Positions 1 through 51,856 of a DNA stretch of 51,856 nucleotides are shown piece after piece. The notes under the pieces are model-generated. The model made no database searches. It saw only the letters and a program-made list of their open reading frames with translations, and had not been told where the DNA came from. Both the position numbers and the translations under genes were made by a program. The stretch is from Candidatus Uhrbacteria bacterium CG10_big_fil_rev_8_21_14_0_10_48_11 (GTDB taxonomy: Bacteria; Patescibacteriota; Patescibacteriia; GWA2-46-9), in contig PFET01000005.1 of the NCBI GenBank assembly GCA_002793855.1, positions 58,901 through 110,756 on the forward strand, given 5' to 3'. Each line of letters begins with the position of its first letter. Position 1 is the first letter of the stretch.

Positions 1-330
1 TGCTACACTAATGAGCACCGTAGCCAGCGCCAAACTTCCTGACAGGAATAGCGAAAGCGCGGCGTCGCCATACACTAGTTTTTTAATACGCAGTCGCTCC
101 AGCGATACGGCGGCAAAAATCGCAGCCGCGATGGCGGTAATAAGTGGGTTCAGTCCCAGAAGAAGACCAATGGCGACGCCAGCAAATGAGACATGCGAGA
201 GCGTGTCGGCCATAAGAGCGTAACGGCGCAAAACGAGGAACATACCAATCATGGGCGCAATCGCCGAAATGACAATACCCGCTTCAAAGCCGCGTATGAT
301 AAACCCGTAGTGGAAGAGACTAGTGATCAT
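1..330 (-). CDS. znuB: zinc/manganese ABC transporter permease, partial
   Basis: Reading the minus strand from the ATG at 330-328 gives about 110 residues of a polytopic membrane protein that runs off the window edge. The N-terminus is typical of ABC-3 (ZnuB/MntB) permeases: a GIVISAIAPMIGMFLVLRRY segment, then LMADTLSHVSFAGVAIG, the cytoplasmic-loop signature of that family. It would form the channel for a divalent metal, probably Zn2+. The start overlaps the 3' end of the ATPase gene by 11 bases, so the two are translationally coupled. Metal specificity (Zn or Mn) cannot be read from the sequence; the linked Fur-family gene favours zinc. Confidence 0.88.
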   Translation of the reverse strand, partial: MITSLFHYGFIIRGFEAGIVISAIAPMIGMFLVLRRYALMADTLSHVSFAGVAIGLLLGLNPLITAIAAAIFAAVSLERLRIKKLVYGDAALSLFLSGSLALATVLISVA

Positions 331-1081
331 GGACAACGAAGGTTATATCTTTACCGTAGAGATTCTTAATGTACTCGCTGGCGTTAAAGTTTTTTGGCGG
401 CAGGTGACAGATAAGGTGGCCGTTGATGCAGGCAATTTGCGTTGCCTGACTTGCCACCACATCGATATCATGAGAGACAAGAATAAGCGTTAGCGCGCGT
501 TCTTCGTTTAGTGTTTTTAGTAGCTGATAGAAAGCACCTTGCGCTGCTGCGTCGACGCCGACGGTCGGTTCATCCAAGAAGAGGACCTCTGGTTTACTCG
601 CTAGCGCTCGGGCAATGAAAACCCGTTGTTGTTGACCAGAAGACAGTGTGCCAATGAGCCGGTCATGATACGCTGACATATTGACTGAGGCAATAGCATC
701 AGCAACTTTCGCGTAGTCTACCTTTGTTAGCCGTCGCCCAATGCCTCTGCGAGCGCTTCTTCCCATGGCCACGACTTCAGCGACGGTTGCCGGAAATCGT
801 GCGTCAAAGTTGACTGCCTTTTGTGGAACGTAACCAATTTTCCACCAGTCGCGAAAGTCTTTAATATCGACCCCGAAAAGCTTTACCGTTCCTTCTTGCA
901 CCGGCAGTAGTCCCAGCATCAACTTAAGGAGCGTAGTTTTACCACCGCCGTTTGGTCCAATGACGCCCAGGTAGTCTCCGCGCAGTACCGGAAGTGTAAT
1001 ATGTTCAAGCGCTAAACCAGAGCCGTAGCTGTACGAAACGTCGGTTACTTCGATGATTTTTTCCGGTGTTGCTACTGACAT
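320..1081 (-). CDS. znuC: metal ABC transporter ATP-binding protein
   Basis: A 253-residue ATPase that powers import of a divalent metal. It shows Walker A GPNGGGKTT (42-50), Q-loop Gln87, the ABC signature LSSGQQQR (146-153), Walker B VLFLDEP (166-172) and the switch His204 in VSHD. It is somewhat shorter than the usual 250-280 residues but complete. It sits between the substrate-binding gene (10-base overlap upstream) and the permease (11-base overlap downstream), so the order is binding protein, ATPase, permease in one minus-strand operon. The inverted repeat at 2019-2041 upstream of the operon probably controls all three genes. Confidence 0.92.
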   Translation of the reverse strand: MSVATPEKIIEVTDVSYSYGSGLALEHITLPVLRGDYLGVIGPNGGGKTTLLKLMLGLLPVQEGTVKLFGVDIKDFRDWWKIGYVPQKAVNFDARFPATVAEVVAMGRSARRGIGRRLTKVDYAKVADAIASVNMSAYHDRLIGTLSSGQQQRVFIARALASKPEVLFLDEPTVGVDAAAQGAFYQLLKTLNEERALTLILVSHDIDVVASQATQIACINGHLICHLPPKNFNASEYIKNLYGKDITFVVHDH

Positions 1082-2007
1082 CCGAGTGCTAGTTTAAGAT
1101 TCGTGAGATTTTGTTGCATTTCCGTAAAGTAGTTTTGCCCCGCAGCAAGTTCATTTTTAGTGAGTCCTTCGAGAGGATTTAGTGCAAGCGTTTCGGTGCC
1201 GACTTCACGCGCTAGTGTTTCTGAAAGTTTTGGACTCGCTAGTGATTCAAAAAAGATATAGTGAATATTTTTTGTTTTTGCCAGATCAGCAACAGAAGCC
1301 AGTTGCTGCGGTGAGGGGTCGGCGTCAGGCGAAAGACCGGCAATGCTAATTTGAGTGAGCCCGTAGTCGGCAGCGAGGTAGCCAAAGGCGCTATGTGAAG
1401 TGATAAACGTATTAAGTGAGCATCGCGAAAGCCCCTTGGTAAAGTCTTCGTCAAGCGAGGCTAATTTAGCTTGCATGACCTGTTTGTTGCTTCGGTAGTC
1501 GTTGGCGTGCGCCGGATCAATGCGTACCAATGCATTGGTAATTTCGTTTACCATTTTGCCGGCAATTTTTGGGCTCAACCAGACGTGTGGGTCAATGGTT
1601 GGTACCGCGTCAGTACCGGTATAGTAGTGTGTTGCAAAACTTTTTCCGACAACCAGCAACGACCCGTTGGCAGTCAGTTCGTTTTCGATTTTCGGCAGCC
1701 ATGGTTCCAAGATGCCATTTGCTACCACAAGATCAGCACCGGCAAGCGTGGCCACGTCACCGGCTGTTAATTCGTAATCGTGCGGTTCTGCGCCGGCTGG
1801 GGTTATTGTTACCACGTCAGCATGACTACCAGCGACAGACTGCGTAAAGTAGGCAAGCGGGTAAAACGAAGCAGCAATTTTTAGTGTGCCATCTCTTGCT
1901 GGTTTAGTGGTGGAAAAATGGCGAATACTACCTGCGGCCAACACAGCAAGAAGACCGACAAGGGCTAGGCCGAGGAGTAGTAGGGGAGTTTTGCTTCTTA
2001 ATTTCAT
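1072..2007 (-). CDS. znuA: zinc ABC transporter substrate-binding protein
   Basis: A 311-residue TroA/ZnuA-family (cluster 9) binding protein. The start chosen is the ATG at 2007, which gives a clean signal segment (MKLRSKTPLLLLGLALVGLL). An upstream in-frame ATG would add 53 implausible residues and run through the operator. Metal-ligand motifs are visible: EPHDYEL with the first His, a DPHVWLSP His motif, HSAFGYLAADYGL with a third His, and a late Glu/Asp region. The His-rich loop of E. coli ZnuA is absent. The protein would capture metal outside the membrane and hand it to the permease. Zinc rather than manganese is inferred from the neighbouring Fur-family gene. Confidence 0.9.
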   Translation of the reverse strand: MKLRSKTPLLLLGLALVGLLAVLAAGSIRHFSTTKPARDGTLKIAASFYPLAYFTQSVAGSHADVVTITPAGAEPHDYELTAGDVATLAGADLVVANGILEPWLPKIENELTANGSLLVVGKSFATHYYTGTDAVPTIDPHVWLSPKIAGKMVNEITNALVRIDPAHANDYRSNKQVMQAKLASLDEDFTKGLSRCSLNTFITSHSAFGYLAADYGLTQISIAGLSPDADPSPQQLASVADLAKTKNIHYIFFESLASPKLSETLAREVGTETLALNPLEGLTKNELAAGQNYFTEMQQNLTNLKLALGCQ

Positions 2008-2018
2008 GAGCCAGTTGC

Positions 2019-2041
2019 TATATGCAAATATTTTGCATATA
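2019..2041. promoter_or_regulatory. Zur/Fur-type operator (perfect inverted repeat)
   Basis: Two perfect 10-bp arms, TATATGCAAA (2019-2028) and TTTGCATATA (2032-2041), are separated by 3 bp. The site lies 12 bp upstream of the znuA start and 116 bp upstream of the divergent Fur-family gene. Its size and AT-rich symmetry match Fur/Zur boxes, although the sequence differs from the E. coli and Bacillus consensus. I infer that the adjacent regulator binds here and represses znuACB. Confidence 0.75.
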
Positions 2042-2127
2042 CTGATTCTACGAGAGGTTTTTCGTTTTGTCAACATTAGGTGAGTAGTTGCGCTAGCTTT
2101 TTGGTTTATTTTACTAACAACGTCGTG

Positions 2128-2136
2128 TGCTATAGT
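2128..2136 (+). promoter_or_regulatory. extended -10 promoter of the Fur-family gene
   Basis: TGC-TATAGT forms an extended -10 element, with no convincing -35. The expected transcription start near 2143 leaves a leader of about 14 nt before the ATG at 2157. Confidence 0.5.
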
Positions 2137-2156
2137 AAGTAAGGATTTCACCATAA

Positions 2157-2606
2157 ATGAAAGCAAGTACTACGAATAAAAGAGTACAGGAAGAAAGATT
2201 CCGTAAAACGCTGAGAGCTGTTGGTGAGCGGGCGACCCCGGCTCGTGTCGCATTATTGACTACGCTCGAACAGGCCGGTAGACCATTGAGTATGCAGACA
2301 ATTTTGCAGCAGATGAAAGCGTTTGGCACCGACCAGGTCACCGTGTACCGATCTCTCCACATGCTTGAGCAGAAGGGCCTTATTCAGCGGGTTGATTTGC
2401 GCCATGGACATACCCACTTTGAACTGGCGGCTTCGGATCATCATCATCTGGTTTGTCTTACGTGTGGCAATGTTGAAGATTTTACCGGCTGCGGTGTAAC
2501 TAGTATGGTCAGCCGCGCGCTCAAACAATCGAAACATTTTGTCGAAGTAAAACAGTACGCTGTTGAACTTTTTGGTTACTGTAAACGCTGTTATAAAAAT
2601 AAATAA
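2157..2606 (+). CDS. Fur/Zur-family metal-responsive repressor
   Basis: A 149-residue Fur-superfamily regulator. The N-terminal winged helix includes the recognition-helix region QVTVYRSLHML. The metal region FELAASDHHHLVCLTCGNVEDF supplies the three-His cluster and the first CxxC, and the C-terminus GYCKRCYKN gives the second CxxC (structural zinc site). Length is typical for the family. It is divergent from znuACB, with a perfect 23-bp inverted repeat between them, so Zur is the likeliest role. Fur or PerR cannot be excluded from sequence alone. No Shine-Dalgarno is present. Confidence 0.88.
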   Translation: MKASTTNKRVQEERFRKTLRAVGERATPARVALLTTLEQAGRPLSMQTILQQMKAFGTDQVTVYRSLHMLEQKGLIQRVDLRHGHTHFELAASDHHHLVCLTCGNVEDFTGCGVTSMVSRALKQSKHFVEVKQYAVELFGYCKRCYKNK

Positions 2607-2619
2607 CTAACATTATTCT

Positions 2620-3402
2620 ATGCTCGCCTATTTTCACGCTGCGCTTCTTGGGGTAGTCGAAGGGGTTACCGAATTTCTCCCTATCTCGTCAACCGCTCAT
2701 CTTATTTTGGCATCCTCGGTTTTGCGTATCGCGCAGACTGATTTGCAGAAAAGTTTTGAAATTATTATCCAACTCGGCGCAATTTTTGCCGTTGTCGCAG
2801 TGTACTGGCGACGATTTTTTGATTGGCAACTCCTAAAGCGTCTGGTGGTTGCCTTTGTGCCAACTGGCATTATCGGGCTCGCGCTCTATCGCATCATCAA
2901 AGCTTACCTTCTTGGCAATTTGACCATTGTTATCTGGTCATTGTTTCTGGGTGGGCTTTTTCTGTATACGTTTGAGTTATTTCATCGTGTATCTGAACCC
3001 GAAACAGATGCTTCCACTCAGGAACTTTCACGGCTGCCCTACCGCTCCTGCCTTATCATTGGTCTGTGCCAATCGGTTGCTGTAATACCGGGCGTGTCTC
3101 GTTCTGCTGCCACCATTGTCGGCGGGTTATTGTTTGGTATGCCAAGAAAAAAAATTGTCGAATTTTCCTTTCTCCTCGCCGTACCAACCATGTTTGCCGC
3201 GACAGGCCTTGATGTACTTAAAAATTATCAACTGTTTTCAGCCGGTGATTTTGGTCTACTGGCCATAGGTTTTATCGTTTCTTTTGTTGTGGCGTTAGCT
3301 AGTATTCGCTGGCTCCTTACGTACATCAAAAAGCACGATTTTAAGGCTTTTGGCATTTATCGGATGCTCGTTGCTTTCGTATTCCTCGCCTTTCCTCTAT
3401 AG
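2620..3402 (+). CDS. uppP: undecaprenyl-diphosphatase UppP/BacA
   Basis: A 260-residue polytopic membrane enzyme. It dephosphorylates undecaprenyl pyrophosphate to recycle the lipid carrier for peptidoglycan and other envelope polymers. Family motifs are clear: GVVEGVTEFLPISSTAHL near residue 11, with the catalytic Glu and Ser, and PGVSRSAATIVGGLLFG near residue 152 with the essential Arg. Length matches the usual 255-275 residues. It follows the Fur-family gene by 13 bases and has no Shine-Dalgarno. It may be co-transcribed with that gene and with the LssY_C gene downstream. Confidence 0.93.
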   Translation: MLAYFHAALLGVVEGVTEFLPISSTAHLILASSVLRIAQTDLQKSFEIIIQLGAIFAVVAVYWRRFFDWQLLKRLVVAFVPTGIIGLALYRIIKAYLLGNLTIVIWSLFLGGLFLYTFELFHRVSEPETDASTQELSRLPYRSCLIIGLCQSVAVIPGVSRSAATIVGGLLFGMPRKKIVEFSFLLAVPTMFAATGLDVLKNYQLFSAGDFGLLAIGFIVSFVVALASIRWLLTYIKKHDFKAFGIYRMLVAFVFLAFPL

Positions 3403-3429
3403 TAAGTGTACTGACACGCGTTGTTTAGC

Positions 3430-4146
3430 ATGCAATTTTTGTATCGAAAACTTAAAATACTGTTACTGCTCCCATTGACGCTTGTGGGCGTTTTTGTTTT
3501 TGGCGCCTCGCATATTTCGTGTGGTCAAAATTTTCCGGTTGCCGCCGTTAACGCCGCGCCCGATAAATTGGCAACCCTGCTGACGAGTAGTGACTTTGCA
3601 AAATTTACCCACTCACCATTTGGGAAAACAATGGAACCGGTGAACGTCGTCGTGGTTGGTTCTGCGACAGAATTGAATAATGCTTTTCAGGATATTGGTT
3701 GGACGAAAGCAGCACCGTTAAAAGAGAAGACAGCACTCGAGCTTGCCTATGCGGCAATTTTTAACCGTTCGGACGTAACGGCACCAGTTACCCCTTCTTG
3801 TTATGGGGGAGTTCGACAAGAAGTAGCATTCGAGCAGCCAACTGATGGTATTCGGCAGCGACATCACGTTCGTTTTTGGCGGACAGGGTTAACCGTGAAC
3901 AGAGAGCCGGTTTGGGTAGGTGCCGCCAGCTTTGACGAAAGCCTTCACTATCTCATTGCCCACCGCATTGCTCCCAACGTTGATGCCGAGCGCAACTACC
4001 TCCAGCAATCGCTTGTTGCCCATGCTGATGTCACTGACGTGCATACTATTCCATTAGTGAAACCATTGACGGGAAGCAATCAGGCGGGGGACCATTTCTA
4101 TACTGACGGCAGGGCGTACCTCATTTGGCTCATTCACGACGCTTAG
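3430..4146 (+). CDS. LssY C-terminal domain protein
   Basis: A 238-residue protein with an N-terminal membrane anchor or signal (residues 6-28) followed by an LssY_C-type domain. Recognisable elements are PVNVVVVGSATELNNAFQDI, then a GWTKA stretch, an RQRHHVRFWR strand, and a C-terminal block with ERNYLQQSL and GDHFYTDGRAYLIWL. In LssY proteins this domain accompanies PAP2/DedA modules; its biochemical activity is not established. The ATG at 3430 is preferred over a TTG nine bases upstream. The gene follows uppP by 27 bases, fitting an envelope-lipid context. Confidence 0.7.
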   Translation: MQFLYRKLKILLLLPLTLVGVFVFGASHISCGQNFPVAAVNAAPDKLATLLTSSDFAKFTHSPFGKTMEPVNVVVVGSATELNNAFQDIGWTKAAPLKEKTALELAYAAIFNRSDVTAPVTPSCYGGVRQEVAFEQPTDGIRQRHHVRFWRTGLTVNREPVWVGAASFDESLHYLIAHRIAPNVDAERNYLQQSLVAHADVTDVHTIPLVKPLTGSNQAGDHFYTDGRAYLIWLIHDA

Positions 4147-4179
4147 TTTTGGGTGCGCTTCATCTGACATTATTGATCT

Positions 4180-6570
4180 ATGGTTACAGCAGTATCAATA
4201 GGGTTACGCACCGAAGAAGCCGAAACACGCCTTGAGCGCTTTGGTAAGAATGAGGTTGCGGAACACAAGAAGAGTATTGTTGCGAGTTTGGCGAAGTGGT
4301 TTTTTTCGCCAATTGCTCTTATGCTGCTCTCGGCAATCGGTTTGTCGCTCTTTGCTGGCCGCACCTCTGACGCAGGTATTATCGCGGCTTTGCTCATTTT
4401 AAATTTTGGCATTTCCGGTTGGCACGAGCATAAGGCCGACACGGCGGTCGCCAAGTTGCGTGATCATTTGCACGTTTTTGTTTCGGTTATTCGTGACGGG
4501 AAGGAGGTGCGCATTGATTCAACCGATGTGGTGCCTGGTGATATTATCCGCCTTACCATCGGCAATATCGTTCCGGCAGATGTGGTGTTTTGAGAGGTTA
4601 ATAACGTTACCGTTAACGAGTCAGCGGTTACCGGAGAGTCCTTGCCGGTACAAAAAGAAATAGGGGGGAAAGGTTCTACCGGTACGTTTCTTGTTACCGG
4701 TTGGTCGTTGGCTGAAGTAACCGCGACCGGTGCGTTAACTGCTTTCAGCAAAACCTTAATGCTGGTTGAAGGCAAGCGCAGCCTAATGGAGGAAGACATT
4801 CCTACGATTTCAAAATTTTTAGGCGGCATTAGCGTTACTGTTGCGATTTTATTAACAACGGTTTCTTTCTTGTGGCACGTGCCACTGCTCGATATTTTGA
4901 CCCTCGATGTTAGCTTGTTTATTGCCGGTATTCCGGTGGCGCTGCCGACCGTAACGAGCCTTATTATTAGTATTGGGGTCGTTGGTTTAACGGCGAAGAA
5001 TGTTATTGTGCGTCGTCTGTCGTCTCTTGAAGAGCTAGCAAATGTCACCTTGCTGCTTAGCGACAAGACCGGCACGTTAACAGAAAACACTATTGCCGTT
5101 GAGCGCGTTATCACCTATAGCGGTGACGAAAAACACAACCTCGCGCTGGCGGCGGCAACAGTTGCGGGAGATAATGAAAATCCCATTGATCGAGCGGTAC
5201 TGACTGCCGCCAAGGCGGAGTCGACCGAAACGTTCGAACGGACACAGTTTATTCTGGCAGATTCAAGTCGCAAGCGGGCAACCGCTACGCTTACGATTAC
5301 TGGCAAAGCTCATACGGTGGCGTTTGGCGCTTCACAGGTGGTTGAAGCGTTATGCACCTTGTCGAGTCAAGACAAAAAACGTTTTGCTGCCGACGTCGCA
5401 GAGGCTGCTGAAAATGGCTACCGCGTTTTGGCGCTTGCCGAGGTAGTGGGGGACAAAGAGAAGGCAATGACACTCGTTGCCCTACTCTTACTGTCCGATA
5501 CCATCCGCCCTGAGTCGTCTCTTGTCATTAGCTTTCTTCAGAAGCACGGCATTGCTACCAAAATGGTGATCGGTGACAACGAAGCCATTACCACCCGCGC
5601 GGCTCGCGTACTGCAACTGGTTGGGCCGGTCATTCGGCGAGCAGATTTTGCCACGGAAGCTGGGTGGAATGATATTAAAAAACGCTTTGACGCAATTGGC
5701 GGCTTTGCCGAAATTTTACCAGAAGATAAGTATCGATTGGTTCAGTTCGCCCGTACGAAAGCCTGCGTGTCGGTGACTGGTGATGGGGTCAACGATTTGC
5801 CAGCAGTCAAGGCCGCCTCGGTTGGTATTGCTGTTAAGAACGCTGTCGATGCCCTCAAGGGTGCGGCGGATATTGTATTGTTGACGGATGGCATTACGGT
5901 CATTCGAGATGCGGTTATTGAAGCCAGAAAAATCTTTCAGCGTCTTTACAACTACTCGGTCTACCGCATCTCAGAAAGTTTTCGAGTTATCATTACGGTT
6001 GCTGTGCTGGGGCTTCTCTATGGCGATTATCCGCTAACACCAGTACAACTTATTTTACTCGCACTCCTCAACGATTTACCGATTATTGCTCTTGCTGTCG
6101 ACCGTGTTCGCGTGCCGGAGATGCCAGCCAAGATTAATGTTCGCGCGCGGTTCTTGCTAAGTTCGCTCTTCGGACTTGCCGGTATTATGAATAGTCTCAT
6201 GCTATTTTTCATTGCGGTTTACTGGTGGCATCTGCCTTGGGGAGAGTTGCAGACGATGTCCTTTTTGAAGCTGACGGTGTCGGGCCATATGCTTATCTAC
6301 GTGGCGCATACTGATGAGCCATGGTACAAATTTTTCCCAAGCCGTATGGTGATGGTGGCAACCATTGGCACCCAGCTTATTGTTACTGCCATGGCCGCTA
6401 CGGGTGTTCTTACTAGCCAGCTCTCTTGGCCGTTCATTATTTTTGTGTGGCTCTGGTCCTTCTTCTGGATGCAGATAAGCGAGCTAATGAAACACCTACA
6501 GCGTGCAGTTCGTTCCCGTTATGCCAATTTTTTTGAAGGCGCAACCGAAGCGGTACTTGAAGCCGAGTAG
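4180..6570 (+). pseudogene. P3A-type P-type ATPase (H+-ATPase-like) with an in-frame TGA
   Basis: A 796-codon frame encodes a plasma-membrane proton-pump-type P-ATPase: the TGES loop, M4, DKTGTLT with the phosphorylated Asp at codon 295, GDGVND near codon 535 and the C-terminal membrane helices. Codon 138 (4591-4593) is TGA, between VPADVVF and EVNNVTVNESAVTGES, with the same frame open on both sides. Family alignment by eye puts a Leu/Ile here; a TTA-to-TGA change would explain the stop, so it looks like a nonsense mutation, not recoding. The usual MVTGD motif reads MVIGDN, another hint of decay. A sequencing error, or two polypeptides made separately (restart at TTG 4642), cannot be excluded. 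Confidence 0.8.
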
Positions 6571-6603
6571 GGGGAGAGTTATACTACAGAGTAACAGAAT
6601 GTT

Positions 6604-7044
6604 ATGGACCAACATCTCATAAAGATTGATCCGGAAAAACACAGCGTCGCTACCACGGCTACTTCTCTGCCGCCACTTTTTCACTACTATGGCGATGCAG
6701 TTCGTCGGTTGTTTGTGGCGGCAGCGATTATCATTACCATTACGACACCCATTGTTTCCGCCTTTCTGACGCTTCCGACATTCAGCGCTATCATCGGCGC
6801 GCTCTTTTTGGTTATCGTTGCCGGGCTTACCAACCCGAGCGAGCGTTGGTCTTCGTCCTTGAACCTGACGGTTGCTGTACTTGGTGCAGCCCTTTTTCAG
6901 TACCGTGGAATTGCCGACTACTTAGCATTTACGGTAAATCCCGCCCAGGTATTTATGTTTACGGTCGACGAAGTATTAGCCGTCATTTTTATTATTGCCG
7001 TGTATTACAGCAGCAAGACGTTCCGTAGAATGTTTGTTAAATAG
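6604..7044 (+). CDS. small polytopic membrane protein, unknown function
   Basis: A 146-residue protein with a hydrophilic start, then about four hydrophobic segments (roughly residues 37-58, 60-78, 87-103 and 117-135) and a basic C-terminus (SSKTFRRMFVK). I recognise no catalytic motif. It begins 33 bases after the P-type ATPase and may belong to that transcription unit. The next gene follows closely. Confidence 0.65.
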   Translation: MDQHLIKIDPEKHSVATTATSLPPLFHYYGDAVRRLFVAAAIIITITTPIVSAFLTLPTFSAIIGALFLVIVAGLTNPSERWSSSLNLTVAVLGAALFQYRGIADYLAFTVNPAQVFMFTVDEVLAVIFIIAVYYSSKTFRRMFVK

Positions 7045-7165
7045 ATGACGCCGCTTCTTTTATCCCTCTCGTTTGCGGTCTACCCCATTGCTCGCGCCTG
7101 GTACGTTGGGCGTCGTGGACGAGGCAGATTATTGCTTGGCAAGCGTGGAAGAGTTAGCCAGAGAG

Positions 7166-8812
7166 ATGAACGGTAAAGAAATAGCCGATGGTATTCGGTC
7201 ATGTGTTGAGGGGGAAGTACGAAACGACGAAGCGACACTTATTGCCAACAGTACTGATGCCAGTCTTTTTTCTGTCCGTCCAGCTGTTGTCGTTGCGCCT
7301 AAGAACGAAAAAGAGGCCTGCTCCCTTGTTTCTTATATAGCGGAAGTGAGGACAAAAGGGACGGCCTGTTCTTTGACGGCGCGGAGTGCTGGCACGGATA
7401 TGTCCGGCGGTCCGCTTACCGAATCTATTGTTGTTAGTTTTACCGAACATTTTAACGCTGTTGGTGAGGTACAAGGGGACTCGGTTGAGGTTGCGCCCGG
7501 TGTTTACTATCGCGATTTTGAAAAGGTAACACTTGCCAAAGGACGGCTGTTGCCAAGCTATCCGGCGTCGCGCGATCTCTGTACTGTCGGGGGGATGGTC
7601 AATAATAATTCTGGAGGAGAGCGGAGCCTTGTCTATGGCAAGACCGCAAATTTTGTCGAAGTGCTGTCGGTGGTACTTCGTGACGGTAAGGTACATCAGT
7701 TTAAAAAAATTACTCTTGCTGAGCTTGAAGAGAAGAAGAAGGAGACTGGTCTAGGTGGCGAGATTTATAAAAAAATGCACGAACTGATACGTAGCAATGC
7801 GGCGCTGATAAAAAAAGCAAAACCAAAGGTTAGTAAAAATTCTGCAGGTTATGCTCTTTGGGACGTTCTTGACGAAGAATCCGGCACGTTTGATTTGACC
7901 CGGTTACTGGTTGGCTCACAAGGGACGCTGGGGTTAACGACCAGCATTCGTTTTCGGTTGGTACAGCCAAAAGCATTTCGGCGGATGCTCGTCATTTCAT
8001 TAAAGAATCTGGACCACTTACCGGACATTATCGAGCGCGTGCTTCGTTTTCATCCAGAAACATTCGAATCGTACGACAACCATACTTTTCGGGTAGCAAT
8101 GAAATTTTTGCCTTCTATTCTCCGTCGCGTGCTTCGTGGCAATTTGATTATTGCGGGTCTGCATCTCATTCCGGCTGCCTGGTCAATTATTACCGGCGGG
8201 TTGCCGGCGCTTGTACTGTTGGTTGAATTTACCGATGACGACGAAGCAGTCGCCAGCAAGCAGGCAAAAGAGGCCGAGGCCGCGCTTGCCGATTTGCCCA
8301 TTAGAACACGGGTTACGGGCTCGACCGCCGAAGCAAATGCTTTTCTTACCATTCGCCGCGAAAGTTTTGATTTATTGCGAAAACACGTTCGCGGTATGCG
8401 AACGGCGCCGTTTATTGATGACTTTGTCGTGCCGCCGGCGGTATTACACGAGTTCTTTCCAAAACTGCATACCATTTTAGAATCAGCAAAATTCGTCTAC
8501 ACTATTACTGGACACGTTGGCGATGGCAATTTTCACATCATTCCGCTTATGCCCATTCATGACCCGCGGCTGGCGACACTGATACCGGATATTGGCGGCA
8601 AGGTATACGATCTGGTGCTTGCCTACGGCGGTTCGATTACCGGAGAGCATAATGACGGTCTCATTCGGACACCGTACCTAGAGCAGCAGTTTGGCAAAGA
8701 GGTTTGCGCGCTCTTCCGCCAGACGAAAGAAATTTTTGATCCTGATACTCTCTTTAATCCCGGTAAAAAAGTCGACGGTTCACTTTCGTATGCGCTTTCC
8801 CATCTTTCGTAG
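7166..8812 (+). CDS. FAD-linked oxidase, D-lactate/glycolate dehydrogenase-like
   Basis: A protein of about 548 residues. The N-terminal FAD-binding PCMH-type domain shows RSAGTDMSGGPLTESIVVSF and PSYPASRDLCTVGGMVNNNS. The C-terminal FAD-oxidase domain has GHVGDGNFHIIPLMP and GGSITGEHNDG, ending in FDPDTLFNPGKKV as in GlcD and D-lactate dehydrogenases. It probably oxidises a 2-hydroxy acid and passes electrons to a membrane or soluble acceptor. The ATG at 7166 is preferred because it begins at the family's usual N-terminus, 11 bases after a weak purine run; a TTG at 7073 would add 31 residues. No Fe-S partner gene is adjacent. Confidence 0.82.
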   Translation: MNGKEIADGIRSCVEGEVRNDEATLIANSTDASLFSVRPAVVVAPKNEKEACSLVSYIAEVRTKGTACSLTARSAGTDMSGGPLTESIVVSFTEHFNAVGEVQGDSVEVAPGVYYRDFEKVTLAKGRLLPSYPASRDLCTVGGMVNNNSGGERSLVYGKTANFVEVLSVVLRDGKVHQFKKITLAELEEKKKETGLGGEIYKKMHELIRSNAALIKKAKPKVSKNSAGYALWDVLDEESGTFDLTRLLVGSQGTLGLTTSIRFRLVQPKAFRRMLVISLKNLDHLPDIIERVLRFHPETFESYDNHTFRVAMKFLPSILRRVLRGNLIIAGLHLIPAAWSIITGGLPALVLLVEFTDDDEAVASKQAKEAEAALADLPIRTRVTGSTAEANAFLTIRRESFDLLRKHVRGMRTAPFIDDFVVPPAVLHEFFPKLHTILESAKFVYTITGHVGDGNFHIIPLMPIHDPRLATLIPDIGGKVYDLVLAYGGSITGEHNDGLIRTPYLEQQFGKEVCALFRQTKEIFDPDTLFNPGKKVDGSLSYALSHLS

Positions 8813-8847
8813 TATTCGTTTATTGTTTTACTAACGTGTTATATTCT

Positions 8848-9423
8848 ATGCGTCATCATCATTTTGATCGATTGTTTTTTTCTTGGACAGTGTTCGCGAT
8901 TGCTATTACCTGTGTCATGTTGCTTTCCTATGCTATCGGGCAACAAGTACTTCGTCTGTCCGCTAACGACCCGCAGGTAGAGATTACCGAAGAGGTTACT
9001 CAGGTACTTGCTAGTGGAGTGTCGCCAGCCAATATCCTACCCAACCAGCAAGTTGACCTTGCTCGCAGTCTTGGGGTGTATGTAATGATACTGGACGACC
9101 AAGGTAAGGCGCTTGGTTCAACGGCGATGCTTGACGGAAAATCTCCTTCGGTACCTTTAGGTGCGCTTGCCTACGCAGCTGCACACGGAGACAATCGTAT
9201 TACTTGGCAGCCAAAAGCAGGCGTTCGTAGCGCCGTTGTTATTCGTCCGTACACGAACGGCAGCACCCATGGTTACGTTGTTGCTGGCCGTTCTCTGCGT
9301 GAGGTGGAGAAACGAATCGACGTACTAACCGTACTTTCGTTTACAGCATGGTTGATTACGTTATTTATTGTTGCCGGTGCGTTAATTGTAAAAGACTTTA
9401 TTACTAGACGTCATAAAAAGTAG
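8848..9423 (+). CDS. membrane protein with a sensor-like extracytoplasmic domain
   Basis: A 191-residue protein with the topology of a sensor-kinase input half: TM1 near residues 10-32, an extracytoplasmic segment of about 110 residues (YVMILDDQGKALGS, PSVPLGALAYAAAHGDNRITW, AVVIRPY, GYVVAGRSLREVEKRIDVL), TM2 near 160-182 and a short basic tail. The DDQGKALGST and VVAGRSLREVE stretches resemble double-Cache/PAS-like domains of histidine kinases, but no kinase, HAMP or GGDEF domain follows. The ATG at 8848 is chosen over a GTG 12 bases upstream. Function unknown. Confidence 0.6.
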   Translation: MRHHHFDRLFFSWTVFAIAITCVMLLSYAIGQQVLRLSANDPQVEITEEVTQVLASGVSPANILPNQQVDLARSLGVYVMILDDQGKALGSTAMLDGKSPSVPLGALAYAAAHGDNRITWQPKAGVRSAVVIRPYTNGSTHGYVVAGRSLREVEKRIDVLTVLSFTAWLITLFIVAGALIVKDFITRRHKK

Positions 9424-9493
9424 AATAGCGTTGACCAGTCCCTTCTGTGTTTGTAACTTTGCTTTGAAAGTGGTTGCCATGTAACGTATTGCG

Positions 9494-9516
9494 CCTACCT
9501 CTATAATAGGGGTAGG
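9494..9516. promoter_or_regulatory. inverted repeat over a -10 box upstream of the cupin gene
   Basis: CCTACCTCTAT (9494-9504) and ATAGGGGTAGG (9506-9516) form 11-bp arms with one mismatch around one base. A TATAAT hexamer (9502-9507) lies in the middle, so a bound protein would block RNA polymerase. The right half, TATA(A/C)TAGGGGTA, recurs at 28404-28416. Confidence 0.45.
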
Positions 9517-9552
9517 ATAGTAACAGCAACGCTTATTACCTAGGCAAAAATT

Positions 9553-9945
9553 ATGCATGGCTACGTAGCAAATATCGAGCAGCAGACAGAGGAGAATGAA
9601 AATTTTAGACAGGTGCTCTATACGGCAAAGCACAGTCAACTTGTTGTGATGACGATTCAAGTTGGAGACGACATTGGCGAAGAAGTTCATGAACTTGATC
9701 AATTTTTGCGTATCGAATCAGGACATGGGGTAGCGGTTCTTGATGGTATTAGCCATGAGGCGAGTGCGGGTTATGCGATTGTGGTACCCGCGGGTACACG
9801 ACATAATATCAGCAATACCGGAGACCAACCTTTAAAATTGTATACCGTGTACTCGCCACCAGAACATAGGGATGGCGTTGTGCGCAAGACTAAAGCAGAT
9901 GCCTTAGCAGAAGAAGAACATTTTGAGGGCAAGACAACTGAATAA
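9553..9945 (+). CDS. single-domain cupin protein
   Basis: A 130-residue beta-barrel cupin of the mannose-6-phosphate-isomerase-like (cupin_2) type. The first metal motif region is GDDIGEEVHELDQFLRIESG and the second is AIVVPAGTRHNISNTG. The usual HxH pair is reduced: motif 1 offers EEVH and motif 2 offers RHN, so metal binding may be altered. Small cupins of this type are common and lack a single assigned reaction. The gene stands alone, with an inverted repeat over its probable -10 box, so expression is probably controlled. Confidence 0.75.
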   Translation: MHGYVANIEQQTEENENFRQVLYTAKHSQLVVMTIQVGDDIGEEVHELDQFLRIESGHGVAVLDGISHEASAGYAIVVPAGTRHNISNTGDQPLKLYTVYSPPEHRDGVVRKTKADALAEEEHFEGKTTE

Positions 9946-10002
9946 TTACTACCAGCAACGACATAGTAAGTAGCTATCGAATTTGTCAGACAGGTACGTC
10001 TT

Positions 10003-10590
10003 ATGCATTTCTCTCTTGAGCTTATTGTCAATTGGCTGTTTGCTTACCCCTACCTTGTTTTGTTTCCCGCCGTTGTTATCGAAGGGCCCATCGTTACGGT
10101 GCTCGCTGGATTTGCGGTGTCCCTTGGCTATCTAAATTTTTTGCTAGCGTATACCCTTGTTGTTGTTGGCGACCTCGTCGGTGATTCTTTATATTATGCG
10201 CTTGGAAGGTGGGGGAGAGATAGCTCCTTGCATCGTTGGGGTCGTCTCGTTGGGGTAACTCCTGAGCGCGTCGAACGTCTCGATCAGCATTTTGAAGCGC
10301 ATACCGGAAAAACGTTACTTGCCGGAAAGTTTATGCACGCCATCGGTGGCGCTATTTTGGTCGCCGCAGGAGCTGCTCGCGTACGTTTTTTAACGTTTAT
10401 CTGGTATAACTTATTAGGAACTTTACCAAAGTCTTTTCTATTGCTTCTTGTTGGTTACTACTTTGGCAAAGCTTACGCAACCATCGATCGCTACTTGAAT
10501 TATACTGGAATTGCCATTATTATCTTGGTTGCCTTTGTTTTTCTTCTTCAGTTTATCGTGCGCAGTTTGCGCAAAAAAAGTAGAAAATAA
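10003..10590 (+). CDS. DedA/VTT-family membrane protein
   Basis: A 195-residue DedA-family membrane protein with the conserved features FPAVVIEGPIVTVLAGFAVS, then GDLVGDSLYYALGRWG, the amphipathic F[M]HA-type segment TLLAGKFMHAIGGAILVAAG, and three C-terminal hydrophobic helices. DedA proteins are implicated in lipid-carrier and phospholipid scrambling across the membrane, which fits the uppP, LssY_C and glycosyltransferase genes nearby. It precedes the alpha/beta hydrolase gene by 14 bases. Confidence 0.85.
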   Translation: MHFSLELIVNWLFAYPYLVLFPAVVIEGPIVTVLAGFAVSLGYLNFLLAYTLVVVGDLVGDSLYYALGRWGRDSSLHRWGRLVGVTPERVERLDQHFEAHTGKTLLAGKFMHAIGGAILVAAGAARVRFLTFIWYNLLGTLPKSFLLLLVGYYFGKAYATIDRYLNYTGIAIIILVAFVFLLQFIVRSLRKKSRK

Positions 10591-10604
10591 AGTAGCGCTC
10601 ACGT

Positions 10605-11435
10605 ATGGACTCATCAGAGTTAGAAAAAAAGTACGTCGAAACAGACGCCGGTAAGGTGTTTTATTTTACCGATCACGCTTTTCCTAATCGGCCATGGATT
10701 ATTTTGCTGCACGGACTTTCCTCAAATCATACAACGTGGTGCTTGGTAGTGGTCTCCTTACGCGCCAAGCACTACAATACCTTGCTTGTCGACCTTCGAG
10801 GTCACGGCTACTCCGACAAGACGCGTCGGCGTCACCTCTACAGCTTTTCACGTTTTTCAGAAGACCTTAATCAGGTAGTACAAGTAGAAAGCGTTGATAA
10901 TTTCATACTTGTTGGCTACTCATTTGGTGGTTTCGTCGCGCTTGACTACGCGCTGCGTTATCCAAAGTCGGTGCGCGGGTTACTACTTATCTCGACCAGT
11001 TATGTAAACCCCTTTGTTGCTCGGGGACTTACCTTGTTTTCTTATGTTGTCAGCTTTTTCTTGAACGGTATTGCCTACCTTTTGCTTTGGCAGCGTCGAC
11101 GGCAGTATCATTACTACGTATACGAAAAAACAAATCAAAATGGCTATTGGTTTTCAGTGTATGAAGGGTTAAAAACGATGCCTGTTGCCGTTAATCTTTG
11201 GTTAGTGGCGCTTATGGGAACGGCAAATTTTAGCAAGGCGCTTCGTAAGATGCAAGTGCCGACTATGGTGGTGCGGGCAAAACACGACCCCTTTTTTACT
11301 GAGCATGAAGCAAAAGAGATGGCTGAAGCACTTGATGCCGAACTCGTAACGGTTGACCACCAAACGCACTTTCTTGCTACACATGCGCAAGAGGCGGTTA
11401 CGGAGATTATCCTTGAGTTTATTGCCAAGCTATGA
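10605..11435 (+). CDS. alpha/beta-fold hydrolase
   Basis: A 276-residue alpha/beta hydrolase. The oxyanion-hole strand is ILLHGLSSNHTTW, the nucleophile elbow is GYSFGG near residue 107, a late acid lies in VVRAKHDPFF, and a His in TVDHQTHFLATH. A hydrophobic cap region spans roughly residues 138-170, so a lipid-like or membrane-associated substrate is possible. The true substrate is unknown. Its TGA stop overlaps the ATG of the glycosyltransferase gene (ATGA), so the two are coupled, possibly in glycolipid metabolism. Confidence 0.85.
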   Translation: MDSSELEKKYVETDAGKVFYFTDHAFPNRPWIILLHGLSSNHTTWCLVVVSLRAKHYNTLLVDLRGHGYSDKTRRRHLYSFSRFSEDLNQVVQVESVDNFILVGYSFGGFVALDYALRYPKSVRGLLLISTSYVNPFVARGLTLFSYVVSFFLNGIAYLLLWQRRRQYHYYVYEKTNQNGYWFSVYEGLKTMPVAVNLWLVALMGTANFSKALRKMQVPTMVVRAKHDPFFTEHEAKEMAEALDAELVTVDHQTHFLATHAQEAVTEIILEFIAKL

Positions 11436-12595
11436 GGATAGCACTTTTTACTGATACTTTTTTGCCACAAACAAATGGCGTAGCAACTGTTGTTGCTGCT
11501 TCGGCAGCAGGGTTGGCGGCACAAGGTCATCAGGTGTGCGTGGTCACAAACTCTTCAGCAAAACAACATGCGCACTCAACAGTAACAAAAGAGGGGTACC
11601 AGCTCATTACGGTTCCCTCGGTACGATTTCCTTTATATCCAGGGGAGCGTTTGGCAATTCCTCTCGGTCGTACTGTATACCAAATGAAACGATTTCATCC
11701 GCAACTTATTCATGCGCATACGCCTTTTTCTGTTGGTATGGAAGGCCTCTACTTGTCCCGCGTTTTTAAAATTCCGCTTGTTGGTACCCATCATACCTTT
11801 CATGATCACTATCTCAAACATGTAAAGTTAGATTTTTCTTTTGGCCGATGGATTTCTTGGAAGTATATCGTTGGGTTTTATAACCGTTGTCGTTACGTGT
11901 TGAGTCCTAGTAAAGCACTGGCAGACGCACTTGAGTTACACGGTCTTGTTCGTCCAATTACCGTCTTGTCAAATACCATTGATGCTTCCTGTTTTATGCC
12001 GGCAACGACCAAGACGCGACAAGCGTTTCGAGCAGTTCTCGGGGTAGCGGGGATTGTGTTTGTGTATGTTGGACGTTTGAGCTATGAAAAAAATGTGACC
12101 GATGTTATTACCGCATTTGCCATTGCCGTTATTAAATTGCCGACTGCCATTTTGCTCATCGTTGGCGATGGTCCGGAACGTGCCGATTTAGAGGCTCTCA
12201 GTAAAAAGCTTGCTGTCGACGATCGTGTGCTCTTTTTGGGAATACGCCGCGGTGATGCATTGCGGCAGGTATTGCAGGCGGCAGATGTATTTGTTACCGC
12301 AAGCCAAAGTGAAAATATGCCGATGACTGTTCTTGAGGCGATGGCAAGCGGGCTGCCTGTTATCGGGGTTCAGGCACTCGGGGTGCCGGAGCTTATCAAA
12401 GAAGGTGAGAACGGTTTTTTGGTACCACCAGGTGATCATCAACGTTTTGCAGATGCGTTTATTATCTTAGCCAAGGATTCTGCGCTTCGTCATTCGTTTG
12501 GCGAGGCCTCTCGGCAGCGTGTTGTTTCTCAGTATGACCCAGGTAAATTACTTACTCGGCTTGAACATCTTTATCAGCAGGTAGTAAACGACTAG
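11432..12595 (+). CDS. GT4-family glycosyltransferase
   Basis: A 387-residue retaining GT-B glycosyltransferase. The N-terminal domain opens with ALFTDTFLPQTNGVATVV and contains HAHTPFSVGMEGLYLSR. The C-terminal nucleotide-sugar domain has FVYVGRLSYEKNV, VGDGPERADLEAL and the ENMPMTVLEAMASGLPVI acceptor/donor motif. The pattern matches mannosyl- or glucosyl-diacylglycerol synthases (PimB/MgdA/DgdA-like). It probably builds a membrane glycolipid or wall polymer. It overlaps the hydrolase by four bases and is followed two bases later by another glycosyltransferase. Confidence 0.88.
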   Translation: MRIALFTDTFLPQTNGVATVVAASAAGLAAQGHQVCVVTNSSAKQHAHSTVTKEGYQLITVPSVRFPLYPGERLAIPLGRTVYQMKRFHPQLIHAHTPFSVGMEGLYLSRVFKIPLVGTHHTFHDHYLKHVKLDFSFGRWISWKYIVGFYNRCRYVLSPSKALADALELHGLVRPITVLSNTIDASCFMPATTKTRQAFRAVLGVAGIVFVYVGRLSYEKNVTDVITAFAIAVIKLPTAILLIVGDGPERADLEALSKKLAVDDRVLFLGIRRGDALRQVLQAADVFVTASQSENMPMTVLEAMASGLPVIGVQALGVPELIKEGENGFLVPPGDHQRFADAFIILAKDSALRHSFGEASRQRVVSQYDPGKLLTRLEHLYQQVVND

Positions 12596-12597
12596 CA

Positions 12598-13617
12598 ATG
12601 AAAATTTGTCTCTACCTCGAATTCTCACAATTATTCAACGGGCGACTATTCCGTAACGTCGGTACGGGTCTTTTAAGCTCGTACAAGAATCAGCAAGCCA
12701 TTTTGCGTAAGCTCAATATTCCGTTTACCGAGTCGCCAAAGAGTCAGTACGATTTACTGCAAATTAATACGCCGTGGCTTCGTTCTCTTTTCCTTATGCG
12801 GCGCGCTCGTCGGCGGGGGATACCGATCATTGTCTGGGCACACGTGACGGCAGAAGATGCGCGCGAGGTATTTCGTTTTGGTAAATATGTCAGTGGCTTT
12901 ATCCGTCGCTACCTTACGTATGCTTACGGCCTGGCGGATATTGTTCTCTGCCCAACGGCCTATACTCGTGGACTACTTATTGGTTATGGACTCCCAGAAG
13001 AAAAATTGGTTGTGCAATCTAACGCGGTTGATGTTCAGCGCTACGCCTTTACATCAGAGAGGCGAACGTCTGGTCGGCAACGGTATCACGTTGCCGATGG
13101 GCATTTGGTGGTTGGTACGGTCGGACTTGTCATTCCACGAAAAGGCATTGCTACCTTTCTCCAGCTAGCAGGTCGTTTTCCAAATGCTTCATTTTTATGG
13201 TTTGGCAAATGCTACTCGTCCTTGCTCACTAAACGGCTTCCTCGCGTGCGACCAAAAAATGTTCGTTTTACCGGTTTCGTTGAGGACATTCAGGAAGCAT
13301 TCAGCACTATCGATATTTTTGTTTTTCCTTCAAAAGAGGAAAATGAAGGTATGGCCATTTTAGAAGCGGCTGCCGCCGGGCGACCTATTCTCGTTCGCGA
13401 TATTCCCGCCTATGCATCATGGCTTGAAAATGAAAAAAATTGCCTCAAAGCAGCAACCGACGAAGTATTTTTTTTGCAGATTGAACGACTGTTGCACGAT
13501 GCTTCTTTGCGTCAGCGCTTACAGCAAAACGCTGTGGTCTTGGCTGAAGCTTTTTCGCTTCCGCGGGCAGCAACTAAAATGAATGTACTATACGAACGTC
13601 TCTTGAGCTGTACTTGA
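12598..13617 (+). CDS. glycosyltransferase, GT-B fold (GT4-like)
   Basis: A 339-residue GT-B enzyme. The N-terminal half shows YLEFSQLFNGRLFRNVGTGL and QINTPWLRSL. The C-terminal half carries VGLVIPRKGIATFLQLAG, FTGFVEDIQEAF and EENEGMAILEAAAAGRPILV, the E-x7-E region of GT4 enzymes. It is shorter and more divergent than the preceding gene. The two-base spacing suggests consecutive steps in one glycan or glycolipid pathway. The donor and acceptor are not identifiable. Confidence 0.82.
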   Translation: MKICLYLEFSQLFNGRLFRNVGTGLLSSYKNQQAILRKLNIPFTESPKSQYDLLQINTPWLRSLFLMRRARRRGIPIIVWAHVTAEDAREVFRFGKYVSGFIRRYLTYAYGLADIVLCPTAYTRGLLIGYGLPEEKLVVQSNAVDVQRYAFTSERRTSGRQRYHVADGHLVVGTVGLVIPRKGIATFLQLAGRFPNASFLWFGKCYSSLLTKRLPRVRPKNVRFTGFVEDIQEAFSTIDIFVFPSKEENEGMAILEAAAAGRPILVRDIPAYASWLENEKNCLKAATDEVFFLQIERLLHDASLRQRLQQNAVVLAEAFSLPRAATKMNVLYERLLSCT

Positions 13618-13801
13618 ACCCGAGTAACTAACCAGATTATCCGGCATCTAGACGGTAGATGAGATCGCGCGTTGAACGGTTCAATCGGTTGTTATCGGTC
13701 GAAGAGGTTAGGCGCCGTAGTTGGTTAGCCGTGGTACACTACCCTAGTCTTTGTAACCCTGAAAGAATAACAGCCGGATGTTGTAGTACTATTATAGTCC
13801 T
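13618..13801. other. intergenic region with small inverted repeats
   Basis: This 184-base gap precedes the ECF sigma gene. It holds CATCTA/TAGATG arms at 13645-13661 and TTGAA/TTCAA arms at 13672-13684. A GTGGTACAC element near 13732 resembles the extended -10 boxes elsewhere. TATAGT (13793-13798) lies only three bases before the start codon, too close for a leaderless start. No T-run terminator is seen. Confidence 0.35.
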
Positions 13802-14371
13802 ATGGAATCGCTTACCGATGAAGCAGTAGTTCATAAAGTACAAGAAGGGGACAGCGAAGCTTTTGGCGTACTCGTTGAACGGTACGAGCAGAAGATGTTG
13901 CGCTATGCCAGAAAGTTTCTTTTTGGGAGGGAAGACGCCGAAGATGTAGTGCAGGAAGTTTTTTTAAAAGCGTATGCGAATATTAAGGGGTTTCAAGCCA
14001 GTCGTCGGTTTTCACCGTGGCTTTATCGCATCGCGCACAATGAATTTTTAAATACCATCCACAAACGTGCGCGCCTTCCCGTCCCGTTTTTTGATCCCGA
14101 TACCCTATTTCCGCATCCACTCTCTAACGAATCAGCAGATCGGGCAGTAAACGAGAACGAGTTGAGAGCAGCATTGGAACATTCACTCGACAAGCTTGAT
14201 GCAAAGTATCGTGAACCACTTGTGCTCTATTTTTTTGAAGACCTGAGCTATCAGGAGATTGCGGAAGTGATGCAAATTCCGGTTTCAACCGTCGGGGTAC
14301 GCATCAGTCGAGGAAAACAGCAGCTTATCAATCGTTCGCCAGAATTACGTAGCGCCTATGGAACACCATAA
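13802..14371 (+). CDS. ECF-type RNA polymerase sigma factor
   Basis: A 189-residue group 4 sigma-70 factor. Region 2 is visible in ERYEQKMLRYARKFL with REDAEDVVQEVFLKAY, followed by FSPWLYRIAHNEFLN. Region 4 contains LDAKYREPLVLYFFEDLSYQEI and STVGVRISRGKQQL. It would direct polymerase to stress- or envelope-related promoters. Its 3' end overlaps a gene for a membrane protein by 14 bases; in this arrangement the partner commonly acts as the anti-sigma factor. A secreted protein gene follows at 15330 and may be a target. Confidence 0.9.
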   Translation: MESLTDEAVVHKVQEGDSEAFGVLVERYEQKMLRYARKFLFGREDAEDVVQEVFLKAYANIKGFQASRRFSPWLYRIAHNEFLNTIHKRARLPVPFFDPDTLFPHPLSNESADRAVNENELRAALEHSLDKLDAKYREPLVLYFFEDLSYQEIAEVMQIPVSTVGVRISRGKQQLINRSPELRSAYGTP

Positions 14372-15137
14372 CTCAAACAGTATAAAACTGTCACAGCGTA
14401 TTCTTGACAAGATAACGCAAGGTGAAGTGACGATGCGGCCGCGCTGGCACTTTGTGCTGAAGAGTGGGCTCTTGCTTACCGGCATCGCGCTTCTGGTGCT
14501 GACCATCATCTTTATTGTCAGTCTTGGTTTTTTTGTTCTCCATCTAAGCGGGGTGTGGTTCGTGCCGGCTTTTGGCTGGGGCGGACTTGGTACCTTTTTG
14601 CGTTCGCTACCGTGGCTGCTTATTGGTACGGCGCTTGTATTTGTGGGTCTACTGGAAACACTCGTCAGCTACTACCCGTTTGCGTACCGACGGCCGCTCT
14701 TTTTCTCTGCCATTGGTGTTGTTGCGCTTGTTTTAGTAGGTGGATTTTTTCTCGCGCAAACACCGATTCATCGTCAACTGCTTCTTAGTGCAGAGCGTGG
14801 TGAACTCCCGGTTGGGGGAGATATCTACCTCGGATTTGGCGGTCAACGTTTTGCCGACGTACATCGCGGTGTCGTTACGGTCGTTGCGGACGAGCAGTTT
14901 GATATGCAAACCCATAACGGTGGGACCATTCACGTAACAGTAACACCACAAACAAGATTTCCATTTGGGTTAGCGCTCGAGACGGGGGATAGCGTTGTCG
15001 TATTTGGTCCTCTCGTCCAGGATAGCGTCCAAGCGCTTGGCATTGGACGTATCGATAGTGACGGCATTCAACCGCAACCATTTCCGTATCAGCGACAAAT
15101 TCGTTTTTTTCAGGGAAGACCAAGCGGCCCGCAATAA
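14358..15137 (+). CDS. membrane protein, candidate anti-sigma partner
   Basis: A 259-residue protein. A cytoplasmic N-terminus of about 30 residues precedes three hydrophobic segments (about 33-61, 77-97 and 110-131). After that comes an extracytoplasmic domain of about 125 residues with short beta-like strands (VHRGVVTVVADEQFDMQTHN, IHVTVTPQTRFPFG, LETGDSVVVFGPLV) resembling an OB or DUF5666-like fold. No zinc-binding anti-sigma motif (HxxxCxxC) is present, so an anti-sigma role rests on the 14-base overlap with the sigma gene alone. No terminator separates it from the sigma gene. Confidence 0.6.
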   Translation: MEHHNSNSIKLSQRILDKITQGEVTMRPRWHFVLKSGLLLTGIALLVLTIIFIVSLGFFVLHLSGVWFVPAFGWGGLGTFLRSLPWLLIGTALVFVGLLETLVSYYPFAYRRPLFFSAIGVVALVLVGGFFLAQTPIHRQLLLSAERGELPVGGDIYLGFGGQRFADVHRGVVTVVADEQFDMQTHNGGTIHVTVTPQTRFPFGLALETGDSVVVFGPLVQDSVQALGIGRIDSDGIQPQPFPYQRQIRFFQGRPSGPQ

Positions 15138-15329
15138 GTTAAATACAGTATCTTCATATTGTAGTAAGAGTTTGAGGGTTGGGGGCTCTGCCACACACAC
15201 GAGAGTAGAATAAAAGGGCTTTCCCTCAATCCTCTCCATTCGTCGCCTAGGACGAAATAAAACACAGCTGCAGTCTGTAGTAGATAGCGTACGACGTACT
15301 TTACTTAGTTTCGTTTAACCATTATACCT

Positions 15330-15800
15330 ATGAAAAAGAAATATATTGGCTACGCTCTTCTGCCGTTTCTTGGGGTTGGACTCCTTGGGATAACAGCAGC
15401 TTCAGCGCACGGTTCGTTTGGAGGGTTTGGGTTTGGCGTCTCAGCACTTTCACCAGACGAGGTAGCAACTCGTCAGGAAGCTCGCTTTGAAGCCGAGGCA
15501 AATTTACTCGGCGTCAGCGTCGACGTCATTAAAGACGGCTGGTCACAAGGCAAAACGTTGCAAGACATTGCGACCGCACAGGGTATCAGTGCTGATGAGC
15601 TAAAAACAAAAATGGAAACGGCTGCTGAGAACCAGCAGAAAACAAACCTGCAGGCATTGGTTGACAAAGGAGTCATTACGCAAGCCCAGGCAGATCAATG
15701 GTTGAAGCTCATGCAAGATCGTGTTGCTAATTCGCCACAGGATGGTTCTGGTAGACCAGGGAGAGGTATGCACCGAGGTGGCGGCTTTTTTCCACTCTAA
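15330..15800 (+). CDS. secreted helical protein, unknown function
   Basis: A 156-residue protein with a clear signal peptide (residues 1-26, ending ITAASA before HGSFGG). The mature part is helical. It contains LGVSVDVIKDGWSQGKTLQDIATAQGIS, a motif seen in small DUF2680-like or spore-coat-like secreted proteins, followed by a second amphipathic stretch LVDKGVITQAQADQWLKLMQD. The tail is Gly/Arg/His-rich (GRPGRGMHRGGG), which could bind metal or polyanions. It lies 192 bases after the sigma/membrane pair and ends at a strong terminator, so it has its own promoter. Confidence 0.7.
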   Translation: MKKKYIGYALLPFLGVGLLGITAASAHGSFGGFGFGVSALSPDEVATRQEARFEAEANLLGVSVDVIKDGWSQGKTLQDIATAQGISADELKTKMETAAENQQKTNLQALVDKGVITQAQADQWLKLMQDRVANSPQDGSGRPGRGMHRGGGFFPL

Positions 15801-15844
15801 GCTTATTCACCCTTTCGTGTATTAGGTCGACACGGTAAGGAAGT

Positions 15845-15892
15845 CTAAGGCGCTCTGCTTCGGTTTCAGGAGCAGAGGCCCTAGATTTTTTT
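15845..15892 (+). terminator. rho-independent terminator after the secreted protein gene
   Basis: Stem parts CTA, GGC and CTCTGCT (15845-15859) pair with AGCAGAG, GCC and TAG (15871-15884), with one bulge and a loop of about 11 nt. ATTTTTTT follows. Confidence 0.8.
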
Positions 15893-16004
15893 AGTATTTT
15901 TTGTTGTCGCGTAGAGCTATGGCTTCTTGACAGCAACAACAGTAGAGATAAGATCAACAGATAGTGTGCCAACTGGCCACTACTTTATTTCATAACTTTT
16001 TTCT

Positions 16005-16592
16005 ATGGGTAGTTCTCTTAAGGGGGTGCTTATTGCTGGTGCAGTAATCATTTTTGTTGGACTTGGTTACGCGTATTACGTAGGCATACAGCAGCCGACA
16101 GCTTCGCCGACCGGTACAGATACGACCACAGATCAAATGAATAATGCAATGGACAGCACTGCAGGCTCGATGAACGGAACCGACTCCGGCATGACGGAGC
16201 AGAACGAAAGTGCCGCGGTGGAAAAAACAGAGAACGGTGCTTCTGATACCATGCAAAACAATGACGCAATGGTGAACACTAATGTCGGTGCTAACGTTTC
16301 TATCGACACCAGTGCGAGCGTAAAGACGTTTACGTTGTCTGCGCAGAATTACTCTTTTACACCGTCTGAAATTCGGGTAAAAAAGGGGGACACCGTCAAG
16401 GTAGTACTCAGCTCTGCTAACGGCTTTCACGATTTTGTCATTGACGAATTTAACACTAAAACGAATCGTGTTTTAACCGGCGAAACAGCCGAGACTCAGT
16501 TTGTAGCCGACAAGACCGGTACGTTTCAGTTCTACTGCTCGGTTGGAAACCACCGCGCTCTTGGTATGGTGGGAAATCTGATTGTCGAGTAG
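16005..16592 (+). CDS. membrane-anchored cupredoxin with a Met-rich linker
   Basis: A 195-residue type 1 copper protein. An N-terminal anchor (about residues 6-27) is followed by a low-complexity linker (28-105) rich in Thr, Asn, Asp and Met, including at least six Met. The plastocyanin-like domain runs from about 108 to 195 with the complete ligand set His142 (GFHDFVIDEF), Cys178, His183 and Met188 (FYCSVGNHRALGM). It should carry electrons or store copper outside the membrane. It lies six bases before the DUF2231 gene. The linker resembles the Met/Asp-rich protein at 28441. Confidence 0.9.
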   Translation: MGSSLKGVLIAGAVIIFVGLGYAYYVGIQQPTASPTGTDTTTDQMNNAMDSTAGSMNGTDSGMTEQNESAAVEKTENGASDTMQNNDAMVNTNVGANVSIDTSASVKTFTLSAQNYSFTPSEIRVKKGDTVKVVLSSANGFHDFVIDEFNTKTNRVLTGETAETQFVADKTGTFQFYCSVGNHRALGMVGNLIVE

Positions 16593-16598
16593 GAAACC

Positions 16599-17150
16599 AT
16601 GGGAAACATCTTCTTTCATCCGATGGTCGTTCATTTTCCTATCGCTCTCTTTACCGTTTACAGTGCGATGGAGTTCGTTCGCTGGCGGCACCTTACCAAG
16701 TTGCCGTTCTGGGAGGGGACCAAAGCCGTACTGGTTATTGTGGGAACGGTCAGTACCTTTGTTGCTCTGCAGTCCGGAGAAGCCATAGAGCAGAAGTTTC
16801 TAGGAGACGCGTCACTCTGGCCTGTCATTCGCGCGCATAATACGTGGGCAAACGTAACAGCTTGGATTTACGGCATCATTGCTGTGCCTTACTTCTTAAA
16901 GTTGATTAAAGATCACGGTTACCTCGCAGCACTTGAAGCAAAACTCCGCGGTCACTATCAGTCATTTATGCGGTTGTTAAATTCGGCGGCTATGTTCGCT
17001 GTCTCAATGACTGCCAGTCTTTGGATGTTGCCGCTTGCACTTTTTGGCCTCGTAGCAGTAACCATTACCGGCGCACTTGGTGGCAGTATCGTTTTTGGGC
17101 CAAACGCTGACCCTTTCATTTCGTTTGTCTATAGTATTTACGGTTTTTAG
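16599..17150 (+). CDS. DUF2231-family membrane protein
   Basis: A 183-residue protein with the DUF2231 hallmark near the N-terminus (FFHPMVVHFPIALFTVYSAME), a second motif HNTWANVTAWIYG and four hydrophobic helices. The paired His residues at helix ends suggest heme or metal binding, as proposed for the family, but no activity is established. It directly follows the cupredoxin gene, so an electron-transfer or copper-related partnership is plausible. A strong terminator lies 13 bases after the stop. Confidence 0.85.
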   Translation: MGNIFFHPMVVHFPIALFTVYSAMEFVRWRHLTKLPFWEGTKAVLVIVGTVSTFVALQSGEAIEQKFLGDASLWPVIRAHNTWANVTAWIYGIIAVPYFLKLIKDHGYLAALEAKLRGHYQSFMRLLNSAAMFAVSMTASLWMLPLALFGLVAVTITGALGGSIVFGPNADPFISFVYSIYGF

Positions 17151-17163
17151 TTTGCTTGTCGCC

Positions 17164-17197
17164 AGAAAAAGCCCCCGTTTTTAGTGGGGCTTTTTCT
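17164..17197 (+). terminator. rho-independent terminator after the cupredoxin operon
   Basis: Perfect 12-bp arms AGAAAAAGCCCC (17164-17175) and GGGGCTTTTTCT (17186-17197) with a 10-nt loop, then more T residues. Confidence 0.92.
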
Positions 17198-17236
17198 TTT
17201 TACTCAAAATCAGCTAGGCTATGAACACTCAATACT

Positions 17237-17602
17237 ATGCCAAAACCATGGAAACAAAATAGAGAAGCTTTTGCTAGCGCGGAAGCGAGTGGGAGTGAGG
17301 GCAAAGAGACTGACCCAACTGCTATCGCGCTACTTAAAGCAGAGCTTGATTACAATGCGCCAAAACTGGATTTGCACGGTCAAAATGTCCCCGAGACAAA
17401 ACGTCTCCTTGCTCAGTTTATCGAAAACAATGCCGCAAGCGGTGTTGCTGGTGTTCGTGTTATTTATGGTGTAGGAACCGGTGCGCTGCAAGATGTTGTC
17501 TTTAAAATGTTGGCCCAGATGAAAGAACGAGGCGCTATTGTCGATTATGCCAGTCCTGTAGGTCATGCTTCTCAGAGTTCGACTGTGATTGTGGCGCTTT
17601 AA
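17237..17602 (+). CDS. Smr-domain protein
   Basis: A 121-residue protein whose residues 47-120 form a stand-alone Smr (MutS2 C-terminal-like) domain: LDLHGQNVPETKRLLAQFIE, then VRVIYGVGTGALQDVVFKML. The LDLHG and HGxG-type signatures (here YGVGTG) identify the nucleic-acid-binding or nicking/RNase fold. The His of the second motif is replaced by Tyr, so activity may be changed. The N-terminal 45 residues are charged. It is followed almost immediately by the decayed ABC transporter genes. Confidence 0.82.
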   Translation: MPKPWKQNREAFASAEASGSEGKETDPTAIALLKAELDYNAPKLDLHGQNVPETKRLLAQFIENNAASGVAGVRVIYGVGTGALQDVVFKMLAQMKERGAIVDYASPVGHASQSSTVIVAL

Positions 17603-17607
17603 TTTTT

Positions 17608-18347
17608 ATGGTTTTATAAGTTCGCAACTTGGTCAAAACCTTTGGTTCGTTTACTGCAGTAGACGACATTTCTTTTTCTGTAGCAGAAGGAGAGTTCTTA
17701 GGGTTCTTGGGTCCGAATGGAGCAGGAAAAACCACGACTATTCATATGCTCCTCGATCTTACCCAGCCGACGAGTGGTATAGTTACCTTTTTTGGAAAAA
17801 CATTTAAGCACCACCACTCTGAAATTTTACAACAGGTAGGGTTTACCTCCCCTTACGTTGCGTCACCGTACCGGCTTACGGTGTACGAGAATCTGCGCGT
17901 GATTGCGGCGCTCTATGGTATTTGACGCCCAAAAGAACGCATTGACTACCTTCTGAAACTTTTTCAGCTAGAAGCTTTGAAGCGTAAAAATGTTGTTATG
18001 CTTTCCTTGGGAGAGATAACGCGAGTGGGGCTCTGCAAGGCGTTTATGAATCAACCCAAGTTACTTCTCTTGGATGAGGCGACTACTTCTGTTGACACCA
18101 CCATTGCGCACGAGGTTCGCGAAGTACTGGTGCGCGCCCAACGGTAAGAAGTGGTGCGCGTACTTTACACTTCACACAACATGGCGGAGATTGAGAAGCT
18201 CTGTTCACGAGTTATTTTTTGAATCACGGACGCATTGTTACCGAAGGGTCGCCCGTTGAAATGACTCGGGCAATTTTAAAAGAAGAACGAAGCGAACCTT
18301 CACTTGAAGAAGTTTTCATCCGGATATCGAAAGAGCAAAAAGTATAA
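17608..18347 (+). pseudogene. ABC-2-type transporter ATPase, degenerate
   Basis: The remains of an ABC exporter ATPase (NatA/CcmA type). Walker A GPNGAGKTT, the Q-loop region, Walker B LLLLDEA and the H-loop SHNMAEIEKL are visible. Four lesions break it: TAA at codon 4 (17617-17619) just before VRNLVKTFG, TGA after ALYGI (17923-17925), TAA after VRAQR (18146-18148), and a -1 shift in a T6 run near 18216 that must be reversed to read LNHGRIVTEGSPVEM and the C-terminus. The signature is eroded to LSLGEITRVGL. The mixture of stops and a frameshift indicates a dead gene and not recoding. Confidence 0.85.
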
Positions 18348-19095
18348 AAGGTTATCGTATCCTTGCTGTTGTCCGTCGGCATCTCTACGAAATGCGTCGC
18401 ACTCTTGATCGGGTTGGCGATATGGTGTACTGGCCGGTGTTAGACGTACTTGTTTGGGGGCTTTTTACCGTTTACCTTTCAGATCAATTTTCATCCGGAC
18501 TTACTATCATCAACGTGTTACTTGGTGCCATTATTTTGTAGGGAGTTTTTTATGCCTTTCAGCGAGATTTGGCAATTGGTTTTTTGGATGAGCTTTGGTC
18601 GCGCAATCTTGTAAATTTATTTTCGACACCACTTACCGTTTGGGAGTACGTCGTTGGATTGTTGATTGTAAACGTAGCAAGGACATTCTTCGGTGTGGCG
18701 GCAGCTGCGCTTATTGCCTGGTTTGCGTACGCCTTTAACATTTTTTCACTATCCCTCTGTGTGTGCCTTATCTTTTTATTTCGCTTCTTTTTAGTTTGGC
18801 ATTTGGGTTTTTTATTACCGGCCTTATTTTTCGTTACACGATACGCGTGCAGATGGTCGCATGGAGTTTTGCCGGTATTTTGCAGCCATTGTCGTGCGTG
18901 ATGTACCTGCTTTCTACGCCACCAACGTGGCTTCAGCGTCCGGCTCTCTGGTTGCCAACAACACACGTCTTTGAAGCAATGCGACAAAGTCTGAACGGCG
19001 GAGAATTTTCGCCTTCACATTTCTGGTGGGGTTTTGGCTTATCGGTCGTATATCTTGTACTGGCAGTGCTGTTTTTAAGTGGCTTTTTGAGGTAA
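18344..19095 (+). pseudogene. ABC-2-type transporter permease, degenerate
   Basis: The membrane partner of the preceding ATPase, with six or so hydrophobic segments. The reading frame opens with YRILAVVRRHLYEMRR and PVLDVLVWGLF. It hits TAG at 18539-18541 (after LLGAIIL) and changes frame near 18755-18770, in a CTCTGTGTGTGCC repeat. The C-terminal half (QVMAWSF-like region at about 18850, then LLPTTHVFEAMR-type motif) is in another frame. Family features remain readable, so decay is recent. No intact start codon is evident. The coordinates are those of the recognisable homology. Confidence 0.8.
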
Positions 19096-19451
19096 CGAGG
19101 AGGAGAGCACAACTGACGAAGCTGGAGTGATGGGAGATTTTGTCATTAAGTACGCCTTGACAAGCCTTCGGGGCTGTTGCTTGCCCCTTTTCTTACTCGT
19201 TCCGACGAGTAGTTGGAACTCGTTTTCTTACGTAGTTATTTTTTAACAAAAAAGAAGAAGGCATAAGGCAAGAGTGTGTCTTCGGTCCAGAGAGGATTAC
19301 GCCAGTCTGGTCTGGCGCTGCGCATTGCGCAGTTACTGTTTGGTTCCGTCGTGTTCCTCCAGAAACGTGCGACTTGCAAGTGGTTCGGCAGCGCTGCTAT
19401 CTCGTAACCGTACGCGATTCAGGTTCCTCTGTTCTTGAGGACGTTTTCGGC
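19096..19451. other. 356-base gene-free region with inverted repeats
   Basis: No convincing coding frame is seen. Structures present: GGGGC/GCCCC followed by TTTT (near 19170-19192), which could end the dead transporter unit; ACTCGT-TCCG-ACGAGT (19195-19210); GCCAG/CTGGC arms (19301-19316); and the perfect 15-base palindrome CTGCGCATTGCGCAG (19318-19332). The last two may terminate the minus-strand MaoC-like gene. A purine run GAGGAGGAG follows the permease stop without a start codon behind it. Confidence 0.4.
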
Positions 19452-19829
19452 TCATAGGAGCCGAGAGTGTCCGACGATGACGGGTCTTTCGGTTACCCGC
19501 CGGACGAATCGGAAATCGATGGCATCGCTGGTCACGATGCTGGTACCCACCACCTCGATTTCGTGCGTGATCATGAGCTTGGGCAGGAACGCGACCAGAA
19601 GCGCGCTCTGCGCAACGACGGCACCGAAAGGATTAGGCGTCTTTTGCTCGATGCCGGTATGGAGCCATCCGTCATCGCCGGTCACAGCGGCGAAGTCTAC
19701 GATGTCAGAGGCGGTGACTTCATACCCCAGACTCCATGCTCCGAAAGGTCCACCACATTGAGCCTTGAGAGCGTCTATGTCTTCGTAGTGCATTTGCTTT
19801 GTTGTTTGGACGGCTGCTGCTGTTGTCAA
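19452..19829 (-). CDS. MaoC-like hot-dog dehydratase domain protein
   Basis: A 125-residue protein starting at TTG 19829, chosen because AGGAGG lies six bases upstream. It resembles MaoC/NodN-type acyl dehydratase domains: GYEVTASDIVDFAAVTGDDGWLHTG, with the Asp and His of the hydratase motif, then PFGAVVAQSALLVAFLPKL. The C-terminus is short; the usual final strands after VRFVSP-like sequence are compressed to DFRFVRRVTERPVIVG. It might act on an acyl-thioester, but no fatty-acid genes are near. The strong Shine-Dalgarno sets it apart from the surrounding genes and suggests a different origin. Confidence 0.65.
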   Translation of the reverse strand: MTTAAAVQTTKQMHYEDIDALKAQCGGPFGAWSLGYEVTASDIVDFAAVTGDDGWLHTGIEQKTPNPFGAVVAQSALLVAFLPKLMITHEIEVVGTSIVTSDAIDFRFVRRVTERPVIVGHSRLL

Positions 19830-20004
19830 TGGACACCTCCTGTTACCCTCATTTATTTTTTGTCCGTAGTTAAAGCGTAGGGATTGGGTGGGGGACGTCA
19901 AAAGGGGTTTTTGTTACGCTTTTGCGCTGGCCAGTTTTTTGGACTCTCTACAAAAGCCGTAGGGTTGTGATAAAAATTTTAAAGTTAATAGGTTGATTTG
20001 ATTG

Positions 20005-20038
20005 CATAGTATCTATGTACTAGTACATAGATACTATG
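20005..20038. repeat. 34-bp perfect palindrome upstream of the lipase gene
   Basis: A perfect inverted repeat of two 17-bp arms with no spacer, centred on GTACTAGTAC (20017-20026). It ends 59 bases before the lipase start. A shorter relative with the same 10-bp core and 22-bp frame is at 23692-23713, downstream of the gene pair. It could be an operator, a cruciform or a cassette boundary. Confidence 0.85.
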
Positions 20039-20097
20039 ATAGATAGTTGTGATATATTATTGCAATTATTATTTTCAAGCGGTAAGCTTACTAAACA

Positions 20098-23000
20098 ATG
20101 GAGGGCAACAAGCAAAGTGTGGGATACTGTTCTATTTTCACGCGGAAAGCGGTCTTGTTTATGGCCGCGTTTTTGTTTGTATCAATCGCCGTTGTCCCCA
20201 CCCATTCGGTGCAAGCAACAAACTATGATTATATTGATCACGATACGGTGTGGGGCCCTGAAGCGGGAGTTCATATTTTAGGGCAACCAGTGGTTGTGAA
20301 TGCCGGCGTTACCTTGCGAATTGAACCGGGTACGATTATTAAGGCCGGAATTTTTGGTACGCTTCTCGTTAACGGTGCTCTCATCGCAAACGGAACAAGT
20401 GACAATCCTATTACGTTTACCGCCTACAAGGACGATTCGATTGCAGGAGATACGAACGGTGACGGCAACACAGGCATTCCCACCATATTCGATTACTGGC
20501 CCGGCTTACGTTTTTATGCCGGTAGTAGCGGCGAACTTTCTCACACTCTGTTTCGCTACGGCGGGAATAGTCGATTGAGCAACGAGGGTGACCAGGATCA
20601 AATTTTTGCAAAAGACGCAACGTTAACCCTACGGGACTCTAAAATTTTTGACAGTGTTTATAGCGGCACGCAAATTGAATTTTTGCGATCACAAGTAACG
20701 CTTGAGCGTAATGAGATAGAGCAGAGCAGTGACGTAACGGGTTATGGTTTTGGTACGGGGCTACTTATTCGTGGTGGTAATGCTCAGATTAAGGACAACC
20801 TCTTTCATCGAAACGGCGCCTATGCCGTACTCTTTGATAGTCATACACAATATGGTCCGGCAACTGTGGTGTTCCAGGGGAACAGCCTTTACAACAACGG
20901 TTTGTCATACGCAAACGCGTTTAAGGTTAAGTACGGTATTGGTTGTGACGGCAATGATACTTATGACCTTAGAAATAATTGGTGGGGTGACGCAACAGGT
21001 ACGAAGGTTGATGCAAACCCGCAAGGGAAAGGAGAGCCAATACGTAACTGTGACGCGCTGGTTAGTCCGTGGCTTACCGTACCTCCGGGTCTGCCACAGA
21101 ACGGGCGCCGTCCAGTCTTGTTGGTTCCAGGTATTGCGGGCAGTGAGCTCAAGAAAGGTAATGATAAAATTTGGCTAGATCTAACTAAAATTCTTTTTGA
21201 TTTTAATGACAGTTTTCTCGATGTGCTGGCAATGAACGAAGATGGTACGCCGACCGATCCAGAGGTGACGCACGGGGACGTCATCCGTACTCTTAATAAA
21301 GGTATTCCACTTATTTCGTACGACTATTTTGGTGGACTCATTGATGAACTTACGACACAAGGATACCAAGAGAATACGACCATGTTTCTTATGCCGTACG
21401 ACTGGCGAGAGGGGATGTACCCGCTCAGTAAGGAGCTGAAACAAAAATTGTTGGATGTCAAAGAGCAAACACATAGCGATGTTGTGGATGTTGTGGCGCA
21501 CAGCATGGGAGGCGTGGTCGTGGACAATCTTACCGGTTACAGCCCCTACGATACTGGCATTGGTAAGCTCATCTTTATCGGTACGCCACATATAGGTGCA
21601 CCAAAAGCACTAAAGGATTTATTGTGGGGTGACGATTTAGGTGTACCATTTGTTCTAAATAAAAATGAAATAAAAAAGATAGTTCAAAATATGCTCTCTG
21701 TTTATGACTTACTCCCGAACAAGCAGTACTTCAAGATCAATAGTGGATACTATTACGATTTGACGCAAAATAGCGCGCCCAAAGTTCTTAACCTCACTGA
21801 CATGGTGGCACTTTTTATCGATAAAGGTTTAAATTTGAGAGGATTACAAGACGTGATCAACGCATACTACCCGCACAATTTTCCGTTTACTGACTCAAAC
21901 ATAGATGCCTACAACATTTCTGGTTGCGACTCGCCAACCATTACCGGCATTATCGAGCGTCCAAATGAAGAGTATTACCTTCGTATTGGCGCGGGTGATG
22001 AAACGGTGCCATTAAGCAGTAGTAATTACGTGGCACCACTGGTAGCTAAAAGTTACTATATACGTGGCGCGGATCATGGAAAAATGGCGAGTACTCCGGC
22101 AGTACGTAGTTTGGTTGCTGACTTGCTAACTAGCGGTGTGCCGAGCGTTTCCGAACTACCAGCTGGCATTACCACCAGTACCGATGGGTGTGCTCTTCAA
22201 GGAAAGTTCGTATCAGTGCACAGTCCTGTTAGCCTTGATATTCACGACGACAGTGGAAATCACGCCGGGCCATCAGCAAATGGTCTCATTGAGAACACCA
22301 TCCCCGGTGTTTATTACGAAACAATTAGAGAAAATAAGTTTGTTTTTCTTCCTAGCGGTACTTTTGATGTCACCCTAACTGGCACGGCTAGTGGTACGGT
22401 AGATTTAACGGTCGATACCTATAGCGGTGAACTGATGCATGAGGTAGCTTATCAAGCTATGCCGGTCACGGTCGGTAGTCTTGCGCAGCTCACCATTACC
22501 CCGACAAGCGCGGATACAGAATTGCAGTATGATTATACTGGCAGCGGTCAATTTCAGGATTACGAAGCCACTGCCACTTCGTCTACTTCAGCGGCGTATG
22601 ACTTTATTTCCCCGACAACGACCGCACAGCTCTCGGACACGGCCGGCAATAGCAGCTGGTATCAAGAGCCGGTGACCATGACCCTTGCCGCGTCTGATAG
22701 TAACTCGGGTGTTGCCAAAACAGAATATCGTACTGACAATGGGCAATGGGTTAGTTACACTGCGCCGGTTATTTTTAACGACGACGGAGTTTACCGCGTC
22801 TTCTACCGGTCGACTGACAGGGTAGGAAATGTTGAAGACGAACAGAGCGTCGCTTTTTCCATTGACCGCACAGTCCCCGATGTGAGTATCTTGTTTGAAA
22901 ACGGTCACGAAAAACCTACCGTTGAAGGAACTGACGCAATTTCTTCTGCTATGGTTCTTGAGATTGGCGACAATACTTACAGAGTTAGCGATGAGGCAGG

Positions 23001-23337
23001 TAACCTTGTAACCTTGGTGTTTGTTCTAAAGGTGAAAAAGAGTGGCAGCAAGGCAAAACTTAATGAGGTGCGCTATAATGGTATTGCGCTACCGGTAAAA
23101 CCAATTACTTTTGTTAACAGTACGGTTTACGATAAAAATGATGAGCTCAAAAAGATAAGACAAAAAATTGCAGTTCCAAAATATTTGAAGGTTGGCAGTA
23201 TTTACAAAGGAAGTTTAGACGAAACTAGTATTACGGCTAAGTTGTACGACGAAGAGAAAGACAAAACTGTTCTTGGTGGTATCGCAACAGTAAAATTATT
23301 AATTAGTAATGGGCAGTTTAGCTATGAAACAGATTAA
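20098..23337 (+). CDS. large secreted beta-helix / LCAT-type lipase protein
   Basis: A 1079-residue exported protein. A signal segment (about 17-40) ends near HSVQA. Residues 60-330 look like a right-handed beta-helix, closing with NNWWGDATGT. Residues 345-700 form a lecithin:cholesterol acyltransferase/PGAP1-like alpha/beta hydrolase: PVLLVPGIAGSEL, nucleophile Ser469 in VAHSMGG, likely acid Asp634 in GAGDETVPLSSS and His660 in GADHGK. Residues 840-930 resemble an OmpL47-type Ig module (SGVAKTEYRTDNGQWVSY, VYRVFYRSTDRVGNVE). It probably cleaves or transfers acyl chains of external lipids. A small membrane protein gene overlaps its end. This domain combination is unusual. Confidence 0.8.
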   Translation: MEGNKQSVGYCSIFTRKAVLFMAAFLFVSIAVVPTHSVQATNYDYIDHDTVWGPEAGVHILGQPVVVNAGVTLRIEPGTIIKAGIFGTLLVNGALIANGTSDNPITFTAYKDDSIAGDTNGDGNTGIPTIFDYWPGLRFYAGSSGELSHTLFRYGGNSRLSNEGDQDQIFAKDATLTLRDSKIFDSVYSGTQIEFLRSQVTLERNEIEQSSDVTGYGFGTGLLIRGGNAQIKDNLFHRNGAYAVLFDSHTQYGPATVVFQGNSLYNNGLSYANAFKVKYGIGCDGNDTYDLRNNWWGDATGTKVDANPQGKGEPIRNCDALVSPWLTVPPGLPQNGRRPVLLVPGIAGSELKKGNDKIWLDLTKILFDFNDSFLDVLAMNEDGTPTDPEVTHGDVIRTLNKGIPLISYDYFGGLIDELTTQGYQENTTMFLMPYDWREGMYPLSKELKQKLLDVKEQTHSDVVDVVAHSMGGVVVDNLTGYSPYDTGIGKLIFIGTPHIGAPKALKDLLWGDDLGVPFVLNKNEIKKIVQNMLSVYDLLPNKQYFKINSGYYYDLTQNSAPKVLNLTDMVALFIDKGLNLRGLQDVINAYYPHNFPFTDSNIDAYNISGCDSPTITGIIERPNEEYYLRIGAGDETVPLSSSNYVAPLVAKSYYIRGADHGKMASTPAVRSLVADLLTSGVPSVSELPAGITTSTDGCALQGKFVSVHSPVSLDIHDDSGNHAGPSANGLIENTIPGVYYETIRENKFVFLPSGTFDVTLTGTASGTVDLTVDTYSGELMHEVAYQAMPVTVGSLAQLTITPTSADTELQYDYTGSGQFQDYEATATSSTSAAYDFISPTTTAQLSDTAGNSSWYQEPVTMTLAASDSNSGVAKTEYRTDNGQWVSYTAPVIFNDDGVYRVFYRSTDRVGNVEDEQSVAFSIDRTVPDVSILFENGHEKPTVEGTDAISSAMVLEIGDNTYRVSDEAGNLVTLVFVLKVKKSGSKAKLNEVRYNGIALPVKPITFVNSTVYDKNDELKKIRQKIAVPKYLKVGSIYKGSLDETSITAKLYDEEKDKTVLGGIATVKLLISNGQFSYETD

Positions 23338-23653
23338 TATTCTAAGAGCGGTAAAGATGATAGGTTTTTTGGTTATAGGTTTATTACTAGGGTATTTATT
23401 TATTACATTAAGCGACCAGTTTGAGATTACTCGATTTAATTTTTCCATATTTGGTGGCCCGTCATGGGCGCTTTGGCTCTACCCATTCTATTTGCTTACG
23501 GGGTATTTGATTTCGGCTATTGTCTTTCGGATGGGGAGGAAGACATACCTTGGGGTTGTTATCGCTTTTGTCCTCTTTTTCTTGCTTCTGCTTTTCTTGA
23601 CCCAGGGGCAGCTTTTCGACAACTGGCGATTGTTCGGCGTTGATGCCTATTAA
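23324..23653 (+). CDS. small membrane protein partner of the lipase
   Basis: A 109-residue protein with three hydrophobic segments (about 10-28, 45-68 and 74-94) and no recognised motif. Its ATG at 23324 lies inside the last codons of the lipase gene (14-base overlap), so it is translated from the same mRNA. The overlap suggests a joint function such as export, anchoring or immunity, but that is inference. No Shine-Dalgarno. Confidence 0.65.
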   Translation: MKQINILRAVKMIGFLVIGLLLGYLFITLSDQFEITRFNFSIFGGPSWALWLYPFYLLTGYLISAIVFRMGRKTYLGVVIAFVLFFLLLLFLTQGQLFDNWRLFGVDAY

Positions 23654-23691
23654 ATTCAGCGAGTTCTTTTTTGACCTCTGGCTGTAGTACG

Positions 23692-23713
23692 ATCCACGTA
23701 CTAGTACGCGGAT
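23692..23713. repeat. 22-bp palindrome, second copy of the GTACTAGTAC motif
   Basis: ATCCAC, GTACTAGTAC (23698-23707) and GCGGAT form an inverted repeat with one mismatched pair. It matches the central 22 bp of the 34-bp palindrome at 20005-20038, which reads ATCTAT, core, ATAGAT. It lies 38 bases after the membrane partner gene and 111 bases before the next gene. Confidence 0.75.
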
Positions 23714-23824
23714 ACATTAGGTGGGGTTGACAGGGCGTCTACAAAGAGGGGAAGATAGAAGTAGGTCTTTACATTTTGCGGGACGGCGAGAAGGGCTCGT
23801 CATGATTATTTGAGGAGTGAGAGG

Positions 23825-24340
23825 ATGAAGAGAGTAGCGCCGGTGGTGCTGTTTTTAACATTGCCGGCAGTAATGAGAGCCATAGAATTAGACGTTGTGC
23901 AGCTGGAGCAGCTTGCGGGCTGCCTGTATTGTCTGTTCACTGTCTCAGACTGGTATGTTTGCAATCTTACCACGGTGGCAATCAAGGATATCGACGATGG
24001 TTCGGAGTTCGGCTGCGCTTGCGGACAATGGGAAGGTGCATTGCCACATCTACAGGCGGCAATTGCCTCAGCCAGCGAGCGAGGACAAGTCGTGTGGCCA
24101 ACTGGATTTGGCAAGAACGAAGTTCAACGGGAACAACTTGAGGCGTTGCTGCAGAGGGTAGGATTGCGGTTACCGCCCATTATCCCAGTGCCAGCGAAGT
24201 TGCAAAGGATAGAAGAAGTCGCAATCGTTGCTGGCATGGCCAACAGGGGAGGTGCGGACTGGATACAGATTCTATATACGATGGGAGGTAATGTAAGAAA
24301 ACTTTGCTCGCACGGTGAGCAGGTTTTCATGTTTTCATAA
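23825..24340 (+). CDS. unrecognised protein with an N-terminal hydrophobic segment
   Basis: A 171-residue protein starting at ATG 23825, preceded by a purine-rich GAGGAGTGAGAGG ribosome-binding site. A short hydrophobic stretch (VAPVVLFLTLPAV) begins the protein. A Cys-rich part (GCLYCLF, YVCNL, FGCACGQW) precedes a Gln/Leu-rich region (REQLEALLQRVGLRLPP). I do not recognise a family. It belongs to the small set of genes here with a clear Shine-Dalgarno, and it is isolated between a palindrome and a hairpin. Confidence 0.5.
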   Translation: MKRVAPVVLFLTLPAVMRAIELDVVQLEQLAGCLYCLFTVSDWYVCNLTTVAIKDIDDGSEFGCACGQWEGALPHLQAAIASASERGQVVWPTGFGKNEVQREQLEALLQRVGLRLPPIIPVPAKLQRIEEVAIVAGMANRGGADWIQILYTMGGNVRKLCSHGEQVFMFS

Positions 24341-24347
24341 CGCTTTG

Positions 24348-24392
24348 GGGTGGTGTCTCGGTTTGCGCAACGCGCTTCTCGAGACACTACCC
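24348..24392 (+). terminator. 13-bp hairpin after the orphan gene
   Basis: GGGTGGTGTCTCG (24348-24360) pairs with CGAGACACTACCC (24380-24392), with one G-T wobble and a 19-nt loop. There is no T-run, so termination is plausible but not certain. Confidence 0.5.
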
Positions 24393-24476
24393 TAGTTACC
24401 ACTGCAGGCTTGCCACATTTGTCATTTTCTAGTACAGTCTTCTGGCGCCGTGCATTTACTAGCGCGGCATTTTTAT

Positions 24477-26273
<1,797 letters not shown>

Positions 26274-26349
26274 GTGGTTGATTGACTTTTGGTTTCGGTA
26301 GCCATAATTTTAAATAGGGTGGGTTCATTTGGCCAAAGAGGAGAGACTT

Positions 26350-26481
26350 ATGATCGGGGCCATTTTTGAAGAATTCGTCGCACCTTATTTCACTAGCATA
26401 GAGGCAGTGTTGCTACTGAGGCTGGCGAATGAGAGTCAACGGCGTCGCCTAGATATTGGTGATGTCTTTTTTGAGGACTAG
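26350..26481 (+). CDS. 43-residue small protein
   Basis: A short frame beginning ATG ATC GGG GCC, ending in TAG, preceded at about 8 bases by AAAGAGGAGAG, a good Shine-Dalgarno. The peptide starts MIGAIFEEFVAPYFTSIEAV, continues with a Leu/Arg-rich helix and ends in GDVFFED. No homology is recognised. It sits alone between typA and a strong terminator, so it is probably a real small gene of the Shine-Dalgarno class. Confidence 0.5.
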   Translation: MIGAIFEEFVAPYFTSIEAVLLLRLANESQRRRLDIGDVFFED

Positions 26482-26554
26482 CCGTTCTCGTCGTCGCGAC
26501 GAACCCGGGCCCTTTTTGCGAGAATGACCCGGTTCAATTTAATGCTAAAAAACG

Positions 26555-26588
26555 AAAAAGTGGACGGCCTTGAGGTCGTCCACTTTTT
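26555..26588. terminator. bidirectional rho-independent terminator
   Basis: Perfect 12-bp arms AAAAAGTGGACG (26555-26566) and CGTCCACTTTTT (26577-26588), loop 10 nt. It can serve the small plus-strand gene and the minus-strand TrpD-like gene that converges on it. Confidence 0.92.
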
Positions 26589-27657
26589 AGAAGTCATCGC
26601 GGTCCTCCTTGTTTCCGCGTCTCGTTTTCACTGCTCTTGAATACTCTTCGAGCAGGTGTCGGGGTTTCTCTTCCCGTACCGCCCGCGCAACGGCTTCACG
26701 AGCGGACGAATAGTCGGTGCCGGTATTGAGGGCAACGAAAGTCGCCGCACTTGCAAGCACGAGTCTAGCTTCGTAGCTTGTCACGCGACCAGCGAAGACC
26801 TCAGTAAGAAGCTGAGTACTCGTTACTTTTCTTGTCGTCGGCAAGACCGGCAACACGTTCGTGTTGTCGGGCGTGAGTTTCCGCTCAAATCCTGCGCCCA
26901 CGTGAATGAGGTTTGTTTCACCAGATACTTACACTTCATCGCTTTCGCCCCGTCCCGGGATGCGTCCCGTATAGCACGCTCCCCGCATTCCACGCCAACT
27001 CATGCAGCCCGCGTAGTTTAGAAGTAAGTCAGATCGACAGACCCCAATGGCGTAGCGAGCGCGTTGCCCTTCAAATGGACAGGTAAGTGGTCCTGCCAGA
27101 TTGAATATGGTTGGACCGGTAGCGTGGCGCCGTGCTCCTTGCACCAGCGCAAAGCGTTTGGTTACCGTTTGTGCGTGTACGACCGCAAACCCACAAGAGG
27201 CAAGTGTTTGTTTTGCAAGCAGTGGCGTCAGCTGCATCGGTTCGACTTTTAGCAGTTGTTGCCAGAGATCAGAGCTGCCTACTTGTCTCCTGCTTCCAAC
27301 GTTGCCGTACTTTAGGTAGCGGGCACTACCCGGAACACTTGCGGCGACAAGGGTTGCTAAGCTCGTTACATTGACGCCGGCTTTTGCCGTACTGCCGCCA
27401 GTACCGCTTGTGCAAAGCACTCGCTCTTCGACAATGATGCGCTGTAATCTTCGTTTTACAGGACACAAGAAGTCTAATGCTGTCAAAACTTCTTCGATCC
27501 CCGGTACGCGCCGATCGAGCTGTGCGGCAAGAAACTCGCCGGCAGTTTCAGGATTGTAACGAGGTCCAGCAAGAGCGGTAAGGCATCGCCTTAGCAGTCT
27601 CTCGTTAAAAGTGTTGCGGCCGAGCATGGCCGTGGCTTTAGTGAAAAGATCAGCCAT
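26587..27657 (-). pseudogene. TrpD-like phosphoribosyltransferase-fold protein, interrupted
   Basis: The minus-strand frame from ATG 27657 (strong Shine-Dalgarno AAGGAGGAGAG) encodes a TrpD/TrpD2-type protein: helical N-domain, TSGTGGSTAKAGVNVTSLAT, KYGNVGSRRQVGSSDLW and GPTIFNLAGPLTCPFEGQR. It stops at TAA (26929-26931), yet the same frame continues nine codons later with the family's C-terminal helices (LLTEVFAGRVTSYEARLVLA) to 26587. Between about 26940 and 27005 a better family match (LHELAWNAGSVLYGT) lies in another frame, implying two compensating indels. The usual GTGGD reads GTGGS, so true anthranilate phosphoribosyltransferase activity is doubtful. No other trp genes are near. Confidence 0.7.
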
Positions 27658-27720
27658 ACTCTCTCCTCCTTGCCCAAGTTAGGCGTCGGCTACCTTAGCA
27701 CAGGAAAAAATAAATCAAAA

Positions 27721-27738
27721 TGTTAAGTTTACTTGACA
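27721..27738. promoter_or_regulatory. operator 1 of the XRE repressor (TGTTAAGT-TT-ACTTGACA)
   Basis: An 18-bp inverted repeat with 8-bp arms, one mismatch and a 2-bp spacer. Its last six bases are the -35 box of the XRE gene promoter. It matches operator 2 (28369-28386) at 16 of 18 positions and in its exact placement. Autoregulation is inferred. Confidence 0.75.
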
Positions 27739-27761
27739 TCAATAATTTTCTCCGTTATCGT
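27733..27761 (+). promoter_or_regulatory. promoter of the XRE/DUF2178 operon
   Basis: TTGACA (27733-27738), a 17-bp spacer and TATCGT (27756-27761). The ATG at 27769 lies seven bases after the -10, so the transcript is probably leaderless. Confidence 0.75.
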
Positions 27762-27768
27762 ATGTGTT

Positions 27769-27981
27769 ATGGAAACTATTGTCCGCAATAAGGTGTATGA
27801 TTACCGCAGCAAAGCCGACGTTACCCAAGAGGCGCTGGCGGCGGCTGTTGGCGTCACGCGCCAAACCATTATCGCCATCGAGAAAGGGAATTATACCCCA
27901 TCGGTAATGTTGGCATTAAAAATTGCAAAGTTTTTTAACGTTAGCCTTGAAGCTCTCTTTTCACTTACCTATGAACGATAA
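27769..27981 (+). CDS. XRE-family (YozG-like) transcriptional regulator
   Basis: A 70-residue single-domain helix-turn-helix protein. It has the pattern [20 protein letters not shown], then [20 protein letters not shown] with the recognition helix, then [18 protein letters not shown]. This is the compact Cro/CI family that often precedes DUF2178 membrane proteins. It starts at ATG 27769, not further upstream, since the promoter occupies the upstream part. It overlaps the next gene by 11 bases. It is the obvious candidate to bind the two 18-bp operators at 27721 and 28369. It has no sensory domain, so a signal would need to come from its membrane partner or another route. Confidence 0.88.
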
Positions 27982-28336
27982 AAAGTTTACAGAATTTTCG
28001 ATTGCGACCGTACTTGTTTTGTTATTAGTGCTTTTGGCAAATCCCTTTCATTTTTGGATGCCAGGCACTATGCAGATGCTCGTGCTTGCTAGCGTAGCCG
28101 TTGTTTTTGCTGTCTATGCCGTTTTTGTCTGGAGAGAGCGAGCGGCTGACGAACGCGAAGCAGCGCATCGGATGTTTGCAGATCGTATAGCCTTTGTGAC
28201 CGGAGCGGCGGTAATTGTCCTTGGTATTGCTATTGAAACTTTTTCACACCGCCTCGATACGTGGTTGGTCGGAGCACTCATTGCCATGGTGCTCGCCAAA
28301 GCTATTGCTCTCTACTATAGCCGTAGCCGTTGGTAA
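27971..28336 (+). CDS. DUF2178-like membrane protein
   Basis: A 121-residue protein with four hydrophobic segments (about 9-27, 35-56, 76-95 and 99-115). A conserved-looking cytoplasmic loop, [20 protein letters not shown], carries the DERE motif typical of DUF2178 proteins. It is translated from within the end of the XRE gene (11-base overlap). In such pairs the membrane protein may modulate the regulator, but no mechanism is established. Its stop codon lies inside a weak terminator hairpin, 33 bases before operator 2. Confidence 0.72.
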
Positions 28337-28364
28337 AAATGCAGCCGGGACGAAAGCCATTTTT
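28335..28364 (+). terminator. weak terminator after the XRE operon
   Basis: AAAAATG (28335-28341) pairs with CATTTTT (28358-28364), with an inner GC/GC pair beyond a two-base bulge. It ends in a T-run. Confidence 0.5.
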
Positions 28365-28368
28365 ACAA

Positions 28369-28386
28369 TGTAAAGTTGACTTGACA
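28369..28386. promoter_or_regulatory. operator 2 of the XRE repressor (TGTAAAGT-TG-ACTTGACA)
   Basis: An 18-bp inverted repeat with one mismatch, matching operator 1 (27721-27738) at 16 of 18 bases. Its last six bases are the -35 box of the Met-rich/CcdA/MsrAB operon promoter. It implies control of that operon by the adjacent XRE protein. Confidence 0.75.
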
Positions 28387-28416
28387 TTCTAAGTACCCCT
28401 CGCTATACTAGGGGTA
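28381..28416 (+). promoter_or_regulatory. promoter of the Met-rich/CcdA/Msr operon with a second inverted repeat
   Basis: TTGACA (28381-28386), a 17-bp spacer and TATACT (28404-28409) form a near-consensus promoter. TACCCCT (28394-28400) and AGGGGTA (28410-28416) are perfect arms around the -10. C-tract/G-tract repeats of this kind resemble sites of CsoR-type copper sensors, but no such gene is in the window. The expected leader is about 25 nt. Confidence 0.8.
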
Positions 28417-28440
28417 TATTATTTTTTTATTCTACGTTCT

Positions 28441-28845
28441 ATGAACAAACAGAAGTTTCCATCTGGTATTACCAGCGTTATCGTGCTCGCCATTGCTGCC
28501 CTCGTGATCGTGTTAGGTGGTCTTGCGTATGTCAGTACACAATATGCAAACCAACAATCAGACGACGCGATGGTGCAGAACGGCGACAGCAAGGCCATGA
28601 TGGACGACGCAAGCAATCAAATGACGGGAGACACCTCTACTGACACAATGATGAACGACGATACGGTGAACAGCGACGGGCAGATGATGGAAGATACTAA
28701 TACCGACACCATGATGGGTGATCATAGCGCAACAGACAACGCGGCACCTAATGCCATGATGTCTGGAGATGCAGCTTCCGGTAGTGACCAAATGAAGACA
28801 AACGGCGCTGACGCAATGATGCAAAACGACGCGACAACTAAGTAG
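28441..28845 (+). CDS. membrane-anchored methionine/aspartate-rich protein
   Basis: A 134-residue protein with an N-terminal anchor (about 10-32) and an exposed, low-complexity remainder. That part holds 15 Met in about 100 residues, mostly as MM pairs spaced by Asp, Asn, Thr and Ser (AMMDD, TDTMMNDD, GQMMEDT, NAMMSGD). No Cys occurs. Met clusters of this type bind Cu(I) or Ag(I) in periplasmic copper proteins, and they also make good oxidant sinks that Msr enzymes can recycle. It is first in a five-gene operon ending in MsrA and MsrB, six bases before ccdA. The role is inferred from composition and context; no homolog is recognised. Confidence 0.8.
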   Translation: MNKQKFPSGITSVIVLAIAALVIVLGGLAYVSTQYANQQSDDAMVQNGDSKAMMDDASNQMTGDTSTDTMMNDDTVNSDGQMMEDTNTDTMMGDHSATDNAAPNAMMSGDAASGSDQMKTNGADAMMQNDATTK

Positions 28846-28851
28846 CTCTTT

Positions 28852-29562
28852 ATGGTATTCTCTCTTGGTTTAGCAGTTAGCGCCGGCATTGTCTCTTTTC
28901 TTTCTCCTTGCATACTGCCGATTATCCCTGGGTACCTAGCGTACCTCGCGGGCGTCTCGGGGAGCGAAACAGAAGGAAACCGAGGACAAATATTTTTGAA
29001 CGCTGTCTTTTTTGTTCTTGGGTTTTCTTTTATTTTTGCGCTTCTTGGGGTGCTTCTTAACACCTTACTGGCAGCTGTCGCCTACGATGTGCAGCTCTGG
29101 CTTGCGCGTATCGGGGGACTCGTGATTATTTTCTTCGGGCTTTACCTGACGCATCTCATTCATATTCCAATGCTCGATGTGCGTCGGCAGGTAAACGTAT
29201 CACCAACGCGTTTTCCCTCTCGTTACGTCAGCTCCTTTGTGTTTGGTGCCGCCTTTGCTGTCGGCTGGACGCCGTGCGTTGGCGCAGTACTTGGCGGTAT
29301 TCTTGGTCTTGCCGCTTCTGCACCGGGTTCTGCTTTTGGTCTTCTCCTTGCGTATGCGCTTGGGCTTGGTCTGCCGTTTCTCTTGGTGGGTGCATTTACC
29401 GCTGAGGCGACAACACTCATTCGACGCTACGCTAACACTCTTCGCTACATCGAAATTATTTTTGGCGCCGTTTTGATTGTGCTCGGCATTCTTGTCTTTA
29501 CGCAAAGCTTAAACCGTATCGCCAGTTTTGGCATCTTAAACACATTACTGTTAAGTAATTAG
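28852..29562 (+). CDS. ccdA: CcdA-type thiol-disulfide transporter
   Basis: A 236-residue membrane protein of the CcdA/DsbD-beta family with six hydrophobic helices. The paired redox cysteines are Cys20 (SFLSPCILPIIPGYLAYLAG) and Cys142 (AVGWTPCVGAVLGGILG), each in the conserved PC context. It carries electrons from cytoplasmic thioredoxin across the membrane to exported thioredoxin-like proteins. The next gene, one base downstream, encodes such an acceptor. Together they look like a split version of mycobacterial DipZ. Confidence 0.92.
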   Translation: MVFSLGLAVSAGIVSFLSPCILPIIPGYLAYLAGVSGSETEGNRGQIFLNAVFFVLGFSFIFALLGVLLNTLLAAVAYDVQLWLARIGGLVIIFFGLYLTHLIHIPMLDVRRQVNVSPTRFPSRYVSSFVFGAAFAVGWTPCVGAVLGGILGLAASAPGSAFGLLLAYALGLGLPFLLVGAFTAEATTLIRRYANTLRYIEIIFGAVLIVLGILVFTQSLNRIASFGILNTLLLSN

Positions 29563-29563
29563 T

Positions 29564-30661
29564 ATGCGCAGGATTATTCTCATTGTTGTTCTCGTTGCCA
29601 TTGTTGGTGCCATTGCGTTTCTTAATGGGCAAAAACCGGAACAACCTATGGCGAAGGACGATGCGGTAAGCGTAGTTACAGAAACAAAAAGCGAGAAAGC
29701 AAATCGGTATAAACCAGCAAAAGAATTGGTTGACCCTGCCAGTTTCATTAACACTGATTCGTTTCAGATTAAGGATCTTATCGGCAAGCAAGTAATTTTG
29801 GTCGATTTTTGGACGTACAGCTGCATTAACTGCCAGCGTACACTTCCTTACGTCAACGCTTGGTACGATAGCTATCACGATAAAGGCTTAACGATTATTG
29901 GCGTGCATACGCCAGAGTTCGAATTCGAGAAAGAGTACGATAACGTGCTTGCGGCGGTAAAGAAGTACGACATTCATTATCCGGTGGTACTTGATAATAA
30001 TTACGGTACATGGCGCGCGTACGGTAACCAATACTGGCCTCGCAAGTACCTTATCGATATTGACGGTTATATTGTCTACGATCACATTGGCGAAGGCGGC
30101 TATGACGAAACAGAAAAAGAAACTCAAAAATTATTAGCCGAGCGTGCAAGCCGTCTTGGCGAACAAACGCCAACGGTTGGAATGGCCGAGCCAGTCAATG
30201 CGCCACAGGTTGATTTTAGCAAAGTCGGCAGTCCGGAAACGTATTTTGGTGCGGCACGAAATACGTATCTTGGTAACGGCAACGCCGGCGTCGCAGGCAC
30301 TCAGACGTTTACCCCGCCGGTTACTACCGAGGTAAATAAACTCTATCTTGGCGGCAGTTGGGATCTTAATAAAGAGTATGCAAAGAGCATCAGTCAGTCA
30401 GCAACCGTTCGCTATCGCTACCACGCAAAGGACGTTTACTTTGTTGCTGCGGCCATCGCACCAGTAGAAATTGAAGTCTATCAAGACGGCGTACTGGTTG
30501 GCGATGCTAATGCCGGTGGTGACGTGACGAAAGGCATTATTGCCGTTAAAGAAAACCAGTTGTATCATTTGGTACACAACGCCAACGGTTACGGAGAGCA
30601 TACTCTGGAACTTCGCGTGAAGAATTCAGGATTGGAAGCGTTTACTTTTACTTTTGGATAG
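29564..30661 (+). CDS. DipZ-like exported thioredoxin domain protein
   Basis: A 365-residue protein with an N-terminal anchor (residues 4-21) and a TlpA-like thioredoxin domain (about 55-200). The active site is FWTYSCINCQRTLPYV, with Cys87 and Cys90 in a CINC motif, the same as in DipZ proteins. A C-terminal domain of about 140 residues (LYLGGSWDLNKEYAKS, VYFVAAAIAPVEIEVYQDG) corresponds to the carbohydrate-binding-like module that ends DipZ. It probably receives electrons from CcdA and reduces disulfides or oxidised partners outside the membrane. MsrA follows after two bases. Confidence 0.9.
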   Translation: MRRIILIVVLVAIVGAIAFLNGQKPEQPMAKDDAVSVVTETKSEKANRYKPAKELVDPASFINTDSFQIKDLIGKQVILVDFWTYSCINCQRTLPYVNAWYDSYHDKGLTIIGVHTPEFEFEKEYDNVLAAVKKYDIHYPVVLDNNYGTWRAYGNQYWPRKYLIDIDGYIVYDHIGEGGYDETEKETQKLLAERASRLGEQTPTVGMAEPVNAPQVDFSKVGSPETYFGAARNTYLGNGNAGVAGTQTFTPPVTTEVNKLYLGGSWDLNKEYAKSISQSATVRYRYHAKDVYFVAAAIAPVEIEVYQDGVLVGDANAGGDVTKGIIAVKENQLYHLVHNANGYGEHTLELRVKNSGLEAFTFTFG

Positions 30662-30663
30662 TT

Positions 30664-31215
30664 ATGGATACAGTACAAAAAATAGAAACGGTTGTTTTTG
30701 GAGGTGGTTGTTTTTGGTGTACCGAAGCGGCCTTTAAGGCGTTGCGAGGTGTAACGTCGGTGGTGCCTGGGTACTCTGGCGGAACGGTGCAGAGTCCAAC
30801 CTATGACGCCGTTTGTAGTGGTACAACTGGTCATGCCGAGGTGGTACGGGTTACCTACGACCCATCCATTATAGCGTTTGATGACTTACTTTCGGTTTTC
30901 TTTACCGTGCACGATCCAACAACATTAAACCGCCAAGGCAATGATGTTGGTACGCAATATCGTTCTGTCATATTCACTATAACAGAAGCACAGCAAGCCG
31001 CCGCGACCACGTTTATCGCTGAGCTGACTAAGGATGCCGTATTTTCGTCACCGATTATTACCGAAGTTGCGACGCTAAGCTCTTTTTTTGAGGCCGAGCC
31101 GTACCATCAAGATTTTTATAGTAAGAACAGCGAGAACGCGTACTGCCAAGCCATCATTAACCCAAAGTTGAAAAAACTTAGAGAACGTTATCAGCCATTA
31201 CTTAAAACACCATAA
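30664..31215 (+). CDS. msrA: peptide methionine-S-sulfoxide reductase
   Basis: A 183-residue MsrA with catalytic Cys16 in [15 protein letters not shown]. Further family blocks are [52 protein letters not shown] and EPYHQDFY. It reduces the S-epimer of methionine sulfoxide. No signal peptide is present, so it should act in the cytoplasm unless exported by an unrecognised route. That leaves open how it would serve the exported Met-rich protein of the same operon. Spacing to msrB is four bases. Confidence 0.95.
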
Positions 31216-31219
31216 TCGT

Positions 31220-31600
31220 ATGTCAACCAATTCAGCATCCAAAGATAAAAAACTCCCCGAGGATCTCTATCGCGTAGCGAGAGAGAAGGGGACAGAAGCA
31301 CCATTTTCCGGCAAGTACTGGGCAGATCACGAACCCGGAATGTACAAGTGCGCTGTCTGCGGTGCGGAGCTTTTTTCGTCCAATACAAAATTTGATTCCG
31401 ACACCGGCTGGCCGAGTTTTACCGATCCGGCCAATATCGAACACCTTGAGTTAACAGAAGATCGTTCTCATGGGATGATGCGAACCGAAGTTACCTGCAA
31501 AAAATGTGGCGCACACCTAGGGCATGTTTTTGACGACGGCCCCAAAGATAAAGGTGGCAAACGGTATTGCATCAATTCGGTTTGTCTAACCAAAGAATAG
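31220..31600 (+). CDS. msrB: peptide methionine-R-sulfoxide reductase
   Basis: A 126-residue MsrB. Two structural zinc pairs are seen, [11 protein letters not shown] (Cys44, Cys47) and [11 protein letters not shown], and the catalytic Cys117 is in RYCINS. The DTGWPSF and RTEV blocks are intact. It reduces the R-epimer of methionine sulfoxide, complementing MsrA immediately upstream. No signal peptide is visible. It is the last gene of the operon. A gap of 99 bases follows, without a clear terminator. Confidence 0.95.
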
Positions 31601-31699
31601 AAAAATAATTTCGCCAACGCCGTCAGTCTACATTAGCTATTTACGTTCTCCCGTGCTACACTCTCTGCGCTTAGTTAAATTTTAACGCCAAAGCGTAGT

Positions 31700-32968
31700 A
31701 TGCCACAGAACGAACCGACGGACAGTAATAGTTTTTTTGGACTTGGTATTGCCCCAAAATTACTAGAAGCCTTAGACACGGCTTCGTTTAAAGTGCCAAC
31801 CCCCATTCAGCGGCAGTCAATTCCAATTGCTATCGAGGGGAAAGATCTTATTGGCATTGCCCAAACGGGTACCGGCAAGACGTTGGCCTTTGGGGTGCCA
31901 CTCATTCAGCGCCTCGCTCAAGTAAAGGGTCGAGGCCTTATCATGTTGCCAACTCGAGAATTGGCGCTGCAAGTTGAGGAAACATTACAAAAAATTGGTC
32001 GACCAATTGGGCTCAGGACAGCAGTACTCATTGGTGGTGCTCCGTATAGTGGACAGCAGAAAAGTCTTGCCAAGAAGCCTCACATCATTGTGGCGACCCC
32101 TGGACGTCTCTTGGACCACCTCGAGCAGAAGACGTTGAAGCTCGATGATGTGCGGGTTTTGGTTCTTGACGAAGCTGACCGTATGCTTGATATGGGTTTT
32201 ATGCCGCAGATTAAGCGGGTGCTAGAGAGCGTGCCAAAGGATAAGCAAATCATGCTTTTTTCAGCTACCATGCCGGACCAAATTGTTAGGTTGATTAAGT
32301 CACACCTTCATTTGCCAGTGCGCATAGAAATTGCTCGTCCCGGAACGGCAGCAACGCAGGTTTCGCATGAACTATTTGTGGTACGTCGTGAGGACAAGCT
32401 TCGACTCTTGGAAAAGATGTTAAATCAGTATCGCGGCACGGTGCTGGTGTTTGCGCGAACCAAGCATTCGGTGAAACGGATAACAAGTGACGTTCGTGCT
32501 ATGGGTGCTAAGGTGGCGGAGATTCACTCTAACCGTAGCTTAGCCCAACGACGTGAAGCCCTAGAAGGTTTCAAGCGTGGCAAGTATAGGGTGCTTATTG
32601 CCACTGATATTGCGGCGCGAGGTATTGATGTGACAAATATTGAACTTGTTGTAAATTTTGACTTACCAGAGAACCCAGAGGATTACGTACACCGTATTGG
32701 CCGTACCGGACGCGCGGGTTTGCGTGGTCATGCCATTTCATTTGCTACACCGGATCAAGGCTCAAATATTCGCGATATCGAGCGTCTCATTCGAGTGATG
32801 CTGCCTATTTCGAAATTGCCAGAGCTGCCTCCAGCTCGTCGTTCGACAGTTGAGCGAGAGTATACTCCACAATCACGACGTAGTGGCTTTGGTGGGGCCC
32901 GCAGTTCTGGCGCTTCTCGAGGTCGTAACAGTTTTAATAAGAAAAAGGGAGGTAGGCGAAGATTTTAA
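31700..32968 (+). CDS. DEAD-box RNA helicase (RhlE-like)
   Basis: A 422-residue ATP-dependent RNA helicase with the full motif set: Q motif VPTPIQRQSIP, motif I AQTGTGKT, Ia PTREL, Ib TPGRLLDH, II DEAD, III SAT, then ARTKHSVK, IATDIAARGIDV and HRIGRTGRAG. The C-terminal tail (RSGFGGARSSGASRGRN, KKKGGRRRF) is basic and Gly/Arg-rich, as in RhlE-type proteins that bind RNA or ribosomes. It probably helps ribosome assembly or cold adaptation. An extended -10-like GTGCTACACT lies near 31653-31662. No Shine-Dalgarno. Confidence 0.93.
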   Translation: MPQNEPTDSNSFFGLGIAPKLLEALDTASFKVPTPIQRQSIPIAIEGKDLIGIAQTGTGKTLAFGVPLIQRLAQVKGRGLIMLPTRELALQVEETLQKIGRPIGLRTAVLIGGAPYSGQQKSLAKKPHIIVATPGRLLDHLEQKTLKLDDVRVLVLDEADRMLDMGFMPQIKRVLESVPKDKQIMLFSATMPDQIVRLIKSHLHLPVRIEIARPGTAATQVSHELFVVRREDKLRLLEKMLNQYRGTVLVFARTKHSVKRITSDVRAMGAKVAEIHSNRSLAQRREALEGFKRGKYRVLIATDIAARGIDVTNIELVVNFDLPENPEDYVHRIGRTGRAGLRGHAISFATPDQGSNIRDIERLIRVMLPISKLPELPPARRSTVEREYTPQSRRSGFGGARSSGASRGRNSFNKKKGGRRRF

Positions 32969-33004
32969 TTTTGCTCAGTTGCCTAGAGAAAATTATTTGC
33001 AACA

Positions 33005-33013
33005 TGGTATGAT
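33005..33013 (+). promoter_or_regulatory. extended -10 promoter, leaderless start of the Nramp gene
   Basis: TGG-TATGAT ends six bases before the ATG at 33020, so transcription would begin at or next to the start codon. Confidence 0.55.
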
Positions 33014-33019
33014 GAACGC

Positions 33020-34282
33020 ATGGTAAAAAAGCGGCATCATCGCATCCGCCTCTTGTTTCGTCGATTGGGTCCGGGGTTTATCACCGGCGCCTCTGATGAC
33101 GACCCTTCAGGTATCGCTACCTACGCACAAACCGGTGCACAATTTGGCTACGGTCAACTGTGGACCGCTTTTTTTTCTACGCCCTTTATGGTTGCCATGC
33201 AGGAAATGAGCGGGCGTATTGGTCTTGTTACCGGCAAGGGACTAGCCGGCGTACTCCGCGAACATTTTTCCCGACCACTTCTTTACTGCTCGGTAGTTAT
33301 TTTACTGGTAGCTAACGTCATTAACATCGGCGCCGACTTAGGCGCTATGGCAGCTGCGCTTAAGCTTATTGTTGGGTTACCGCTTCTATTGTGGTTACTT
33401 TTTTTTGTGGTGCTTACGGTATCGTTGGAGATTTTTATCCCGTATCGACGGTACGCTCGTTATCTTAAGTACCTAACGCTTTTTTTACTTGCTTACATTT
33501 TTACCGGCGCGCTAGTTACCTCTGATTGGGGGCAGGTACTTAAGGCTGCCGTTACGCCGCACATTTCGTTGTCTCGCGAGTACTTACTCAATATTGTCGC
33601 GCTACTAGGGACGACCATTTCTCCTTACCTTTTTTTCTGGCAGGCAAACGAAGAAGTTGAAGAAGAAGTCATGCACCGCACCTTTAGAGTTCGTAGTCTG
33701 CCAAAGATAGGACAAAAAGAAGTCCGATCGATTGGGTTTGACACTATCGTAGGTATGCTGTTTTCAAACGCCATTATGTTTTTTATTATTTTGACAGCAG
33801 CAGCAACGCTTGGCGCGAACGGTATACATCAAGTGGATAGCGCAGCACAAGCAGCGGAAGCATTGCGTCCGCTTGCTGGCAACTTTACCTATCTTCTCTT
33901 CGCGCTTGGTATTATTGGTACTGGTCTTCTTGCTATTCCGGTGCTTGCCGGTTCGGCGTCTTACGCGGTTTCAGAAACCTTTGGCTGGCGTACCGGCCTC
34001 TATCGGCGTTTCCGTCAGGCACATGGGTTCTACGGTATCATCGCGCTTGCCACCGTCGTTGGTCTTCTCGTTAATTTTTTGCCGATTACTCCTTTTGAAA
34101 TGCTCTACTACACCGCGGTACTTAACGGCGTACTTGCCCCACCGCTGATGGTTGTTATTTTGCTCATCGCTAACAACAAAGACATTATGGGCGAGTATAC
34201 TAATTCGTTTACCTCAAACCTGTTTGGCGGCATTGTGACGCTGGTCATGTTTGCCGCCACTGTTTTGTTGTTTACCGCCTAA
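33020..34282 (+). CDS. Nramp-family metal ion transporter
   Basis: A 420-residue protein of about 11 membrane helices from the Nramp (COG1914) superfamily. The helix-1 metal motif, DPGN in classical Nramp, reads DDDPSGIATYAQTGAQFG. Helix 6, normally MPH, reads TTISPYLFFWQANEEVEEEV, lacking the Met that favours transition metals. This marks a divergent Nramp-related branch whose substrate may not be Mn/Fe; Mg2+ transport has been shown for some such relatives. It has a leaderless-type promoter of its own and converges on dinB. Confidence 0.85.
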   Translation: MVKKRHHRIRLLFRRLGPGFITGASDDDPSGIATYAQTGAQFGYGQLWTAFFSTPFMVAMQEMSGRIGLVTGKGLAGVLREHFSRPLLYCSVVILLVANVINIGADLGAMAAALKLIVGLPLLLWLLFFVVLTVSLEIFIPYRRYARYLKYLTLFLLAYIFTGALVTSDWGQVLKAAVTPHISLSREYLLNIVALLGTTISPYLFFWQANEEVEEEVMHRTFRVRSLPKIGQKEVRSIGFDTIVGMLFSNAIMFFIILTAAATLGANGIHQVDSAAQAAEALRPLAGNFTYLLFALGIIGTGLLAIPVLAGSASYAVSETFGWRTGLYRRFRQAHGFYGIIALATVVGLLVNFLPITPFEMLYYTAVLNGVLAPPLMVVILLIANNKDIMGEYTNSFTSNLFGGIVTLVMFAATVLLFTA

Positions 34283-34285
34283 GAG

Positions 34286-35596
34286 TTAGCGAAGCGTTTG
34301 CGCCAGTACCGGAATAGACAAGTGTTTTCTGGTTGACTCTCCTTTGAGACGGTACTGTTTTCTGAGTGGTAGCTCTGCCCGTTCTCGTGCGTGCTGCGGT
34401 GCGCGGTGAGCGACGTTACTACCAAGAAGGTGAACGGTATGCTTACCAAATTTTTCTGCAAGTAAATCAACCGCAGCATAGACCTGCTCTAATTTTTCTA
34501 GTCGAATAGGCGGCTCAAAGAGGGAAGTTTGTACGCGGGTGTCCGGCCCAAGGTGAGTCAGAACGACGCCCGTCGCTCGATACATTGTCTGCGGTTCGTA
34601 GGTTTCGCGAAATAGTTGGTCAGCAACGCGCAATAAATCTTGCGGATAGGCTGACGCGCGTGACAGCACCCCTTCGATGGCGCGCGTTCGAAAGTCTTGA
34701 GTTTTGAGGTAGACAATCAGGCGACTAGCCACCAGACGGTGTCGTCGCGCTTTAATGCAGGCATTTTCAATATTTTTTAACAGTTGCGCGTGTAAGAAAA
34801 TAGGATCGCTTGATACTGGAGAGAAAGTTTTTGTTTTACCAATACTTTGGTAGGTTGTTTTTTCTTCGGTTTCAATAGTGAGAACGGATTGTCCGTTTAA
34901 TTCTTGCCAGAGTGCAACGTGCGGTTTTATAAAACGCTGCGCCACCAAAGCGCTGCTCTGGTTGGCAAATGCGAGCGCTGTTTTGATACCGAGCTTGCTG
35001 CAGTAGGCGGCCGTTTTTGGTCCGATGCCCCAGATTTTTTCTACCGGTGTTGCTTCGAGGTACTCTCGACGCTCGTCGTTTGGCATAGCGGTTAGTCCGT
35101 TTGGCTTACGATACTTTGAGCCGAGTTTGGCGAGCACTTTTGTGGTTGCGATACCGACCGAAACACTGATGCCGAGTTCTTGTGTAATGGTTTTTTGCAT
35201 CATGCGCGCAATTTCTACATAGCCCATACCAAGCGGTCGCGCGAGACCCGTTAGGTCGGCGAAAGCTTCATCGATACTGTACTCTTCTACCGCCGAAGTG
35301 AAGCGGCGCATAATGGCGAACATACGCTTAGAAAAGAGTGAGTAGCTTTCATAATCAGAAGGTACGATGATTGCTTCTGGGCAACGATTTTTTACTTCCC
35401 AAAGCGGAACACCGCGTGTAATACCAAAAGCCTTTGCCTCATAGCTGGCGGCAGCCACAATGCCTCGTTCTTTCCCGGTGATGACTGGTTTTCCGCGGTA
35501 CTCGGGGTGCAGCGCTTGCTCACAGCTTGCAAAAAAAGCATCACCGTCGATGTGGATGATGGCTCTCGGCCATTGTGGGGTGTTCCAGTTTGTCAT
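34286..35596 (-). CDS. dinB: Y-family DNA polymerase IV/V (DinB/UmuC)
   Basis: A 436-residue translesion polymerase. Catalytic acids lie in IIHIDGDAFFASCEQA and in EEYSIDEAFADLTG. The steric region is VAAASYEAKAFGITRGVPL, and helix-hairpin-helix residues are in VEKIWGIGPKTAAYCSKLG. The C-terminal little-finger domain is present. It replicates across damaged bases at low fidelity. It starts within the stop codon of the LexA-like gene (TAATG, one-base overlap), forming an SOS operon under the operator at 36202. That arrangement resembles umuDC. Confidence 0.93.
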   Translation of the reverse strand: MTNWNTPQWPRAIIHIDGDAFFASCEQALHPEYRGKPVITGKERGIVAAASYEAKAFGITRGVPLWEVKNRCPEAIIVPSDYESYSLFSKRMFAIMRRFTSAVEEYSIDEAFADLTGLARPLGMGYVEIARMMQKTITQELGISVSVGIATTKVLAKLGSKYRKPNGLTAMPNDERREYLEATPVEKIWGIGPKTAAYCSKLGIKTALAFANQSSALVAQRFIKPHVALWQELNGQSVLTIETEEKTTYQSIGKTKTFSPVSSDPIFLHAQLLKNIENACIKARRHRLVASRLIVYLKTQDFRTRAIEGVLSRASAYPQDLLRVADQLFRETYEPQTMYRATGVVLTHLGPDTRVQTSLFEPPIRLEKLEQVYAAVDLLAEKFGKHTVHLLGSNVAHRAPQHARERAELPLRKQYRLKGESTRKHLSIPVLAQTLR

Positions 35597-36186
35597 TATT
35601 TGTATTTACGGATAACCGAGGTTACCACGCCGGCAATTTTTAGCTCTTGGTGCGGCACAATGGTGGGGTAGCGTCGGTTTGCCGCCCGCAGCACTATTCG
35701 GTTTCCTCGTTTTTCAAAAAATTTCATAGTCCACTCGTTGTCAACTTCGGCAATGACAATGTCACCTTTTTTTGGTGTTCGTCCACGATCGATAAGAACG
35801 TAGTCACCGGGTTGGATGCCGGCGTCCACCATAGAGTCACCGGAAACTTTCAACATAAAACTTGCTTCTCGATTACCGACGAGCCAATCGTCCAAGGATA
35901 AGGTGTCAATATGTTCTTCCTCGGCGGGTGAAGGAAAGCCAGCCTGAACATTCCCCAAAAGGCGAATGGGAGCTAGCGCCGGACCCGGAAGTAGGCGTCC
36001 GGTACGATCGCGGCGAACAATGCCAGTGGTCGTCCAGCGGTTGACCCAGTAGGTGATGGCATTGGGGGATCGATACCGAAAAAGAGTCGCGGCCTCACGG
36101 TAGCTTGGCATACGTTGGTGTTCGGTGTAGAAACGGCGAAGTTCGGTACTCGCGTTGCGCGGCTTTTGTCTTTTTTTTCTTCCCAT
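35596..36186 (-). CDS. lexA: LexA-like SOS repressor
   Basis: A 196-residue S24-family repressor. The N-terminal winged helix (about 10-70) contains RMPSYREAATLFRYRSPNAI. The self-cleavage Ala-Gly is in NVQAGFPSP, the nucleophile Ser in KVSGDSMVDAGI, and the Lys general base in WTMKFFEKRG. RecA-stimulated cleavage would release the operator just upstream (36202-36221) and switch on the linked polymerase gene. A UmuD-like role is less likely, given the intact DNA-binding domain. Confidence 0.9.
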   Translation of the reverse strand: MGRKKRQKPRNASTELRRFYTEHQRMPSYREAATLFRYRSPNAITYWVNRWTTTGIVRRDRTGRLLPGPALAPIRLLGNVQAGFPSPAEEEHIDTLSLDDWLVGNREASFMLKVSGDSMVDAGIQPGDYVLIDRGRTPKKGDIVIAEVDNEWTMKFFEKRGNRIVLRAANRRYPTIVPHQELKIAGVVTSVIRKYK

Positions 36187-36201
36187 ACGGTAAGTTTATT
36201 T

Positions 36202-36221
36202 TATTGTACATTCGTACAATA
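36202..36221. promoter_or_regulatory. LexA operator (TATTGTAC-N4-GTACAATA)
   Basis: A perfect inverted repeat of two 8-bp arms around ATTC, 15 bp upstream of the lexA start. The position and symmetry fit an autoregulatory SOS box, although it differs from the E. coli CTGT-N8-ACAG and Gram-positive GAAC-N4-GTTC types. Confidence 0.75.
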
Positions 36222-36280
36222 GTCAAGGGACAGGGTTTTAGTAGGGGAGAGGTACAAAAAGGCTAAGGGGGCGTCGTCGT

Positions 36281-36309
36281 TTGTATGTTTTTTAGCTGAG
36301 CGCTATACT
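36281..36309 (+). promoter_or_regulatory. promoter of the Gmad2 protein gene
   Basis: TTGTAT (36281-36286), a 17-bp spacer and TATACT (36304-36309). The predicted start of RNA is about 6 bases before the ATG at 36322. Confidence 0.7.
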
Positions 36310-36321
36310 TTTTAGGTACCT

Positions 36322-36828
36322 ATGAAAAAATATTCTGAAAATATTTGTCACCAACTGCTCGCTTTTTTGATCACAAGCGCTTTCATTATGGTTGCTTTCC
36401 TTTATGGGTTATCGGTTATACCGTTACCGTCGGTTGTTTCGACAGCAGAGCCTATAAAAACACCATCTGTCGTTAGTACCAGTTCGGATGTTACCAACAG
36501 CATGGTGCGGCTCACTGCTCCGCAAGTAAATGCGGTGATAACGAACCCGCTCGTTATTTCTGGCGAGGCCAAGAGTAACTGGTTTTTTGAGGCGAGTTTC
36601 CCTATTCGGCTTCTTTCTAGCAATGGTACGGTGATAGCGAATGGCATTGCCGAAGCTAAAGGGGATTGGATGACCGAAGCGTTTGTACCATTCTCTGCAA
36701 CCCTTCATTTTGTTACCCCACCAACCGGAACCGGTATGTTGGTGTTACAGAAAGACAACCCTTCGGGGCTTGCAAAGTTTGACGATACGTTAATTGTGCC
36801 AGTTCGTTTTACCCCACTCGCTAAATAA
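36322..36828 (+). CDS. secreted Gmad2-domain protein
   Basis: A 168-residue exported or anchored protein with a hydrophobic segment at 12-32. The immunoglobulin-like Gmad2 domain (about 60-168) is recognised from VNAVITNPLVISGEAKSNWF, then FEASFPIRLL, EAKGDWMTEAFVPFSATLHF and LVLQKDNPSGL. Gmad2 proteins are surface proteins linked to sporulation/germination in Firmicutes and are widespread in Patescibacteria; the ligand is unknown. It has its own promoter and a strong terminator, so it is a single-gene unit. Confidence 0.88.
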   Translation: MKKYSENICHQLLAFLITSAFIMVAFLYGLSVIPLPSVVSTAEPIKTPSVVSTSSDVTNSMVRLTAPQVNAVITNPLVISGEAKSNWFFEASFPIRLLSSNGTVIANGIAEAKGDWMTEAFVPFSATLHFVTPPTGTGMLVLQKDNPSGLAKFDDTLIVPVRFTPLAK

Positions 36829-36829
36829 A

Positions 36830-36856
36830 AAAGGCCCCGGAGTGACCGGGGCCTTT
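36830..36856. terminator. bidirectional terminator between Gmad2 and DUF5667 genes
   Basis: Perfect 11-bp arms AAAGGCCCCGG (36830-36840) and CCGGGGCCTTT (36846-36856) with a 5-nt loop. A-rich and T-rich flanks serve both converging genes. Confidence 0.92.
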
Positions 36857-36867
36857 AAAATTATAAA

Positions 36868-38262
36868 TTAGAAGTCAAGGTGTAGCGTGCCAGAAGCCGA
36901 CGCATTAGTGCCTGCTGTTTCATCGGTGCTTTCTTTTTCTGTTGAGTTTGCGCCATCGTCTTGAGTAGGTATTTCTTTCTGATCGTTCATTTTACTATCC
37001 TCAATCTCAGTGTCCTCTGTTTCATTGTCTTGTTTTTCAATCTTAGCTTCTGACTCTCCTTGAGTGTCAATTTTTTGTTGACCCTGTTGCATTTCTGTAT
37101 CCTCGGCATTTTCTGTGTCTGAGCTAGTAGTGGACTCCATTTCGCTATTGTCGTCGGGAGAGGAAAAAAAAGAATGAATTGATTTACCAAGACGGGCAGT
37201 AAGTTCGATTTCTTTAGCGGTACTGATACTTTCTTGAAGCGTGTTGAATGCTTCGGCGAAATGTTGTTCGTCAAGTTGTGTGGCGCCATTAGTGAGCTTA
37301 GTGGATGCAAAGGTAAGAATGTCAACAATTTTCGACTTGAGCTCGCCTGAAAGGTTTACTTTCGAGATGGCTTCTTTTGCTTTCGCAATCTCTCCAGTAG
37401 CTTTTTCAAACTGTTTCTTTGCCGCTACCTGCAGTTGCTGACCATTACCATCAGTAGCAAATTTTGCAAACCCTTTTTGTTGTGCTGTGGCGATTGTGTT
37501 TGCCTCGTTGTTTAGTGTTGCAATAATTGCCGTATGTGCACTGTCGTCGTTTTGTTCTGTTTTGTCGGTGTCGGACGGTACTTTGTCGTTCGACGTTTCC
37601 TTGTCGTTAAGCGGGTCCGCATTTATCGTGTTGCTTGCTGCTGCTGTTGTCTTTGTTGATACAGCAAAGCGGGCAATAGTTGCTGCGTGGGCATTGAGAC
37701 TTGCCTCTAGATCGGAGCGAATATTGGTCGCCGCTGTGGAGTTTCCGCTGTCTTCGAGTTGGACTGCCTTTTCGTTTGCTTGTTTAGTATGTTCTTGAAT
37801 GTTTACAGCAAGCGATTTGATCGCGGCTTGGCTAAGTTTATTCTCACTAGCAAGTGTTACCGCCTCGTTGAGACGACGTTCGACAATTTGCGCCTGCCAG
37901 TTTGCCTCTGCTTCATTGCCGACAGCAAAAAGACCGCGGAATGGTTCGTTGACGGAAACTTTTACCGGATAGAGAATGTCCCCTGGGAGAGATTGCTCGG
38001 CGGCGTAGGAAGTACCACCACCAAAGAGAAGTAAGAGAGCGAGAGCAATAGCCATAGGGCGTAAGGCTAGGGTAAATAAAAAAGATTCATTTGTTTTTCT
38101 ATGCTGTAGATGACGGCCGAAGTTCCACTTTCTTACCGAGGGCAGGGGATGGTTTTCTTGAAACGCGATAATAGTTTCACGAAGCGCTGAATGTTCAGCA
38201 TCAGTAAGCGATGCATCGCGCGCTTCGTCTTGTATTGTTTGGAGAAGTTCGTCGGTGTGCAT
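36868..38262 (-). CDS. DUF5667-domain membrane protein, partner of the ECF sigma factor
   Basis: A 464-residue protein beginning at ATG 38262, four bases after the sigma gene ends. A cytoplasmic N-terminus of about 65 residues (MHTDELLQTIQDEARD) precedes one TM segment (about 68-87). Next is the DUF5667 start AAEQSLPGDILYPVKVSVNE, then long helices (NEAEANWQAQIVERRLNEAV). The acidic C-terminal 120 residues are rich in Glu, Asp, Gln and Ser. In Patescibacteria DUF5667 proteins regularly follow ECF sigma genes. An anti-sigma role for the cytoplasmic part is inferred. The first 31 residues of the longer frame would overlap the sigma gene and are not used. Confidence 0.82.
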   Translation of the reverse strand: MHTDELLQTIQDEARDASLTDAEHSALRETIIAFQENHPLPSVRKWNFGRHLQHRKTNESFLFTLALRPMAIALALLLLFGGGTSYAAEQSLPGDILYPVKVSVNEPFRGLFAVGNEAEANWQAQIVERRLNEAVTLASENKLSQAAIKSLAVNIQEHTKQANEKAVQLEDSGNSTAATNIRSDLEASLNAHAATIARFAVSTKTTAAASNTINADPLNDKETSNDKVPSDTDKTEQNDDSAHTAIIATLNNEANTIATAQQKGFAKFATDGNGQQLQVAAKKQFEKATGEIAKAKEAISKVNLSGELKSKIVDILTFASTKLTNGATQLDEQHFAEAFNTLQESISTAKEIELTARLGKSIHSFFSSPDDNSEMESTTSSDTENAEDTEMQQGQQKIDTQGESEAKIEKQDNETEDTEIEDSKMNDQKEIPTQDDGANSTEKESTDETAGTNASASGTLHLDF

Positions 38263-38266
38263 AAGG

Positions 38267-38764
38267 TTACGAGAGAAGAGTACGGAGTTGTTCAATGGCT
38301 CGGTGGATACGTACCCCAACAGCATTTTCGTTACTGTCGGTAACAAGGGCAATTTCTTGCAGGCTCAGATCGTCGAGGTAGCGTAGCTCTACTGCTGTAC
38401 GATATGGTTCAGTCAAGCGAGCTAGATGGTCTTTTGCAATTGATCCCTCGGCTTGTCGTTCTGGGCCTCTCTTGTTGTCTGGTGGGTCAAACCCTTGTTC
38501 TTGTAGCGCGTCGAGGGAATCAGTCATTTTCTTTCGAGATTCGTCAATGATGAGATTGCGAGCTGTTTTGTAAAGAAAGGCCTTGAGGTTGTCGATGTGC
38601 TTACCCTCGCATAAGTACTGCCACACTTTAAGAAACGTTTCCTGAGTGAGCTCAAACGCTCGCTCGCGACTATATACCCGATAATAGCACAGCCGAAATA
38701 TGCCATCAGCGCATTCCTCGTAGATCCTTGTAAATTCATGTTCTGTTTGGTTGTCTTGCACCAT
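38267..38764 (-). CDS. ECF-type sigma factor
   Basis: A 165-residue group 4 sigma factor. Region 2 includes RIYEECADGIFRLCYYRVYS, AFELTQETFLKVWQYL and LKAFLYKTARNLIIDESR. Region 4 includes AVELRYLDDLSLQEIALV and NAVGVRIHRAIEQLRTLL. It is a different subtype from the sigma factor at 13802. The DUF5667 gene follows four bases after its stop. A divergent SIMPL-family gene starts 152 bases away on the other strand and may be a target. Confidence 0.9.
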   Translation of the reverse strand: MVQDNQTEHEFTRIYEECADGIFRLCYYRVYSRERAFELTQETFLKVWQYLCEGKHIDNLKAFLYKTARNLIIDESRKKMTDSLDALQEQGFDPPDNKRGPERQAEGSIAKDHLARLTEPYRTAVELRYLDDLSLQEIALVTDSNENAVGVRIHRAIEQLRTLLS

Positions 38765-38916
38765 TACTGTTTCTATACTAGGAGACGTGTACGTCGTTAT
38801 TTTATTACGTTGGTCCTATTTGGTAGCTATTTCTCGTAGAAGTATAGTACCACAGTTGGCTGTGCATATTATCATTTTATATCTGTGCTATGCTTATCTT
38901 CTATTAAGCCTTTTAT

Positions 38917-39696
38917 ATGAATAGCAAAATACGAGATGCGTTGGGGGTGGTTCTTATGTTTACGCTTGCGGCTGTCGCGGCAAGCGCTGTTGGGTACGTG
39001 AAGACGTACAGTCGGGTAACCGAGCCGACGTCGTTTAGAAGTTTTTCGGTTGACGCTACCGGTAAGGCCATTTCGGTGCCGGACGTCGCAAAGTTTACGT
39101 TTAGCGTCATTACCGAAGGTGGTAAAGATGTAGCAGCATTACAGAAGACGAATACCGATCAGACGAACGCGGCAATTTCTTATCTAAAAGACCAAGGTGT
39201 CGCGGTAAAAGACATAAAGACTGCTGGATACAATATTAATCCACGTTATCAGTACTACCCGTGCTCAAACACCAGCCCATGCCGCGCGCCAGACATTACC
39301 GGCTACTCGGTTAATCAGTCGGTAGAAGTGAAGGTGCGAGATTTTGGCAAAGCGGGTACGGTTCTTTCAGGTGTTGTTAGCAATGGCGCAAATAGCGTTT
39401 CTGGTTTGACCTTTACGACCGACGACCCGACGGCAGTAGAGGATGATGCAAGAGCAGACGCCATTAAGAAAGCGCAGGTAAAAGCAGAGTCAATCGCCAA
39501 AGCTGGTGGCTTTACTCTTGGGCGGTTGCTATCCATTAATGAATCAAGCGATGGGTCGTCCCAGCCACCGTATCCTTACGCCTATGGTTTAGGCGGAAGT
39601 AACGACGCAGCGGTACAAAAGGTATCCGCACCTACGATTGAACCCGGATCGCAAGAGGTTAACGTGAGCGTCAGTTTGCAGTACGAAATTCGTTAA
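38917..39696 (+). CDS. SIMPL (DUF541) family exported protein
   Basis: A 259-residue protein with an N-terminal hydrophobic anchor (8-27) and a SIMPL domain. Conserved features are RSFSVDATGKAISVPDVAKF, TFSVITEGGKD, VKDIKTAGYNINPRY, GYSVNQSVEVKVRDF and a late DAIKKAQVKAESIAKAGGF. Two Cys lie in YPCSNTSPCRAPD and may form a disulfide. Family members are envelope proteins with links to oxidative stress and outer-surface functions; the exact role is unknown. No Shine-Dalgarno; a terminator follows. Confidence 0.9.
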   Translation: MNSKIRDALGVVLMFTLAAVAASAVGYVKTYSRVTEPTSFRSFSVDATGKAISVPDVAKFTFSVITEGGKDVAALQKTNTDQTNAAISYLKDQGVAVKDIKTAGYNINPRYQYYPCSNTSPCRAPDITGYSVNQSVEVKVRDFGKAGTVLSGVVSNGANSVSGLTFTTDDPTAVEDDARADAIKKAQVKAESIAKAGGFTLGRLLSINESSDGSSQPPYPYAYGLGGSNDAAVQKVSAPTIEPGSQEVNVSVSLQYEIR

Positions 39697-39717
39697 AGCA
39701 TAAAGAGAGAACAAAAG

Positions 39718-39743
39718 ACCTCGCCTTAATGGAGAGGTTTTTT
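39718..39743 (+). terminator. rho-independent terminator after the SIMPL gene
   Basis: ACCTCGCC (39718-39725) pairs with GGAGAGGT (39731-39738) with one mismatch and a 5-nt loop, followed by TTTTT. Confidence 0.8.
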
Positions 39744-39775
39744 GTATAACGAAAGGCAAAAAATATTAGTGGGGA

Positions 39776-39809
39776 GGTCGGCGCAAGTTAAAGGTCTCTT
39801 GCGCCGACC
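39776..39809 (-). terminator. 12-bp hairpin downstream of the small minus-strand gene
   Basis: GGTCGGCGCAAG (39776-39787) and CTTGCGCCGACC (39798-39809) pair perfectly around 10 nt. On the minus strand a T-run comes about 14 bases later, so it is probably a terminator or RNA-stabilising hairpin. A second one (GGAGGGT/ACCCTCC, 39842-39858) overlaps the end of the gene. Confidence 0.6.
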
Positions 39810-39837
39810 CCGTGGCGGCCAGGCGAGTCGGCCGTAC

Positions 39838-40032
39838 TTAGTGGAGGGTGCGGACCCTCCAATCTTCCCGCCAAAATAAACTGTTGGCGGGGGTAAAGAG
39901 TGGACTGACGCGTGTTAAAAAAAGATCATCCGGAAAGTCATCGGATACTTTTATGGTCCACTGGCCATTCATTCGTATCCGGACGAACACAACCCGCGGT
40001 GTATAATTCTTCGAGTTTCCACACTTCTTCAC
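39838..40032 (-). CDS. 64-residue small protein, unknown
   Basis: A short protein starting at GTG 40032, with AAGGAGGTGTCGG immediately upstream as a strong Shine-Dalgarno. The sequence starts MKKCGNSKNYTPRVVFVRIR, with a central MNGQWTIKVSDDF and a C-terminal WREDWRVRTLH. It is basic and aromatic, with no signal peptide or membrane segment and no recognised family. It is one of the isolated genes with a classical ribosome-binding site. Confidence 0.55.
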   Translation of the reverse strand: MKKCGNSKNYTPRVVFVRIRMNGQWTIKVSDDFPDDLFLTRVSPLFTPANSLFWREDWRVRTLH

Positions 40033-40155
40033 CCGACACCTCCTTCGGCTCGAATGTTCGCATACTACTTTACATTGTCAGTTCTGTCAACTTTTAGACA
40101 CTGGCAAAAGTAGTTATCTCGTGCTACACTTTTTCGGATTTAAAACTATTCACCT

Positions 40156-40569
40156 ATGCAATTCAAGAAACGTATTAAGCAACGACCAAATATTCGATGG
40201 CGCTATTTACTTTCCGCGCCATTTATCTATATCGTTATTTTTCCCATCGTACTTCTTGATGTTGCTATAGAAATCTATCAGCAGGTTTGTTTTCCTCTTT
40301 ATGGCATTCCTGTTTTAAGGCGTAAGAATTATATTCGTATCGATCGGCACAAATTGAGTTACCTTAACGCGCTTGAAAAGTTGAACTGTATGTACTGTGG
40401 CTATGCTAGTGGTGTTTTTTACTTTTCGTCTGCAATTGCCAAAGAAACAGAAAAATATTGGTGTGGCATTATGCACAACAAGTACGATGGTTTTAAAGTG
40501 CCTGAACACCAGCGAACGTTTTTGCCGTACAACGACGAAGCGGCGTTTAAAACTTTTCTCAAAGATTGA
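40156..40569 (+). CDS. membrane protein with a CxxC motif
   Basis: A 137-residue protein. A basic N-terminus and one or two hydrophobic segments (about 18-45) precede a conserved-looking domain: YIRIDRHKLSYLNALEKLNC, MYCGYASGVFYF, then IAKETEKYWCGIMHNK. The CMYCGY and WC cysteines suggest metal or redox chemistry. Similar conserved hypotheticals exist in Proteobacteria, but I know of no function. An extended -10-like GTGCTACACT (40121-40130) precedes it. Its 3' end overlaps the converging ArsC-like gene by 11 bases. Confidence 0.7.
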   Translation: MQFKKRIKQRPNIRWRYLLSAPFIYIVIFPIVLLDVAIEIYQQVCFPLYGIPVLRRKNYIRIDRHKLSYLNALEKLNCMYCGYASGVFYFSSAIAKETEKYWCGIMHNKYDGFKVPEHQRTFLPYNDEAAFKTFLKD

Positions 40570-41020
40570 GGTTGGTCGGCTTGACGGGTTTTACGCTTTT
40601 AGGGAGACGAAGTGGTTTTTTTAAAAGTTGCAAAATAGTATCAACGGGTCGCGCCAGTACCGCATGGTCGCCCTTTTCGACAATGGGGCGTTCGATGAGT
40701 TCTGGGTGGGCTTCCATTAGGGTAACAAGTTCGTCGTCGGTGTGGTGTCCGTGGTCAAGTCCGAATTTTTTGTAGAGCGGTTCACGCCGACGAAGAATAT
40801 CACGCGGTTTCATTTTTAACTTATCGAGAAGCTGCCAAATTTCAAAACGGGTAAGTGGTCGTTCGTGATAGTTTACCGTAACGTAGGGCACCTTTTTTTG
40901 AACGAGAAAAACTTCTGCCGCGCGACAGGTTGAGCAGCTTGGTTTCCGATAGACCTTTACAGGGTCATCTTGTCCAATCTTCTTTTCATCAACTTTTTCT
41001 GGTGGCATAGCTTGAAGCAT
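40559..41020 (-). CDS. ArsC/Spx-family thioredoxin-fold protein
   Basis: A protein of about 153 residues with an ArsC/Spx/YffB fold: VKVYRKPSCSTCRAAEVFLV carries a CSTC redox pair, followed by VTVNYHERPLTRFEIWQLL, then ELIERPIVEKGDHAVLARPV. The IERPI and ARP motifs are typical of ArsC-like reductases. Arsenate reduction is possible, but the role could equally be thiol homeostasis. The start is either ATG 41020 or ATG 41008; the longer frame to 41185 is rejected because it crosses a terminator hairpin. Confidence 0.82.
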   Translation of the reverse strand: MLQAMPPEKVDEKKIGQDDPVKVYRKPSCSTCRAAEVFLVQKKVPYVTVNYHERPLTRFEIWQLLDKLKMKPRDILRRREPLYKKFGLDHGHHTDDELVTLMEAHPELIERPIVEKGDHAVLARPVDTILQLLKKPLRLPKSVKPVKPTNLNL

Positions 41021-41056
41021 AACAAACTTATAGTTTTTGGACGAGCATAATATGAG

Positions 41057-41088
41057 AGCGGCCCGCCAGAATGAACTAGCGGGCCGCT
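41057..41088 (-). terminator. hairpin terminator between the lipoprotein and ArsC-like genes
   Basis: Perfect 10-bp arms AGCGGCCCGC (41057-41066) and GCGGGCCGCT (41079-41088), loop 12 nt. It follows the lipoprotein gene on the minus strand, but the T-run is weak. Confidence 0.7.
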
Positions 41089-41108
41089 GCGACGATTGGG
41101 GGGGGGTG

Positions 41109-41453
41109 TCAGTCGTAGTCGGGTAGCCGTATGGCGACCCAGTGAAGACGTCTCCGATAATGCGGCGAAAGATTTCTTCCTTCAAGGAGGAAAAACCCTA
41201 CCCCGGTTTCACCTCCCGACGCGTACGCCTCGCAGCCACGTAGCTCAACCGTTTCCTTACATCGATTGACATAGTCGCCAATCGATGCCAGAAAGCTTCG
41301 GCGAACCCTCCTCCATTGACGCTCCCCGAGCGTCGTTGTAGTCGTCGCGCTGGGCGACACCGCAATCTCCCCCTTTTGCTGGGGCAGCGGTGCAGACGCG
41401 CATGCCGCTGCCAAAACCAAACCGAAAACCACCACGAAAAATGACTTCCTCAT
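41109..41453 (-). CDS. small lipoprotein, unknown function
   Basis: A 114-residue protein starting at ATG 41453, with AAAGGAGGTAAGG directly upstream. The signal peptide MRKSFFVVVFGLVLAAACAS ends in a lipobox-like LAAAC. The mature part has a Thr-rich stretch (SATTTTTLGE), then RSFLASIGDYVNRCKETVEL with RGCEAYASG, giving two further Cys that may pair. No family is recognised. A similar TTTTTLP linker is in the protein at 50879-51316. Confidence 0.7.
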   Translation of the reverse strand: MRKSFFVVVFGLVLAAACASAPLPQQKGEIAVSPSATTTTTLGERQWRRVRRSFLASIGDYVNRCKETVELRGCEAYASGGETGVGFFLLEGRNLSPHYRRRLHWVAIRLPDYD

Positions 41454-41582
41454 CCTTACCTCCTTTCGGCTTGCCCATTTTTTCGGGCAGGTGAATTGTT
41501 GCCAAGTAGTGTGCTTGATGTTCACAAAAACGTCAAGATCTATAGTGTTTCAGTTCTTTTACTTGTGTTATGTTTCTTAGGT

Positions 41583-42429
41583 ATGACAACACTAAACGTT
41601 TTTGTGCAAAAGACAACCGGAGTCCGTGAACCCTACAGCGCAGATAGGGTACGCACCTCGGTTGTGCGTGCTGGCGTGACAAAACGGCTGGCGGACGAGG
41701 CTGTCCGTGAGGTAACGAAGAAGTTGCGACCGACGATGCCAAGCGAAACCATTGATCAGTGCTCGCTTTCGACATTGAAGAAACGACAGCCGCATCTGGC
41801 ACCCGCTATGCGTTGAAGCGCGTCATTATGAAGCTTGGTCCTGCCGGTTTTGTGTTTGAGCGTTACGTTGTGCGGACTCTGGAGAGCTATGGGTACGCGA
41901 CAGAAGTAGGGAAGCACGTGCTGGGGTACTGCGTTATGCACGAAATCGACGTGAGCGCCAAAAAGAAAAGGGCGATCATTTTTTGGTAGAGTGCAAGTAT
42001 CACAATCGTCATGGTCTTCGTTCAGACCTTAAGGTTGCCCACTACACCCAGAGTCGTTTTGCGGACGTCGTAAGAGGTGACAATAAAAACAAGAACGAGC
42101 ATGATCATTTTCATCAGGCGTGGCTCGTGACCAATACACAGTACACTTCCGAAGCTATTGCCTACGCTAAGTGTATGGGGTTAAAAATTTGGGCATGGCG
42201 GTATCCTAAACATCGTGGGCTTGAGCACTACATCGAACAGAAGCACCTCTCAATTACTATTTTGCCGTCACTCTCCGGATCGGTGCTGGAGCGCTTGAGT
42301 CATGAAAATATTATTTTGGCAAGCGACCTATTCGCGCATAGCGCTGCTGAACTTGTCAGCAGGTTCGGCGTACCAGAGAAAGTTGCCCGTGCGGTTTCAT
42401 CTGGAGTAACCGCGCTCTGCGCAAAGTGA
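41583..42429 (+). pseudogene. ATP-cone / restriction-endonuclease-like fusion, frameshifted
   Basis: Three consecutive frames make one known Patescibacterial gene. Frame 1 (from ATG 41583) gives the ATP-cone: VFVQKTTGVREPYSADRVRT, then VVRAGVTKRLADEAVREVTK and LKKRQPHLA. Frame 2 continues RYALKRVIMKLGPAGFVFER to YCVMHEIDVSAKKK. Frame 3 starts FLVECKYHNRHG and runs to 42429. The PD-(D/E)xK residues (EID...ECK) are preserved. The shifts are near 41800-41810 and near 41965-41982, the latter beside A5, A4, G3 and T6 runs, so an assembly error is possible. If real, the nuclease is dead. Confidence 0.75.
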
Positions 42430-42452
42430 ATTTGACCGTTTTGGGATGCCCC

Positions 42453-42589
42453 TTTACAAATAATTTGTTTTCTGCTATCTTGACGTTGATCGTTGTAAGA
42501 GTTCTCGAGCGGAGTTTGGCTATCTAAACAGCCGGGCGAGACATAGGTCGTCTTACTACGCTAATTAAGATACTAAACTTTACACGAGA
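42453..42589 (+). promoter_or_regulatory. promoter and structured leader of about 100 nt of the RRM gene
   Basis: TTTACA (42453-42458), a 17-bp spacer and extended TGC-TATCTT (42476-42481) predict a start near 42488. The leader is long for this genome. It includes nested arms CTCG/CGAG and GGCT/AGCC (about 42504-42540). RNA-binding-protein mRNAs often carry cold-responsive leaders; here this is inference. Confidence 0.6.
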
Positions 42590-42850
42590 ATGGCTAAGAG
42601 ATTGTTTGTTGGTGGCCTTCCGTACAGCACCACTGAGGACGAGTTGAAAGACGCGTTTTCAGCATCAGGCACGGTTGCGTCCGCGACAATCATCACGGAT
42701 CGTATGACCGGCCGCTCCAAGGGTTTTGGCTTCGTAGAAATGTCTTCGGACGAAGAAGCTGACGCCGCAGTTGCCGCGATGAACGGCAAGGAGATTGGTG
42801 GACGTACGATTACCGTCAACGAAGCGCGTCCCATGGGGAACCGAAACTAA
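42590..42850 (+). CDS. RRM-domain RNA-binding protein
   Basis: An 86-residue single RNA-recognition-motif protein. RNP2 is RLFVGGLPY (4-12) and RNP1 is KGFGFVEM (44-51), with the aromatic residues needed for RNA stacking. The length matches bacterial/cyanobacterial Rbp proteins lacking the Gly-rich tail. It probably binds single-stranded RNA as a chaperone, perhaps in the cold. It is a monocistronic unit with a leader of about 100 nt and a strong terminator. Confidence 0.93.
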   Translation: MAKRLFVGGLPYSTTEDELKDAFSASGTVASATIITDRMTGRSKGFGFVEMSSDEEADAAVAAMNGKEIGGRTITVNEARPMGNRN

Positions 42851-42876
42851 TAAATTTCTTTCACTAGAAATTACAC

Positions 42877-42900
42877 AAACCCCGGCCTCGGCCGGGGTTT
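42877..42900 (+). terminator. terminator after the RRM gene
   Basis: AAACCCCGGCC (42877-42887) and GGCCGGGGTTT (42890-42900) pair perfectly with a 2-base loop (effectively 4 nt). The sequence GTTGTTGT follows. Confidence 0.85.
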
Positions 42901-42930
42901 GTTGTTGTCTACAAATTTCTTCACAGGCTG

Positions 42931-42939
42931 TGGTATAGT
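42931..42939 (+). promoter_or_regulatory. extended -10 promoter, leaderless
   Basis: TGG-TATAGT ends six bases before the ATG at 42946, placing the RNA 5' end at or next to the start codon. Confidence 0.6.
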
Positions 42940-42945
42940 ATTTTT

Positions 42946-43404
42946 ATGTTTTTAACGGTGCATGCATCAGTTGGTGCTGTTTTTGGTGATGCGCTTGGCG
43001 ATTCTCGTATCGCTTTTGGCGCTGGCTTTGCGTCGCATTTTTTAGTAGACGCCATACCACACGGCGATGAACGCATTGGTCGACAATTTGTTACCGGAAA
43101 TCATAAAATGCTTCTCGCCCTCTTACTGTTTATTGATGTAACCGTCGCCTTTTTACTGCTTACACTGTTTTGGATGTATGGATTTATTCAAAACCCAGTT
43201 GCCGCCTACAGTGGTGCCCTTGGCGCGGTACTGCCAGACATTCTAAGCGGACTAACCGCGGTAAGCAAAGAGAGATTATGGCCGGCGTTTACTCGCTTCC
43301 ACAATGCGGCGCACCAATTTTTTAAACAAGAGTTTACCCCGCTGTCGGGTTATGTCATTCAAACAGCCACCTTTGCAGCCGTTTGGTTAACGCGTATTCA
43401 CTAG
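42946..43404 (+). CDS. membrane protein, YdjM/DUF457-like
   Basis: A 152-residue membrane protein. The N-terminus MFLTVHASVGAVFGDALGDS, followed by FASHFLVDAIPHGDE, has the conserved His/Asp pattern of the YdjM/LexA-regulated membrane-bound hydrolase-like family. Four hydrophobic segments follow, and AYSGALGAVLPDILSG holds another Asp. A metal-dependent hydrolase role has been proposed for the family but not shown. It starts leaderless and overlaps the end of the converging M16 gene by four bases. Confidence 0.75.
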   Translation: MFLTVHASVGAVFGDALGDSRIAFGAGFASHFLVDAIPHGDERIGRQFVTGNHKMLLALLLFIDVTVAFLLLTLFWMYGFIQNPVAAYSGALGAVLPDILSGLTAVSKERLWPAFTRFHNAAHQFFKQEFTPLSGYVIQTATFAAVWLTRIH

Positions 43405-44672
43405 CGGCGGAAACGAAGCGCTGAGCGAGCCAGCTTGTCCTGACCCTTGGGTCCAATAAGTGCGAGGCTGAGGTTTTGATTGGTAAACAATTCGTTTGCT
43501 AGTGACTGCAGTTCTGCCGCGGTGACGCGGTTAATTTTTTTAAGGAAGCTGTCAATTGGTTCTGCCTTCTTGTACAAAAGCGCCTGATTGCCGACAAACG
43601 CCGCAACCGAGCTTGAAGACTCCAATCCAATGACTGTTTTGCCTTTAATGTAATCTTTTGCCTTAGTGAGTTCTTGTAAACTGACGAGCTCACGCTTTAA
43701 AATTTCGTATTCGTTCATAATAATGCTGACCGCTTCGGCAAGCTTGTCGTTTGGTACGCCAGCGTTGGTTGCTAGGTAGCCCGTATCGGTGTAGTGCTGG
43801 ACACCGGTCGAAACGTAGTAGGCGAGTCCTTTTTCTTCACGAAGTGAGGTAAACAGTCGCGAGCTCATATTGCCCCCCAGAATGGTTGCTAGTAGAGCTG
43901 CAGCGTACCGTCGTTTGTCGTAGGCATTAACTGAACGTACGCCAAGCATAAGGTGTGATTGGTCGGTAGCTTTGGTGTGAAGCTTTATTGCCGGTTTTAG
44001 CTGCTTTTCACGAACAGCAGGCTTGTCTGGTGCGGCGCCGCGTTTAAGTCCAGCAAAGGAGCGTTCGATGAGGCGTTGTGTTTTGGCGGCCGCTAAGTTA
44101 CCAGCCACTACGATAGTAGTAGCGCTGCCGACGTAGCGTCGATTAAGGTAGTGCAAGAGATTGCGGCGGGTAACGCCAGCAACGGTCGCTTTGGTGCCGC
44201 CAATGTCCCAGCCCGCCGGCTGGTCGCCGTAGAGTAACGCCTCAAAGACGTCCTCAATGTAAGAAGTTGGGGTGTCGTAGTACATGGAAAGTTCCTGCTG
44301 AATGACACCTTTCTCGCGTTCTAGTTCTGGCGTTTGAAAGGTAGAGTGAAGCAGCATGTCGGCAACCCAGTCAACCGCAAGACCAAGGTGCTTGGCGTCT
44401 ACCTTTGCGTAGTAGCCGGTGCGTTCTTTATCCGTAAATGCGTTGTACTCTCCGCCAACGTTGTCCAGCACCTCGGCAACGCTACGTGGCGTTGGACGTT
44501 TTTCGGTACCTTTGAAGAACATATGCTCTAAAAAGTGGGAGAGTCCGTTAGTTCGTTTGGTTTCATATTTTGAACCAGCACGAACAAGGACAAGCACCGT
44601 TACGGTTTCAGCGCTGGGCATGGGTACGACGTAGACGTTGACGCCGTTTTTTAGTTTGGTTGCTTTATACAT
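43401..44672 (-). CDS. M16-family zinc metallopeptidase
   Basis: A 423-residue insulinase-family peptidase. The inverted zinc motif is HFLEH (His46, Glu49, His50), with the downstream Glu in the YNAFTDKERTGYYAKV region. The C-terminal half (SRLFTSLREEKGLAYYVSTG) supplies the R/Y pair of active M16 enzymes. It may degrade peptides or process precursors. Start at ATG 44672; its first bases overlap the end of glyS by 8, so the two are coupled. Confidence 0.92.
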   Translation of the reverse strand: MYKATKLKNGVNVYVVPMPSAETVTVLVLVRAGSKYETKRTNGLSHFLEHMFFKGTEKRPTPRSVAEVLDNVGGEYNAFTDKERTGYYAKVDAKHLGLAVDWVADMLLHSTFQTPELEREKGVIQQELSMYYDTPTSYIEDVFEALLYGDQPAGWDIGGTKATVAGVTRRNLLHYLNRRYVGSATTIVVAGNLAAAKTQRLIERSFAGLKRGAAPDKPAVREKQLKPAIKLHTKATDQSHLMLGVRSVNAYDKRRYAAALLATILGGNMSSRLFTSLREEKGLAYYVSTGVQHYTDTGYLATNAGVPNDKLAEAVSIIMNEYEILKRELVSLQELTKAKDYIKGKTVIGLESSSSVAAFVGNQALLYKKAEPIDSFLKKINRVTAAELQSLANELFTNQNLSLALIGPKGQDKLARSALRFRR

Positions 44673-46044
44673 TGAAGCGTTCTTTAAGGTAAGGTAAGAG
44701 TTCGGAAATAGGGACACGATCTTGCTGCATAGTGTCGCGGTTGCGCACAGTAACCTGCTGGTCGTCGAGACTGTCAAAATCAACAGTCACGCAAAACGGG
44801 GTGCCAATTTCATCCTGTCGGCGGTACCGTTTTCCGATGGATTGCGTTTCGTCGTAGTCGCAGACAAAGTGTGGGGCGACGGTTTTAAGGATGTCAGCGG
44901 CAAGTGTCTGTAGTGGTTCTTTTTTGGAAAGCGGGAGTACCGCCACTTTAACCGGTGCGAGCCAGTAGGGGAAACGCAGTACCACCCGCTTTTCTGTTTT
45001 ACCGTCTGCTGTCGGCGCTTCTTCTTCGTGGTAAGCGGAAGCAAGTACGGCAAGTACAGTACGGTCGACTCCCCACGTTGGTTCAATGACGTGAGGAACA
45101 AACTTGTCATCGGGGTTGTCGGGGCTTGTGTAGTGCATATCTTCACCGCTTGCTTGCATATGCGCCTTAAGGTCATAGTCGCCGCGGTAGGAGAGACCGT
45201 AAAGTTCTTTTCTGCCGAACGGAAAGTCGTATTCCATGTCAACGGTACGCGTTGAGTAGTGGGCGCGTTCTTTTTCGCCATGTTCACGAACGTGTACATT
45301 TTTTTCGTCTATGCCTATATCTTTTAGCCACTGCTGCATTGCCGAGAGCCATGCTTCGAACTGCGTTTGCCAGTCTTCTTCACGTACAAAATATTCTATT
45401 TCCATTTGCTCAAATTCGCGCGTGCGGAAAATAAAATTGCCTGGCGTAATTTCGTTACGGAATGCTTTACCAATTTGCGCTATGCCAAATGGGATGCGTC
45501 GTCGTGTAGTCGCCAGCACTTGCTTAAAGTTAACAAACATCGCTTGCGCGGTTTCTGGCCGAAGGTAGACGGTATTTGCTTGCGCCTCGGCGGGCCCGAG
45601 AAAGGTTTTGAGCATCAGGTTGAATACTTTTGCTTCCGCCAGCTCGTTACCTGCGGGGCTTTTTAGTTTGGCGATAGTTGCCGCGCCGCGCATTTCTTCG
45701 AAACTCATACCAGTAACATCAACACCATTTTCTTCCAGCAGGTGATCAAGTCGGAAGCGTTCATGGGTGACCTTGTCTTCGACCAACGGGTCGGTAAAGT
45801 TGGCCAGATGCCCACTGGCTTCCCAGACCTTTGGGTTCATAATGAGCGCAGCGTCAATGCCTACAATGTCCTGTCGTTCGTGGACAAAACGCTGCCACCA
45901 CGCTTGCTTGATATTATTTTTTAGCTCTATCCCAAGCGGTCCGTAATCCCATGCGTTTGCTAGGCCGCCATAAATTTCTGATCCTGGAAAAATGAAGCCC
46001 CGTTGTTTCGCAAGACTGATGAGTTCGTCCATGGTGGTCATCAT
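44665..46044 (-). CDS. glyS: glycyl-tRNA synthetase, dimeric (eukaryote/Gram-positive-like) type
   Basis: A 459-residue class II synthetase that charges tRNA-Gly. The N-terminus FIFPGSEIYGGLANAWDYGP is the family signature. Motif 2 is AFRNEITPGNFIFRTREFEQ and motif 3 is GVDRTVLAVLASAY, followed by an anticodon-binding domain (VAVLPLSKKEPLQTLAADIL). This is the alpha2 GRS form, not the alpha2beta2 GlyQS form. It lies two bases after the AI-2E-type transporter gene and overlaps the M16 gene. Confidence 0.95.
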   Translation of the reverse strand: MMTTMDELISLAKQRGFIFPGSEIYGGLANAWDYGPLGIELKNNIKQAWWQRFVHERQDIVGIDAALIMNPKVWEASGHLANFTDPLVEDKVTHERFRLDHLLEENGVDVTGMSFEEMRGAATIAKLKSPAGNELAEAKVFNLMLKTFLGPAEAQANTVYLRPETAQAMFVNFKQVLATTRRRIPFGIAQIGKAFRNEITPGNFIFRTREFEQMEIEYFVREEDWQTQFEAWLSAMQQWLKDIGIDEKNVHVREHGEKERAHYSTRTVDMEYDFPFGRKELYGLSYRGDYDLKAHMQASGEDMHYTSPDNPDDKFVPHVIEPTWGVDRTVLAVLASAYHEEEAPTADGKTEKRVVLRFPYWLAPVKVAVLPLSKKEPLQTLAADILKTVAPHFVCDYDETQSIGKRYRRQDEIGTPFCVTVDFDSLDDQQVTVRNRDTMQQDRVPISELLPYLKERFNV

Positions 46045-46046
46045 AG

Positions 46047-47093
46047 TTAAATGGAGGGAGAGCGCATAGAGCGACGCGTTTCTTTATTAAACACTTCTTT
46101 GAGAACAACGCTAGCGGCGGTCGCAACAGGGATAGCCAGAAATGCCCCAGTGAAGCCACCAATTTTCGCACCCACAAAGAAAACAGCAATGGAAAGAATG
46201 GGGGAGAGGCCGACCGCGTGCTCCATAATTTTTGGTGTCAGGACGTTGTTCTCAAAAAGCTGAATCCCGTAGTAGGCGGCAGCGATGACAACAGCAAGAG
46301 TTGGCGAAATGGCCGACGCTAGCAGGACCGATGGTAATGCTCCGAGAAGTGGCCCAAGGTAGGGGATAAATTCGGCGATGCCGGCAAAGAGGGCAAGAAG
46401 AAGCGCGTACTTCATACCAAGAATGGTAAGTACGACGTAGACCAGAAGACCTACCAATCCCATAATGATAAGCTGCGCTCGAAGCCAGCGACCAATTTTG
46501 TCTTGTAGGCGCAAGTAGAGGTCGGCAAGGTAGCGCTGGTAGGCAGAGGGGAAAATAGCGACCGTACGGTTAATGGCACCTTCATCAACGACCAGATAGA
46601 AGGTCATAACGAGCACCATAAAGAACGAGAAGATGCCACCAAAGATACCAATGAGCGTTGTTACTACCCCTTGCGTTGCGGAGGTAAGCGCGCTAGAGAG
46701 CTGTTGAAGCGCTTGCTCTGGCGCAAAGGTATCGACACCAGGCGCCACGGTTGTTACCCATACCATAAAGTGGCTGTAGAGATCGGGAAACGATTGGGCG
46801 AGCGTCCCGACCTCTTCAGCAACCGGTGGTACGATAAGAATAATGGCGGAGCTTAAAACCGCAAACAAGATGGCGTAGATGCCGAGCATGCTGATTGGGC
46901 GTGGCAGATGATGCTTCTGCAACCTATCAACCAGTGGTCGAACTGCAGCCGCTAAGAAGACGGCGGCCAGCATTAGCAGTAAAATATCCGCTGTTACATA
47001 GACTAGCCACAGGATGAGCACTGCTCCCGCTGTTTTAAAAATGGCGGAAGTCGAAATGGTAATAGATGGGTTTTGGTCAGTCGTTGTTGCCAT
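46047..47093 (-). CDS. AI-2E-family (PerM-like) transporter
   Basis: A 348-residue membrane protein of the AI-2E exporter/PerM superfamily with about eight hydrophobic helices. Recognisable stretches are LILWLVYVTADILLLMLAAV with AAAVRPLVDRLQKH, and the C-terminal block GIAEFIPYLGPLLGALPSV, LTPKIMEHAVGLSPILSIAV and GAKIGGFTGAFLAIPV. Family members export small signals or act in ion/pH tolerance; the substrate here is unknown. First gene of the minus-strand set with glyS and the M16 peptidase; divergent from smpB. Confidence 0.9.
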   Translation of the reverse strand: MATTTDQNPSITISTSAIFKTAGAVLILWLVYVTADILLLMLAAVFLAAAVRPLVDRLQKHHLPRPISMLGIYAILFAVLSSAIILIVPPVAEEVGTLAQSFPDLYSHFMVWVTTVAPGVDTFAPEQALQQLSSALTSATQGVVTTLIGIFGGIFSFFMVLVMTFYLVVDEGAINRTVAIFPSAYQRYLADLYLRLQDKIGRWLRAQLIIMGLVGLLVYVVLTILGMKYALLLALFAGIAEFIPYLGPLLGALPSVLLASAISPTLAVVIAAAYYGIQLFENNVLTPKIMEHAVGLSPILSIAVFFVGAKIGGFTGAFLAIPVATAASVVLKEVFNKETRRSMRSPSI

Positions 47094-47099
47094 AGAAGT

Positions 47100-47128
47100 T
47101 AGGCATTCGTGAGTAGGCTTAGTATACT
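47100..47128 (+). promoter_or_regulatory. promoter of smpB
   Basis: TAGGCA (47100-47105), a 17-bp spacer and TATACT (47123-47128). Transcription would start near 47135, about 23 bases before the proposed CTG start. Confidence 0.6.
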
Positions 47129-47157
47129 GGAAAGTAGTACAAATCTCAAAGCATTAT

Positions 47158-47649
47158 CTGGCTACACCAAAGCGAAAAACGATAGAGAACCGTCAGGCGC
47201 GCCACCGTTATGCCATTTTGGAAACGTGGGAGGCGGGTATTGCGTTGTCGGGGTCTGAGGTTAAATCGATAAAGACCGGTCAGGGTGACCTGAAGGGGGC
47301 ATACGTTCGTGTCCGTGCCGGTACGGCGCCCACAAGGCGACGTCAGCTTGTTGCCGAGCTCTTGAACATGTACATTCCGCCGTACCTTAAGGCAGGACCG
47401 CAGCCGAACTATGAGCCACGACGGACAAGACGGCTTTTGTTGCATCGGCGGGAGATGGGCAAATTACTTGGTTTACTGGAGACAAAAGGCTTGACACTAG
47501 TGCCCCTATCTGTGTATACTCGCAACCACCTTATCAAGGTCACTATTGGACTTGGAAAAGGGAAGACTGCGGTCGATAAACGCGAAACAATAAAGCAGCG
47601 AGATATCGATCGCAACGTCCGGCAGCGTATGCTGCGCAGCGTCCGCTAA
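47158..47649 (+). CDS. smpB: SsrA-binding protein SmpB, apparent CTG start
   Basis: SmpB carries tmRNA to stalled ribosomes. The family's conserved N-terminus TIENRQARHRYAILETWEAG is encoded from 47179 onward, and the only sensible start before it is CTG at 47158 (then ATPKRK), giving 163 residues. The first ATG/GTG/TTG in frame, TTG 47218, would delete about 20 essential residues. Later blocks are LSGSEVKSIKTGQGDLKGAY, LVPLSVYTRNHLIKV and GKGKTAVDKRETIKQRD. The tmRNA gene begins four bases after the stop. An unusual CTG start is inferred; an ATG-to-CTG sequence error is possible. Confidence 0.88.
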   Translation: MATPKRKTIENRQARHRYAILETWEAGIALSGSEVKSIKTGQGDLKGAYVRVRAGTAPTRRRQLVAELLNMYIPPYLKAGPQPNYEPRRTRRLLLHRREMGKLLGLLETKGLTLVPLSVYTRNHLIKVTIGLGKGKTAVDKRETIKQRDIDRNVRQRMLRSVR

Positions 47650-47653
47650 CCGT

Positions 47654-48039
47654 GGGGATGCAATGGTTTCGACGGAAAGTTCCTTCCGAAAAAACAGGTA
47701 GAGCGTGAGACAGCTCTCTAATCTCTCTCAAACACATATCTGCCACATCATTGGCACGCAAGGTTCAGAACGCTTTTGCGTCTCTGAGTTTTGCTCCTGC
47801 TCTCGCCTAATATAGCCGAGAGCCATCCCTGCTCTTTCGTCGAGTGAGAGCGATCGGGGTGTTATATTACTCGGCGCTCCTCATCGTGCGGTTCCAACGT
47901 GGTGAGTGAGTACTACCGGAACACAGCTCGTCGCGTCGTCGCCGGACTTCGACGGGTGAAGACTGATCGGCGACTAAACCTGTAGTTTTTTTCGGTTTCC
48001 CCTTTCCAGACAGGGGTTCAATTCCCCTCATCTCCACCA
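47654..48039 (+). ncRNA. ssrA: transfer-messenger RNA (tmRNA)
   Basis: The 5' end GGGGATG followed by GGTTTCGACGG is the diagnostic tmRNA start. The 3' end CAGGGGTTCAATTCCCCTCAT is the T-arm, and CATCTCC-ACCA pairs with the 5' end. The tag reading frame at 47754-47810 encodes ARKVQNAFASLSFAPALA and then TAA, ending in the hydrophobic ALA that proteases recognise. It lies directly after smpB, so the rescue pair is linked. CCA is encoded. Confidence 0.97.
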
Positions 48040-48081
48040 TTTGATAGACTCATAATTAGTTTAATTATATATCTATCAAAT
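48039..48081 (+). terminator. AT-rich hairpin immediately after tmRNA
   Basis: ATTTGATAGA (48039-48048) pairs with TCTATCAAAT (48072-48081). Inside, ATAATTA pairs with TAATTAT around GTT. No T-run follows, so it may be a processing or termination signal. It starts at the last base of the tmRNA. Confidence 0.6.
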
Positions 48082-48164
48082 GTCCTGAACGGAAAGGTTT
48101 CTCTAGTGAAGCTTTGAAGCTGAAGGAAAACCATTCGTTTTTGAGTCACTAGTAATGTGGCAAT

Positions 48165-48181
48165 GCCCCATCGGATGGGGC
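48165..48181 (+). promoter_or_regulatory. infC leader hairpin
   Basis: GCCCCAT-CGG-ATGGGGC forms a 7-bp stem with a 3-base loop, 26 bases before the proposed infC start. TTTTTT follows about 20 bases later. Upstream CTAGTGA/TCACTAG arms (about 48104-48152) make a larger leader. An attenuator of the infC-rpmI-rplT operon, as with L20 leaders elsewhere, is inferred. Confidence 0.45.
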
Positions 48182-48207
48182 GATTTATTACCGTAAGTTT
48201 TTTGCCC

Positions 48208-48792
48208 GTGCGTAGAACCTATCGTCCGAGAGTCATCAAACCTACCGCTCCTGCCTACCGCGTTAATCGACAGATTACGGTGCCGGAGGTGCGGCTGATT
48301 GACGAAAATGACGACAATATCGGGGTCATTGCGACTGCGGAGGCCATCACGAAAGCAGAGCAAGCGGGTTTGGATCTCGTAGAGGTTTCGCCACTTGCCA
48401 AACCGCCAGTTGCCAAAATTATCGATTTCAGTCAGTTTAAGTACCAGCGTGACAAAGAGGTACAGAAAGCGAAGGCCAAGCAGAAGAAACAGGAAATTAA
48501 GGGCGTTAGACTTTCTACCCGCATTGGCACGCACGATCGAGCACTGAGATTATTGCAAGCCGGTAAGTTTCTTGACGAGGGACACAAGCTGAAAGTAGAG
48601 TTGCAGCTGAAAGGTCGCGAACACCAACATAAAGACTTAGCAGCTGAAGTCATCGAACAATTTTTGGTCGAATTGCGAAAACGGTATAAGATAACCGTCG
48701 AGCAACCCTTACAAAAGCAGGGCGGTCGTCTTTCTCTCGTTTGCTACTCTGGTGGTAAAATTGAGGAGCCGAAAGCCGAGGAAGAAGTGTAA
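48208..48792 (+). CDS. infC: translation initiation factor IF-3
   Basis: A 194-residue IF-3 when started at GTG 48208. The N-domain has YRVNRQITVPEVRLIDENDD, then AITKAEQAGLDLVEVSPLAK and PPVAKIIDFSQFKYQ. The C-domain has KGVRLSTRIGTHDRALRLLQ, FLDEGHKLKVELQLKGRE and a Glu-rich tail. It keeps subunits apart and checks start codons. An ATG at 48157 would force translation through the leader hairpin, so the GTG is preferred, though infC starts are often unusual. The rpmI gene follows nine bases later. Confidence 0.93.
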   Translation: MRRTYRPRVIKPTAPAYRVNRQITVPEVRLIDENDDNIGVIATAEAITKAEQAGLDLVEVSPLAKPPVAKIIDFSQFKYQRDKEVQKAKAKQKKQEIKGVRLSTRIGTHDRALRLLQAGKFLDEGHKLKVELQLKGREHQHKDLAAEVIEQFLVELRKRYKITVEQPLQKQGGRLSLVCYSGGKIEEPKAEEEV

Positions 48793-48801
48793 CCATTACT
48801 T

Positions 48802-49023
48802 ATGAAACTGAAAACGAGAAAAAGTTTAGCCAAGCGGGTACACGTGACCGGCGGTAAGACCCAATCCCGATGGGGGAGCGGTGGTAAGTTGCTGCGAAAG
48901 CATGCCGGACAGTCACACTTTAACGCCCGTGAAGAAAGCAACGTGACACAGAAGAAGCGTCGAAGCGGAACGGTACACAAGACGATTAGCAAAAATGTGC
49001 GGCAGTTGTTGCCGTATTCGTAA
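48802..49023 (+). CDS. rpmI: 50S ribosomal protein L35
   Basis: A 73-residue, highly basic ribosomal protein. The usual KLKTRKSLAKRVHVTGGKT start and the HFNAREESNVTQKKRRSG block (KxKT...H....K..KR pattern) are present. It binds the 50S subunit. It sits in the conserved infC-rpmI-rplT order, 10 bases before rplT. No Shine-Dalgarno precedes it. Confidence 0.96.
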   Translation: MKLKTRKSLAKRVHVTGGKTQSRWGSGGKLLRKHAGQSHFNAREESNVTQKKRRSGTVHKTISKNVRQLLPYS

Positions 49024-49033
49024 TTGATACTTT

Positions 49034-49402
49034 ATGCCACGAGTTAAACGAGGCGTTACTCACGTCAAGCGCCGTCGCAACATTTTAAAAGCGGTTAAAG
49101 GATACAAGTGGACGCGTAAAACACGTATTAAGCTTGCCAAGACCGCTATCAACAAGGCAGGTCAGCATGCTTTCCGTGACCGTGCCAAGAAGAAGGGGGA
49201 CTTTCGTCGGCTCTGGCAGACAAGGTTGAACGCTGCCGTCCGTCCGTATGGCATTACTTACTCTCGTTTCATTGACGCTCTAAAAAAAGCGAACATTGAA
49301 ATTGATCGCAAAGTGCTCTCCGCGCTTGCCGCCGAACATCCCAAGGTCTTTACTGCGGTAATGCGAGAAGTGTTGCCAAAGAAGAAAGAGAAGAAACAGT
49401 AG
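49034..49402 (+). CDS. rplT: 50S ribosomal protein L20
   Basis: A 122-residue L20 with the standard start PRVKRGVTHVKRRRNILKAV, then KGYKWTRKTRIKLAKTAINKA. The central RLWQTRLNAAVRPYGITYSR and late LSALAAEHPKVFTAVM complete the family pattern. It is an early 50S assembly protein and, in other bacteria, represses its own operon by binding the infC leader. It is the last gene of the operon. Confidence 0.97.
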   Translation: MPRVKRGVTHVKRRRNILKAVKGYKWTRKTRIKLAKTAINKAGQHAFRDRAKKKGDFRRLWQTRLNAAVRPYGITYSRFIDALKKANIEIDRKVLSALAAEHPKVFTAVMREVLPKKKEKKQ

Positions 49403-49570
49403 GTTGTCGCGAGGTTGCGGGGCTGGCGAGCAGTTTAGCTACGCTAGCTTTGTCCTATGGTCCGTGAGGCCCAGCACCGTTAATCTAACAATAGGGAGTA
49501 CGATCAAGGTTATCTTGTTTTGCGTTATCGGTTCTTTTTTATAGGTAGTGTTGTTTGTCGTCTCCAGCGT

Positions 49571-49644
49571 GGACCCGTGGTGTAGCTGGTTAACACGTCT
49601 CCCTGTCACGGAGAAGATCGCCGGTTCGAGTCCGGTCGGGTCCG
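49571..49644 (+). tRNA. tRNA-Asp (anticodon GTC)
   Basis: A 74-base cloverleaf: acceptor GGACCCG/CGGGTCC with discriminator G, D-arm with AGCTGG, anticodon stem CTCC(CT)GTC(AC)GGAG with GTC at 49605-49607, and T-loop GGTTCGAGTCC. CCA is not encoded. The flanks extend the acceptor helix: TGTCGTCT upstream pairs with AGACGACA downstream (about 49556-49563 with 49651-49658). Confidence 0.97.
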
Positions 49645-49704
49645 CGGTGTAGACGACACAGCGAAAGGTGTTTTTCGTTTAGTAAGGTATTTTTATATTC
49701 AAAA

Positions 49705-49732
49705 ACAGTGCACGCCCTAAAGCGTGCACTGT
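49705..49732. terminator. bidirectional terminator after tRNA-Asp
   Basis: ACAGTGCACGC (49705-49715) and GCGTGCACTGT (49722-49732) pair perfectly around CCTAAA. A-run and T-run flanks serve both strands. Confidence 0.9.
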
Positions 49733-49744
49733 TAGTTTTTGTAG

Positions 49745-50497
49745 CTAGTCTTCTGGGTGAATAAGGTAGGTATCTTTCCGCTGCGCCTCGTCCTCAGACA
49801 GGATGAGGTAGGCCGAGAGGAACACGGCGGTGTAGAAGATGCGAAAAACAATGAGTGGCCAGTCGATAATGATTTTTTCTTGATCAAACACGCCCAGAAT
49901 GACGTACCCAATGAGACTCGTCGCGTAAAAAGTTTCGTAGGGAATACCGACCTTGCCGTTATGCTTCCAAACGAAAAACGTTTTCAGCGCATAATAACAA
50001 AGCAGTAGTAGTGCGATGCCCGCCATGATGCCAAAGATGGTGAGAAACGCTGCACTTGGTTTAGGGTCAACGGTGAAGAAGGTTATGACGGCAGGGTGAA
50101 AAGCGCCCGGTAGTAAAAGTTGGCGAAGGGCAACAGCGGCAGCAATGGTGACAATGGTTGCTAAAACCGCGGCCGCAATTTTGTTTTTAAAAAGTTGAAA
50201 CCCAAGGTAGCTGTAGAGCGCGATACCAGAGCCAAAGACGGAAGATTCTAAAATAAATTCGTTTACGTGGTGAACGGTTGGGTTGAGGTAGCCGCCGACC
50301 ACCATGAGGTAGCGAACAGTAACCGAGAGCCAGACGAGGCCAGTAGCGCCCCAGAACCAAGCGTAGCTGCGCATCCCGGGAGTTAGCGATTTCCATCGTC
50401 TGAGTAGAAAGAAAAGCAATGCAAACGCCGTAGCGCTTACTACGGCGGTAACGAAAGCGTTGAAGAGTATGCCAATGCGGAATGGTTCTGGATCCAT
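49745..50497 (-). CDS. polytopic membrane protein, unknown (about 7 TM)
   Basis: A 250-residue protein, started at ATG 50497, which follows TATGCT by a few bases in a leaderless arrangement. Seven hydrophobic segments are spread over the length (for example FVTAVVSATAFALLFFLL, TGLVWLSVTVRYLMVV, AAAVLATIVTIAAAVAL, LIGYVILGVF). The short cytoplasmic tail is charged (EDEAQRKDTYLIHPED). The topology recalls 7TM receptor-type proteins, but no motif is recognised. Ends at a terminator shared with tRNA-Asp. Confidence 0.7.
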   Translation of the reverse strand: MDPEPFRIGILFNAFVTAVVSATAFALLFFLLRRWKSLTPGMRSYAWFWGATGLVWLSVTVRYLMVVGGYLNPTVHHVNEFILESSVFGSGIALYSYLGFQLFKNKIAAAVLATIVTIAAAVALRQLLLPGAFHPAVITFFTVDPKPSAAFLTIFGIMAGIALLLLCYYALKTFFVWKHNGKVGIPYETFYATSLIGYVILGVFDQEKIIIDWPLIVFRIFYTAVFLSAYLILSEDEAQRKDTYLIHPED

Positions 50498-50528
50498 ACA
50501 CCTTAGCATAGCTTGTTTTGAGGTAACG

Positions 50529-50587
50529 AAAAAGGGCGAGAGACAGGGAGACATACGTGGTGTGTATGGTCCTGCTCTCGCCCTTTT
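50529..50587. terminator. long hairpin terminator
   Basis: AAAAGGGCGAGAG (50530-50542) pairs with CTCTCGCCCTTTT (50575-50587). An inner stem (CATAC/GTATG) lies in the loop. It separates the membrane protein gene from the GC-rich terminal region. A second perfect hairpin GCCCTCC-TT-GGAGGGC is at 50604-50619. Confidence 0.8.
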
Positions 50588-50648
50588 CTTCTTCACGGAA
50601 CCCGCCCTCCTTGGAGGGCCCCGATGGCTGTCAGTGCGGCGGAGCATG

Positions 50649-50882
50649 TTAGCCCCGCCGGGTTACGTTGAGCCACGTGCCGTCGGTGACGGCAACGTAG
50701 CAGTAGACGTTCGTATAGTCCGGCAGCAGGTGGCGACCACCTCCGGTCACGACCGGTTCGGTCAGGGTCGTTACCCGCGGCGTCGGTGACGAGCACGGTG
50801 CCCGTTTTTTCAACGTGGGTGTGGCCACGAAGCACCGTTCGTCGCCGGACTTCAGGACTTCGTTGACCTCCCAGGAGATCAA
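50649..50882 (-). pseudogene. C-terminal fragment of an unrecognised protein
   Basis: The frame opens WEVNEVLKSGDERCFVATPT and ends PDYTNVYCYVAVTDGTWLNV. Its middle reads poorly (KKRAPCSSPTPRV), while another frame over the same bases reads KTGTVLVTDAAGNDP, which looks more protein-like. This suggests a pair of compensating indels, the first at an A6 run near 50805. It may be the downstream part of the protein at 50879-51316, which is entered by a further frameshift. No family is recognised. Confidence 0.35.
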
Positions 50883-51316
50883 CTTGCCTGGATCTTGAGG
50901 GGCGGCGCCGTCATCGTGGCCGGTGACGCAGTGGGCATTGCACCAGCGTTTGCCGCCGCCAGAACAGGCGGCAGCGTCGTCGTTGTTGTGATCGGTGCTT
51001 CCGTCATCACATCCTCAGCCTTGAGCAAAAAATGCTCTGTCTCGCCAGGCGAGGTTTCACTCTCCATCCAGACCGCCGTGAAGACGATCGGATGTTCTGC
51101 CGTAGGCTGCAGGACAGTGGCGTCTGTGCTGATCACGCGGTTGACCTTTGTGCCCGCGGCGAGCCTCTTGACGACGGACGTGCCATCGTCCTGGTAGAGG
51201 CGCTTTACTGTGCCGTCGGTGTTGAAGACCGGTGTCTCCTTCTTGACGAGCAACGGACTGTCGAACTCCTGTTCGTTCGCTTGATGTTGTACGGCATTTA
51301 CCGCCTTGCCGAACAA
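50879..51316 (-). CDS. unrecognised protein with a Thr-rich linker
   Basis: A frame of 145 residues from TTG 51316, with GAGGT six bases before it. A beta-rich region (DSPLLVKKETPVFNTDGTVK, then SVVKRLAAGTKVNRVIS) resembles an SH3-like or cell-wall-type module. A Thr-rich linker (ITTTTTLPPV) and an Ala/Pro-rich end follow. The same frame extends upstream through a single TGA into the membrane protein gene at 51326-51823. The pair could be one gene or two consecutive genes. Confidence 0.45.
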   Translation of the reverse strand: MFGKAVNAVQHQANEQEFDSPLLVKKETPVFNTDGTVKRLYQDDGTSVVKRLAAGTKVNRVISTDATVLQPTAEHPIVFTAVWMESETSPGETEHFLLKAEDVMTEAPITTTTTLPPVLAAANAGAMPTASPATMTAPPLKIQAS

Positions 51317-51325
51317 GGCGCTACC

Positions 51326-51823
51326 TCAAGCTACATATGAATTCATCAGGCGAACACTACGCGATTGGATGCTTGCCGCACCATTTCGTTCCGCTTGCTT
51401 CGCCCAATCAGTCATGAGTGGCCAGGAAAAGCAAACGATGAACAGGGAGGCGCTGACAAGCATGAGCCGCAACGGGCGCCTCGTCGCAATCCACCACCAG
51501 GCCCCGAGGTGGGCCCCCATCAGGGCGATGAGGAGTAGCCCAGTCTGCAGTCCGGCCAGTGCTGGTTGGGTATGCCCTGAAGCATCAGGGCAGCTGCCGT
51601 TAGGCACTGCCCCAGGAAGTACCTGAGGTAGCTTGGCTGGACGTCATACCCCCAGAGCATCCAGCCGCATCAGGATCATCAGAAAAAACCCGACGCCCAG
51701 ACATACCAAGCTGGTAACGTCGTTTCATATCCTCTTCCACCGCAGCCACGTTATCGCAGCTGCCACAATCACCATGACCGCCCACGTGAACGGTGCCAGT
51801 AGTGCAAAACTTACCCAAGTCAT
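51326..51823 (-). pseudogene. four-helix membrane protein frame interrupted by two TGA codons
   Basis: From ATG 51823 (seven bases after TATCGT, a leaderless-type start) a 165-codon frame encodes four hydrophobic helices: FALLAPFTWAVMVIVAAAIT, VCLGVGFFLMILMRL, AGLQTGLLLIALMGAHLGAW and LMLVSASLFIVCFSW. It is broken by TGA at codons 33 (51725-51727) and 60, with no TAA or TAG. Hydrophobic segments on both sides of each stop stay in one frame, so the breaks are recent, are misread, or are translated. No family is recognised. Confidence 0.45.
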
Positions 51824-51856
51824 AGAACTGACGATAGCATGGTGAGAAAAAAAGTG

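Follow-up and report, generated by a model that had tools for sequence, protein, structure and literature searches.

The question raised by this locus is what an exported protein of 1079 residues, in which a beta-helix, a hydrolase and a further beta-rich module are joined, does for the small-genome bacterium that encodes it. The stretch of DNA analysed, 51,856 nucleotides long and referred to here as the window, carries the gene at positions 20098-23337 of the plus strand, as assigned from the ORF call, Pfam and a check of individual residues. The answer towards which we lean, though not strongly, is a serine phospholipase A/acyltransferase that is exported, belongs to the superfamily of LCAT and group XV (lysosomal) phospholipase A2 and acts on phospholipids in the membrane of a host or a neighbour. 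Its fold and family are already known, and it does not constitute a new enzyme class. The most distinctive feature of the locus is instead a small membrane protein encoded beside the enzyme, of which the original prediction made no mention.

The start codon of the enzyme gene is uncertain, because a GGAGGG lies within codons 1-3 of the open reading frame (20098-23337); the true start may be the GTG at codon 8 or the ATG at codon 22. Export of the 1079-residue protein is suggested by a signal-peptide-like N-terminus read by eye from the sequence (residues 1-41, 20098-20220, plus strand), with a predicted cut after VQA; a hydrophobic stretch close to the N-terminus is present in 42 of 48 relatives. 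There follow, on the same strand, a right-handed beta-helix at about residues 46-327 (20233-21078), matched by Pfam Beta_helix over residues 158-294 (PF13229; 2.9e-9, 37.2 bits against a cut-off of 25.9), and an LCAT-type alpha/beta-hydrolase core at residues 336-700 (21103-22197), delimited by Pfam, profile and model and matched by LCAT over residues 356-550 (PF02450; 1.1e-19, 71.5 bits against a cut-off of 21). The conserved C-terminal module begins with a beta-rich linker (residues 701-854, 22198-22659), continues with a 68-residue OmpL47-type domain (residues 855-922, 22660-22863) and ends in a tail (residues 923-1079, 22864-23334), all on the plus strand. The profile of this module matches most relatives, and blastp alignments to them extend to residue 1077; no anchor motif was found in the tail (residues 923-1079). 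The OmpL47-type domain occurs as a single copy (NCBIfam NF047446; 3e-21, 75.7 bits against a cut-off of 40), also gives a weak Pfam Big_13 match and is probably Ig-like, and the same 68-residue module is matched in 205 of the 379 genomes sampled from the phylum. Its name should not be taken to mean an outer-membrane barrel, a reading that was rejected, the equivalog model of Leptospira OmpL47 itself (NF047441) scoring only 53.2 against 250 bits. The original prediction that a beta-helix, an LCAT-type hydrolase and an OmpL47-like module share one protein is thus upheld, all three exceeding curated cut-offs.

The catalytic triad named in that prediction, Ser469/Asp634/His660, was recovered at exactly these residues. 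The nucleophile Ser469 lies in AHSMGG (VVAHSMGGV; 21502-21504, plus strand), Asp634 in GDETVP (IGAGDETVP; 21997-21999, plus strand) and His660 in RGADHGKMA (22075-22077, plus strand). In an alignment of 40 homologues, from which the duplicate loci L001, L028, L029 and L034 were left out, the Ser is found in 40/40, and the Asp and the His each in 38/40, the two gaps being truncated rows; YDWR or YNWR is also seen in 40/40. Likewise, the triad is invariant, in the order typical of the family, in all 48 full-length relatives, a set that leaves out L079, L080, L091 and L117, which are cut or run off. Two cysteines of the core, Cys610 (21925-21927, plus strand) and Cys698 (22189-22191, plus strand), occur together in 28 of the 48 proteins and are both lacking in the other 20, one alone never being found; from this co-occurrence they are predicted to form a disulfide, which would be consistent with export.

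Structural evidence points the same way for the core. A profile of 15 cores searched against the PDB retrieved lysosomal phospholipase A2 first (1e-18, 310 positions) and LCAT next (1.4e-16), and in the profile alignment the GDETVP Asp and the His of the family fall on the motifs GDGTV and HIEM of the former. An AlphaFold model of the core only (mf2550159def4), built from nine sequences, reached a mean pLDDT of 64 and a pTM of 0.74, which is moderate. Its best match by VIA-align was lysosomal phospholipase A2 (4x92; Z 25.5, rmsd 3.7 Å, 310 aligned), followed by LCAT (6mvd_B; Z 23.0, rmsd 3.8, 301 aligned), and Foldseek also placed lysosomal phospholipase A2 first (E 1e-14). In this moderate model, whose numbering begins at residue 326, each triad residue comes after a strand (Ser469 after 138-143, Asp634 after 302-306, His660 after 324-330), which is the placement expected for the fold; model residues 301-310, which carry Asp634, have a pLDDT below 50. 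With moderate confidence, then, the core may be regarded as an LCAT-type alpha/beta-hydrolase with a cap. The alpha/beta core anticipated in the original prediction is present in the model, and the contrary outcome, a model lacking it, did not arise, because the best structural matches were PLA2G15 and LCAT. A full-length AlphaFold run with three sequences gave a pLDDT of only 39; structural claims are hence limited to the core and do not extend to the beta-helix and C-terminal module. The LCAT superfamily also includes lipases, acyltransferases and thioesterases.

Comparison across the relatives separates the constant parts of the protein from the variable ones. The LCAT match is found in 48/48 relatives at E 0.001 and the OmpL47-type module in 27/48, while a Pfam beta-helix is seen in only 4/48, the region ahead of the core ranging from 0 to 581 residues; just three (L087, L097 and L116) have a C-terminal transmembrane (TM) helix of their own. 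Judged from these sequences, the beta-helix is optional and the conserved unit is the hydrolase with its C-terminal beta module. The coupling of beta-helix to hydrolase, which had been taken as the defining trait, does not stand, and binding of polysaccharide by the beta-helix gained no support. Overall, the hydrolase, the triad and the fold of the original interpretation survive, the emphasis on the beta-helix does not, and the small membrane partner was missed.

This partner is a protein of 114 residues with three predicted TM helices, encoded downstream of the enzyme gene in an overlapping frame (23309-23653, plus strand); TM predictions throughout were made by a simple hydropathy rule. A start at ATG 23324, the sixth codon, would give 109 residues and make the two genes overlap by 14 bp. 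The partner has a single clear homologue (G001:C20; 34%, 7e-15), which again adjoins the enzyme gene of its genome; if both start at the sixth codon, the overlap would be 14 bp in each. No Pfam family exceeded its cut-off in the window partner or in the scanned members of the partner groups A, B, C and D described below. Within the window, an ORF with 2-4 TM helices lies close to 4 of the 20 other genes of at least 250 residues, and at this base rate the small neighbour of the window gene proves little by itself; the case for a partner depends on G001 and the wider family.

In that wider family the linkage is strong. A small gene with 2-4 TM helices stands beside 28 of 43 enzyme genes, as against 4 of 90 other genes of at least 250 residues at the same loci (Fisher p 7e-14) and 1 of 11 exported-like control genes there. 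A partner was defined as a same-strand gene of 70-150 residues with 2-4 TM helices at -90 to +60 bp, and genes less than 300 bp from a locus edge were dropped, which kept 43 of 51 loci, the window being excluded. The genomes are split into many contigs, and some reading frames are interrupted; two such enzyme genes (L070 and L092) have a group A gene nearby, yet were scored as misses in the 28/43. Since the loci were chosen mainly from the stronger, long-frame LCAT matches, short weak ones being left out, the figure applies to the long exported type. With a looser filter 32 of 52 genes passed, among them one (L101) that was ruled out as a partner, being a PAP2 phosphatase. Four further loci (L126-L129) all have such a neighbour, of 121-164 residues. 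Whether the partner gene lies downstream or upstream differs between lineages, and group A occurs in both positions. Groups A (13 seeds) and C are related (hhalign 84%, 7e-6); a single partner family is not supported, because B, D and the window partner are not detectably related to A/C. The possibility that OmpL47-type proteins in general are followed by a small TM gene was also considered and rejected on a small control, the six non-LCAT loci (L133-L138) that encode a protein of OmpL47 type or one matching the C-terminal profile lacking an adjacent 3-TM gene; at L133 a 2-TM ORF of 198 residues lies about 170 bp upstream. All three relatives with their own C-terminal TM helix are without a partner (chance 0.037; two are sisters), which is suggestive only of an enzyme so equipped having no need of one. 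Partners occur as three tandem copies at L094 and as two each at L075, L076 and L095.

The same association is seen across the phylum. In a sample of 379 genomes, mostly of 0.5-1.5 Mb, the LCAT family is matched in 69 at E 0.001, 62 of them over the curated cut-off, and an open frame of at least 300 residues is present in about 57 of the 69. A search with the whole protein in 57 genomes matched somewhere in 15, in some through the beta-helix only; the best named protein relatives are from Moraniibacteriota and from a Patescibacteria group bacterium (L002, L003), which, together with the small genome, suggests that the window comes from a patescibacterium. Group A partners were found in 17/379 genomes, every one of which belongs to the 69 that hold LCAT, and once the 12 seed genomes in the sample are set aside, the remaining 5/5 hold LCAT (chance 8e-5). 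Of the 23 places where group A occurs, 14 adjoin an LCAT gene and three adjoin a C-terminal piece of one, the rest being four extra tandem copies in such clusters and two at contig ends. Group B was found in 6/379 genomes, all with LCAT; of its 12 distinct places ten lie next to an LCAT gene, the other two being an orphan (L186) and a fusion (L187), in which the partner is joined in frame to the C-terminal module, the hydrolase being missing.

What such an enzyme might provide is suggested by the genome. The assembly comprises 891,313 bases in 16 contigs, is 97.39% complete and has one LCAT match. No match was found in it for ketoacyl synthase (PF00109), PlsC (PF01553), PlsY (PF02660) or CDP-alcohol phosphotransferase (PF01066), models that matched 14/14, 10/14, 8/14 and 14/14 control genomes, respectively. 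With these four lipid-synthesis families unmatched, lipid scavenging, which had been put forward in the original prediction, is strengthened to plausible, and genome size and missing pathways together suggest the status of an episymbiont. A MaoC-like gene (19452-19901, minus strand) adjoins the enzyme gene and makes no pathway by itself. Probst et al. reported an enrichment of lysolipids in CPR bacteria and proposed other cells as their origin, with phospholipase A as one possible source (PMC7242380).

In the reading we prefer, the enzyme would be located on the cell surface, where its membrane partner would hold or neutralise it, and Ser469 would remove acyl chains from phospholipids in the membrane of a host or a neighbour. 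Lysolipids and fatty acids would be released, or the acyl group passed to another acceptor, and the products would feed a cell that is without the tested lipid-synthesis genes, that is, a lipid auxotroph. The beta-helix and the OmpL47-type module would act as spacer or adhesion parts that vary between lineages. An LCAT-type enzyme cannot be the general lipid route of the phylum, because 310 of 379 genomes are without the family and are presumably also unable to make lipids.

The role of the partner is where the readings divide, and anchor and immunity appear about equally probable. For an anchor speak the C-terminal remnants that keep their partner, the one fusion and the absence of partners beside proteins with their own C-terminal helix; for protection of the producer speak the small size and diversity of the partners, their tandem copies and the one orphan. 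A more specific proposal, which we put forward only tentatively, is a two-component device dedicated to lipid harvesting in Patescibacteria: an exported phospholipase of LCAT/PLA2G15 type that works only with its 3-TM partner and is held at the contact site through the C-terminal beta module, the partner shielding the parasite's own membrane or receiving the products into it. It would accommodate partners from several families without detectable similarity, yet of the same size and number of spans, whose genes lie before or after that of the enzyme. Rather less probable than the preferred reading, in our view, is that the enzyme is an antibacterial weapon, a phospholipase directed against competitors or against the envelope of the host, with the small membrane partner as the immunity factor for the cell's own membrane. 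The T6SS phospholipase effector Tle4, which has Tli4 beside it, is among the structural matches of the core (4r1d_A; Z 20.2, rmsd 3.7, 314 aligned); a small partner gene is linked to the enzyme gene and in the window overlaps it; and such partner genes are short and diverse, in tandem beside some enzyme genes and in one case orphaned (L186). However, tandem copies and diversity would fit an anchor or adaptor too, and most partners adjoin an enzyme gene, whereas immunity genes are often found as orphans.

A digestive role, with an exported lipase or polyester (PHA) depolymerase acting on storage lipid or polymer instead of membrane phospholipid, seems improbable to us. The NCBIfam model of PhaZ7-type PHA depolymerases (NF050060) does match 13 of 48 relatives, PhaZ7 itself is found by the core model (2vtv_A; Z 18.9, rmsd 3.1, 227 aligned) and small bacterial lipases reach Z of about 20 over 168 residues; but lysosomal phospholipase A2 and LCAT score higher, with about 300 residues aligned as against 168-233, and the window protein itself has no listed NF050060 match at E up to 1. 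Remodelling of the cell's own membrane, by an extracytoplasmic acyltransferase/phospholipase that makes lysolipids for a strongly curved small cell with the partner as its membrane subunit, is very unlikely, for although the high lysolipid content of CPR bacteria has been linked to curvature (PMC7242380) and the partner, an integral membrane protein, shows tight linkage to the enzyme, the large beta-helix or Ig-like additions suggest a reach away from the cell and most of the phylum lacks the family.

Phospholipid cleavage in another cell remains the reading we favour, and the enzyme and partner pair that recurs in relatives makes a good candidate for the means by which these bacteria take up lipids of other cells. 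For the question of where their lysolipids originate, it offers genes that can be named, Ser469 as a residue to mutate and a partner that can be co-expressed. Secreted phospholipases have already been proposed for such bacteria (PMC8080830; PMC12455944). No paper describing LCAT-type enzymes in Patescibacteria was found in a literature search outside which supplements and subscription papers lay; within the literature searched, the spread of the LCAT-type family across the phylum and the membrane partners linked to it appear to be new.

Several known systems resemble the window protein in part. A similar role has been proposed for Vamp_34_196, a secreted phospholipase of Vampirococcus lugosii that would disrupt the membrane of the host and so provide phospholipids to a CPR bacterium with no lipid synthesis of its own, a likeness by description only, and the accessible part of that report does not mention a partner protein (PMC8080830). 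With proteins containing the OmpL47-type domain (NF047446) it has one 68-residue module in common, without reaching the cut-off for Leptospira OmpL47. Tle4/Tli4 shares the alpha/beta-hydrolase fold and the two-gene layout of an enzyme with a small partner, but the window enzyme has a predicted signal peptide where Tle4 is T6SS cargo, and its partner is a 3-TM protein whose role as an inhibitor is putative. LCAT (4x96, 5bv7, 6mvd) belongs to the same Pfam family and matches in structure, whereas the window protein is bacterial and multidomain, with no known sterol or lipoprotein context. PLA2G15 (4x90/4x92) has in common with it the alpha/beta-hydrolase core with a cap, the triad motifs as aligned by profile and the PYDWR motif, at an identity of only about 19-20%. 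To this core the window protein, known from its sequence and a model, adds a beta-helix, a beta module, a predicted Cys610-Cys698 pair and the gene of a membrane partner.

The exported LCAT-type hydrolase carries two segments that recur elsewhere. Its OmpL47-type module, encoded at 22660-22863 in the window, is a common module among bacteria of the phylum, with matches in 205 of 379 genomes, and it frequently sits in very large proteins. The motif NNWWGDATG (20974-21000), located where the beta-helix meets the hydrolase, lies within a stretch common to otherwise unlike proteins of other groups (related loci L010 and L011 of other genomes).

Divergent from the enzyme gene lies a MaoC-like (hot-dog) gene (19452-19901), the sole potential fatty-acid-related neighbour seen near it. 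An ABC transporter at 17629-19095 is broken across several frames, including an ATPase piece (17629-17925; ABC_tran, 1.3e-14) and an ABC-2 permease piece (18763-19095); the frame breaks could mean that the gene pair is decaying or could stem from errors in the sequence. The window also encodes a tmRNA (47654-48039) and tRNA-Asp (49571-49645).

In relatives, the neighbours of LCAT genes vary (coordinates within each locus). The small transmembrane partner is absent beside the LCAT gene in three loci of family f109, each from a different genome (L078, 3383-6088; L086, 1281-4004; L089, 3485-6388), and in all three an ORF of 272-279 residues without transmembrane segments follows 48 bp behind it, possibly representing another sort of partner. 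At L101, a PAP2 phosphatase (2097-2621; 1e-16) stands behind the LCAT gene in place of the small transmembrane protein. An IMG/VR contig, L139, encodes an 876-residue LCAT-type protein (4968-7598), in which no signal peptide was seen, and behind it a 191-residue ORF (7619-8194) whose N-terminus appears membrane-spanning.

The conserved C-terminal module of the LCAT protein also occurs together with a partner where the hydrolase is missing from the protein. At L187, a partner of the group-B family is fused in frame to this module (3881-4723). At L068, a 310-residue protein consisting of the C-terminal module only (1043-1975) adjoins a complete LCAT pair and has behind it a partner of its own, from group A (738-1046).
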